Shown in pieces: positions 1 to 64,000 of a stretch of 64,000 nt of DNA. The position numbers were made by a program, and so were the translations under genes. The DNA comes from Owenia fusiformis. Taxonomy: Eukaryota > Annelida > Polychaeta > Sabellida > Oweniidae. Within the stretch, counting starts at the first letter, position 1; every line of letters begins with the position of its first letter. The notes beneath the pieces are model-generated. The model had not been told where the DNA came from, made no database searches, and saw only the letters and a list, made by a program, of their open reading frames with translations. Location of the stretch: positions 22,706,455 to 22,770,454 of the forward strand of contig CAIIXF020000002.1 in assembly GCA_903813345.2 (NCBI GenBank). The letters run 5' to 3'.

Positions 1-689
1 AAAAAATCATAATAAAATATATTGGTAGGGAAATCATCACCATCAATTTTTTAGATTTTGTTTGCAAAATATTTTTTAATTTGAGGTTATGTATCTGTAG
101 GAGAGAATTGTATCAAAAATATTTGATCTGGATTCTGGACTAACTTCTGACTTGATCTTTATCAAGATAACATAGCTGTTATCTACCCCACCTCTTATGC
201 TGACTTATACATGTTAAGGTATACAACTGTTGTTAAATCAATTAACACTATTATATACAGTATATGTATATTGGGCTAAGTTTCTGGTCATGAATTACAT
301 TTCTTACAATATTCAAAATAGTGTACTTTTAATAAACATCTACAAATGAGAGATTAACGATCCATTTAATAATTTTGTAATTTGCTTTGATTCAAAACCT
401 TGACATATCCGGAACTATTATCATGGTTTATCTAACCGACAATTTAGAACTGTTTTTTTGGTTAGATTCAATCCAACAGGCGCAATCTATGATTGATCTT
501 GTCTGACATTCTGACTTATATAAAGTCTGTTCTTGTCAAATAGAATAGCTCAAGTTAACCTTCATTCTTAATGTTGCAACTTGATTACAATAAGACCTAC
601 CCTAAAAACCCAGATGGTATGAGTGAAAGTCAATCCTCTGGGGAAAGTTTACCCCTTTATAAAGGGTAAATATAACATGTGAACAACAT

Positions 690-763
690 TGGAGCCAAGA
701 AATGGTGTTCACTACGGACTGGTGTTCACTAGGGAGAGGTGTTCACTAAGAAAGGTTTTACTG
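690..763 (+). mobile_element. Degraded pogo-like MITE, right end
   Basis: Repeated GGTGTTCACTA blocks lead into AAAGGTTTTACTG followed by TA. This matches the right ends of the intact copies elsewhere in the window (GACAGGTTTTACTG then TA). No matching left end is obvious. Confidence 0.5.
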
Positions 764-1171
764 TACTGCTACTTTTTAATACCAACAATTTAGTTCGAGA
801 ATTTTTTTTTAAAACAGTAGATTAGAAAATAGAGAAAATGTTGGTTTTGGGGACTGATCATTCCTTACCTGTTTGACCTACTTATAATATGACATCACAC
901 CTCATTGAATCCTTATCCAGTGATCTTCTTAGCTCTATGGTTTCAGAAATTATTTCAAAAGGTTGTCTTGATTGAAAGAAAAAATTGATTAAATAATTGT
1001 CTAATCTCAAATAAATCGTCTTGTGTGATCATGATGTACTTTCAAATCCAATGAACTGTGAAATTGAGATATGTCAGTGATGCCTCTGTCTTCTTCCTTA
1101 CAGTTACAGTTTCATATTTCGTCCTGATTATAGTCCATATATTATGGGGATATGGCTCTTAAATATCTGAG

Positions 1172-1461
1172 ACTTGAGCAATATTTTGCTAAATATGGGC
1201 ATCTGAGCTATTTATTGCCAAATATGGGCATCAGGGCTATTAATTGCTAAATATGGGCATCTGGGCTATTAATTGCTAAATATGGGCATCCGAGCTATTT
1301 ATCACTAAATATGGGCATCTGAGCTATTTATCGCTAGATATGGGCATCTGAGCTATTTATTGCTAAATATGGGCATCTGGGCTATTAATTGCTAAATATG
1401 GGCATCTGGGCTATTAATTGCTAAATATGGCCATTTAAGCTATTTATTGCTAAATATGGGT
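1172..1461. repeat. 29-bp minisatellite, 10 units
   Basis: The anchor AAATATGGGC recurs at 1191, 1220, 1249, 1278, 1307, 1336 (one change), 1365, 1394, 1423 and 1452, exactly 29 bp apart. Units alternate between GAGCTATTTAT and GGGCTATTAAT variants. Confidence 0.95.
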
Positions 1462-1636
1462 CTGTTTCTTGTGACTATGAACCACAAAAAAGTATTCACT
1501 GTATGAGATAGAAAGTAGATAGGTGTTTGCGACAGAAATTTGCGTATACAAATCAATGATGTGTGTTCAGAGAAAATGTGTTTACTTGGGATAGGTGTTC
1601 ACTAAAGAGAGGTGCTCACATTAACAGGTTTTACTG
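1458..1636 (+). mobile_element. Degraded pogo-like MITE
   Basis: AGGTGTTCACTAAAGAGAGG and a right end ACAGGTTTTACTG followed by TA match intact copies such as 55978-56162. The left end has been lost or has diverged where it meets the 29-bp minisatellite. Confidence 0.5.
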
Positions 1637-2078
1637 TAAGTGCCCAGTAATGTGTATATATTGGCTAAGAATCATAGAGATAACAAAGTTATTAATGGGA
1701 GCCAGTTTGCATTAACTTCAATTCACTAACAGTTTGCTGATATAAGAGAAAGACTGGTTAAGGATAAAACAATGGAAAATTATGTCGAAAATCAATTAAT
1801 TGAAAACACTGGAAAACCAAATAGAAAATAATCCAATTCTAACTTATGGCAAAAACTTGGATATTATTTTGATCTGGCAATAGAAAACAATAGAATAATC
1901 ATACTACTGGTATCTGCGATATTGTCCTTAATGGTGGAGTTAATGAAAATGAAGTTAACAGATACAATCAAACGGGGACTAGCATCTTTTGGAGGTAAAT
2001 ATATATGAAAATATATGTATGAAAAACTTTTTTTTTGGAAATGTACAGAGATAGCATAATGATTTATTAATTGGGCTT

Positions 2079-2228
2079 GTTATGCCACTACCAGAAGTAG
2101 TGACATATTGTTATAGTCTCCAACAATGGTGTTTGGCAGTTAGTGTTTGGCAGTTGGTGTTTGGTGTGCAACGGGTGGTATTTGTAACAAATGGCAAGTG
2201 GTGATATTTTGTATGTTAATGCCTTATT
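2079..2228 (+). repeat. Dispersed family A, copy 1
   Basis: The order of blocks is AGTAGTGACATATTGTTATAG, variable iterations of GTGTTTGGCAGTT, AACAAATGGCAAGTGGTGA, then TTTTGTATGTTAATGCCTT. The same order recurs in at least six other places in the window. The family is unidentified and no TIR or poly-A tail is clear. Confidence 0.7.
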
Positions 2229-3800
2229 ATGAAATATACAGAGAGAACATTTGGATTAACTAATTGGACCTGTTTTTTTTTATTTACTTGGGATAGTGCG
2301 TTCACCTGCATTGAAATATAAATGTCAACTAATGAAGAAAAATTGATAGTAAAAAGCTATTTATATGCAATACAATCAAGCACACAAACCACAATACATC
2401 CAACCTTTACGAATCTAGGATTTGTCAGTAGATTTCGTCATTCTAATTAAATTTAAGGTTAGATCAATATGTGAATAAATGCTATTCGGGTCAATGGCTC
2501 AACATACGTAAACAAATATGTCAAAAAACATAATATCTCATTTAGAGAGATTGAGGATCAGGTTTATGGTTGTCAGATTTTTTAATGAAGTGAATTTCTT
2601 CACGATGATCTGTCAACTCGGTAATGCTCGATACAATACAAATCTTCCAAAATAATTCGAACACTATGATATTGAAATTGCTAAAACTCAGAGATAGATG
2701 GCACCAAATTAGGTTAAAGTTGAGTATATGACCCATTATTTCATTCCTTCCCAAAGCCTATTTTAGACATTTTGCAAATTCTTTGTAGAATCTCAATTGT
2801 TATAGATACACGTGTTTGGAAACAGTAGAATCAGAAATAGAAACCAACTTTCTTAAAAATTCTGTCTTATTCATTGTATAATTGTAATGGCTATTTTCTA
2901 AAACAACCTAAAAAGTTACTTTATTGATAAAATACAGATTTTAACATTTTTTTCTCATTAAGATCAGTTTGTTTATTATTTAAGATGCTTTACATTATAT
3001 AGGTAACCAAGAGACTAACTTAACTATATTCATGTCAGTTTTTAGAGAATTTTCAAAAATCTGAAAAGATCTTAATCTATCACATCAGACATCTTACATT
3101 TTGTAATACGTGTAATAGCTAGGAAAATTAAGAATGCTACGAGCTTTAACCTGTTGAATAACAAGGCCATTGACTCATTAAAAGCCTGGAAAACAATCCT
3201 AGATGACCTTTGTAAATCTATTAAACTTTAATATGTACATGTATTCAAATTACACCTCCGAGCAATCATAAAACCACACATTACTAGCATGAGTTCAATG
3301 TGTTTGATACCGATTCATTTGTTTATATTCAAATTATGGATTCCTTATCCAGAGGTAAGTAATGTGCATAGGGGAATTGTCAGACATGGGGCATTGAAAG
3401 GTACTCTTCAATAATTTTTCAATGAATTCTTTATTGAAACTTGGACATTGTTTTTTATTAATATGGTGATAAACTTGAAAATTGTAAAGTGTTTTTTAGT
3501 AACAGTTCCCCAGATTTTCACCTGAAGCCAAGGGCTTGTCCAGGAATCTCCCATGGCCGAGAATGTCCCCATGTACTCTACCAAACTTTTTTCCCCCCGT
3601 CTTAAGGTTTCATCATGGCAGGATTCTTGGTGCATTATCATGCTGTATTTTTCTTTTAGCCAACCTGCAGAAAGACTAGTCATATTTTGAATGTAGAAGG
3701 TGCGATAAGCCAAGATCAATGAATGTTATGTTCAAAATACAGATTCGTCAATAATGTATAGTTTCATTTCTGTTTTCTAAATTTTCTAACCATTTTTTAG

Positions 3801-3962
3801 CTCGTCAAGATGCTGTGCAAGCCAAGCGTGTCAAACTGGACTACCATGAAATTACACCATGTCTGAAAGACGTCACAAAACAGTGGGATGAGATGCTACA
3901 TACACCGAACCGTGAAAAGACTCTGTTTGAATACCACAGGCTTAAAGAGTGTATATGTAAAG
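3801..3962 (+). CDS. TBC1D1/4: TBC gene exon 1 of window (pre-TBC segment)
   Basis: Acceptor TTTTTTAG precedes 3801 and donor GTAGGT starts at 3963. The exon enters with two bases that complete a codon and leaves with one. It encodes residues 1-53, including [20 protein letters not shown], typical of the segment just before the TBC domain in TBC1D1/4 (Pfam calls it DUF3350). Because it starts mid-codon, more coding exons must exist upstream. Confidence 0.9.
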
Positions 3963-6900
3963 GTAGGTGCGATTTGATAGTTTGCATAATAAAAAAAACT
4001 ATTTTCTTATTTTTCAAAAATTCAATATCTGTAATATGGCCAAGTTGGCTGGGATTCATTTTATTTTATTTTATGTAAAGGCAGTGAAACCCATATTTTA
4101 CAGTTGCCATTTGCGTTCACACTTATTCAAATGCTTTGAGTTACTTTGGAATAAATTTTTTTCGCTTCGATAAAATTAAACCCTAGGTGAGGTCCTATTG
4201 TTGGCCAGATCATTGGCTATAAAATTCATTCACTGTTTTAGTAATAAATATTTATTAAGTCTTTACGGAACAGTACATTCTTATTATTTTTGGTCATTCT
4301 TTTTTATTTTTATTTTTGGAAAGACATGTCTTTTTTCACTGACTTTATATTGAATGTACTGCACATGTATGTTGGATCATTCGGCTTAGATAGAAATACA
4401 TTCAGGTATTCATCAAGCTCCTGCACCCCCCCCCCCCCCCCATCAGAAATAATGTTTGTAATTCAGTTATCCTTTCATTGCTGTAGTCTACCTGCTAGCC
4501 TTTGTAACCCCAATTTCACACAACCACAAGGTGTTGAAGTAGATAGGGGGGGGGATCCCATGAAGTAAGGCTATTAAAATATTGCTTATACTGCTATATG
4601 GATCATAGAAATACTTATGCACTCAAAAAAACTGAGCTCACAGAAGAATTTAGGTCAATAATCAATTGAGAATCTATTCACATCTTTCCAATCCTATTAA
4701 TCAAACAGCAATTACAGTTAGACATTACCCATTTATGCATTTTTTATGATCACATTTTCAGCTGTCAGAGAGTTTGACATTTAGACATAACCTTTTGATG
4801 TTTTATTAAAAGGCAATTTTTATCTATAAATGTATGATAAGGGCACTTTTCTTGCATGGAGGCAATTGCTATGTACAACTAGAGACCTGGCGTTTGTCAT
4901 TGATCAGGACTGGTTGATGGAAAGAGCGTTACTGTACCTAGAAATGATATAGTGGCAATATCTGAGCTATTCAGTGGCTAGGCAAGGTGTGTTCGATTCC
5001 AGCCAATCAAAACACAGTATTTCATATTACCAATCCAAGCATAACTGCATCCAAGGTCATTCCTTATTTGGTTGTCAAGGTGACAACCTGATTCTACAGA
5101 TTGAAATTGATGCTTTGCCAACTTGACCTTGCAAAAAGTTTCATTGAAAATATATTCATTTTGTGATTTTGTATCATTTAAGTGACATAGTAGAAAATAT
5201 TTTGCACTGTGTGAAAAGAATTTAGGCCCAAGACTCAATGCATTGTGTAATCACCATTCATTTCAGGCATTGTTTCATAAAATTAGACACTGCACACTAG
5301 ACACTGCACTTCTCGCGCAAATTTTGGAAAGCAACACCTTCAAGGAACAGTCATTCCACATTGCACTGAGTCCAGGGCTTAAATCCTTAATTAAGTCCTT
5401 AAACATATTTCAAGTACATTAGCTTGAACAATATAGTCCAGTGTAAAACTTACTGTAAACATACAAATGCAGAAATCATAAGTCTAATTAAATAAAACAA
5501 GGAAACCTCAAACATTGTCATAATTATTGTATGATTTTAATATGTCAAAGTGTCTCGGGACACTAGTTATCAATGAATTCAGCATATCCATCATCATATG
5601 ACACTTGCTTGTCAAACTTACCATAAAAGGAATCTTCTTACCATATTTGGAAAGATCAAGGGGTTAAGGTCACATGGGGAAGTACAGATCCATAGAACAT
5701 TACAGGGACAGACAGGAAAAGTGATCTTTTGGCTGAAGAATTATTTGTTCTAAAATCCTCGAGTGCATCATAGATAAGAATTAAACCCCCTTAATTGTTA
5801 GAATTATTAATAATGCACATTGCCCCAGCTCACCAGACTACACTTTACTTTATTTTTCTGTATGTAAATTATTTCACTATATTACTCTACTCTGCATTTT
5901 ATTCGATGCCACTATATTATATTATATTCCATTGTATTTCACTACAATGCCACTGTTTTTGTCTATGTTCCAATATATTACATTATATATGTATTTCACT
6001 TTATTCCATGGTATGCCACTGTATTTCACTCTATTCCACTGTATATCCTTGTTTGCCACTGTATTTCACTTCATTCCACTGTATTGTAGGTGTACCAAGG
6101 ACCAGACGAGGAGATGTTTGGGAGTTGATGATTGAACAACATAAACTTCACAACCCATCAGTAGGGGACCCTAACGTAGAACTAGCCATACCTTACCATG
6201 AACTCCTTAAACAGTTGACCACTCAGCAGCACGCAATACTCATTGACCTAGGTGAGTGCAATACTTATTGACTTAGATGAGTGCAATACTCATTGACCTA
6301 GGTGAGTGCAATACTCATTGACTTAGATGAATGCAATACTCATTGACTTAGATGAGTGCAATACTCATTGACTTAGATGAGTGTAATACTTATTGACTTA
6401 GATGAGTGCAATACTCATTGACCTAGGTGAGTGCAATACTCATTGACTTAGATGAGTTCAATACTCATTGACTTAGATGAGTGTAATACTCATTGACCTA
6501 GGTGAGTGCAATACTCATTGACTTAGATGAGTGCAATACTCATTGACTTAGATGAGTGTAATACTTATTGACTTAGATGAGTGCAATACTCATTGACCTA
6601 GGTGAGTGCAATACTCATTGACTTAGATGAGTTCAATACTCATTGACTTAGATGAGTGTAATACCCATTGACTTAGATGAGTGCAATACTCATTGACTTA
6701 GATGAGTGCAATACTTATTGGCTTAGTTGAGTGCAATAATCATTGACCTAGATGAGTGCAATACTCATTGGCTTAGGTGAATGCTGAACTGGAATGTTCT
6801 TGTATTTTCAATATAGCACCACCAAGAAGTGGTGACATATTGTCATAGCCTTTATTTTCTTTGATATTCAGCGTTAAGATTTTGGTATGTATGATCTATT

Positions 6901-9900
6901 GTTGGTGTCACCTCTGAAGTCATTTGGCCTGTTTATGCCTTGTAAATTACTTGAATTTATGATCAAAATGAAGAATACAATTTCTGGTATACATGTTTTT
7001 CGTTTCCTTAATTTTTAGTGATAAATTGTTTCGTATAAACTCATCAGTTGCCAGATTTTTATGTAAATCTTTTGATGGTGTCGCCATGTTCTTGTTATAA
7101 TTATTTACAATTATTTATTTATAAAAGATTTACAAAATTGTAAGCTCTACTTCTAATATTGATTAATTTGCTCAAAGGTGAAAAGAGATTAGATACAAAT
7201 TAATAGTAATGGTTTATTAGTAATTTATGAGCAATGTGTATTTCAAAACAGCCTCTGTTTGTTTAAAACTATTAGAATACTTGAGAATAAGTTACTATTT
7301 AACTAGTTAGAGTTATCTTGTGGAACAATATACAAAATATACAAAATAAAATTCTATTTTTCTGATTTTTGGCAAATACTATCATAAAAATTATCAAATT
7401 TATTTCATCAAAATCTTCTAATTTGAATTCTTGTATTTTCTTTGTGACATCTTATATCAATGCAACTCATATCATATTTTAAGCCTAGAAAACATTATGC
7501 ATATTCAAATGAGATCCACCCAAATTAAGTTTGAACAATTGTTGTTCGTATATAAAGTAAGTTTAAATCTCCTGTGAATTGTAGGGACGCCTACATGAGT
7601 TGAATTGAGTCATATTGATGCCTGCCTTTAAGGCCAAGGCAACCAGAGAAATGCCTGTTAAGGCAATCGAGAAAATGCATTAAACTAATGCATGCCATAT
7701 AAGGAACATGGGTTAAGCCCATTAGTACTGAGATAACCAAAGTCACTGAAACTGAATTAAGTAACGAGGACAAAGCATAAGCTAAATGGGGACGCCATAA
7801 GGGTATCTTCCTAGATGGGTACACTGGTCACATATTGGGAACTGTGTGAACTAGTGCATTGGGTGAATGGTGAGGCAAAGGCCACAACAGTCATCCTGAC
7901 AGCTTGCAAATTCTGGGTTCTCCCAACCAGACCCTGGCAGGTAGTTCCATGGGAAGGTATCCTTTTGAGTTTTTGATGTATGTCAATTAAAACAGGGTTT
8001 TATCCCATGGATACTAAATGGGGATAACAACACAAGATAATTTTGGTATGCCCAATTCAAATCATATCTCATTTATGAAAAATCATATCCGACTGATATA
8101 TAGAGGATATGATTTATGAGTGATATGATTTTTATCCACGAATGGATATGATATCTGCACGAGCGAGCGTAGCGAGAGAGTGCAGATATCAATAACCATG
8201 AGTGGATTAAAATCATATCACGAGTAAATCATAGGATGTTCTTTTTATTCCATAGTTAAAGTCATCATCAGAATCGTCGGAAATTAAGTCATTTAATTCG
8301 AATTTTCCAAACGATCCGGCGATGTTGACACTTAGCCTCGTTTTGAGTCTGAAGTAGCAAAAATCCATAAACCATCGCATACGACGTCGTATGTCATGGC
8401 TAAAAAATCGTATGCTATGGTTAAGTGAAAGTTTGTCAAAAATATCATATTTTACCACTGATTACAAAAATACCGTTTTTATTTTCACATGTTATCCTAT
8501 GAATATCATGCTAACTATGGAATAAGACATGATATCCAACGGATACTATTTTTTCATTAGTTTTGAATTTAGCGCCGAAAATGGTTTAACAAATAACAGC
8601 TTTGGCTGATTGAACTACCAGAATACAGTTCCAAGCATTATGTGCTTATTAAAATGATTTAAATGTTTTCATGCAATCACTTTGCATAACACTTTTTCAG
8701 TTTGAATAACTACTCAAGCTTTTCTTAAAACGTAGTTACTCAATTTTTAGGTCAAACTATTTCAATTCAATACAAAAATAGCAACCATAGGATAAATAAG
8801 ATATCCTATAATTTTCTCGGGCTATCATTTTTATCCACTTCGCATGGATAAAAATGATATCCCTAAAAAAGCATAGGATATCCTCTATCCTTTAGGAAAG
8901 TATTGCCTGGAAAACATAGCCAGGAAGACATTGTCAATACTCCTATTCGCTATAAGAGTTCAGGTGGTAATTTACATAAATATCTCCCATGATGCATCGC
9001 TTTGGAAGGGACAATTTTTCATTGGCCCGCCGAACGAGTCGAATAATCTGAACGTTTCTCAGCTTCTGATCTTCCATCACCCCTCAAGTATAGTTATGTG
9101 ATCCAATCTATTGAATAATCAGAAAGATAATCGGAGATTCGAAGTAACATTATTGATATTTTTTCGATCTTCGATGAAGTCTGAGCAATTTGGAAAATCA
9201 GTGACGTCACTGGAATTGGACGGCATTTTCAACTGCAGATTTCTTCGGATGTGGGGATTACAGTTCAAAAAGCCTTATTTTATATCTTAATTACATATAT
9301 ACCTATCATTTGTGCAAATGCAACTCTACATAAATGTTTAATAAAGTCGCAGTGCGGCATTGAAAATAGCACCCCTGTGTAATCCAATGGGAAAGAACCC
9401 GGATGTAGACGAAGTTGTACCGTACATGAGAGCTCTTCAAACGAGAGTTAACTAAACTGGACGAAAACTAAACGTTATCGCGTATTGGTATATTACGTGG
9501 ATCAATGATTTTTGTTTTCTACGATGTTGAGAAACAGAAAAATCTTAGAAGATAATTGAATCCACAAAGTTTTTTTGAAAAATGGGCTCCAGGAAGTCCA
9601 TTTGTATCAGCAATGTAAACTAAGATTGAAAGAAATCTCATATTTATTTTCAGGACGTACATTTCCCAGTCATCCCTACTTTGCTGCTCAGTTGGGACCA
9701 GGCCAGTTAGCTTTGTTTAATTTGTTAAAAGCCTACAGTCTCCTTGACCAAGAAGTTGGATACTGCCAGGGCCTTAGCTTTGTAGCAGGAATACTTCTAA
9801 TGCATGTAAGTAAAGTTGAACCCTACTTATAAGTTTTTAAGTGAGTTACAGTTTTTAGGCATTTTTTGCTCAATAACCAATCAGTTTCCTGGACCTTTTG

Positions 9901-12900
9901 TTTCAGATTGGGACTACACAATATGAATAGCATTGGTACTGTGCACTCCCAATTCAAAATAAAGTTATACCAAAGTATATACCGTACAGCATTTATATAT
10001 TTTTGAAATTTAAGATTTCACTTGGAAATGCTCATCATATTAACTCGTTCAATGTGGTATTAATATTATCCATCAAGTTTTACTCATTTGATATCAGAAA
10101 ATATCTGACTTTTGAAATCAGTTATATAGAGCAATGTTGCCATGGCTTTTTTGGAGGTCAGAATGTGTTTTGAATAAAAAGCTCTGATTTTTTTTATTGT
10201 ATGTTCTCTAGATGGGTGAAGACAGCGCCTTTGAGGCTATGAAGTATGTCATGTTCAACCTAGGCTTCCGTAAACAATACCGTCCTGATATGACTTCACT
10301 ACAGGTACGTTTGCATTAAAGGTGGTGGATTCCCCGAATGCTCAGTAACAGTTACCCATCGTGCAACATAATAATGATTTTCATTCCTTGAAAAAATGGG
10401 TTATTTGAAATGTTAGTACGCACTGTATGTAAAGGTAGAGAGAAAGTCAACTCAAAATGTAACATGCAAAAAAAAGTTTTTGTTGATTTAATAGATGAAA
10501 AGCAGATGGAAATAGAAATGTATAGATCTCTGTTTTTAATTACGCAAATCTAACCCAGTGAGCATCTATTTACTCAACGCATTTTACTTTGAATTTGAAC
10601 TTTTGTACACACTGCCATCATTATGTGTCAATCACATCACATCGATAATATTACATTTTATATTTCTCAATTACTTCAACTACCTATCCCTATACTTTAC
10701 AGATCCAGATGTATCAGCTTTCACGTTTGATCCACGATCGTCACAAGGATTTATATGACCATTTTGAGACCAATGAGATCGTCCCAACGCTGTATGCTGC
10801 ACCATGGTTTCTTACTCTCTTTGCATCCCAGTTCCCACTGGGTTTTGTGGCCAGAGTCTTTGGTAGGTAGAATTCAAAGGTTCACCTCTTTCAATGGAGG
10901 GTATATGTTCAAAAATTGGACATTTTTATGTCACTCTAATTGGGACATAAATAGATAAATGTGTGACTACATATTATGTAATTTTCTTAAATATTTTTTT
11001 TTTGTGTGTCAGAGTTTTATATCATTGTCTATTAGTACTCTATTTTGAACTCATCACTGATTTTTTATAATATTGAATGATTAAAATAATTTATTAATGA
11101 CAAATTGACCCCTTGAGTATTCTATGTGGACTACTTCTATATTGTTGAGTATAATTGATACCAAAAATAAAAGATAAAGAATATTACAAGCAGAATTTAC
11201 AGTGTATATCACTTGGTGAAATCGATAAAATAATATAAAAAAAGATGTCTTATTTTCGGATATTTGTGTAAAAAGATGCGTAATAATACAGTATTTCCAT
11301 TCAGTATTGTAATTATTATATTATATTATGAAGGAAAAAAATATAATCAGCTTAATATACTATATTATATAGAGATTAATATAATATAATTAGAAATAAG
11401 TGAGATCCAAATATATTATTTGTACATATAAACATTTACCAAATCCGACTATCTCAATAAGAAAATGTAGCAGAATGTTTTATTCCCGGTATAATATTCT
11501 TTTTTAGAATTATTTGCGCCAATTTATATTTTTTCTGTCTTTTTAAAATATTATTTGGTCATATTTATCAATCCAAACTGATGATTGCAGTCTATTTATA
11601 TTTTTTTCTATTCTAAAAAATATTATTTTCTAGTATTTTCCAATCTAAGCAGAATATATCAAATTATATTGTATTATTTGGGTTCTAAAAAATATTATAC
11701 GCGATTATTCTCGTCCAACTTGATGTACAATCCATCTGGTTAATTACTTAACCAAACAAAACAAAGAATGCACAGCATGGCAGTTAATAGGATTAACCAT
11801 TCTACTGGCCATCTCATCTCTATTACTTACACATGTCACACATATTTTTTTTGACTGTTCTAGTTCTATTTGAAAAATATTTACAAATAAATGTTTAGAA
11901 GAAAGAAATTTAACTTGTTTTAAATTAATGTTAACAATTGAGTAAAAATGTGAAAAAGTCATCAATAAAAAATAAAATAATTAACTTTCTAATGAGTTAA
12001 TCGATTCAATCCAAATTTTAACACAATGTTAATCATAGAAAGAGGGATTCTATACAATTAAACAAATATGAAAAACTTAATTTGCAAATTATTATTTTTG
12101 TGGAAAATAGAACAATCGGCTCTAGATATCAATCCATTTACTCTAACAAACGGATTAACTCTGACAATCGGATTAGTTATAAGTGAACAAAACTCATGTC
12201 ATAGAAATAGAAAAAACTTAGGGATTAAAGCATTACCTTTATTGCTCTGTCATCAATACATGTATGTGAATCGTGAAAATGTGCATGATTTTGAAAGAAT
12301 TGTTGGCCAAGGGGAGGGGATCGTTACTCGTCAAGTACGGGCCTGTATAAAATGCGTAATGTTTTTAGCTAAAATTTGAGCAGTTCTGTGTCAAGACTAT
12401 TTTTGTGGTTGGCAGAGTGAATACGGGTCGTTGTTTGTGCCTGTGTAAGAGGGGCACTTAAATGTTGTTTGTTGTTAACTTAATATGGCAGAGAAACAAT
12501 GGAGTAAAAATGTGAGGAAACCCATTGATTAAAAATTAACTTTCCGTTGAGTCAATCAATTTAATCCAAATTTTAACACAATGTTAATCATAACATAAGT
12601 GACATTATACAATCAAATAAATATGAAAAACTTGATTTTTAAATTATTTTTTGTGGAACTTAGAACTGTTGGCTGTAGGAAATTAATCCATTGCCTCTAA
12701 CAAACGGATTAGTTTTCAGTGTTAACAAAAAACATATTAAAGAAATTGAATAATTGGGGATTAAAGTTTTTCATATCACATTGCTCTGACATACATGTAC
12801 ATGTACTGTATGTCAACATGTTATTTACATCAGTTTGTTCTACCAGGTACCAATTTGCTCAAAGCGTAATCATCGCTTTCTCAGATGAAAGATTAGGAAT

Positions 12901-15900
12901 AAATGTAAAATGTGCCCGCTTCTTTATTTTCATTAACAACTAAACAATAAATAAAACCAGCTTTAATTAAAATGGTCCAATTGTAGTAGAAACAAATGTA
13001 TTACATCATGGACTAATCTGTTGTTTATATCCCCGGTTTATATCTCAGATATTATATGGATTCAGAAAACACATGAATTGTGAAATGTGAGAGAATACAC
13101 GTTTTAATTTTGTTTTAGTATGGCTTAACACCACTTGTATCAGTTAACCTAATGCACCTTTCTTATTTATTATCAGTGATTTGCCAGAAGAAATCGGAGC
13201 AATACATGTACATCCAATATAATACAGGCTCGGAATAAGTTTTAGCCCAGGGGATCAATTTTCAAAAAACCAAGGATAATTTTGGCTCGAAATTACTTAA
13301 CAGTGCTCAGATTGGTAAAAAAAGTAGGATTTTGAAAGAATATTGGCAAGGGGAGGGGATTTACTTGAACCCAATGACCCCCCCCCCTCTCCTTGGCCAT
13401 GGATCTATACCAAATTTGTAATGTATTGATATATAGCAGTTTCGTGTCATCAATGTTTTGTGTTGTTTGTGAAGTGATTTAAAGTGTTTGTGTCTGTGTA
13501 AGAGGGGGCTTTAACTCTCTTAGTGCCGCAATAAATTTCAAAACATATATCTCAGTGCCACATTAATTTTGAATCAGACAGCTTTTTGACATATTTTGCA
13601 CTTCCATCATTCAAACCTGAATTTTAGACTTAGTTTAGAACCAAATGCAATGAAACTTGACATGGTGTATCATAATAACATTGGCTTGAAAATGCATGTA
13701 CAACATTATGCCAATGGCTGTGCTGGTTACCATGGTAACCATATTAATCTTGAAATCTTATAAAACATGAAAATCGTGAAATTTTCCAATTTGAAGACAA
13801 TATTTCTTATTACTGGTACCAGCGCATTCCATCTTAATTTCGGTTTTGGAACACAGCAATCGTCTCTTACTCAGTCTAGATAGTGTATCCAAACTTGATG
13901 TGCTGATATTAGGATATGATTGATTGATGCCTTAATAGGTTTCAAAACAGACGTCTCAGTGCCGCATTGTCTTTAAATCGGACAGGTTTTTGACATATTT
14001 TGCACTTCCATTATGAGAACCTGGATATAAGACTTAATCCTGAACCAAATGCAATGAAACTTATCATGGGTCATGAAAATAACAAAGGCTTGAAGATACA
14101 TGTATAACACCAAGTGATGGCGTTGTGGGTTGCCATAGTAACCATATTCACCTTGGTATCTTTAATAACAAGAAAATATTCAAATATCTCTGTTCAAAGA
14201 CAATGGTTTTGTATTAGCAATATCAGCACATGACATGTCATTTTTATAGTTGTTGCATGTCAGAATTATTTCTTATTCAGAATAAAACATTCTAAATTAA
14301 ATAAAGCATACAGTGTAGGGTTGTATCCAGATGTTTATATATAATGTCTTAATGTGATGATAAGATTTCAAATATTGAAGTCTTTGTGACACATTATCAT
14401 TTAAATATTATAAAGTATAACATTTTGTAAAGATTTTTTTGAAACTGTATTGCTGAAATACAGATATTTCATTCAGTTGATAATGAGTTGTTTTGACATT
14501 TGCTATGGGTCATCATGATGACATTATCTTGAAAGTTCATAAGAAACTTTAGTCCACTTAACATATCTGTTACCATGGTAACCATATTAAATCTCAGGTA
14601 AAAAACATCAGGTAAAAAAAAAATATATAGAATTTCAAAAAATTTCAATTTCCTATTCTGAATTATTTAGCCTAGTCTATGCTAAATCAAGAATGATTGA
14701 ATCAGCAATTAATACTTACTCTTTTATGAGTTTGTATTTGTTTTTTATTTTCAGAAGATATAAAACAATAAAAAGGATGTGTGCAGAAGTAAAATTATAT
14801 AATCAAGAATGATTGAATCAGCAATTAATACTTACTCTTTTATGAGTTTGTATTTGTATTTTCTTTTCAGAAGATATAAAACAATAAAAAGGATGTTTAC
14901 AGAAGTAAAATTATATAATCAGTGGTCCACCCTGTAAATGAAACATGTTTACCTTTCTGTATTTTGATTACTGGAGTTCACCTCTAAATGATATCTTGGG
15001 AAGCATCTTCCAATACAAATAACAATGCACCAGTTTAATTGTTGATTTGTAAAGATGCTATGTTGAGCATCAATATTATGTGTTGCCATTCATGTTTGTG
15101 AAAATAGGTATATGTTGTAATATTAACTACACATCAGAAGAATGCCTTCTTCGTGCCAGATATTTGTGTTTTACATTGAACAATAAAATGTAAAACATTT
15201 TTACTGGCTCAGCACAATTCTTTTCTCCAGACTGATTATAAGTACACTAAACTGCAACAATAATCATTTATTTTCAGATTCACTTTTATACTTCTGGCTC
15301 ATTAGGTTATGTACAGTACCAGGTATCTTATCAATTAAATGATATTCCTTCAATCTCCTTTCAAAGGCATTATGCCTTGGTGTCCAAATAAATGTCGTTG
15401 TTCTCGTGTCATCTGTAAATCAAGTTTATTTCCATAATGGTAACTGAATCCAGGAATCTGTGCCAGTCATCTTAGCTGTTGACTGAAAAACAACAAATGA
15501 ATTGGAATAAATTATATGCACTTCATGCAATTACATGTATGCAGTTTGTACTTGGTTGGGGATGATTTCATCAACAACAGAGCCACAGGGTGAGCCAAAA
15601 ATGCCACTTTAAAAGAAATGATTTAACTTTTTTATTACCCAACCTGCATGCACACAATTGTGCAGTTATAAAGGGCCAGTGGTCCTGATTAATTAAGTAG
15701 GCTAATGTAATGAGTACTTTAACTTAGGATTTTATTTGCTCTTAAAAGAGATATTCAATTGGTTCACCACCCTTTTTGATGATAGTTTTAGTTTTGGTTC
15801 TCATGCTGATAGAGCATTATCAACATTTCATTGCCCATTTTCTGGAAACCTCTCTAGTAAATGTGTACAATTCATTATGCATGGCTGGATTGCATTCTCA

Positions 15901-18900
15901 AGTTTCTTTGGGTATAAATATGATTTTGGATCAAATATTAAAAAAGATTATTAAACCCATGTACTGGGTTTTTAACAACGCCGTCCTCCCATTATGAGGA
16001 CGTAAATAAATAGTCAAGGACGCAGAAAAAAATTGTTGGTGCGTTCTTGGGACGCATTACTCACCATAGGTTGCAAACAAATGTTATTTTATATGAAAAA
16101 CGTCCCTAATTGGCGAAAACATATCAGAAATAAAATTGTCGAATGAAAAAAATAGAAAGTAAATTATTTTAGGTCAAACGGAATTTTCTCCAAGTTTAAC
16201 CCAATAAATCAAGCTTATACAACTTAAACTTAAAAAATATAGTATAACTTACCTTAATAATACTTATTTTGCTGAAACAATATGATAAAACCGGTACATT
16301 TTGGTCAAAATGTGGCCGGCTTTGCAGAAAGATTTCAATGTGAGAAGTGATATAAACACTGCCATCTTTTGGATTTTATAGTTAGTTTTTTTGCTTAGAG
16401 AAATCAGTCTACACTATATTCAGATATACAGCTGTGATTACATTGACTGGGGTTTAGAATTTGACATGGGATTAAATATGATGATTATTTAGGATATACA
16501 AAATGTGAGAATATTAAAATTGAAATTTAGAAATGCATCAAGGCAAGCTGTTGAAAGACTTCCTGGAAATGCTAAGATTGCTCAATTTTGAAGGTATAAA
16601 TATAGAAAATTTCTGTGGGGAGACTCACGCCCCTCTTTCATGTCAGTTTATGCATCAGGGCTGGAAAGAGGAACATTTTCACCAGCCCAAATGGGTGCAA
16701 AGACTTTCAAATGGCCTTGGATGTGACATTCTGTAACGCCTTGTGTATAAACGTTACTTATTCATCATTTACACTTGTACAATCTGACCCCAGGGTCTAA
16801 ATACATGCAATAAAAACATGATAAAGCAACATAAAGAATACATGTTTATTAAGTGTTTCTCTTTTTTCAATTGGGACCCACTTTTTTTGGGAGGGACCCC
16901 AAATTTTTATAACACTGGGTCCCCGGGACTCACTTTTCATAGTCCCTATTGAAAACGCTGCATGTATTATAACATACTGGAATTCCATAAAAAATTCAAA
17001 TATACAATTTAACTTTGTTCTATGTTTCACTTTAACCAATCAAATCGTTTGAATTACACCATGTGACTAAGAATTATTATAAAACAATTTTAAACCAAGA
17101 ATTGAATTTATTTTTGAAAAAAAAAATGATTAGAGAAATTTGTGTCCATTGAAAATACATAGCAAAACGGACATAGTTCAGCTTTTATCTTTCAATGTTA
17201 GTGATACGAAAAACTGCCTAAACTTTCAAAAATTGATTTCTCCATTTCACAAAAATGTGAGTTGGGACATTTTTATTCTCATAGGGCGATTTGTAAAAGT
17301 ATTATTACCTGTTGTTATTATCAAATGTGATGCAATTGACACTTTTTATCTTAATTTAATGTTTTCATAAAAAGTCAACTTTTTCAAAATATGACAAATA
17401 ATATTTGGATGATTAAACATGGGGCCATTCACAATAAAATACTACTAAGGATTTTACATAAATAGCATACCTGCAGTCATAAATTGTGGTCATATAATCT
17501 GCTAGATCGACTCCTACTTTGTTCTTTTAATATTTGTGTGTATCATTTCAGGTTGATGTTTTCTACTGCACTGCTCCCATGACAGTTATAACTAAGCTAT
17601 GTATCTCTGGAAAACAAAATTGAAACATGAATAAATATTCCTTTCAAGTATAGTCAGCTATGAGTATAAGGCAGGACAGGCAACTGTTTTTTCAAAGTTT
17701 TTGTATAAAATTGTAAAAATTATGTCACAAAGAAATATAAAATTTGCTCTTTGACTAAGATTTTAACTTGCTGTGGTTACTTTTGGATCCTATGTTCAGT
17801 AACTTTAATAATAAAATGAACTGCTTGCATTCATGTCATTATTGACGTCACTGTGAACAATAAAAGTTTTGAAATGGATGTCCTGTGAATTTCTGCTTTC
17901 TGTATGAGCTCACTTTATCCTTTGAATCTGAACTCCATTTCTTGAATACGTAATAAAAATAGTTCAAGTTATTTGTTAGATATTGACAAAACAAAACAAA
18001 ACCTTTTTCAACAAGAACAGATTTCTGCTTTTTTGAGGGGACTAAAAATGAATACAGTGAAACCCGTACATCCGAACACCTGGCTAATCCAAACATTTTT
18101 TGATGTCCAAATTTTTTCCTCCCATTGATTCCTATGTTAAAAAAAACCTTGAAATCTGAACACCTCTAATGCGAACACTCATATTTGAAAAATAACTTGT
18201 CTAAACAAACACTTTTCACAAAATATCACATATTTCTTGCAAAACTGCTCACATATTTTCAATTTAACACTGATTTCTTATGCTATCAAAACTTTTGAAA
18301 AAACAACAAATGATCTCAATCTTAATTGGTTTCTCTGGCATGACTTTGGAACAAAGCTATGTTGTCAATAAAAGTATTAATATTAATTCAGAATGATTTT
18401 ATGCATTTATATTTCTTCAAAAGCAAGAATCTTGCAGATGAAACCACCTCAAAATCTCAAAGCTTTTAGCCAGCCCTACTGGCATTCGGATTAGACAGGT
18501 TTTACTGTATATATTTTGCTATCTGAAATGATTTAGGAAATTGATAGTCCGACCAAACTTTATCTCGTGCATTGGACATTTATTTTTTTGTCAAATAAAA
18601 TGATGGCTATGTTTATGATAATTGTTATTATACTGTATTTGCTACTTCATACTTTGCACAGTATCTGCATGGAAAAAATACATGTACTGTATTACAATAT
18701 CTAGCCCCGGGAATCTAGCATGATATACTGTATTCTCTGTAAATTTCCTGTTCAATTATATTTTGCACTTTTCATGATTTTTTGAAGATTCACAAAATGT
18801 AATACTGTATTCTATTAAATGAACACATAGTATCAATAAAGTACATGCGACTTTCATGATCTCAAGAAAACACAAAGTTTAATGCGTTAAAGTTTTGATT

Positions 18901-21900
18901 ATTATTGAATATGGCATATGATAATTCTAATTCAGAGAAAGATATATGGGAGCTGTACAGTATGTAAACCTCAGCTCAGTGATAACATCTTGTAAAAAGA
19001 TTATTGGCGATATTTTTTCTACCTATCCCTTCGACTGATTCAATTTCAACTGATTCATCTTGGGAAGTACAGTATGCTCTCATTGGAGAGAATACAGTAG
19101 CCGCAAAATCCCAATAGTTCAATTTCGCACAATATAAATTTTAGTCTAGTGCTTGGTGAAAAAAGGTAGAATGGTACTATTTTCTTAATTTTAAGTTGGG
19201 TTCTAAAAGATTTTAATCAAAGAAATTAAGAAAAACTGGAAAAATTTGTTCCCAAATCTACAAAAAGTACAAGCCATGAAATTCAGAAAACTGAAAGTTA
19301 GTGAAAATAAATAGACACAAAATTTCAAAACTGCGAAAAAATATATTCTTCTTGATTTCGTTATTTGGGAAGTTAAAACAAGTCATACATATGTACCTCC
19401 TTTATCTATTTCTGGTCATTACTTTCCAATGTTCATGGTATCTATGGACTAGCATCAAGTATGTCTTTCTGATGACCAGATATACAGCAGGAGTCCAACG
19501 AAAGCTTTCTCGGGTATGTTAGCATCGGTCCACTCATCCTTCCCCTACTTTCTTTGCTGACAAACCAACATTTTGCTACTTTGCCGCAACATACGTATTT
19601 TCCTAGAATGCCTAGAAAAGAATCAAATGCATTCAATAATAAATGAATGAGTACAGAATACCTTACCGTGGTGATCAAAAGAATTTCTATCTGATATTCC
19701 GTAACGATTGGTATTACAGTGCTCTGTCATTGTATGTCATTGAAATCATGCAGTACTTCTGGTACACTAAGATTATGTACATGTAGTCTGCTGAGAGTAA
19801 AAGTACATAAACAATGAACTACTTGGATAGTCGTTACGATTTCAGTTTTTACAAGGATTATAGATATCATGCTTACCTATCAAAGATGCCGTTGGATACA
19901 CCACAAGGCCCAATTCCACATGGACATGTACTGAATCAATGTAAACAACTGGGGAAAATTCAGTAAAAAAATTCATTGTACAGGAAACCTCCTTTTCCGG
20001 TGAACTGACAACATTGGATATGATCATTTCTGAATAAATCGAATCCATGACATCCTCTTCAACATTTTCATCAAGGTATTTGCTTGATAGGTCTGAATTT
20101 AAGTCTTTTTTACTCCAAAATCAAAATCTCACATGTTTTTGTCAAAAACAAAAAACGACTGATTTGTGGCAGTGTATGCTGTAAAATGAAAGTGAAACGA
20201 AAACTTCCAATCTGCTTCAGCAATGACACACGCGAGGTACTTGATGAATATAGCTCCAAATCAGATTACTTTGTATTATTGATAGAATACAGAATGCATT
20301 CATAAGTCATAAAATCTGCTAAACATACATGAAGATCGGGGGATGATCTTCATTTGAAAAGTAGGTTAAATCTATGAACTGATCATTCTCAAGATATATA
20401 TATTTTAGTTACACTTCTTTATATATATCATTTTGTAATAATATGCATTTAGAATTGAGTAATACTTCAAATAAGATTATAAATTATCGTTAAATTTTTC
20501 GTTTGCAAGCATTATTGAAGTTTTTATCAATTATTAATCAATTATCATACGTTTCAAAATGACATGTCAAATGGATTGCCCCAGGGATTTCCCCAATGGC
20601 GCCATATTGAAAATATTTCCAAGACGTGGAGGAATATGTCGAGTTTCACTCTAATTTCTCCTCTTATCACTATTCCATTGGCTCAATATGAGGCATTTAC
20701 ATAAGGTATAGTACTGAAGTATGTAATCAGATAGTTTTATTGTGTTTTCAATCACTTCTGAATTGGAAATACGAACATATTTGAGTTTTACACAATTTTC
20801 CTTCAAAAACGACCTAAAAGTCGCACCGGCACTGAGACGTCAAACGAACAAAAAGTCGCACCGGCACTAAGAGAGTTAAGTGTTGTTTGTTGTAAACTTA
20901 ATTTGACAGAAAAATAATTGAGTTAAATTGTAAGGAAACCCAATGGAGTAAAAATGTGAGGAAACCCATTGATTAAAAATTAACTTTCCGTTAAGCCAAT
21001 CAATTAAATCCAAAGGACGATTCTCGGTTTGGAGAACGAAGTTCATCAATCTAAATGAGCATTATCCCTGCTTCGGACAAATTTAATTTTTTTTACATGA
21101 TATAGATTTGAATGTCTTCTTTTGAATAGTCATAATTTAATTTGGGTAATATTTCTAGATTTTTCGCAAAAAAATATTAGCGCAGTACACTGATGAACTT
21201 CATTCCCCAAATCGAGACTTGTATTTTATTGAATCGGTCTATTTGAGCATTATCCCTGCTTCAGACCAATTTGTTATTTTTACATATTGTAGATTTAATT
21301 GTCCTCTTTTGAATATTCATAGTTTAATTTGGGTAATATTTCTATATTTTTCATGAAAAATTTTTTAGCCCAGGAGGCTGTTCTCCAAACCGAGAATCGT
21401 TCTTTTAACACAATGTTAATCATAGCATAAGGGACATTATACAACCAAATAAATATGAAAAACTTAATTTGCAATTTATTTTTCAGTTGAAATTAGAACC
21501 ATTGGCTGTGGAAATTAATCCATTAACTCTAACAAACAGATTATTTATCAGTGTGAACAAAACTCAAATCATGGAAATTGAATAATTAGGTATTAAAGTT
21601 TGACTTTTTATATTGCTCTGGAATGTCAATACATGTATGTGAATGGTGAAAAACTACATGATATTGACGGAATTGTTGGCCACGTGGAGGGGGGGGTCCT
21701 TAGCTACGGGTCTGTATAAAATGCGTAATGTGTTTATTGAATATTGAGCAGTTCCCTGTCACAGAGATGTCTCTGCCTGTCATGACTGTTTTTCTGGTTG
21801 GCAGAGTGAATACAGGTGGTTGTTTGTACCTGTGTAAGAGGGGACGATTTAAATGTTGTTTGCAATAAACTTAATGTGACAGAGAAACAATGGATTAAAA

Positions 21901-24900
21901 ATGTGAGGGAAACAAATTAATTCAAAATTCAAAAATTAACTTTACAATGATTTCAATTGATTGAATCAAAAATTTAACACAATGTTAATCATAACATGAG
22001 GGACATTATCCAATCAAATATGTATGTAAAAAACTTATTTTGCGAATTATTTTTGTGGAATTAAGAGCCATCAGCTATAGAGATTAATTAATTAACCCTA
22101 ACAAACGGATTAATTATCAGCATGGATGAAACTCATTTCATAGGAATTGAATAATTAGGGATTAACGGCTCGAAAATAACCGCGTATAATCGGGTTTTGA
22201 TTGCAAATGCCAACATATTATTTGCTCCTGACAGGAATATTATTCTATATTATATTGCATTATATGTTGTTCCCTTTAAATAATACACGAATAATATTAT
22301 TAAATCAAAAATAATTCTTAAAAATACGTATTATATTTTTTTCCGCTATAATAAAAGAAATAACTGCCTATTATACAGGAAAAAATATTCTCTACGATTC
22401 TCTCTTAATGCAACTTATTTAGCAGTATATTAAACATTTTATTCTATATTATTTTTACTTTTTTACCAAGTGTATAAGATTCTCTTTGAACAAGCCTATT
22501 ACTGCAACATCATTCATTATTAAATGCCTCTAGGCACAAATAGGGAAGACCATTGTAAAATTAAGAAAATATATTTATTACCACCTTGCAAAGCCTGTTA
22601 TCAGGGTTTTACGAGGGTTGATCCAAAAGTTCTCCACCGTTTTATCTAAAAACATTATTTCTTGGTGAATTTTGTTCAAACTTGGTCAGGAGCAACATGT
22701 ATATGATAGCTTGCTATTGTATTAATATCGTTGAAAAAGTATAATATTAACTATTTTATTTGGTTACCATAGTAACAGGACAATGAGGTAGGCGGAGCTG
22801 AAAAAAATCACTGTTTATCACAATTTCTTGTCAAACAACGAGGTATTATTACAGAATTTTAACCAGGGGTTTTAACATTAATGAAGGCTTTTATTTGATG
22901 CAATATCAATGTTCTTTCTCCCTCAAAATAGTCCCTACCATGAGCTATGCATTTATTGCATCGTTTTATCCAATCATTGAACACATGCCGAAGTCCATTC
23001 TTAGCGACTAAATACACACTGTTGGTAAAAGCTTCAATCAGCGACTCATCTTCTGCAAAACGAATCCCACTGAGGGGCTTCTTAGCTTCAGGAAACATGA
23101 TTGTGGAAGTCACAGGGAGCTGAATCTGGGGAATATGGGGGATGCTTGACAAGTTCTGCTTGTAAATGCTCATGTATAACTTCTATTGTAATGTTAGCTC
23201 TGTGGGCAGGGGCGTTGTCATGATGGAAGTAGAAGCCGTCTACAATAAACTCTGGCCTCTTCTTCCTGATGGCATCTTTCAGATTCTTCCAATAGCAAAT
23301 GAAACACATCAATTATGATACCTCAGTTCATTTTCTAGTATCACAAATAGACCCACATACATGTACATGACATATTGTATAACTATGAAGGTACCATGGA
23401 AAGCCATATTATATCAACTAAGACATCGAAGAAATCAAGTCCAAAACACAGGGTCCAAGTCAGGTCCAAAACCCGGGATTCACAACTTACCTTTGAATAG
23501 TATGCAGAATTCACAGTAACTCCAGTTGGCACAGCATGAACGAGGGTGATTCCGTGGATGTCGAAAAAGACGATAAACATCACTTTAGATGCAGATTTCT
23601 GTCCCTTTGCCTTCTTTAGCCTATCAAATTCAACCCCACAGTACTGGTTACGCTAAGAAGCCCCTCCATGGGATTCGTTTTGCAGATGATGAGTCGCTAA
23701 TTGAATGGACTTTGGCAATCGGCATGTGTTCAATGATTGGATGAAACAATGCAATAAATGCATAGCCCATGGTGGGGACTGTTTTGAGGGAGAATGAACA
23801 TTGATATTGTATCAAATAAGAGACTTCATTAATGTTAAAACCCCTGGTTAAAACTCTGTAATAATACCACGTTGTTTGACAAGAAATTGTAATAAACAGT
23901 GATTTTATTCAGCTCCACCAACCTCATTGTCTTGTTACTATGGTAACCAAATAACATAGTTAATATTATATTTTTTCAATGATATTAATACAATAGCAAG
24001 CTATCATATACATGTTGCTCCTGACCAAGTTTGAACAAAATTCACAAAGAAATAATTTTTTTAGATAAAACGGTGGAGAACTTTTGGATCAAACCTCGTA
24101 GTACTAGTTTACAAGGCTTATATTTTACAATGTTGACTTGAACAATAGTGGCAGGCCATAGATTTCACTATGTTGCCCTTTGAAATGAAGTTATTGCTAT
24201 ATTGTTATTTTTTAGACCTACTCTTCCTTGAGGGCATGGAGGTGATATTTAAGGTTGCCTTGGTGTTGCTAGGAGAACACAAAGAGCTCATCAAACAATG
24301 TGAGAATTTTGAAACTGTGGTTGATTTCCTGAAAACGACCCTTCCAGACATGAGTCTAGTCCAGATGGAGAGAATTATCAATGAGGTTAGTGTCATCTGC
24401 TGAAACGGAAATGAGGCTGAAGTACCAAGAGGGAAAACCAGCAGCCATATTTGGTCTTATTTTTATGGCTAACAGTGACAAAACAGGAATTTATACTTTT
24501 GTATAAATCGAAAATGAGACTGAAATTATTTTCTCTTGAAGTGCCATCTATTTAACTTTTGGAAGTTGATTGACTGTACATGTAGTCCTGTATACCATGT
24601 TTCATAATCTGTTCTCATTTTTGTCAAGGGATCGATTTCTGTGGAATATTAGACTTGCTTTCAAGTAAAATGGATATTTAGATCATTGTAATGAGATATT
24701 ATATATTCATTTTCAGGTGTTCAAAATGGAAATATCCAAACAGCTGATCGCATATGAGATAGAATACCACGTCCTACAGGAGGAAATGGTCACGTCACCT
24801 CAGATGGGTGACAGCGAACTTTTCCACAAAGTAAACAACCTTAAACGTCAAAACATGGAACTCTTGGAGCAGTTACAAAATTCCCATAGTATTAATCATT

Positions 24901-25280
24901 CCTTAGAGTCTAAGATAAACTCAATGCAGGCTACTGAACACCAACTAAGCTCACGTGTAAAGACTTTAGAGTTGGAGAGAACAGCATTATTGAACACTGT
25001 TGCTAAGCTACGAAAACTCATCCCCGAGGAGATATTAGATCAAGAAGACATCATGGCTGATTTAAATATTCCATATGAGGGCTCAGGGGATGCATCATCA
25101 GGCCATATTAACCAATCACCTTTGAGAACTGTTAGTTACCATGGTGATGTGAGAGCGAGGCGCTGTCAGGATTCTGATGATGAAGTTGCCAAATTGACCA
25201 ATCAAAATGCTGGACTATTTCAAAATGGTGATAGTCCAAAGCATTCAGGATACAGTCGAACTGTCTCTAATAAGTTTTAG
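3801..25280 (+). CDS. TBC1D1/4: TBC1D1/TBC1D4 (AS160)-type Rab GTPase-activating protein, 3' seven exons, 5'-partial
   Basis: Join 3801-3962, 6090-6251, 9654-9805, 10212-10304, 10703-10862, 24216-24385, 24717-25280: 1463 nt, giving 486 residues counted from the first whole codon. Seen: a pre-TBC segment (about 1-53), RRGDVW (59-64), the arginine-finger motif IxxDxxR (I103, D106, R109), the glutamine finger in YCQG (Q146), the ALYAAPWF-type region and a coiled coil (about 300-420). Known for the family: TBC domains raise GTP hydrolysis by Rabs with this dual finger, and TBC1D4/TBC1D1 act on Rab8/10/14-type GTPases to hold GLUT4 vesicles inside the cell until Akt or AMPK phosphorylates them. 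The sequence matches this subfamily along its whole length, including the tail after the TBC domain. The N-terminal PTB domains and phosphorylation region are not in view. All junctions are GT-AG and in frame. A single pre-duplication invertebrate orthologue is inferred. Confidence 0.95.
4975..5400 (+). repeat. Dispersed repeat C, copy 1
   Basis: This stretch is related in inverted orientation to 35680-36075. Shared blocks include ATTCCAGCCAATC, GTTGTCAAGGTGACAACCTG, ATTGATGCTTT, TGAAAAGAATTTAGGCCCA, CACCTT and TCCAGGGCTTAAATCCTTAA. The coding potential is nil. Confidence 0.65.
5840..6085 (+). repeat. Degenerate CCACTGTATTTCACT tandem repeat
   Basis: Short imperfect units such as TTCCACTGTATTTCACT and ATGCCACTGT recur with an irregular 15-25 bp spacing up to the exon 2 acceptor, so the polypyrimidine tract of the acceptor is built from the repeat. 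Confidence 0.7.
6090..6251 (+). CDS. TBC1D1/4: TBC gene exon 2 (start of TBC domain)
   Basis: Acceptor TATTGTAG precedes 6090 and donor GTGAGT starts at 6252. It encodes residues 54-107, from [11 protein letters not shown] through [16 protein letters not shown]. The closing G of the exon starts the Gly codon that exon 3 completes, so the IxxDxxR motif is divided between exons 2 and 3. The last 19 exonic bases and the donor form the first unit of a 25-bp minisatellite that continues into the intron. Confidence 0.95.
6233..6782 (+). repeat. 25-bp minisatellite, 22 units, containing the exon 2 splice donor
   Basis: Twenty-two units start at 6233 and follow every 25 bp without an indel. Unit 1 is the last 19 bases of exon 2 plus its donor (CATTGACCTAG|gtgagt). 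Units 1, 3, 8, 11, 15 and 22 keep a GT at the donor position. Most others read TTAGatgag, so the GT has become AT. Confidence 0.98.
6816..6955 (+). repeat. Dispersed family A, divergent copy
   Basis: CACCACCAAGAAGTGGTGACATATTGTCATAGCC followed by a diverged body and TTTATGCCTTGT keeps the block order of family A. The GTGTTTGG iterations are mostly lost. Confidence 0.5.
8040..8895. mobile_element. Palindromic MITE-like element with two hairpins
   Basis: Hairpin 1 (8103-8240) has arms GTGATATGATTTTTATCCAC (8120-8139) and GTGGATTAAAATCATATCAC (8202-8221), with a second inner pair GATATCTGCAC/GTGCAGATATC around GAGCGAGCGTAGCGAG. Hairpin 2 (8785-8890) repeats the ATCATTTTTATCCA theme. Single-arm relatives lie at 36140-36200 and 61988-62025. 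That both hairpins belong to one element is inferred. Confidence 0.4.
9654..9805 (+). CDS. TBC1D1/4: TBC gene exon 3 (arginine and glutamine fingers)
   Basis: Acceptor TTTTCAG precedes 9654 and donor GTAAGT starts at 9806. The first complete codon is the catalytic Arg (R109, bases 9656-9658), followed by [23 protein letters not shown] and YCQG (Q146), and ending LLMH. This exon carries both catalytic residues of the TBC dual-finger mechanism. Confidence 0.96.
9806..10211. other. Intron 3
   Basis: A 406-bp GT-AG intron. AT-rich, nothing else recognised. Confidence 0.9.
10212..10304 (+). CDS. TBC1D1/4: TBC gene exon 4
   Basis: Acceptor TTCTCTAG precedes 10212 and donor GTACGT starts at 10305. 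The exon is 93 nt, 31 codons, phase 0 on both sides, encoding residues 159-189 ([12 protein letters not shown], then [10 protein letters not shown]). It is a symmetric exon, so skipping would keep the frame but remove TBC core helices. Confidence 0.95.
10305..10702. other. Intron 4
   Basis: A 398-bp GT-AG intron. AT-rich, nothing else recognised. Confidence 0.9.
10703..10862 (+). CDS. TBC1D1/4: TBC gene exon 5
   Basis: Acceptor ACTTTACAG precedes 10703 and donor GTAGGT starts at 10863. It encodes residues 190-242 ([20 protein letters not shown], then [19 protein letters not shown]) and leaves one base of the Asp codon finished by exon 6. Another reading frame across this exon gives a longer ORF, but it lacks TBC similarity. 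Confidence 0.95.
11920..13510 (+). repeat. ~555-bp tandem array, left part
   Basis: AACACAATGTTAATCATA occurs at about 12020 and 12575. Each unit then has AAATATGAAAAACTT, ATTAATCCATT with CTAACAAACGGATTA, an ATACATGTATGTGAATGGTG-like block, TTGTTGGCCA with a G-rich stretch, and GTGTAAGAGGGG. The unit is broken at its CTTTAA by the 7.36-kb element. One unit contains extra sequence at about 12940-13240. Confidence 0.8.
13550..14600 (+). repeat. Three degenerate ~405-430 bp direct repeats at the left of the TTAA element
   Basis: Units begin near 13550, 13954 and 14381. Shared blocks, in order: TCTCAGTGCCGCATT, TTTTTGACATATTTTGCACT, ACCAAATGCAATGAAACTT, TCATGATAACA-like and TACCATGGTAACCATATTAA. 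The third unit is the most diverged. Confidence 0.8.
14685..14920 (+). repeat. 116-bp tandem duplication
   Basis: AATCAAGAATGATTGAATCA starts at 14685 and again at 14801. The two copies run through TTACTCTTTTATGAGTTTG and AAACAATAAAAAGGATGT with only a few differences, so the duplication is recent. Confidence 0.95.
18055..18507. mobile_element. Pogo-like MITE, 453 bp, TA target duplication
   Basis: The left end CAGTGAAACCCGTACATCCG and right end GGATTAGACAGGTTTTACTG are inverted relatives, with TA at 18053-18054 and 18508-18509. TIRs of the CAGTnAAACCTG type with TA duplications are typical of pogo/Tc1-mariner MITEs. It lies within the 7.36-kb TTAA element, so it inserted later than that element or travelled with it. 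Confidence 0.85.
20876..22165 (+). repeat. ~555-bp tandem array, right part
   Basis: This is the continuation of the array after the TTAA element. AACACAATGTTAATCATA anchors lie at 21407 and 21977, 570 bp apart, with the same block order as 11920-13510. One unit is interrupted by the foldback MITE at 21015-21404. The last unit ends near 22165 after AATTAGGGATTAA. Confidence 0.8.
21015..21404. mobile_element. Foldback MITE built of two ~190-bp direct repeats
   Basis: The left end GGACGATTCTCGGTTTGGAG and the complement of the right end (GAACGATTCTCGGTTTGGAG) match except at one base. Inside, TTGAGCATTATCCCTGCTTC-type blocks at about 21050 and 21243 start two direct repeats. The insertion splits ATCCAAA from TTTTAACACAATG of the array unit, whose uninterrupted form is seen at about 12565. 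No clear target duplication remains. Confidence 0.75.
22859..23583 (-). pseudogene. Mariner transposase remnant
   Basis: On the minus strand the order is: [13 protein letters not shown]...VNSAYYSK (23583-23491), a GT...AG-bounded 205-bp insertion (23490-23286), [20 protein letters not shown] with [10 protein letters not shown] and [12 protein letters not shown] (to about 23095), a frameshift, then [19 protein letters not shown]...HGRDYFEGE and a stop near 22859. The HDNAPAHR aspartate is the second catalytic residue and CDF the third. The first catalytic aspartate and the DNA-binding domain are absent. An upstream in-frame stretch ([17 protein letters not shown]) runs to the inversion point at 23651. 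It cannot make active transposase. Confidence 0.85.
23655..23800 (+). pseudogene. Inverted duplicate of the mariner transposase C-terminus
   Basis: Plus-strand copy of the segment coded at 22915-23085 on the minus strand, beginning with AAGAAGCCCCTCCATGGGAT and ending in GACTGTTTTGAGGGAGAATGA. It carries its own small deletions and substitutions, so it has diverged since the inversion. Confidence 0.8.
24216..24385 (+). CDS. TBC1D1/4: TBC gene exon 6 (end of TBC domain)
   Basis: Acceptor TATTTTTTAG precedes 24216 and donor GTTAGT starts at 24386. It encodes residues 243-299: [20 protein letters not shown], then [10 protein letters not shown] and the end of the domain. It follows a 13.35-kb intron, and the acceptor is only 117 bp from the end of the rearranged mariner at 22612-24098. 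Confidence 0.95.
24386..24716. other. Intron 6
   Basis: A 331-bp GT-AG intron (GTTAGT ... TTTTCAG). Nothing else recognised. Confidence 0.9.
24717..25280 (+). CDS. TBC1D1/4: TBC gene terminal exon (C-terminal coiled coil)
   Basis: Acceptor ATTTTCAG precedes 24717 and the stop TAG is at 25278-25280. It encodes residues 300-486. [20 protein letters not shown] is the conserved post-TBC segment of TBC1D1/4. It is followed by heptad-rich coiled coil ([42 protein letters not shown]) and a less conserved acidic and serine-rich tail ending [11 protein letters not shown]. Confidence 0.95.
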   Translation: MFKMEISKQLIAYEIEYHVLQEEMVTSPQMGDSELFHKVNNLKRQNMELLEQLQNSHSINHSLESKINSMQATEHQLSSRVKTLELERTALLNTVAKLRKLIPEEILDQEDIMADLNIPYEGSGDASSGHINQSPLRTVSYHGDVRARRCQDSDDEVAKLTNQNAGLFQNGDSPKHSGYSRTVSNKF

Positions 25281-25954
25281 ATTTTAGTTTGGATTTATCC
25301 CAAAGGGGGATGGAGGTCATACTTTCAGTGTGATCAATTGTTGACATTATTTAGACCATGCCTCATTTCTTCCTGGCTTACGCAACAAAATTCCATTTAA
25401 GTTTGCAGTTTTGAATAATTTTGAATACATGTATGTCTTTTTAGTTCTGAACGTGCAATTTATTATTTCCTCATGTAAAATATTATACAACCATAAAGCA
25501 TTGTTATTTTCTAATGTGCAAATAGATTCAGATTAATGTGCAAACAGATTCAATGTTTTACTTCATCGAACTTTTCTCCTGAAATTTTTTTCAAATTAGA
25601 TTTACTTAAATGTACATGTACAATACTCTGCCTGCTGTTAACCCGAGGCTGTGATTTTCATTTATGTCATCTCCACAACTTAATGTGTTCAAGATAAAAA
25701 CTTGCATATTTTATTCTTGCCTTACTACTTCCCTCAAACATGCAAGTTTCCATATTGCATACAATCAGTTATGATGGAAAATTTCTATTTTGTGGCGTTG
25801 GCTCTTATTATAATGAAATATTCCATCTTTTCAAACAAGGCTTATTTTCAACCTGCCAATATTAGAAGTTGTTTGGTATATATATGGGAGGGGGTTTGAT
25901 ATTTTATCAGATAATTTTTAGTCAGGCTTTTTTATATACCCATTGTTTGATTTT

Positions 25955-26262
25955 GAATGAGCCTTTAATAGGTCAAGTTTGAGACGAGGCTTTAATAGGT
26001 GGAGTTTGAGATGATACTTTAATAGGTGGAGTTTGAGATGAGGCTTTAATAGGTGGAGTTTCCAATGAACCTTGAACAAGTTGAATAGATGGATTTTCCA
26101 ATGAGTCTTTGATGATGGAGTTTCTGATGAGCCTTTAATAGGTGCAGTTTCCAATGAGCCTTTTATAGATGTATGTATAGTTTCCAATGAGCCTTTAATA
26201 CATGTAGGTGTCGTTTCCAATGAGCCTTTAAGAGATGGAGTTTCCAATGAACCTTTAAAACA
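25955..26262 (+). repeat. 27-33-bp minisatellite, about 11 units
   Basis: GAGCCTTTAATAGGTGGAGT with TTCCAAT variants recurs from 25960 to 26250, with spacing of 26-33 bp. A 124-codon minus-strand frame stays open only because of the repeat and is not a gene. Confidence 0.9.
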
Positions 26263-27016
26263 GCTGTATTGTTTGTTTAATATTATGAACATGCATGTCT
26301 TCCTTCATGTGCCATTCCAGAAATGATGCAATTTTAGATTTTTAGTTGATGATCTGAAATCTTAGTCTATTTTATGAGCTTATAAGTAATGTACAATATG
26401 TACAGTTAGTGATGTTGTATATCCTAATGTATATAATAACAGTAAATAGGATTAACTGTACAACACAAATGTAAATATTTTATTGAAATCAAGTTATATG
26501 TACTTAACAAAATATTTCATGTGGTCATTTTTTCATAAAAAGTTTCAAAGTTGTTATAACAATTTTGGTGTTTAGTTGTTAATTAGATGGCGTGATTAAG
26601 TATATTAGTACAGTGTAATACTAATGCACCATTGAAAGATTTTGTGAGATCCTTCAATTGGATGAGGTTTGGAATTTGACATTATTGCCCTTGAGGTGAA
26701 ATTCTGACAGCACATTCCAGGATTAGGGATTTTTGAAATGCAACTTCCCAGTAATAGGAACTTTAACTTTATCTATTTATAACCAGTTTAGTTATAGTTT
26801 CTCCCAGGGTGGGGAAATTGACTCATTATTTTGCTCCGTGGGTATGAGATCAAACAGCCCAATTTTCATTTTGTCAAAATCCCCATACCTTCTCTAGCAA
26901 ACCTTTGAATAGTGCATCATAGTCAATATTGTAAATTTACTTCAACCAGAGACATCTATATAAACATATTTGATGTCTGTATCAACATAACCGTAACATA
27001 ACACCAACCATTACTT

Positions 27017-27115
27017 TTATGTCACCACCAAAAGTGGTTTTGTGTAAGGTGTTTGGCAATTGCCATCTGTAACAAATGGCAGGTGGTGTCATTTTGCATG
27101 TTAATATCTTGTTTT
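27017..27115 (+). repeat. Dispersed family A, short copy
   Basis: TATGTCACCACCAAAAGTGG, GTGTTTGGCAATTG, CTGTAACAAATGGCAGGTGG and CATTTTGCATGTTAAT are in the family order, with few GTGTTTGG iterations. Confidence 0.75.
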
Positions 27116-27859
27116 ATTACATCAGCCATTTTTGAGACTGGCATTCAGCATTGGTGTCAGTGTTGATATCTGCAACAAATACAAATCAGAAATGTGGTCT
27201 TTATTTTTTTAAACAGCAAGATATATTCATTCTAATGAAGACAGTAAAACTTGTCTAAAGGACTTAAGGAAACACTACTTGAACTGCCTAAACTTGATTT
27301 TGATATCCAAAATAGGGACCAAATTTTATTAAGGTTATGAGGTGCTTACTTTAAGAGAGTTTCACAAATGTTAAAGTTATTTCTGAAGTAAGTTCCAGTA
27401 ACTGCAGTTAATGTTTTGAAAACTACAGTTATAGTAACTATTACATCCTGTTGATTTTACACGATTCTTTATTGCTGTTTGTGGTATACTTTTAACAAAT
27501 ACATTTACAATAACAAATTACACAGTATAGGGAAATACAAGGTTTAATTGCACATCAGATGGCAATTTTCCATCAAGTAAGTGCTCAAACACCCATTTAA
27601 ATTAATTTGATAGCACTTGTGGTAGTTAACACATATTCCTATCTTGCAACCTGAGATGCTTTGATTTAATAAAAACCAATTTGCAGATGTGAGATTGCAC
27701 AAAGTGTAAAGCCCATCTTTTCACTATTCCTACCGGTATATTGGTTTATAATGATATACACCAAAGATATTTAAAGGCACTATCATATTTTAACAAGTTA
27801 AATTTCCAGAACACGATTGAATAAATTTTACATGTACACACAAAGCTAGAAAAGTTTGT

Positions 27860-28135
27860 GCAACAATTTACCCATCCTCCTAAGCAGGTGTCCAGATGTG
27901 TCCAGGCGTACCTCCTTCTTCTCCCCTGCTATAACCAATTTGGAAGCACCCGATTAAACTGAATCACGTGATCTTATTATGCGCAATGACTTCGTACATG
28001 ATTTCTGTTGCAGTGTTGCGACAGCCAATCAGATTGGGAGTTCTTAATCGGGGAAATGCTAACTGCTTATCGCAGGGGGTAAAAAGAAAGAATATATTCT
28101 GGATTTTGATGCCCTTTGATGATCGGAGGTTGTAA
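27860..28135 (+). repeat. Dispersed repeat D, copy 1
   Basis: Inverted relative of 58840-59093. Shared blocks are CCTCCTAAGCAGGTGTCC, CCCCTGCTATAACC, ACTGAATCACGTGATCTTAT, GCAGTGTTGCGACAGCCAAT, ATCGGGGAAATGCTAA, GCAGGGGGTAAAAAGAAAGA and GATCGGAGGTTG. It is more GC-rich than its surroundings. No TIR, tail or coding frame was identified, so the class is unknown. Confidence 0.8.
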
Positions 28136-30483
28136 TTTACCATAATTTAAGCAATCTGATATTTTGCAATTTCGCCCATTTTTGGAATTATGCACGCACA
28201 TTTTAAGCTTACTGTGTATCTATCTGTAATCTGCAACATGAACCATGTTTATTGTTTACAGTGAGGTATTCTAAACGATGTCTAATGCAGATGTTCTGTA
28301 ATTTGAAAACAACACTTTCCTATGTTTTTCAAGTAACACCCTGGATCAAAAGAAACAACATCTGTGGTTTCTGTGGTTCTTGATTAGCATTAACCTTGTA
28401 ATGAATTATTGAATGAACAAAATCTATTAATGAAATAAAATGAAATAAATATATACCATTATATTTTCTTTCCACATTTATTATCTTGTGCCCGTGGTCA
28501 GGGGGGTTCAGGGGTTTGTTGTTAATTTATATTTCTTTGTTAGGTCTTAACGATCTCACTCGGAGAGCCCTTTCATGCTATTAAAGGGGTCATGTCATAT
28601 GTGTTCGTTTAGATCTTCTGTATCGTTACCTGTGGTTTGTATTTAATGTGACTTGTATTTACCATGTTCATCATACCATGCTGTTACAGAAGCTACTCTT
28701 TGCAATAAACGAAAGAGGCAAACTCACTTCGCAGCAATTTCCTTTCAAAATCATGCAGTTTTTCACCATTCTGAGCACTTTTCAAATGATTTTGGCCAAA
28801 TGTGAACTCCCCTGAATTTTTTTGTGAAGTGAGCCCCCCCCCCCCCCCCCCCCTTGGCAAAAGCTGACTATGGGCCTGTTATCTTCAACATTATTGCACA
28901 TCATATGATGTGGCATGCTTCCAACACAATATTGTTAAAGTGCATGTCTGAGGATCGTGAATTGTACCAAAGCACATTGTACCAGAAGGCATAAACAGGA
29001 TATATATTCATTCATGGAATATCCCTATAAAGTTTAAATGTGGGAAAAGTGCTTCTCTGTATTTACGTAAGTAAGATCAGGTGATCCCATGGTCTCAGGC
29101 AAAAAAAGGAATGTTTTATTGGTAAATCTGTTAAACACGCATCATTTCAAAAAGTTATCCATAAATGGAAAACATGCCAGGTTCCAGATGGGAGAACCAG
29201 GAATTTGCAAGCTGTTAGATTATCGTGACCTTATCATTCATCCATGGCACCACTAAAAGTACAAAGCATGTCTAATGCACCCATATACTGTAGTAAGTCT
29301 GGGATAGTAAGGCACCTTTTGTCTATGAGATACTTTGGTTCCATGTATCCTTATGTTTAGGACTTTAGGTGTGTGCGCCTGGTTCTTCTATCTGGTTCTT
29401 ATTGATGTTTATAGTTTAGATCATATTTTATCTCATCATAATCAACAGGAATTTTTCAAAATTAATTGGAGTGAATTTGATTTCCATAGCATTATGTTTT
29501 TTAAGCGTTTATCTGTGATTCAAGCATTTTTATGAACATCAATCTAATAAAGGGAATTAAGAAGCATTTTGGTTATCAAATTGAAAAGACCAGGTGTAGT
29601 ATGGCAAGTGATTTTGGACAGTCATATCTTTTACAATGAGTATTTCTGTCTTTTTTTATTAAAACAATGTGTTTTCTTTTAAGAGAAGTCCCCATGATAA
29701 TAAAAAAAATCAATACAACTCTCTGAAAAATCATGGTTTAGGACCCCACCTTGTCACTTATTATTTTCTATTTAGGATCTTGTTTTTCTCCATTTAAAAA
29801 TTTAAAGTTTCCTTTTCGCTATATTAACAACTATTAGAAAGGGGATGGGTATTGAAAGTTAAAAAACACATATCAGATGTTATTTTCCCATTTTTCCTCT
29901 TTGATTCAAATGTCATCTATGTACAATGTGATAAGTTTGAAAAATGCCAACGCCATAATCTATATAATGACAATAATTTCTCACTCTAGTTGAAAGCCCA
30001 TGATTTAAGAAAACAGTCCCTCTCCATGAGCTTTCATTGCCATGCCCACTTGTATTGATTTTGAAGTGAGTGTGGCACAGCCTTTCCTTGCAGGTCAATT
30101 TGACCTGGGAGAATCCCCTTCTACGGTGCTGACTGGTGAGTACAGTGTGTCCCAAAAAAAGGAAACCAGCAATAGATTGCTTATTTCTCAAATATGAATA
30201 ATAATAGGAAAATTTCACAGCTATCATCTGATATGTTATGATGTCCTTTTTCTTATGATACCAAAGGTATTTATTTTTCTTCACGGATGACTGAGTTCTA
30301 AGAGATTTAAGTGACCATGTCAGAAATTGGCTTGTGCCACTTTTTCTGTCATGAATGGCTGAACAATGAGGGATTAAAATGGCTATGCAAGACCATGTCC
30401 TATTCGAAATACACATTTCTGAACAAGCATTCAACATAGCAAGTTCATGCAGCTGACCCAAGATCAAAGAGTATTCGTAGTGC

Positions 30484-32067
30484 TCCTCCTCATTGTCGGA
30501 TTATCGTTCGGGACAGATTAAGGGCGCTGTTCAACAGAAGAGTGATTGCCTTGAACCACGAGATTGAGTTCATCGAGATCCCCAGACCTGACACCCTGCG
30601 ACTTCTTCCTTTGGGGTTATCTCAAGGGTAAAGTCTTCACAACACCACCAAGAGACGTTGATGATCTAAGGGCCAGGATTGTCACAGCAGTGGAGGATTT
30701 AAGGGGACAGAGAGACATCATCGGGGATGCAGTACGTGCGATGAGATCGGGTACACCCCAGTTCTCCGAAACCCAGTTGTCCGAAACCCAGTTCTCCGAA
30801 ACCCAGTTGTCCGAAACCCAATTCTCCGAAACCCAGTTGTCCGAAACCCAATTCCCCGAAACCCAGTTGTCCGAAACCCATTACTCCGAAAAGTAAAGTC
30901 ATAATTTACAAGAGAAATGGGGGGGGGGGCGTAGCTTACTTAAGCTTACGTCAGTTTCATGCCATGTATTTGGCCAAATTAATGGCATGGACGCATTCTG
31001 ATATTCATAGATCTCTCTCTCACTTTGAATTGCATCCATTGCATGGCGTTACCCGAATGGCAGGAACGGGAGATTTATTTTACATTGTGATTCTAAAAAA
31101 GGTTATTAAAACACAATATATATTACGGAACAGTTTATCTTATCTTCTTCAATCTCTTTTATATCAGTATATAGGCAAAATAAAATGAAACATTTTGAAA
31201 CAGATAAATTAAGTTATCGCATAGAACTTTAAGAATAAAACAGTATACAAATTACGTTGTCAATATATTTCGTCGCATTTAATTTCTTAGTCTCGGTCTC
31301 TTATCAAATCGTAAAAGAATAAAACATTCTAAACTTAATCACTTTGGATTTATGTTTCGGCATTCGTTTCAGGCATTTGTTTTTTATGTTCATCTCCTGA
31401 AATGTATTTGTTTGACAATAATCAGAGAAAGTGCTTATACGTATAAATATGCCACGCAAACAAACGGGTGTGACTTAGGTAGAATTAAAGAATACTTATG
31501 AACGAGTCAGGCAAGATACTAGAACTAGTAAAGTAAGCCTAATGTATTGGATAAGTTAATTTCTGATGGATCTGGATAAAATATATTTCAAAACTTTGTA
31601 AACACTAGATAACTTCATTTAGGCAGATATAGTAGCTTATCTTGATATATTTGGCTATCATGCGTTTAAAATACGTTCCTAAAACTATGAAGACGTTAGG
31701 TGAGAAATATTGCTATCGTACGTTCGAAAAGTATTTGGTTGTATTTTCTAGTTCTCAAGTTACCCATGAACTTTCGTGGGCTAATTAACGTCTTGACTTA
31801 GCATATTTAGCCTAATTTTGCAATGATGTCAACGTGATTCAAATGTTATGCTGTCGTGATTCGCAGAGGTTGCGACAAGATTCGTTTTAAGAAATTGTTT
31901 TTTTATAAGATCCCCTAATTTTCGGAGAACTGGGTTTCGGACAACTGGGTTTCGGAGAATTGGGTTTCGGACAACTGGGTTTCGGACAACTGGGTTGACC
32001 CCGATGAGATCAAGGGCAGACATTTGCATTGAAAGGAATGGGGGTCATGTTGAAGGACACTAGGGTT
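30484..32067 (+). pseudogene. Tc1/mariner transposase fragment, split by a nested element
   Basis: Residues APPHCRIIVRDRLRALFNRR and VIALNHEIE come in one frame. After a frameshift near 30563 come SSRSPDLTPCDFFLWGYLKG, KVFTTPPRDVDDLRARIVTA and DAVRAMRS. The frame resumes at 32012 after the insertion with RADICIERNGGHVEGH and a stop. The usual DGAPPH catalytic aspartate reads as RSAPPH, so it is lost. SPDLTPCDFFLWG is the third-acidic-residue region of this transposase group. Confidence 0.8.
30749..32002. mobile_element. Foldback-type element, tandem-repeat TIRs, 9-bp target duplication
   Basis: GATGAGATC flanks it at 30740-30748 and 32003-32011. The ends read GGGTACACCCCAGTT (left) and GGGGTCAACCCAGTT (complement of right). 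The TIRs are tandem 15-bp units CCCAGTTnTCCGAAA: nine on the left (30757-30891) and five in inverted orientation on the right (31920-31994). Alternating G and C at the variable base gives a 30-bp higher-order period. Drosophila FB elements share tandem-unit TIRs and 9-bp duplications. The 1.0-kb interior has no recognised coding sequence and starts with a G tract near 30919. Confidence 0.88.
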
Positions 32068-32943
32068 AAAACAATTTTGAATGGACATTGGGATTTAAAA
32101 GGGGAGTTAAATATGATATGTGTAATTTTAATTGGAATAAATGAGTAAAAGAGTGATATCCTGATGTTTGTTGTTACTTATCACTTTGTTATGATGGTGA
32201 AATTGACTGACTTGGCTGAAAGTGGTACAAACTCATTTCTGACATGGTCACTTATATCCCTTATAACTCAGTCATCCGTGAAGAAAAATAGACAACTTTG
32301 GTATCATAAGAAAGAGGACATCATAATCTATCAGATGGTAGCTGTGAAATTTTCCTATCATTATTCATATATGAGAAATAAGCAATCTATTGCTGGTTTC
32401 CTTTTTTTGGGACACCCTGTAGTTCTTCAGGATCGAATCTTGAATTCTCTCCAGGCTTCAAATATATCGACCTTTTAATTCTTATTTTATTGGCGTGAAA
32501 ACATCTATTATCGAGAATGGGAATAGAGCATAAAAGTGCTAACCTGAGAACTGTCTAATATTTATGCAACAGTGTCATCATGACCACATGTGTTCTCTTG
32601 GATGACGTCAGAAAGCGCCACATTTGAATATGAAAACAAACATGTGAGATTGCAGGTAAATTGATATGTTTTTTGAATGTTTGAAATGAATGCATCGGTT
32701 AAACGAGTTAAGAACATAGTAAATATTAAGGAAATTCGAAATTTCCATGAAATGAAATGGACGAAATAGCTCGAAAATCATTGTTAAATGGAAAAGAAGA
32801 TTGAGCTATAATTTCTCATCATTTCTTCATGCTAGATTCGATTCATATGAAATCTGATCTAGCCACGGACATCAACTCACAGATGAATATCATTCTATCA
32901 GTACATTTGTGAACTTAATTAAGTGTTATTTTCTTTTCTCAAG

Positions 32944-33024
32944 AACTACCCCGAATAGCTGAAGTTCTACACAAATTATTTGTCTTTGAAGATGAGGTCT
33001 CAAGCATCACAAATAATCTGGGAG
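32944..33024 (+). CDS. Possible 81-nt coding exon of an unknown gene
   Basis: Strong acceptor TTTTCTTTTCTCAAG and donor GTAAGT bound an 81-nt open frame that enters and leaves in phase 1. It reads LPRIAEVLHKLFVFEDEVSS followed by ITNNLG. I do not recognise the protein. Composition and splice signals look genuine, but a chance exon cannot be excluded. A partner exon in compatible phase was not found nearby. Confidence 0.35.
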
Positions 33025-33314
33025 GTAAGTGGATAATTGGGGTTCCTGTCGCCCAGACGCATATTTAGTCTAGTTGCCGAATAAGCCTATTTTATGTCTA
33101 CGTTTGTGTTTTGTTATTCTCGGTTAAATTTTCAACGACAACGTAATCACTGAAAATCTTGCAACAGTGTTATCATGTAGATGTTTGCCATCTATCGACC
33201 AATCAGAGAGGCTCGAATATAAACATGGGAGCAGGTTATCAGAAATATTCACGTAAGAAAATATGCTATATGTAGGATACCAGACTTAGGATTTAGTTAA
33301 AACATTGCCTAAAT

Positions 33315-33473
33315 ATGGTACTGATTGCCAGTCAACTACTGATCGCAGGTGCATTACATTATTGGAACAGAAAAAGGTTTATTCGTAAATGTAGTTCCAA
33401 TGGGACAAGAATCATTTCGGACGTTCAAGTTGTTGAAAACATTGACATTTTTCTAGGAACAGCTTGGCTTCAG
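33315..33473 (+). CDS. Possible first coding exon of an unknown gene
   Basis: An ATG at 33315 opens 53 codons up to a consensus donor (CAG|GTAAGT at 33474), preceded in frame by a stop near 33294. The start is hydrophobic (MVLIASQLLIAGALHYW), then basic (NRKRFIRK), and ends VVENIDIFLGTAWLQ. An internal start after the acceptor-like TTGGAACAG is also possible. No family was recognised. Confidence 0.3.
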
Positions 33474-34250
33474 GTAAGTTGTATGTTTATTATAAGTTGA
33501 TCCCATTTTTTATGTGTGGAGAAATTACTCGAGTCTCTAGCTTACAGCTAGACGAAACTTCATTGATTTCGTATGTACTGTGCTACACGCACCTACACGC
33601 ACCTAGAACTCATTTTTAATAAATTTTATAAATATTTTTAAGAATATTAATCATATTTAGGATGAAGCGTTGCTTGTCTGGATTTAGATATTTCAAAATT
33701 TCATTTTGGAGTTTGACACATGGTGAAATGTTCTCGCTGTAGCTAAAAATGGCTTCCGGTTCTGGACGTGAATAACATTTGAAATTATTCTCGCTTAAAG
33801 AAATCAAATATAACAATAGATTCAGACGGGGATGTGAGCTGATGTTCTTCAAATCTATACATAAAGGTATATTTCATATTATTATGCCATATTTACTGTG
33901 CGTGTGACACAATGATTTACAATATTTATAATACTAAGGCAGCTCAATCTTCCTCCTCAAAGCCGGAATATAGAGAAGGCTTTGGACCGAAGTAATGGAG
34001 AAACAGCACACAATCGATGAGAAGACAGAGACTACATCGTGTGGGTTAGACTACAGACCTGTACAAAATTAGCTTGGACCCTGGGAAGGGACCCTATACT
34101 TAGGGTCCACTAATACACAATGCAGTAGCCTGCCTATGAGTCTATAGTATAGGTACTCTTTTCGGAAATAATGATAGACACCTGTCACTCAGTATTGGAG
34201 TCACAGAGTCATATAATTCAGCAAAACGTGCTTCCGAAGGATAGGACTAG

Positions 34251-34442
34251 GACTGGGAGGCAATGTCGTTCAACTGTCAGCGTTGAGGCCGACAAGCGGC
34301 CGACATTACCTTTAGAGATGACATTGTCCCCCACTGACTTCTGAAAGGGAGGACTGGGAGGCACTGTTGTTCAACTATCAGCTTTGAGGCCGACAAGCGG
34401 CCGACATTACCTTCAGAGATGATGTTGTCCCCCACTGACTTC
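34251..34442. repeat. 101-bp tandem duplication
   Basis: GACTGGGAGGCA starts at 34251 and 34352. The two copies share GAGGCCGACAAGCGGCCGAC and TGTCCCCCACTGACTTC. The block is GC-richer than its flanks. A minus-strand 118-codon frame (34633-34277) crosses both copies, reading the second copy in a shifted frame because 101 is not a multiple of three. Confidence 0.9.
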
Positions 34443-35679
34443 AATACATTCTGTATAATAACACTGGTGGGGAGAATAGACAGAGTCTGAAGAATTTGAC
34501 TTGAAGTTTTTATCAATGTATTTCTTCGTTCTATCATGATTGTAGCCAACTGGCTATAGTTTTGCAGACATACAAGGGCATAGCAAACTTTTTTTGATTT
34601 GCTTTGATCATGCTTCTCCATCTTGTCTCTCATTCACTATTTTTGATGAAAACTTATCTGAGCTAATCAAGGATGAATTGGTAATCATACAAATAAAAAT
34701 CTCATCTAAAACTCTCATGCTATACATCAAAGGTTGTATCTAGTCTATAATGGTAGTATTTATAATGATTATTGGTTTTATTTTTACATCTCCAAATTTT
34801 GTATCTATACTGTATCATTAGTATATTCATTAATAAGTGACTATTCAGTACCATCATTACCTGGCTCTTGTAAGGGATGTATGAGATTTAATTTATGTTT
34901 TGTAACTAGCTATATGTACAAATAGCACAAATGAGCCAATTTGTCTGATCTAATTCCTCAGTCAAAACAAGCTTTCAAAGGATGGTATTCGGTATAAATA
35001 TATTTGGCAGCTGTAGCTGTAATTTCTCGATGAGGGGGCATATCAAGGTAAAGGACCAAAAACAATATTTAGTAATTATATGCATGAAGGGGATAAACCC
35101 TTGTTAAGGTTTGCAAATTTACTGAATAATATCATTGAGATACTAAAGATATGTCTCCCCAGAGGGCTCTAAAATGTAAACTATAGGTCCCTACCCCAGG
35201 TTCTGATACCCTTTCTGTCTATCTAAGGCATTGTATTCACTTTGATTTAAATTCTCCAGTTATGGTGATAACATAAAGCCTGATGCATATGATACATGAA
35301 ATTTTACAATATGATGTTACAGTGTCATTCAAACTACCTTGGGATAAAGGCATAAAGGCATTTAGTACATGTATGAAATTTACGGCAATATGATCTTTCA
35401 TGGTAATATTATATATTTTCTGATATATAATTTCTATAGTCTAGAATGTTTATTTTTTGAGTATTAGTTCACTTAGTAAAATTTTGATTTGACTTGGTGT
35501 ATTCAACACAGTATGACACAGCCTCAGAAGATTTATTTATTATCCATGGTACTTTATGCAAGGGACATCGCATGAATGGTTGCCAGATTCATTGCAAATT
35601 GGAAGTAAATTAAATCATTTACCCTAACACTCAACATCAGTGTGGTATATTCATCAGATATTACATGTACTTAAGGATT

Positions 35680-36075
35680 TAAGCCCGGGACTCAGTACAT
35701 TGTGGACTGAATCATTCCTCAAAAAGGTGTTGTTTCTAACTTTGCATGAGATGCGCAGCCTCGAGTGTGAAGTTTAAGATATAATGCCTGAGTGGAATGA
35801 ATCAGCCACAATGCATCAAGTCCTGGGCTTAAATTCTTTTCACACATTGTAAAACAATATATGAAACCACCTAAAAGATATGAAACTACTAAAATAACAT
35901 GTTTTTAATGAATTTTTTTGCAAGGGTCAAATTAGCTAAAAGCATCAATTTTAATCTGTAGAGTCAAGTTGTCACCATGTGGGTGAATTGTTGGTTTTAT
36001 AATGCAGTGCAGTTATATGAAATAATTGTACTTGGATTGGCTGGAAGCAGACATACCAATGCCTAGCTATTTTTG
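35680..36075 (-). repeat. Dispersed repeat C, copy 2
   Basis: Inverted relative of 4975-5400. It also has an internal inverted pair, GATTTAAGCCCGGGACTCAG near 35678 and AAGTCCTGGGCTTAAATTC near 35819, so the outer ends of this family may themselves fold back. Confidence 0.6.
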
Positions 36076-36978
36076 AATTTACTTAATACCCTTCTAGTGA
36101 CTACTGTCTTGGTAACCTTCTTGCACTCATGCAGATATCATGTCAATATCCATTTATGGATAAAAATCATTTCATGAGTAAATTATAGAATATCCTCTAT
36201 TTTTCACTTAGGGCATGAATGCCTATATCTAAGGATGGGCTTTACATGTAGTCCTATCCAGATTTTTTATGACTGGTGAGAATCATTTTTGCTAATGCTT
36301 TAAATAAATATTTCTGACCTTAATGTTTCAGTATATAGGAAAACATCAAAAATGCTTTTTGCCCAAATCAACACATTTTTTTGTCAAAATATATGAGGCA
36401 TGGTACATGAATTTTTAGTGCTCCAACACATATTTTCCCGATTTTTTGCCATACAAAATGCAGATTATAAAATTCCATGAAGATAAAAGTTTATTTTTTT
36501 TATTTTTATAGCACTGTTCATCCTATGAATCTAATTTCTCCAGTTTTTATTTATTCAATTTAATAGGATTTTATTTAAAGGGGGCGTTCACCCACGACAT
36601 CACAGCTATATCATCAAGCTGTCAATGTGTCAGAATAAATGTGACTTTGAAATATGCGATGTTGACATTTCAATATGCTTAAAAAAGTGATTCTTTGTAA
36701 ATGTTTATTCTGTTACCGTGACAGCTCAAATAGACATATTTCGTTTTTTTGTAAATAGATTGAAATGACAGTTTCATGTACGTCTTTATTTGTCCTTATT
36801 TGGAGGTGAATGGGAAACTAAGATTATTGATCATTGATTCTAATTTAATTTACCCTTTTCTAAAGTTTAATTTTGAGTCATTAAAAGAGAGCTTCATCCT
36901 CTAATTACTAATAGCCTTAGTTATACATATCACATACATGTAGTAACAGATCACATGGAGACTTTGAAACCATCTCCT

Positions 36979-37088
36979 CAATCTATTGATTATTTCATAA
37001 AAAGTACGAATAAATTTAAGGGTTGTTTGTTGTCAATCTATTGATTATTTCATTAAAGGTATTATAAATTTAAGGGTTGTTTGTTGTC
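36979..37088 (+). repeat. 55-bp tandem duplication
   Basis: CAATCTATTGATTATTTCAT starts at 36979 and 37034. Both copies end in AAATTTAAGGGTTGTTTGTT. Confidence 0.95.
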
Positions 37089-37364
37089 CTGATATCCTTT
37101 CATTTATTTTTATTCATGACATTGATTTTATTGATCTTGTTAATGAAGCCTAGTATAGACGAATATGTCACAGTGGCCATGCTTTCGCTCTACATGTAAT
37201 CATTAATAGAAAGTAGCCAAGTATATGAGGCCATGTTTTTTTAATGTCAACCTTCAGTTCTACTTTTTGCGAGCCAGACTGTCACTAAAATTCCATTTAA
37301 TGTAGATGAAACTCTCTTTTAAGTAACAAACTGAAAGATAATATTTGGTGCTATTGGATTGTTG

Positions 37365-37500
37365 TCTTCAACCTTTTGTAGACAGTGTTGGGTGGTTTTG
37401 TGGTTGGTGTTTGTCAGTTGGTGTTTGTCAGTTGGTGTTTGTTGCTTGGTGTCTGTATCAAATGACAGGTGGTGTGACATTTTGCATATTAATGCCTTGT
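37365..37500 (+). repeat. Dispersed family A copy
   Basis: Starts in TTGTTGTCTTCAACC and has three GTTGGTGTTTGTCA-type iterations, then CAAATGACAGGTGGTGTGAC and CATTTTGCATATTAATGCC. Confidence 0.75.
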
Positions 37501-39114
37501 TTCTAATGTATTTGAATCTAATTGCTTAACAAGCGGCTTGTTTTTATAGTGTATATTATATAAGAATTATGAAATAAATGAATTGAATTGAAAAAAAATA
37601 GAGAGGAGAAGGAATTTGGATCTGGCAAAAAAAATCAATTGGAACCCTGTCTACTCTGAAAATTTTTTTCAAATGATGTATACTGTAACTGTTATATATC
37701 AACAGAGAAGGCTCTGTGTTTTTTCCATTTTCTCTAATATAGCCTGGGCCATAGGGCCAGGAATTAGAGAACTAGAGACATCGTCAGAGACTCTGTATTC
37801 TATAGGAAAATATCTATAGTTTATCCTGACCTTAGTGTTATGTAATAGTCTACAATCATAATTCTGATTGATCTGTACTGGGACAAAATTGATGCAGTAA
37901 ACAGCTTTGGAATGAATGATTAATGTCTCCGTTTGTAATCCATAAAACTGTTTTAAGTATGCCTTATATGATTTTCGTGTTTGTTAATTTTACATTTGTG
38001 AGGATTTTTCATTTTTGAATTGTAGTAATTTTGCATCTGACTGATGACAATAGACTAGATGTGAGTAGAAATAATCTTGATTTACGTCATTAAATATTCA
38101 AAGTGATGTCATATTTGAAATCTACATGTAAAAGTACACCTAGAAATATGGTTTGGAAAGTTGCTATCTGACCCGAACGAGCCACCTGGTGGTGAAACTG
38201 GTAGCTACCTACTCGCATCTGCGTTATTCTCTCTTGTAGTTGAAAATAAGCGAACATGTTGGAATTAGCCAAACACTGTAAAAACCAGCTCATTTTCACT
38301 TCCAGAAATGTAAGAACACAGTGAATCACTGTAAAAAGGTCGGATGTCTGGAATATAATTTCATGGGAGATTTCTGAGGGGTGCTACTACCTAAGTCTCA
38401 CCATTTGACAGGCTTGTAATGTAGGCTGTTTTAGTTGTCTTAGGTGTCAAATCTATAAACCTCTTGAATCCCAGGCTCTAAAATTGTTTGAAACCAGAGA
38501 TTTTTTCATTTTTTCCACCTTTTGACATTATGCTACATACCTATACAACTTCAGATGCTCAACTTTTTGTGTAAATTGGATGAAAATTTTTCAAATAAGA
38601 GCAATTTAGTGAACAATTTTGTGACCGATTTTCTAGTCACTCTGGGTTTCAAGGTCATTTCTGAGGTGACGAGAAATCTCGTCACTCCGGGTAGTCAAGA
38701 GGATAAAATAGTAGAGTCTACATTGAGAAGTATATGTAGAGCCACTTTAATCAAATAAATTAATGATCTGAAAAATATTCATGGAACACTCGATCACAAG
38801 AGACTGCAGGATAAAGATAGAATGGTATTAACACAATATATGCTCCTTTTATTTATGGGTCTTCTCTAAGTGGTACACAATGTATTACATGATTGATTAA
38901 GGATTCTGTCACCGTTTGTCCTGGTTGGATTCTACTTAATTAAATTAGAGATTCACCACATTATACTGTAGATTCGTCTCAGTCATATCAATAGCTACTT
39001 AATCAAATGGCTTTAATATTGTGATATCTTTTAGCTTCTCTGAATGTTTTTACATATAAAGTGTTTGTAAGCATGTTACTCTTCTGGTACTGATACTGTA
39101 TCAGTCATGTAGCC

Positions 39115-39290
39115 ATCTTTTTGCCAAAAAGTGGGTGGTGAGTTAAAAAAATCCATGGGGTTCAAATTTGACAATTTTGATCCGAAATCACTCAACTGTG
39201 CTCAAAATTGTGAAAAACGGCACACTGCACGAATAAGGAAGAATTTTTGAACTTTTGACCCCACCCCTACCTACAGGCCTGTATGTTGAT
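39115..39290 (+). repeat. Dispersed family B copy (AAAGTGGGTGG ... TTGACCCC)
   Basis: Contains TCAACTGTGCTCAAAATTGTG, AAAACGGCACA and TTGAACTTTTGACCCCACCCC. Related sequence lies at 13210-13400 and 51635-51815, where the same order includes AGCCAGGATTCGCC and AATGGTGAAAAACTGCA. Confidence 0.6.
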
Positions 39291-39472
39291 GATGGCAGAC
39301 GTGTTGCATCTTTCTAGTCTTGTTGGCACATTTCCAGACAAAAGTGATTGATGGATTTATTTGAAATTGACAAGAAATATTGTTCACCTTGTAAATATAA
39401 AGCAGTTTTTATTATAGCACCCTTGGGGGGGGGGGCTATATTGTGATCAGTTTTTTATTTGGATGATCTTAA

Positions 39473-40303
39473 AGTCCCCGTCTAAAGTTTGAAAATATTT
39501 TTTTATCATTCATTTACTATTTGTCAGGACTTAAAAAGTGATTTTAGAGATTTTTGAACAAAAAAATTTTTTTGCAAAAAAAGTTATGAGCATTTCATTT
39601 CTCAAATATTCAAATTTCCCGCCATTTTTCAAAAAAAGTTGAAATTTCTTAATCATCAAATATTTCTTAATGCATTTCAAAAAAGATTACATTTTTAACA
39701 CCAATGCAAAGATTGAACAAAAGACACACTATTTCAATAATAAAATGTCATATTTAATGGACCACTTCAATGTTTTAGCTTATCAAAAATATTTTGAAAC
39801 ATTAGTGATGTCACTAAGGTAACAAAAACTTTTTGAAAAAAATTGAATTTTTTTTTCGATGTCAATCTTTTCTAAATATGCTAGACTTTCATAAAAAACA
39901 ATGTTGATTGTCTAACCGGGTTAAAAGGAAGAATAAATTATGTTTTAGATATCATTGTACCATTGGTTTCTATGAGAACTAAAATTTTGAAATGCATTTT
40001 TCTCAGAACCATTTTCATGCACTGATAAGTTCATTTCTCGCTTGTTTATCAACCGATTTTCTTAATTTTTTCGGCAAAAAACATGGGAGGATGAATGCTA
40101 TGCATTGGTATGAATTGTGGCTAATTAGAAGATATGAGTGACCTCTAAAAGTGGGTTTTAAATAAATTCACAAATTTTGGAACAAAAAGTCTATCAAAAA
40201 CCACTTTTTGAAATTAAAAAAAAAAGTTTCACATATCACACTTTGATAACATTGGGTAAGACTACAATATAAGCCAAAGTGGTTTAAACTTTACATGGGG
40301 CCT
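39473..40303. mobile_element. 831-bp TTAA-flanked MITE-like element
   Basis: TTAA at 39469-39472 and 40304-40307. The left end AGTCCCCGTCTAAAGTTT and the complement of the right end AGGCCCCATGTAAAGTTT agree at 14 of 18 bases. The interior is very AT-rich and non-coding. TTAA target use suggests piggyBac or Kolobok machinery. The TIR differs from that of the 7.36-kb element, so the family is different. Confidence 0.6.
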
Positions 40304-40598
40304 TTAAAAGTTGATTTTACCATACTCCGAACTATTTTACTAAATATGAGATGTAAATAAAAGGACTAGGGGAATCCAGAGGAGGCAATCAGTAGAACAT
40401 GGTAGCATAAATGATAAAATAATACTACAGTAGTATTTAGAATTCCTACATGTGTATTTGTTAATTATTAGTGTCACATTTGTAATTGTAAAATAACAGA
40501 TCTGATGTTGTTCCGATGATTTCCCAGAGGAGTCTAAACATGCTGTAGGGACTTACAATAATTTAATCAATGTGTAATATAGAACATGTAATGATTTT

Positions 40599-40745
40599 CA
40601 TGTCAAAACCACAAGTGGTGACATATTGTTATAGTCTCCAACTTTTTTGTGGACAGTATTCAGCATTTGGTGTTTATTAGGCCATGGTCGGTGTTCAGCA
40701 TCTGTAACAAATGGCGGGTGGTTATGTGGTGACATTTTGCATCTT
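40599..40745 (+). repeat. Dispersed family A copy
   Basis: CACAAGTGGTGACATATTGT, TATAGTCTCCAACTTTTTTG, GTGGACAGTATTCAGCATTTGG, CTGTAACAAATGGCGGGTGG and GGTGACATTTTGCATC are in order. Confidence 0.8.
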
Positions 40746-42490
40746 TTTTGGTTTGTTGGTTGATTATGTTTTTTTTATGGATTGATATCTTTCAAGCATG
40801 GGGTTAAGTATCTGTCCTTAAATTGATTAGAATGATATTCTTCCATGGAATCAGTTTTATTCATTCAAGAATTTGAAAGCGTATGGATTTTTTCAGGATA
40901 TTTCTTCCAAGGTAGATTGAGAAAATCTTTGTGAGAACACTGCCAATGCCACTAAACTCTTGTAGCATTATAGTGAATATTGTTGATGGATAATCCATTC
41001 ATGAACTGCCATTATGTATTCATGTCCACTTCATGAATGGTTAATGAACCTCATCCAAGCGCTTAACTTTATAGCATATCTTTTATAGCATATCTTTTGG
41101 GAGCCATCGTTGTGCATCAAAAATTCAAATTTGATCCAGGGAGAGAGATAAAGAGAAGAAGAGAAGTGATGTAATGTCGATTCAGAGGAGACATACCAGC
41201 AACAAGATACATTCAAGTATTGGCAAATATTCTCAGCAGTGTTCTTGTCAATTGATCGTATAAGACGTACAATTTGTAAATCAGATTAGACAGAAACTCT
41301 TCAAAATGACATATTAATCATGTTATCTAATGCAGGAACAATATGTTGGTTCGGTTGAATTTTAGATTGAGTTCATGGCAACCATAGATTTGCATCATCA
41401 TTGCCTGACACGAGGCAACTGTTTTGTAACAGTTTACAGAAAAAATATATCCAGACTATATTTTTAATGAAACTGTAAAAATGTCTAATGCTAGCATTAA
41501 ATATCCCCTTTATTGTAACTTTATTTATTTAAATATGCCCCTCCATTTGCAGCCTTTCTTGAAGATAAATCAAGATTGAAAAGTACTTTGAATTGGTTTT
41601 AATTCGGTGGATATTGAGAAAATATATTGAATACGAGAGGATGATATGTGAATTGAGTGCTGTCACCCAGGGATTCAACACCACCCAACCCCCCCCCCCC
41701 ACCCCCGCCTTTTTACCCAATTTCCGGGGATTTCATTCATGATGATGAGGAGGAGACTGGGAAGAAAGAAAGGATAAGCTGGGCTCCAAGTGCAAGCTAT
41801 GACAACAAAGACTGTTTTTGTTAGATGTAGACGCACCCCCTTGAAAAAATCCTTGGTACGCCCCCTATTAATTGGGTGTAGTATATATATATGTCAATGT
41901 ATACATTTTAAACATGATTTCTAAAAAATCAGTTGGAACAAATAAGACTGTGTACAGGTATGTCAGAAAGTAAATACATTGAACTAAAGGTGTGCCTAAG
42001 GAAGCACTGATTCTCAAGTAGAGCTTTGATAATACGGTCATCTCCTCTGATAACTCTCAACGACCCTTGAATATCGAACAAGGCAGCATGCCAATACATG
42101 CTGTTGAATAATATAGAAAAGCGAAATGAATATTATGATTTTACCATCTTAAAATTGACGAGTTCAGGGATTATTTTTCTTTAAGGGGGTAGGCCTATAT
42201 GTAATAATCATTTTTGAATTGAGGCAATCTCTAAGCAATTTACTATTGTGAGAAAATACCTGATAATGGAGCTTAGTGTGTAAAATGTTGTTATGTAATT
42301 TTTATATGATGCATATACTACTAACAAGTAATAATGCAGTAAATAACTTGATAAACCTCATACATACCTGCACACTTGCGGTTGTCGAGAGATGTATCAT
42401 AATTACTTATTGTCAGGAGAAAAGTGTTGCTTAAAATCAATCGTGAAAACAATTTTGGGATAATTCTGAAATAAATGAATTATATACTTG

Positions 42491-42598
42491 TTAACCATTA
42501 TATATTTGTTAACCATTGTATATGTGTTAACTATTATATATTTGTTAACCATTGTATATTTGTTAATCATTGTATATTTGTTAACCATTGTATATCAT
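42491..42598 (+). repeat. 18-bp minisatellite, 6 units
   Basis: TTAACCATTGTATATTTG units start at 42491, 42509, 42527, 42545, 42563 and 42581. They end 58 bp before the 4.14-kb long-TIR element. Confidence 0.95.
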
Positions 42599-42656
42599 GT
42601 AAAATGTTTCAATTTAGTAAATTAAGTGAAGAAAAAACACCTCAGAAGGCCATTTA

Positions 42657-45600
42657 GACAGGTTCCAATTTCAGAATATCTCAAGGGAAAGAGTTTTTGA
42701 GGCATTTTTTAGAAAAAGCAACAGACCTATTTTTTCTGGATCAGTTTTTCATGCTGATAAAGATATTAAAAGATGACAGCTCAACGGGGTGGTCACGACA
42801 CTGCATTTTAGCATTTTTACCCCCCTAGGAAATTATCTTAGGGGGTACTATAATATTAGTTCATAACTCAAAGGATATATAAACTATTGTTCTGAGTTCT
42901 ACAGCATACATTGTTAGTACAGAGATGAATACTATCCTAAAGTTATAGGTTGATATCTTTGTTGGTTTCGGAAAAATACAATTAGAAAAAAATATGCAAT
43001 TTTTGTCATTTTTTTCTTGCTTATTTTATATTTGTAGCTTCAAGCAAAATGTGATAACTTTAACAGCTCAAAGTAGTATTCTAACAACATTCCCAAGCTA
43101 TGTGTGATATTGTAATACATCTATTATAGTGATGAAGTACTATTTTGTAATTTTAATATGACTTTATAGTGCCCTACCCCTGGTAAATAGAAGAAAGTTG
43201 GTGTGGTTTTCTTCTGGTTTTAACATTTTATTGACTTCTTAGTTGAAGATACAATCAATTCTGTCAGTTAACCATGAGTAGCTTTACAATGGTTATCTAT
43301 TCCCATGAATAGAGGGTTGGGACCTCAAAAATACCAGAACTGTTAAGTGGCATCCTTGGGCATCCCTTTTCAGAGCACTTTCCTTATACTCCGATGAAAT
43401 CTGCAGGGGATACTATAAGAAACCTATATATCTAAGATACTAATGAAGATACTGAATTCAAATTTTCAATTTTCAGGATTTGGTCCTGGTATGATAGGTA
43501 ATCTGTATGACAAAAATGACAAAAAGAAAAAACTCTGTTGCCATAGTAACAAGAATACCGCACTATTTGTTTCCTAAGAAATGTGTTTTAAGAGGTTTTG
43601 TCATTCTTTTCATATTTTTAATTCTAAATATGTCTACAATGTGGGATGATTTAAATTATGGTAAAGTAATCTTTTCTATTGTTCTCTAAAACAGAAGTTG
43701 CTATGGCGACACATAGATCATAGAAAAAATGCTGGGATAATCGCTCTATTTGTCAGGAAATTAAAATGGAGACTGAAAAATTAATTTGGTAGACCATGGC
43801 TGACACGCACAAGAGAAAACGTTTATCAGTTCTATGTCATTTTGTTGTTATTTTTTTTTTTTTATCGTGGTCTGGGACTTATAACACCTAATTCCGAATC
43901 TTCTCCAACTGCAAAGGAAGGCAAGATTTTAATAATGAACATTCATATATCTCAACAAATATGGCCTAAGATTTGGACAATGGTGAGGAAACTCTGAGGG
44001 AAAATTAGACGAAACATTAATGTGAGTGGTCCAAAAAGAACACTAACATATTTTGGAAAAGTTATGCTCTCGGATTAATCAGTGCTCATTTAAGGATAGT
44101 CTGAATCAGGTGAATTTTTTAACCTAATTGTACACCTCCCCAAAACCTATTTCGCTTCTATGTCATAAAGATATGATATGATCTCAGGTCAATCAATAAA
44201 TTTCACAAGTGACACTCTATCTTATGAAAAAATACTATCGTATTTGAAGACATGTCAAAAATTTGGTGGAAATAAATTGTGTCACTCCTGATTTGACCTG
44301 CAAAGGTTCAGGTTAGTTATCACAAACAATTTCAGACAGTTATATCTTTGATTATGACTATTTCCTGACCATGAAAACAGGTATACAGGGATAATAAAGT
44401 CAATCGGACTTGGAGATATTTCACTAGCAATCAACCCATCAATATATTTTTTCAAAGTTGTTCATTTTCACCAAAAATGCAATCATTTTAACAATGTTTA
44501 ATGCATTACTATTCTTTATCTTAATGTATCAAATAGCTCTTGAAAAGAAAACTTAATTCCCCTAGGATTAGTGTTCCCCATGTTATTTTCAGTTCATTCT
44601 GGTCATCTAAATTCAGTGTCTTTAAGGTCCCTGGAGCAATCCACTTTTCCTCTTAGGAAATAGAACATGTCTCAAAGCATATTCTAATTATGCATTCAAC
44701 AATATAATTAAAGGTTGCATCTTTGGTAAAAACTAGGTCATCATTTTTAGTAAAAAGTATGTTGATTGGGCCATTCCCTTTAATATCACTTAGGTCTGAT
44801 TAATCATTATATTTAGTTTTCTTGAAGATAATGATAAGATCTAAAATATATACCCATATTCATGGTCAGAAAATATTCATAATTCAAGTTAGAATTGACC
44901 TTTTTCCATATTAATGAAAAATAGATTGCATCATGGGTATTGGTAGAGCTTGGGTAGGGCTAGAATACATGTAAACGTATTGCCAGAGTCACTTAATTTC
45001 TTGATTTAAGAAGTAATTCTATTTGGATCAACTTAAATCATCATTGGAATGTAACTATATGATCTTATTGACATGTGGATTGTGATTTCACATTAAAATT
45101 GTGATCCTTGTAAGAGTAAATGAACTTTTAAAGGTTTTTCAGCATTGTGTCAATGGGGATTTAGCCCGACCCTTTTTAGACAACCAGAAAATCATTAGAA
45201 TTTGAATAATGGTAAATAACAGTGCAAATCAAAGTTGTTTTGATAAAGAATTACTCACAGAATTCAAATATGCCATCAGATGGAAGAAAACGTTGGTTTT
45301 TAATGGTTAAAAATGCAGATCTCCTAAAATCTCATTAAAAACAAGACCTTAACGAGATTTCAAAGCTATATGGAAAAAGGACCATTGTCTGAAGTTGTTT
45401 GCGATAACCTACATGCTCCTTTATAACATTATTATGTAAATGCTATCAAATTCTTTAGTCATGACAGTTGAAGTAAACTGAAGTCTTGGTATTTAAATGC
45501 AGAATCAGATCTATGTGGAGTAAACAAAATTGAAAGCAACATGTACAGTTGACCTACCAATGTATTTCTTACAATCTCAAATATAATATCTCCCAAAAGA

Positions 45601-46799
45601 TCCACAATATATTATTAATTGGTAATGTTGTTTAAAATTCAAAGTGTAAAATGGGGGAAATGTTCAAATTCTCCCAAATAATAATAAATAAGTTACACTA
45701 AGTTATACAAGTGTGAGGCACCATCGCTGGGAAAGTCATCTTTGGTTAATAAAAAAGATTCTTAGCTACTTTTCTAACATCTGGCTGTGATGCATCATGG
45801 CTTAACGAGGACTCTGCTATATGGTCAGATGATGAGAACTAACAGTTTTACGGAACTTTTGCCATGTTTTGCACATTGTAAATGACCCTTCTGAATGGGT
45901 TCAATGTTGTAAAGGTATATACCAGGAGGTATATATGGCTCAAATGACTTGTGCCCTAGTACATGGGGCACTGTAGTACATTACTTGTGCATGATGACCA
46001 CCATAGTCTAGTTGCTCAAATGAGATCAATTGATGATTATAATGTTTAGACTTTATGTCAATGTCCTCTCTAGTATGTGATTACACTAGATTTCATTATG
46101 ATACATGTACTAAATTGAAAACTTACATATAAAATATATTAAGTCCTATATCCTAGTAATAAATGAATTAGAATGTCACCTAACATTTGATGATGGTATG
46201 AATTTATTGATTTGGTGTCTATCAATACATGTTTCTAACGTAATGCTGCAAAATGATAAAATTCACCACATCCACTTTCTTCAATTTTCCAGGGGTAGGG
46301 CACTATAAAGTCATATAAAAATTACAAAATAGTACTTCATAACTAAAATAGATGTATTACAATACCGCACATAGCTTGGAAATATTTTTAGAATACTACT
46401 ATGAGCTGCTAAAGCTGTCATATTTTGCTTGAAGCTACAAATATAAATTGGCAAGACAAAAATTGTGTATCTTTTTCCTGTTTATTGTATTTTTCTGAGA
46501 CCAATAAGGGTATCAACCTATAACTTTAGGATAGTATTCATATTTGTACTAGCAATGTATGGTGTACAATTCAGAACAATAGCTCATATATCCTTTGAGT
46601 TATGAACTAGTTTCATAGTACCCCCTAGAATATTTTCCTAGGGGGGTAAAAATGCCAAAATTCAGTGTCGTGACCACCCCGTTGAGCTGTCATCTTTTAA
46701 TATCTTTATCAGCATGAAAAACTGATCGAGTAAAAATAGGTCTGTTGCTTTTTCTAAAAAATGCCTCAAAAACCTGAATTATTAGAATTGGAACCTGTC
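42657..46799. mobile_element. 4.14-kb element with ~540-bp terminal inverted repeats
   Basis: TA at 42655-42656 and 46800-46801. Both ends start GACAGGTTCCAATT. The TIRs are 42657-43207 (551 bp) and 46264-46799 (536 bp), sharing GCTCAACGGGGTGGTCACGA, TTTTTACCCCCCTAGGAAA, ATACTATCCTAAAGTTATAG and AGTGCCCTACCCCTGG. The 3.06-kb interior has only short frames (longest noticed 60 codons, 43507-43689) and no transposase motif, so it is probably non-autonomous. The superfamily is not determined; a TA target would suit Tc1/mariner. Confidence 0.85.
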
Positions 46800-48454
46800 T
46801 AATTTCCTTAGTCCTTATATAGGAATTTAAATGTGAAATGAATGGCAGCTTCTTATGATGGCATAAGATCGAAGGATTATCTCATGTGTATATATGAAAC
46901 TTTCTTTTAAAGGAGCAAACTATTGAAAAGCCAATTTGATACTGTATTAGTGTGATTAGTACCATTGAACTAATATTAGGAAATCCAAATATTGATTTTG
47001 GGGATTTCAAGTAATAGATCAAAAAATCATTTGACATTTGACCCGTATAAAATTCAACAAGCCAATTGTTAGGTTAAATTATTTATCCATGGCCTTTGTA
47101 GTAATCTGGTATACTATTTACACACGGATTATCTGCATTTATGTAGTATAAAAGTACTATATCTAGTTTAACCTGGCATTATACATTTAATAGCAAACAT
47201 TCACATACAGAAACATAGTTGGGAACTTTAGGAGGTGTTAACGTGCAAGTAATAAACTATTCTACAACTGTTTTAGATTTCTCAGTGACTGTTCCAGATA
47301 AAGAAGGATTCAGAAAATCAATGGGCTTGCACATTAAGATTAACCAGGTCTGTGGTTTGATGATTTATATAAACATTACTCACTATCATCAACCAAGAAG
47401 TTTACAGAACTGGTACAAGTTCTGATAGAGAAGAACAAACAACCATAGACAGCTTAGATGTTTAGCTTTGAAATTGGAGTACATCTCAATTTCTTACTTC
47501 TACCTGAAAACTGGAAAATAGCTAAATCAGATATGTTGCGTTTTGGTTTATAAGCCTCTCCCTTATAATCATCGGAAAACGGGGTACTCTGAAAGGATAT
47601 GTTATCGTTGGAGTCAGGGTACATTGATGTTGGCGTATATTGATTACCGTATTGAACGAATTGTGTTTTTTCTGCTAAATACCTATAGATTGATTGGTGC
47701 CGTGTTTCAATCAGCCATCTGCAGTGCCAACATATGGATACAATTACTTGAAAAGTTGGCAAACATTGTTCAACACATAAATGGTCTGCATGGATTAGGA
47801 TCTGGTTCAGTTTGTGGGTATTTATAATCTATTGACGTCTTATTTTAGTGACGTATACCAGCCGAGGCATTTTAAACAGACTGCCATAGATAAGAAAATA
47901 GAATCATTATCCCATGTTTTTTACAGGATTTGAATCATCAAGTTACAACTAAGGAAAAGTTTTCTTCAACACATACAGTGTGTCAGGTGCAGTTAAACCA
48001 CAAAATGTCTAAAAAAGTTAAAACATAAGAAATAAAGTTTTATGTCGAAGTTTGACAGAAGGATTAATCTTACTTTACTCTGGAAAGTCAGTCAGTATAG
48101 CCAGATAGATTAGATAGCGGAATCTATTATTCTCGAGTTCCAAATGAACTCTTGAAATATTTTTACATGGAAATTAGGCTACTTTAAATTCCTACAGGAT
48201 TATTGTTGCTGAGAGGAATCAGAGTAGATCAAGTAGGATTAAATAGCAGAATACGAGCACCACTGACATTTTATTGGATGGTTTCAATGTGATAATCCTG
48301 ATATAGAGGGCAGTGTGTTCAACAAAGTGATCTAATATTATGGAGCTTGGAGTTCAGGTGAGAAAAAATTTTCTCTGTGATTCTTGTACTCTTTAATCAA
48401 GTGTTGTATACTCCCTCCTACTGCCTATCTCCCTGTTTTATTTATATTCACATA

Positions 48455-48612
48455 TTGTTATAGTCTCTTTTTTGTGGACAGTGTTTGGCATTCAGTGTTT
48501 GGTGGTCGGTGTTTGGTTTTTGTCACCTGTAACAATTTGCAATAACTTAGTAAGCTCAATAACTAAGTTAAATTTACAAGATGGTAACATTTCGTCATGT
48601 TAGTACCTTGTT
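48455..48612 (+). repeat. Dispersed family A copy with internal insertion
   Basis: CATATTGTTATAGTCTC, TTTTTTGTGGACAGTGTTTGG, three GTGTTTGG-type iterations and ATTTCGTCATGTTAGTACCTTG. The CTGTAACAAATGGC block is disrupted near 48530-48580. Confidence 0.65.
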
Positions 48613-49769
48613 TCTGTTTGCGGAGGAGAGGATCTATAAAAGGTATTGATGCCAGACTTGGATTATGCTTTCAATCCACTATTTATAGATCTTTTTATAA
48701 ATATATTAGTTTTCCTGATAGAGAGAGAATGATTGCCGACTGTTCAAAGGTACTACCTGAAAAGAACTTGTATAGGATTTCCAGATGAAGTAGTATATGT
48801 TAAATCTAACCAATTAAGTTATGGCATTGACTACATGTAGATTGCCCACATATATTGTACTCCTTGTATTTTTCATGTACTGTTTAATTTCGTTCCGATT
48901 AAATCGCGATTGTCGTAAAATTGCCAAAAAATAATCATGGTAAAATTTGGCAATTAAATCCCTGGGGATTTGTTTTTTGTAATTACTGGGACCCTAATAT
49001 GTGTTATTGGTGGATAAATGGGAATGACAACCTAAATGTCTCTTTTACATTGGCTCATTAGATCAAATAAACCAAAAAATGATAATGTAATAGAGGTAAG
49101 GTGAAACTTGATTGTAAATCTTATCCAAATATGGCATTAGGTAGATGTAATTACTGAACATGAGGTTACTTAGTTTTTGCGATATTAAAACTAACAAAAT
49201 TAAGGTGGGGTACAGTTGATAGGTGGTATTATCCTTGAAGCAAATTTCTTTACTTAGTGTGTTTAATTGACGAAACAACATACATATTTTGTTTCAAGAT
49301 TATAGATTTCTCAATGAACTTTTACTGATAGTAAAGATAAAACAATAACCTTATCCGATATGCAAGCTGGTGTTTTCTAGATTTCTGAAACATTGAATTT
49401 TATGTCTTTTAAGGACAACTCCACAAAACTCAATCAAAATCAATGTTGTATATTACCAAGATGCAAATAAATGAAATGATTAAAACACAATAGATAAAAA
49501 AAATTATTCTGAGACACATGCAATGACATTGTTTTAAGAGATATTTTTATTTTGTTTCTTTTGTTAGCATTTCATGCTACATGATATATTAGTCACAAAA
49601 TGCACGCCAAACTACAACACAACGTTGTTTTTCTGCCAATTTTCATGGAATGTGATTTTTACCTTACATATTTGGCTTTATATGATATGATAAACAAATT
49701 ATTATCAAAGCTCATCATGAATAGACATTCCTGCACAGGTACTCATACTTAGGTTCTCTAAATTCTGCA

Positions 49770-49985
49770 TTTATTCGGCTTTGCTTCTTAAAAGAGAGCT
49801 TCGTCTTCACTCCTCCGGTTTACAATAAATCTCTGAACTCACCGGGCCAGACAGAGTTTGTCTTCGAGATATGGACAACTTTCTGGGGGTGGGGCTGCTA
49901 AACTGTTTTACTTGGCAGAGGGTGGTTTATAACTAGACTCTGCTAGAAGGGTAGGATCTCGATTCTATGAGATATCATTATGGTA
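49770..49985 (+). repeat. Dispersed repeat E, copy 1
   Basis: CTTCTTAAAAGAGAGCTTCG, TACAATAAATCTCTGAACTC, TTGTCTTCGAGATATGGAC, GGGGCTGCTAAACTGT and GGCAGAG occur in order. It matches 51010-51320 in the same orientation. Confidence 0.8.
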
Positions 49986-50386
49986 AGCCACGCCTTCTTC
50001 TCCTCGTCTATCCATTTGGACATGCACAGTGAGAGAGATGCTATGAACATCAGAATGATGATGTATATTTGTAACCTTTCTATCAGCTAGCCACACTAAG
50101 TTTGTCGCTTTTGTAAAGTGTAGAAAAGTCTAGATTAGAAATGAGATTTTGATCATTATCTAAATATATAGGCATGAGATAAGGTTACATATTAATCACT
50201 AAGATAAAAGCTAATGTATTGCAGTTATCATATCATTTTACAAAACTATTACATTCTAGCATTGTGTACCCTTTATATACAGTTTGATGATAGACTCCCC
50301 AAAATATGTTGAATATGTAGGCTCAGGGTAGATTAGTAAAATCTGTTGTTCTTTTTAATATCATGATATTTACAGTCTTATATATA

Positions 50387-50520
50387 CAGTGAAATCTGTA
50401 AAGTGGAGCACGTTTAGAAGTGGAATGTTAAATGAACCTCTAGCTCTATAAGTAGAACACCTCCTGAGTAGAACACTTTTTAGAGGTACCAAAGGTGTTC
50501 TACTTAGACAGGTTCTACTG
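50387..50520. mobile_element. Pogo-like MITE, 134 bp
   Basis: Left end CAGTGAAATCTGTAAAGTGG and right end CTACTTAGACAGGTTCTACTG, with TA at 50385-50386. The right flank reads TT, so the duplication is mutated. The interior repeats GTAGAACAC. Confidence 0.75.
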
Positions 50521-51009
50521 TTTGTGTCTAATTTATTTGCATTTTACATATTTAAGAAAGTTACAAACAGTTATATTACATATAATAAAATACAGGGTGA
50601 CCATAATACTCAAATCAAAGGTATACTATAATGCCAGAGATCACAAAATTAAATTGAAATGAAAAATTAGGTCGATTACAAGTACTACAAATTTTGGTGG
50701 CTCTGTTTATTGTGTCAACGTTGCATTCTACTGGGTCAGAGTTGTTACAGAAACCTTGTGAATCAAGATTAATTTCTGTATCAAGCTATAATTAAAATGC
50801 CTGCCTGGCTGACTTATTATATTGCGGGATTTGCACCTCTACTATCTCTCGAACAGAGCACAAGCATTAGATAAAAATGACTTGGATGAATTAGAAAAGA
50901 CATGTCATATCATTTAGAGTGTGAATTGAATGTCTCATCAATTTAACCTTCAATTAGTTTTCTACCTTTTTATGCAAGGTAGCTTCATCTTGCTTCATCA
51001 AGCTTTAAC

Positions 51010-51320
51010 CTTTGCATTCATTCAATTCCGCTTCTTAAAAGAGAGCTTCGTCTTCACTCTTTCAGTTTACAATAAATCTCTGAACTCATCAGGGCAAACA
51101 GAATTTGTCTTCGAGATATGGACGACTTTCTAAATATGGTAATCTCCTCTGACGTAATGTCATAGTTAATGAGCACGCATATAGTACGTGTTCCTTCTAG
51201 CTTGCTGACTGGTTGCGAACAGGTCAGCATGGTAGGTTTGAAATAATTTGTGACCCAGGCTGTCACAGGTACCAGTCATGGGGGGGGGGCTGCTAAACTA
51301 TAATTTAGTCTATTACCAGG
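51010..51320 (+). repeat. Dispersed repeat E, copy 2
   Basis: Same blocks as 49770-49985, followed after about 130 bp of extra sequence by GGGGCTGCTAAACTATAATT and ACCAGGCAGAGACTC. A third, truncated copy (CTTCTTAAAAGAGAGCTTCG then TCTTCACTCTTTCA) lies at about 56915-56965. Confidence 0.8.
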
Positions 51321-51634
51321 CAGAGACTCAGCGTACAAGGTAATCAAGCTTCGGACCTATCCTAGAATGTAGTGATTGAGCGCGGGAACTGATGATGCGG
51401 TAACTTCAGCATCATAGAGATCCATAGAGTTTATAAGCAGATTATGTGATGAATTACTTAGATTTTTGTTTGGTTGATGTAACCTGATATGTCAAGGTAT
51501 TTCAAAGAAAGATAATGCAGTCTCACTATGTGATTGATGGCAGTAGGAATCTTTATGATATTCATCACATCTTTTTGTTCTGCAATTAGCCATTATCTTG
51601 ATCCATCAAGGATTCAGGGTATTACTAAGAGTAT

Positions 51635-51815
51635 ATGCAGGCCCATAGCCAGGATTCGCCAAGGGGAGTCCACTTTTTATTAAAAGATTTCAGGAGGGTT
51701 CACTTTTGACAACTTTGACCCAAATAGCCAAAATCATTTGAAAAGTGCTCAGAATGGTGAAAAACTGCATGATTTTGAAAAAAAATTTGACCCAAACCCC
51801 TTTTTGGTAACGGTC
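51635..51815 (+). repeat. Dispersed family B copy
   Basis: GCCCATAGCCAGGATTCGCC, AAGGGGAGTCCACTTTTT, AAAGTGCTCAGAATGGTG, AAAAACTGCATGATTTTG and TTTGACCCAAACCCC occur in order. Shorter relatives are at 13210-13400, 57388-57470 and 62070-62115. Confidence 0.7.
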
Positions 51816-52384
51816 CTTGGTATGACTAAATAAATACACTGGTTTAACAGTATGATTAGCTATATGCTCTGATGACCTATATCTTAGATCATGTCTGATA
51901 GGAGTATAGTATGTATACGTTTCTTTAAGTTTAATTTGAAATCTGATTTATCGGATCTATGCTCACGGATTCTCAAATTTTGGCCAATCTATTTATGTAA
52001 AGTGTAAAAAGTGATGTTTTGTACCATAGAAGATGTAAACAACTGCAAATACCTGATTTTAATTAGTTGCCCTGGTAATCCGGATGATCCTGCTCAACTG
52101 GTGTTTCTGCGTTCCCAGCTCATATTTCTAATTAACTATGAAGGGGTTCATTATTTTAGAAAATCATCATTAGAAAAGAGTGTCATGTACTGGAACACGA
52201 AGAACCAGGCCCGTAAGACACTTTTCTCCAAGGGGGGTGCGGTTTTTAGCTTACTAAAGAGAATATAAAATTGTCAATTTTTTTGCCGCGTAAATCAAAT
52301 CGCGTAAGACAGAGGGGAGGGGGGGGGTCAGTTACTCCCTATATTGGTTTGGAATTAACAAATTCAACTTCCAAACGTTCCAAT

Positions 52385-53790
52385 TGTTTTGTGAGGGGTG
52401 TGAGGAGTGGTCCACTCCCCCTAGAAAATTTTACAGTTTTGAGATGCTATTTGGTGCTTTCTGGGCACTTTCAAAGTGTAAGTTTCTAAGTAGTACGCCA
52501 CCACCACAAAGAATAAGAGTTGAGTGAATAAAAAACCACACATTCAGGGGGGTCTGGGGGTTCTCCCCCAGGAAAATTTTGAAATTTGCTTGTATTTGGA
52601 GCGAATTTGCAACCATCCGGTACGCCTGTGCGTTATGAGTCAATAAGAAAAATGTGAATTTTTTTTCAAATTCTTTTGGAGGTGTCAAAGAGGTTGAAGT
52701 GGGGTGGGGTGCCAGTAGGGGAGCAAGGGGTTGTCCCCCAGAAACATTGACCATATCAAGGTGCTATTTGATGATGTCTGGGCATTTAAAAAATGTCTGA
52801 GACAATACATGAAATTCAGAATATTTATTTTGTTTTGTGGGGGATGTGAGGGGTGGCTAACTCTCCTAGAAAAATTTTACAATTTAAAGATGATATTTGG
52901 TGCTTCTGGGCACTTTTAAAGGTATTAGTCAATAAAACAATCACAATTTTTTTCACATTTTTGGGGTGTCAAAGGGGGAGGGGTGCCAGAGGGGGAGGTG
53001 GGGCTGGGGTGCCAGAGGGGGAGCAAGTGCTTGTCCCCTATATCAAAATTTACAATATCAAGGTGCTATTTGATGAAGTTTGGGCACTTTAAAAGTGTCT
53101 GTGCCTAAAAGCGCAGATTTCCCAAGAAAATTTTACGATTTTAAGATGCTATTTGGTGCTTTCTGGGCATCTTTCAAAATGTATGAGTCAATAAAAAAAT
53201 TTGAAAAATCTCAGGCTGCCAGAGGTAGAGTGGGGATGCTAGAGGGCGAGTAAGTGTTAGTCTCCCAGAATCATTAACTTTATCAAGGAGCTATTTGATG
53301 ATGTCTGGGCAATTTAAAAGTGTCTGATTCAATACATAAAACAAATTCAGAACTTTTCCATTGTTTTGTTTGGGGTGTGAGGGGTGGCCCACTCCCCCTA
53401 GAAAATTTTACAATTTAACGACGCCATTTGGTGCTTTCTGGGCATTTTCAAATTGTATGAGTCAATTAAAGAATTTGAGAAAATCACAATTTTTTTTTGG
53501 GAGGGGGGGTCAAGGGGGCGCCAGAGGGGGGAGGGGGGGGGGGTTATGCAAGTGCAAGATGCAAGAGGGGGAGCAAGTCCCCCAGAAACACTTACTTTAT
53601 CAAGAGCTATTTGATGATGTCTGGGCACTTTAAAAGTGTCTGAGAAAAACACTAAAATAAATTTAGAACTTTTCCATTGTTTTGTGGGGGGTGTGAGGGG
53701 TGGCCAATACCCCTAGAAAATTTTACAATTTTAAGATGCTATTTGGTGCTTTCTGGGTACTTTCAAAGTGTATGAGTCAATGAAAAAAAA
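52385..53790 (+). repeat. G-rich degenerate tandem array
   Basis: The block TAGAAAATTTTACAATTT followed by GATGCTATTTGGTGCTTTCTGG occurs near 52414, 52857, 53115, 53398 and 53712. It alternates with TATCAAGGTGCTATTTGATG and with G-rich stretches GGTGCCAGAGGGGGAGCAAG. The spacing is 260-445 bp. ORFs through it on either strand are repeat-encoded. Confidence 0.85.
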
Positions 53791-54307
53791 TTACAAAAAA
53801 AGTTGAAAATATTTTTTCAATTTTTTTTTTCAATTTTATTTTGGGGGGTAACAAAGGGGGGTGCGGTCGCACCCATCGCACCCCCCCATCTGACGGCCCT
53901 GAGAACATAATTCATGACACAAATATACAGGGGGTGACCCAAAATAAACTCTTCTGGTATAGTGTTAATTATATGAATTTGTTACAAACAGAGTGTGTAG
54001 TAGATAAAACACTAGAAAAATTAAGTTGATATCATCTATGGTTTGGAAATCATCAGAGATTATTCAAGGCCTTGTTTTGGTTATCCTGTTCCAAGTTTTA
54101 AAATAAAGTAAAGTGGTTTTTATTTTTTTCTAGTTTCTTAGTAGCTTAAAATTTGAAAATGAGAAAATAGCCACAGTTGCTATATATCTATTGTACACTG
54201 TGCATAGAGTCTAGTTTTTAAGACAAGGCTCTCTTATAAGAAACAAAGTTGAATGATTGCAAAGGGTATTAATCTATTGGCAATGCCCTAAAGCAGAAGT
54301 ATCCTTA

Positions 54308-54440
54308 GCCTCAGTCACATTTGCTCTACTGCGACCGTACAGTGGTAGCAGCTTCACAAAATTGATATAGAAAATCTACATCGTACTGCTTATATGCTGC
54401 TTACATGCTATGGTTGCCATAGATCAAATGTGACTGAAGC
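54308..54440. mobile_element. Short inverted-repeat MITE-like element, ~133 bp
   Basis: GCCTCAGTCACATTTGCTCT (54308-54327) and the complement of 54421-54440 (GCTTCAGTCACATTTGATCT) agree at 18 of 20 bases. No clear target duplication was found. Confidence 0.55.
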
Positions 54441-55065
54441 ATTACCCAGGTTTCCGTTTCAATGGTTTCATTAAGAGCTTCAGTATTAGTACTACAAGCC
54501 ACAGGGTCCCAGGGTACTTTAAGATATCCTTTCATGATTACATTAATCTGGTTTCCTGATAGAATATCTATCTAGTTGTTAAGCTGGAAAAATAACTTAA
54601 ATTGATCATTCTTTGATGTAGTATTATTGCTGGATTTACTGATTGATAATGTTCTAAGCAGCTGGAAAATAATCAGTTACCATAGCAACGTGTTGTGAAT
54701 TGTCTTTCACTTGATTAAATATGTTTCATCTTGTTATTAGACTTTAAATTATGCAATAGATTTGTTATTTTCTATTTATTTAGAAAATCTTTGATGTTTA
54801 ATTATATTATTTTTATGTGACCACTTCAATTGACATTGGTAGCCTCCAACTTTTTTGTGCTTGACGGTCCTTTAATCAGAGTTGTAATATGTAGTAATTG
54901 TCAGGTACTTATGACAGCATAAAATTTTGTGACTGTGCATTTTGACTATTTGATTGTATTTTGATTGATTATATTCTGATTGGTTAAAGCTAGATGAAAT
55001 GATTATCTCTAACTCATAAGGGGGAGATGGAGGCAAGCCTGAGTTTGTCAGCTTTCCACACTTTT

Positions 55066-55215
55066 TATGTCACCACCACAATATGTCACTATTAAGTGGT
55101 GACATTATTTAAGTCTTCAGCATTTTGTGGACAGTGTTTGGTGGTTGTTGTTTGGCAGTTGGTGTTTGGCATTCAGTATCTGGCAGGTTGTGACATTTTG
55201 TATCTTAATGCTTCA
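55066..55215 (+). repeat. Dispersed family A copy
   Basis: TATGTCACCACCACAATATG, AAGTGGTGACATTATTTAAG, TTTTGTGGACAGTGTTTGG, three GTTTGG-type iterations and GTGACATTTTGTATCTTAATG. A fragment with AGCCTCCAACTTTTTTGTGC lies just before it, at about 54820-54865. Confidence 0.8.
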
Positions 55216-55977
55216 TTTTCATATGTGACAATTCTCCAAATACAGGACTCCAGACATCATCCACTACGTTCCTTCCTTCTTCTTGAAATAACGAAGAACA
55301 AGTTCTGGAGGCCTGTGTTCGGGGGATGATATTTGGCTGGCATTAAATTTGTAATTTGAAAGAGTATGACATCTGGATTTGGAGTCATAATTAAGGTTTT
55401 ATTAGAGTTTTTCAACATCAAAACTTCTGAAACATTATCATCATCTGAGTGTTGTACTTATAGCTTTGGGCTTCAGAGTATGCCATTGTAAGGTTAGCAA
55501 AGTAATCTACTCGCACAATGAAATACTCTATCCTGTTATAATATGTTCTTATAAGCCTCTGTTTTCCGATCCCTCTAAGGCTTCAGATATTATTAAATCA
55601 AACAAGTTAGATGTTAATAAATAAAGAATAAGATTTGATGAATATAGGCGTAATCTCTGTATAATAACATTAGTCAGGCACGTTAGTGACAGTCCGGCAC
55701 CATTGTCATGGCAACACTAAACAATGTGATCCATGGAGATGAAGATATTAGAAATAATACCTTAACTCATGATGCTCTGATTAATTTCTTAACTACCCTT
55801 GTCAATAGTTCGATTTTGCTTTTTTAAGAGTGCTTTACCTGCCATAGAAATTATTATTAAGCTTCAGGCCACAGGGTAATAATCTTCCGTACTGATTAAT
55901 TAATCAAGATTCCAATTTGTCCAGATTATTTTTTGTTATGCTACTTTCTGTGATTGGTTCTGCCTCAGGGGATTATA

Positions 55978-56162
55978 CAGTGAAACCTGTGTATATTGAA
56001 TACCTATGTAGCCACAAAAATGTATTCATTGTAGGTAGGTGTTCATTGCAGAGAGGATCATTTGAATATGCAAATGTCAGTTGAGAATGTGGGGAGGATG
56101 GGAGTCTATATTATAGGCAGGTGTTCACTAGAGAAAGGTGCTCGCTAAGACAGGTTTTACTG
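55978..56162. mobile_element. Pogo-like MITE, 185 bp, TA target duplication
   Basis: Left end CAGTGAAACCTGTGTATATT and right end CGCTAAGACAGGTTTTACTG, with TA at 55976-55977 and 56163-56164. The interior has AGGTGTTCACTAGAG blocks shared with the degraded copies at 690-763 and 1458-1636. Confidence 0.85.
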
Positions 56163-58500
56163 TATATTGAAATTACCCCCCTAGGGTTGAATGGCCACTG
56201 GTGAACCATGGTATGATTGAATTCATTCTGCATAGATGAGATATGAGCAGAATTGAATAAACAGAATCTTGTATGTTCATAGTGCAAAATTGATGTTTCT
56301 AGCCACTATTATCATTTGCCCTTACAAGCTTTTTTGCCATGGGAAAATCCCCTCCTGCACCTGAGGCAGTAAATGATTTCAGTCCAAAAATTGTTGACTT
56401 ATTATATTAAAAAATTGAGGCTTTTCCACATATTTTTTCAGAAAATACTTTTATTGTTTGTGGTTAAAATAGAAAATGAATCTGTAAATTTATTTTTTAT
56501 GAATATTGATGTTAGTTGTTCAAATCTCTACTTACATGTACTTTTATATTTAGTGATATCTTGGCCTTCATATTAGTTTTATCTTTATCTTTAACCTTTA
56601 CCAACTTAAGTAATTATTATTGTTTAATAGAACCATTTTGTGCCTTATTTGATGGTTGAATCTAAGAATAGAAGCGTTTTATGATAACATGATTTAATGA
56701 TAAAAAATAATATGAGATGATATTGAATTTCAATAGAATAACAGCCTTTATATATTTCTTTGTTTAAGCTCTGATGCAATCTATAGTTGTGTCACAATTA
56801 CTTTTTATTGTTAGATTTCTTTATAATCATTGGTTGTCTAATCAGCCTTCTGTAACAATGTTCTGTAACTGTAGATTAGTTTCTACTGTTGTGAGCATAC
56901 AACATTACCCTTTGCATTCGTTTGACTTCACTTCTTAAAAGAGAGCTTCGTCTTCACTCTTTCAACATGGACATTCAAGAAATCTTTGATCTACTAGGAT
57001 GGTAGGTGTTATCGTGCATTGTAATTCTAAAAAGTACCATTTTTCTAGGATTAACATGAACTTTTGAATATGTCGTTTTACTGTCCCATCATTTCCGAAT
57101 ATTTGGTGCAAAACAGATCAACCAGCCTTAATATACTTTTCAGAAAAGGGATATCTTGTTGATCTGTTTTGACAAATCACAATGCTCATGTCATGTACAT
57201 GTCAGGAAATTGCATGTCATATATATGATATTTTGACTCAGCTGTTGTGTAATATTACCCTTTGCAAGATGTTTTCTTTTTGGCACTCTCCAAATAAGAG
57301 ATTATGCTTTAATCCAGCGTATCTAATCATTTACAATAACACTTGCAATCAATATATGAACATAAAAACCAATTTTAATAGTCAGAGTCATGCCCATAGC
57401 AAGGTGAGCCCCCCCCCCTCCTCCCAAACAAAAATTCACCAACGAAACTTTTGACAAACCTTTTATCAAAAATATGCTTTAAGAAGTTTTTGCGTAAAAT
57501 CTGCTTGTTTTTTACTTTCAAACTTCATGTTTTTTCAAAATTGGCATTATAAATTAAAACTGGTATTTGTTTTATAAAAGTCTCACATTCTGTTGTTGTT
57601 ATACAGGTAGTTGGCCCTAGAGGTATAGGTCAGTCTAGGACATTACTGGAGTTAAAATATTATACAAGTATGTTGTATATATTAAGAATGGACACAGCTG
57701 AGTCAATTAATTAATACACATTCTTGAGTTGAACATATGAACAGGTGGTATGCAACTATATACTGCAAGAATATTCACATAATCAACTTCCTCACTTAAT
57801 CAACCTGGTAGGATAAGTCACAAAGAGCAACATTTGATCAGAAAAAACACTGGTCATGAAAAAATGGTCTATGAGATGTTCGTGTTCAAAAACATTGTAA
57901 AGATACCACTCGTTTAAAAATATGTGCTCAATAGGTAATTTTGTATAAGGCGTATATCATCCATAAGTGCATGATGGAATACCCTTTGTATGAGTTTGAC
58001 TATGCCTAGACTCTTAATTTCAAGATAATTATTTGATCTTCACCTATATATTCAATCAGGCATATTCAATCTACCTATTTAGTTAAAAAATCACAACACT
58101 GCATTATATGCCTATACGAATGTAGCTGTCATTAAATTCATATTCCAGCTCATGTAAAATATCACTATACACCTGAGATCGTTAAGATCAGCATCAACAT
58201 TATGAAATCGTATAGTCGTAGTTAGAGTTAGAATGACTTGTTAATGGGAATGCAGGGTTTGTTACCTTTCTAGAATGTTCTGACGTGTAGTTTATCATGT
58301 AACAATAGTTGTTTTGCAATATAAACTATTAGGTTATAAAAGGTGAACTATTCCAGGAAAATGCCATTCTTTGTTTTTGCATGCTAATTATGTTTGTTCA
58401 TGATATTTGAAGAAAGTACAGCTGTGCCTCACATTTAATGATTTGCTTGCTTGAGTCATCCTGTAACAGAAAGACTGAAACATGAAGCTCTTCTTAATAA

Positions 58501-58580
58501 GATAAAGCTCTATTTTAGTAGATGAAGCTCTCTTTTAGTAGATGAATCTCTCTTTTAGTAGACAAAGTTCTCTTTTGAAG
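58501..58580 (+). repeat. 20-bp minisatellite, 4 units
   Basis: GATGAAGCTCTCTTTTAGTA and variants start at 58501, 58521, 58541 and 58561. The unit is the reverse complement of the AAAAGAGAGCTTC core of dispersed repeat E. Confidence 0.95.
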
Positions 58581-58839
58581 AGAATTTTTCGGTTACCATT
58601 CTTGGTTCAAAGAGCTTAACTTCATTTACCTTCCTTAAAGTTGATTCTTGTTCATCTTAAAAAGCACATAGAGAGCTTTCAAATGAGCCATGGCTCATGT
58701 CTTAACAATTTTTCCTTGCAGATATAGACAAAAAGTCGGATCTGAATTTAGCACATTTTTCTCTTAATCTTGGGCACATTTTTGGCTCTGTAGCACAATT
58801 TTATTTTTAATTGTGATAAGACCAGTTTTCCTTATGTCC

Positions 58840-59093
58840 AACCTCCGATCACAGGGCTTCAAAATCCAGAATATATTCTTTCTTTTTACCCCCTGCGATA
58901 AGCAATTAGCATTTCCCCGATTAAGAACTCGCAATCTGATTGGCTGTCGCAACACTGCAACAGAAATCATGTATAAGTCATTGCGCATAATAAGATCACG
59001 TGATTCAGTTTAATCGGGCGCTTCCAAATTGGGTTATAGCAGGGGGAGGAAGGAGGAACGGATTCTGGACACCTGCTTAGGAGGATGCTTATG
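58840..59093 (-). repeat. Dispersed repeat D, copy 2
   Basis: Inverted relative of 27860-28135 with the same blocks in reverse order, from CCAACCTCCGATCACAGGG to ACACCTGCTTAGGAGG. The ORFs that cross it are not conserved between the copies. Confidence 0.8.
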
Positions 59094-60041
59094 TCGAGGC
59101 TCATATATTGATTCTGCCTAAATCCTGTTAAAATACATGTAAAAGAAAGACACTGCACTATTTTCTTTTCATCTGATAAATAGCTGATAGTAATGTATGT
59201 ATGAAAGACTCGGATGTTTGCAAGATAAAAGCATTATGATGAGACCTTGTACATAATACATGATTACTTACAATAGGGTCATTTGTCTTTAGCCAGGGTT
59301 GGTGCATGAGGGATTGTTATGGGAGGTTACATTCATAAATGTAAGACTTATAAGACTTTTCTTGAGAAATATAGCTTTTGAGATTATTTAGGTACTATAC
59401 TAGGGCTTTCACTAGAATCACAACAGGCTAAATAAATGGAAATCATAAATTTAACATGGAAAAGTTGAAAAGTCCCTAAAAACAACAGGAGATTTTGTGA
59501 AAACAACCTGTGAAAATTAAAAATTGCCCATTGCCTGCTGCTAATGAAACCCCTGTTAATTCAGTCAAAATTGGCTAAATTTCACTTCACTGATAAATGA
59601 GCCCCCTCTTCCTGAAAAATTAGATCCCTTCCTGATGAAAGTTGGCTATATGATGACTGGCTTATATCAATTGTGTTAACACTTAAAACACATATTCATT
59701 TTAGCATGTGAAACTAATATTAACTGACTCATTTTCCTCAAAGTTTATATGTGTATGAAATGCTCAAACATTCAACTGAAGGCAGTTTTCAGTTTTTATC
59801 ATGAGATAAGTCAACAAGGCACACTATATTATCTGACTTCTATGAATTATTTTACAGTTTGAATTCTGATACAATCTTAATGACCTCATTTGAAACTCTC
59901 ATTGCATTTTATGTGATGTGAAATGAGTACTCACAGTAGAAAATATAAATATTCATATTATTTATAATGTATCTGATTAGGAAGCTATATTCATAATTAT
60001 GTTGAGCTCTTTATAATGGCATTGATTAGGGTTCCGCATTA

Positions 60042-60220
60042 CAGTAAAACCTGTCTTAGTGAACACCTCTCTTTAGTGAACACCTGTCTCTAGTGAACAC
60101 CCCTCCTCCTACCTTTACTCTTCTGACTTCTGTATGAATTACCCTCTCTGTAATGAACACTTATCAACACTGAACATTTTTTCCCGGCAAAACAATGTTC
60201 AATGTATACAGGTTTTACTG
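60042..60220. mobile_element. Pogo-like MITE, 179 bp
   Basis: Left end CAGTAAAACCTGTCTTAGTG and right end GTATACAGGTTTTACTG, with TA at 60040-60041. The right flank reads TT in place of TA. The interior iterates TAGTGAACACCTCTC. Confidence 0.8.
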
Positions 60221-60755
60221 TTGATAGAAGGGAATTCAAAGAGTACATAGGAATATTCTGATCATGAAGCAATTTACAAGACTCATATTTTTAAGGTAAA
60301 TTTTGAGAATGTGAGCCATAGATTTTACCACTTACCTTGATAGGGTAATGTTATATCTATATTAGCCTTTAAATTGAGTGTACTGTACTAAGATATTGCA
60401 TTTAGAATATAGTAATGTAATGCGTGGAAAGAGAAATGAAACAAGTCGGGTTTCATTAGGTGAAAAACAGTGATGAATGACAATCGAGTGCTTAGAAGCA
60501 CGGGAATGACACACAGAATGACAATATTCATATAGGTATATGAGATTATGGATGATGAAAATACACGCAAACTGAGAGGATACAGATAAGCATTGATAGA
60601 AAAATATCACGTGGATATAGAAAACTGTGATAATTATTCAGATATGTAGAGACAAGAAAACGATGCAGGTATAAATGACAAATATCATCAGATAGACACA
60701 ACAACAAAACTAGAACATGGGTACATTATGTATAGGTATTAAATATAAATAGGAT

Positions 60756-60797
60756 ATGGCATCATTTGATCAAGGAGAATACGGCAGTAATGTCCAG
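60756..60797 (+). CDS. Possible short first coding exon, unknown gene
   Basis: An ATG at 60756 opens 14 codons (MASFDQGEYGSNVQ) ending exactly at a consensus donor CAG|GTAAGA (60798). Nothing downstream in the window continues it, so any gene would extend past 64000. Support is limited to the start codon and the splice site. Confidence 0.25.
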
Positions 60798-60949
60798 GTA
60801 AGAATATCTATTGTTATTATATAGCAGAAGTTTTTATCAAATTTTGGTCAGAAGGAACACATTAAAAACTAGAGGCTAAAAATAAACCTTGGCAAATATT
60901 TAGATAAGGTTGATACCAGTTCTTCAAATGAAAATGATTTAGTCATTAC

Positions 60950-61172
60950 TACAGGAAAAAGCCCGAAGAGGTTCCGAGTAGTAAAACTCCATCATCAGTT
61001 GTAAAGTTTTTGATGTATTATGAGTTATTTTCCAAGTGCTAAATACAATCTTGGCAATTTTATTTATATTAGAGGTTGGACATTTATTCATAACAACAGG
61101 AAAAATCATGTAGTGGTTACAAGTAGTAAAATTCCATCCTCAGTTGTAAAGTTTTTGATGGATGATGAGTCC
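60950..61172 (+). repeat. Direct duplication, 144-bp offset
   Basis: AGTAGTAAAACTCCATC at 60978 and AGTAGTAAAATTCCATC at 61122 lie in two ~78-bp copies that end in CAGTTGTAAAGTTTTTGATG. Confidence 0.9.
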
Positions 61173-61332
61173 ATGCATCATTGCCTTCAGGTATTATCAT
61201 TATCATCCCCAAAGGTGTAAACATTGTAATTGTTAATTCACTTTTACAGGTAGCTACATCATGAAATTGAATTGGATTCTGCTTCAGGACCATAACATCG
61301 ATTGGTTATTATTAAATGATGTTGGAACATGG

Positions 61333-61432
61333 ATTGATATAATTGATTGTTTTGAGAGTATCTATAGAATAATGTTGCATCAAGGATTAATATAATTGAT
61401 TGGTTTGAGAGTATTTATGGCGAACTGTTACA
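61333..61432 (+). repeat. 53-bp imperfect tandem duplication
   Basis: ATTGATATAATTGATTGTTT at 61333 and ATTAATATAATTGATTGGTT at 61386 are each followed by TGAGAGTAT. Confidence 0.85.
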
Positions 61433-64000
61433 TTTCCAGTTTATGTTTCCTTGTAATGGTATCAACCAATAAACTCCAATTGGAAATCTTTTTTTTTTGA
61501 AATATTGAAACTGATAAATATATGGAGATATCATTTAATTTCTATGAACCATTTTTGAGTTTTTTTTTCAGAAAATTGGTTTTACCTCAAAATCATTTTC
61601 CTCTAAAGAGCTACATTAGAGCTACATTTGTCATTGTTCCAAATGTAGAGATATACTTGTATAACTTTTTTATTCATCAAAATACAAAATTATATAAGAA
61701 ATACATGTGCACAAAAGTTATTTTTAAGTGCTGAAAACATGTACAGTGTGAGAGAAAAGAACATAAAAAGCAAATCTTTCAATAAAGCTTCATTATAATT
61801 TTTTGTAAATATTCCCTTCTTCCATTCGTCACCATGGTCCAGCAATTTTATCAGAATTTCAACATTTGTTATTCACTTTGCAGGAATAGGATGAATAATT
61901 AATTAATTAATTAATATTCTACAGTCTGTTGAGGGAAAAAATCGTGTCGGTAGCAAAAATCTGTTAACCATCTGACAACTAAGCTGAAGATATCATATCC
62001 ATCCATGGATAAAAATCATGATCATTTGAACCTTTTAATTTTTAGATGCCTTAATAATATCAAAGATGGTCGGGCCCGTAGCCAGGATTTGCCCCCCCCC
62101 CTTTCCCTGGCTAGTGGTCTGATGATAAGCTTAGTTGTAATATAATAAAAACAAATATGTCATCGTATCTCAAACACCTGTGGCACTTTCACAAGATGAT
62201 ACTCAACTAGTCCTTAAGGCTTAGTGGAATATCACTTGTGCATGATGCACAGGTATTCACCTTAATAAAATGAACTATTCGTATAGAATTACTAACATCT
62301 AATAACTGATCAGTTTCACCAAAAACAGATGTGTGTTTATTATTTACCATATTGGTTTAGACTAGAAGCAGGAAAGTCAACTTGTATTTGATATATCTTA
62401 CCCTTGCCAAAATTTTAGAGGTCTTTACTCTTACATTTAATAAATCTCTGAACACAGTGGCAAATCTGCCCCCTTCTTTTGGTGGACCCCAAAAAATGTT
62501 AGGTCCCAAAATCTGCCCCTCCCCACATACACTTGGCATTTTAGGTAACAAACTGTCATTACTTGGCTTAATAAAGTTTGATTTGAAATTAAGACCAAAA
62601 ATATTTTCCCCGCAATTGAGGACATTTTTGGCCCCGTCTTGACTTCCTGATCTGGCTCTTTATACAGTACAGGTAGCTTGAATTAAATACATACAGTAAT
62701 TGAATTTCCCAGGATCATTTGTGAAGTGCTACTCCTGCTGATTGGTTCAGGTTCCTGTCTGTAGGAATATACACCCCCTCCAAAAGTTTGGTAACTGTAG
62801 CTACCTTTTTGATGACGCATTAAAAGCCTGTTTATGTAATGGGACAAAATTTTGTTCAAACCTTTTGACCTATTCCATATGAGGAACAAAATTGAGATTT
62901 AAGTATAAACATGTATTCGACATGCTGTTTCATCAGGATTTCTTGTCGACAAACTTAAAAAGGGGGGTGTATCATTACTAAAGAATCAATGCTCATAAAT
63001 TTTATTTTCACACAATTTATAACCATACAATGACAGAAAATGTGATCTAGACTTTCCGCATATCCAACAGAAAAGGAAAAATATCGAGAAAACAAACTAG
63101 ATCTGCTTTGCCTAGAACATGCATATTCTGAAAAAATACCTAGTAATTATATCAAAAATGATTCCTCAACATTGATTGATAAAGTTGCTTGTATTTTATT
63201 TCTCAAGAAAAATATCAACATTTAACAAAAACAGACTAGTCATATTTTGTAAGGGTTCTTATCATTAATAGATGATTTCACTAATTACCACCGTTTGTTG
63301 TATTTGCATACATATTGAAAGTGCTGAACATTCACAGGTTGTTATTTGCTTTGAATTATTTCCAGCTCAATGGGATTTATTTCAATATTTGATTAATAGT
63401 TATGAATGATGTTTTACAATATTTTTTAAAAGAATAGGATGTTGCTATTCTGATATTTTTTAGCCTCACATCATGCAAACTATTGTAATCACCCACTTGT
63501 CTGTTTGCATATGTGTCTTTATAAAATCTTCATTTGTCCCATGAGTGAGATCTCAAAAGCACTGAACCAAATGAATCCAGCATCTACTATTGGTTTTGAA
63601 TATTTTTCTACTGTTGTCTTCAATTCTAATCTGATACCTATGCTAACAGATTTTGGTCTTTTAACAATGAACAGAATGAAATTTTCAGTCATATATCATG
63701 CCATAAATCATAAAATCTCTGTCTTTATTATTTAAATGAGTAACAATTCATGAGGTTCTTTTTATAAATGGTCTTATTTTATTCAGGTATATTATAACCT
63801 ATTTAGTCTTGCTTCAATACGGTGAACCTCACCAACATAACATAAAGGTTTGTAGCTAGACTAACCTATACATTATATTTCAGATACAAGATGACTGCAG
63901 TTCTATCTATTTTGTTTTGATGTTATTATACTCTGAACAATGAACATTGTATTAATTGATGCTGCAGAAATGTTAAAACAGTAACTGCAAGCAATAATAG

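Follow-up and report, generated by a model that had tools for sequence, protein, structure and literature searches.

Within a 64,000-nucleotide stretch of the Owenia fusiformis genome (hereafter the window; all coordinates are on its forward strand), a minisatellite repeats the 5' splice site of a coding exon. This raises the questions of which donor the spliceosome would take when identical sites follow one another in tandem, and why most of the copies no longer carry a GT at the donor position.

A minisatellite seeded by the end of a coding exon

The array proposed in the initial annotation was confirmed. TRF placed it at 6233-6784 (period 25, 22.1 copies, indels 0%), and cutting the sequence from 6233 yielded 22 units of exactly 25 bp each (6233-6782) without indels. 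The 25-base blocks located immediately before and after it showed 16 and 17 mismatches with unit 1, respectively. When the 25-mer was searched with up to 3 mismatches in the 498-Mb assembly, 18/18 matches fell within the array and the backward-read control gave 0, indicating that the array is not due to chance. We found neither a second copy nor another haplotype of the array in the assembly searched, an absence that does not prove that none exists. The GC content of the window is 29-40%; amphioxus DNA is richer in GC. It also contains a minisatellite of 29 bp (1175-1460, 9.9 copies) and two arrays with a 15-bp period (30757-30891 and 31920-31996), located about 1 kb apart; the units of one array are nearly the reverse complement of those of the other, an arrangement like that of an inverted mobile element.

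The exon concerned (exon 2 of the initial annotation) spans positions 6090-6251, between the acceptor TTGTAG/GT and a phase 1 donor, and was delimited by its reading frame and its match to TBC1D1/TBC1D4. Its 53 encoded residues matched the TBC domains of TBC1D1 (E 5e-10) and TBC1D4 (E 6.4e-9); a Pfam search with this exon alone gave no match at E 0.001. After an intron of 3402 bp (6252-9653), the next coding exon (9654-9805) carries a CGT codon at 9656-9658 encoding the R of LGRTFP, which we take to be the arginine finger of the TBC domain. The following TBC-domain exon (10703-10862) was recognized by its Pfam TBC match, its sequence and its donor. A DUF3350 domain, known from TBC1D1/TBC1D4, was matched only once across the assembly, 3.4 kb 5' of the window start and on the same strand. 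Judging from these similarities, the gene harboring the array is a TBC1D1/TBC1D4-type Rab-GAP.

Unit 1 (6233-6257) is composed of 19 coding bases, GCA ATA CTC ATT GAC CTA G (6233-6251), followed by GTGAGT, and is identical to units 3, 8, and 15. The tandem unit thus spans the exon-intron boundary, with 19 coding and 6 intronic bases. The exonic part encodes AILIDL, a motif common to human TBC1D1; since this part is conserved and codes for protein, the copies derive from the exon, in agreement with the previous suggestion that the exon end, together with its donor, gave rise to the array. Joining exons 2 and 3 through the donor of unit 1 (GT at 6252-6253) produced a peptide aligned with TBC1D1 (E 4.5e-43) without any gap across LIDL-G-RTFP. 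It is thus the donor of unit 1 that is in register with exon 3, and the protein register through it is intact. On the other side of the exon, a degenerate 10/40-bp repeat (TGTATTCCAC-like, 5990-6085) ends just 5' of the acceptor, so that repeats border exon 6090-6251 at both of its ends.

Competing donors and the history of the units

The donor position is occupied by GT in units 1, 3, 8, 11, 15, and 22, by AT in 15 units and by TT in unit 20; the distribution of GT and AT is exactly the one previously described. The decoy GTs of units 3 (6302-6303), 8 (6427-6428), 11 (6502-6503), and 15 (6602-6603) are surrounded by the same bases as the true donor from -3 to +8, and that of unit 22 (6777-6778) is weaker (TAGGTGAAT). 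Pairing computed with the species' own U1 5' end (ATACTTACCTGG, copy L006) amounted to -11.7 kcal/mol for units 1, 3, 8, 11, and 15, -6.8 for unit 22, and -0.1 to -5.8 for the AT and TT units. The corresponding values for two other donors of the gene were -7.1 and -10.4 kcal/mol. From this equal computed pairing, four decoys would be as strong as the true donor and better than the two other donors. Among the matches listed for U1 snRNA, we observed a tandem gene cluster at C9:23745153-23771556, mostly with one gene per 750 bp.

A transcript spliced at any of the five GT donors that follow unit 1 would include TGA 6269-6271, the first in-frame stop encountered when reading through the exon end, ahead of the arginine codon 9656-9658, as had been predicted. 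The splice junctions proposed at the same time correctly designated the six GT sites but were shifted by one base, since the exon ends with base 6251 and the G of GT occupies position 6252; the predicted junction ends are 6251, 6301, 6426, 6501, 6601, and 6776.

The presence of CTAG/GTGAGT in five units, such that any stretch between two of them starts with GT and ends with AG, suggested recursive splicing, in which these units would serve as acceptor and then as donor and the array would be removed stepwise, leaving the same final mRNA. We regard this as hardly credible, because the AG is not preceded by a pyrimidine tract (9 pyrimidines among the 17 bases AATACTCATTGACCTAG) and single steps of 50 bp would correspond to very short introns. 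The units thus have the AG/GT of a recursive splice site but lack its pyrimidine tract. We also rejected intron gain by tandem duplication (the Rogers model), which would create a new intron bounded by the GT of one copy and the AG of the following copy. Homology indicates that exon 2 is joined to exon 3, 3.4 kb further on, without any intervening sequence.

The units have retained traces of their history. The best self-offset of the array is 175 (94.4%), corresponding to a higher-order duplication of a 7-unit block, units 5-11 (6333-6507) and units 12-18 (6508-6682). Six of the seven units are identical in the two copies (units 5-10 and 12-17, over 150 bp), and unit 18 differs from unit 11 by 3 bases. 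The 175-bp block was thus duplicated recently, which supports the recent expansion of the array that had been proposed.

The change from GT to AT is linked with a C>T change located four bases upstream: five units have C..G, 15 have T..A, and each of the two mixed classes is represented by one unit (Fisher p = 0.0013), the two states agreeing in 16/22 units. Because of this linkage, our preferred interpretation of the AT units is that a single linked variant spread. The mixed classes (units 20-22) and the TT of unit 20 point to a small number of additional events, not enough to make a case for selection.

Kinship with known junction repeats

The window array is a member of a class that is already known, though it has attracted little notice, and that includes the amphioxus mirages and the junction repeats of human ABCA7, CBS, and F7. 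Mirages have been described in the amphioxus genes Adh3, BflGb6, and BflGb9 (the last two encoding globins), in which regular splicing is undisturbed and array length is unstable (PMC3087553). The window array resembles them in its unit spanning the exon-intron boundary, in the splice signals present in the copies (AG/GT in units 1, 3, 8, 11, 15, and 22) and in its concerted evolution, visible in the identity of units 5-10 with units 12-17 and of unit 1 with its three exact copies. The amphioxus arrays are documented by haplotype length differences and RT-PCR, whereas the window array is known from a single assembly (PMC3087553).

The three human repeats share with the window array the location of the exon's donor within the first unit. 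The VNTR of ABCA7 intron 18 also has a 25-bp unit (23.7 copies in the human reference), and use of its next donor likewise keeps 25 bp and shifts the frame; 2 +/- 1% of the transcripts retain one unit, and the length of the array differs among people and influences expression (PMC5954066). This array begins at the GT, whereas the unit of the window array includes 19 coding bases (PMC5954066). In CBS, the 31-bp VNTR c.1444_1467+7 (16-21 copies, polymorphic) combines, as in our case, coding and intronic bases (24 + 7 according to its name) in a unit of constant length (PMC2630376). In F7 intron 7, the donor lies within the first of several homologous 37-bp repeats and normal splicing takes only the donor furthest upstream, a point tested by experiment (PMC6627357). 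Finally, minisatellites located at exon-intron boundaries, as in the window, have been reported as internal tandem repeats in human segmental duplications, with 27 intron modifications; these repeats often enter the transcript or form novel introns, whereas the copies in the window stay intronic by homology (PMC2812944).

Our favored reading, to which we give a probability of about 85%, is that the window array is a mirage with first-donor splicing, passive decoys, and AT units mainly derived from one variant. The array would have been born by tandem duplication of 25 bp spanning the exon-intron junction of the TBC1D1/TBC1D4-type gene and would have lengthened into the intron through further unequal exchange, including the recent duplication of one 7-unit (175-bp) block. 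The spliceosome would take the 5'-most donor, that of unit 1, and the five later GT donors would be passive decoys, rarely or never used. Duplication or conversion would have propagated a single variant, combining the donor G>A with the C>T located four bases upstream, from which most AT units descend; repeated removal of decoys would not be their origin. The copies could be tolerated if the 5'-most donor is used. Two points weigh against this reading: the computed U1 pairing of four decoys equals that of the true donor, and the downstream site wins in some experiments with duplicated donors.

Junction-spanning arrays across the genome

We searched the assembly for three copies of AGGTRAGT, TAGGTGAGT or AGGTAAGT at 18-49 bp spacing and obtained 570, 52, and 213 matching places, respectively. 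From 100, 52, and 100 listed places, we took a subset of 35 arrays, leaving out a third neighboring copy near C6:14.34 Mb. These arrays are not all independent, since L011 and L013 are copies of each other, as are L034 and L035. L011 and L013, located at different places of C1, have near-identical flanks and an 18-bp AGGTGAGTGATTTTGGAC-like repeat and probably correspond to a dispersed element.

In 23 of the 35 arrays, an open frame extending over 20 codons or more from an acceptor-like site ended at the first donor, compared to 12/40 single TAGGTGAGT sites (p = 0.002; the control sites being 40 of the 100 listed, from a total of 2921). The like-for-like comparison with 12 arrays was weak, with p = 0.026, 0.18, and 0.13 for thresholds of 20, 25, and 30 codons, respectively. 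A strict exon score including codon usage was above 0 in 17/35 arrays, 9/40 single sites and 5.7% of 600 random sites, and above 2 in 14/35 arrays, 6/40 single sites and 2.8% of the random sites. We adopted the simpler open-frame criterion because the strict score overlooked several exons supported by homology (e.g., L018); the open-frame criterion itself misses L018 and L034/L035 (16 codons) and includes the doubtful L012.

Homology supported the exon in nine genes, seven through Pfam and two through PDB. At E 0.01, Pfam matched 7 of 20 candidate exons and not the 13 others, with 3/7 matches above the curated cut-off. The families recovered were Mon2 (L020), Arfaptin (L023), CIMR (L026, weak), UDP-glucose dehydrogenase (L029), kringle (L038), Ras (L041, weak), and an Il2rg-named family (L042). 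The PDB matches were glucosamine-6-phosphate isomerase (L018) and neuronal calcium sensor 1 (L036); the same search gave no match for the L040 exon. In L018 and L036, we located the next exon and the joined peptide aligned to known proteins without insertion, which identifies the first donor as that in register. For L019 and L023, next exons were also seen.

These arrays bear on the fate of the decoys. In the window array, 16/21 extra units have lost GT, and TT in unit 20 requires a second change at the same base, which could suggest that GT units were misspliced and that selection favored their replacement by the AT variant, as the initial annotation had considered. This loss, unlike the situation in 22 other arrays, also speaks against our favored reading, but the search required three intact donors, so that cases like the window array cannot appear among the 22. 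In these arrays, judged to be exon-seeded (20 of the 23 open-frame ones plus L018 and L034, leaving out L012, L031, and L032), chosen for their intact donors, GT was kept in 354/376 units after the first and the full AGGTRAGT in 287/376. Up to 68 donors (L038) lie downstream of the first one, and the existence of dozens of strong donors behind true ones, with no sign of removal, is sensible if the first donor is used. The retention of donors in these arrays thus speaks against the purging of decoys and for passive copies. Likewise, +1 and +2 changed in 3.7% and 2.7% of cases, no more often than the other seven positions of -3 to +6 (2.7-17.8%); the selection of these arrays for intact donors affects the eight positions -2 to +6 alike. 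In the window itself, the donor change is linked to a neutral-looking upstream change, and four decoys still match the true donor from -3 to +6, three of them over the whole unit. We thus consider selection against decoy donors quite unlikely and did not retain this explanation.

Donor retention could alternatively have reflected conservation of the decoys. We compared the divergence of the motif with that of other windows of 8 bases in these units, each likewise required to be intact in three copies. The motif was less diverged in 17/22 arrays in an alignment-based test (p = 0.003), but with units of exact length only it was lower in 9, 10, and 7 of 17 arrays (p = 0.78, 0.21, and 0.58), the motif being neither more nor less diverged than the other windows. 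As the signal disappeared once no alignment was needed, we attributed it to an alignment artefact, and we do not argue that selection either retained or purged the decoys.

In 18 of 23 arrays (window array included), every decoy examined would introduce a stop or shift the frame. The in-frame stop common to all five later GT donors of the window and the use of the second ABCA7 unit in some transcripts (PMC5954066) raised the question of a regulated switch, in which varied use of later donors would produce stop-carrying transcripts tuning the amount of Rab-GAP. We find such a role very improbable: the gene is not set apart from those harboring the other arrays, which are unrelated, unit lengths and frames differ, and five of the 23 arrays (L008, L009, L020, L033, and L042) have at least one decoy in frame before a stop.

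Our partial literature search recovered no genome-wide count of donor-spanning minisatellites. The kind itself is known, and the window array is a new member of it. It is tempting to suggest that, in O. fusiformis, minisatellites preferentially arise or find refuge at exon-donor junctions, where strict use of the first donor makes them harmless, and that junction-spanning arrays occur genome-wide in ordinary genes, not only at donors but at acceptors as well; we hold this only tentatively and, on balance, doubt it. TAGGTGAGT arrays were more frequent (12 per 2921 sites) than those of the backward motif (3 per 4655; odds ratio 6.4, p = 0.002), but the broader motifs were not in excess of theirs in the assembly (570 versus 517 places for AGGTRAGT and 213 versus 357 for AGGTAAGT), so that a general hot spot is not established. 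For the acceptor counterpart, TTTTCAGG arrays were present at 197 places versus 33 for the control, and in 5/20 sampled arrays (L103, L109, L111, L114, and L119) the last unit seems, by eye, to enter the start of an exon.

Duplicated identical donors are a classic test of how the spliceosome chooses a 5' splice site, and nature seems to have made dozens of such constructs in unrelated genes of one genome. If junctions are indeed preferred, this set of arrays would represent a natural genome-wide experiment on the choice among identical competing 5' splice sites. RNA-seq junction counts from this species would oppose, at scale, the first-donor ("oriented scanning") rule to a preference for the proximal site, and would show how junction arrays such as those of human ABCA7, CBS, and F7 are tolerated. 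Beyond the spacing limits of our search, five TAGGTGAGT repeats spaced by 67-91 bp were also observed at C1:5732390-5732738.
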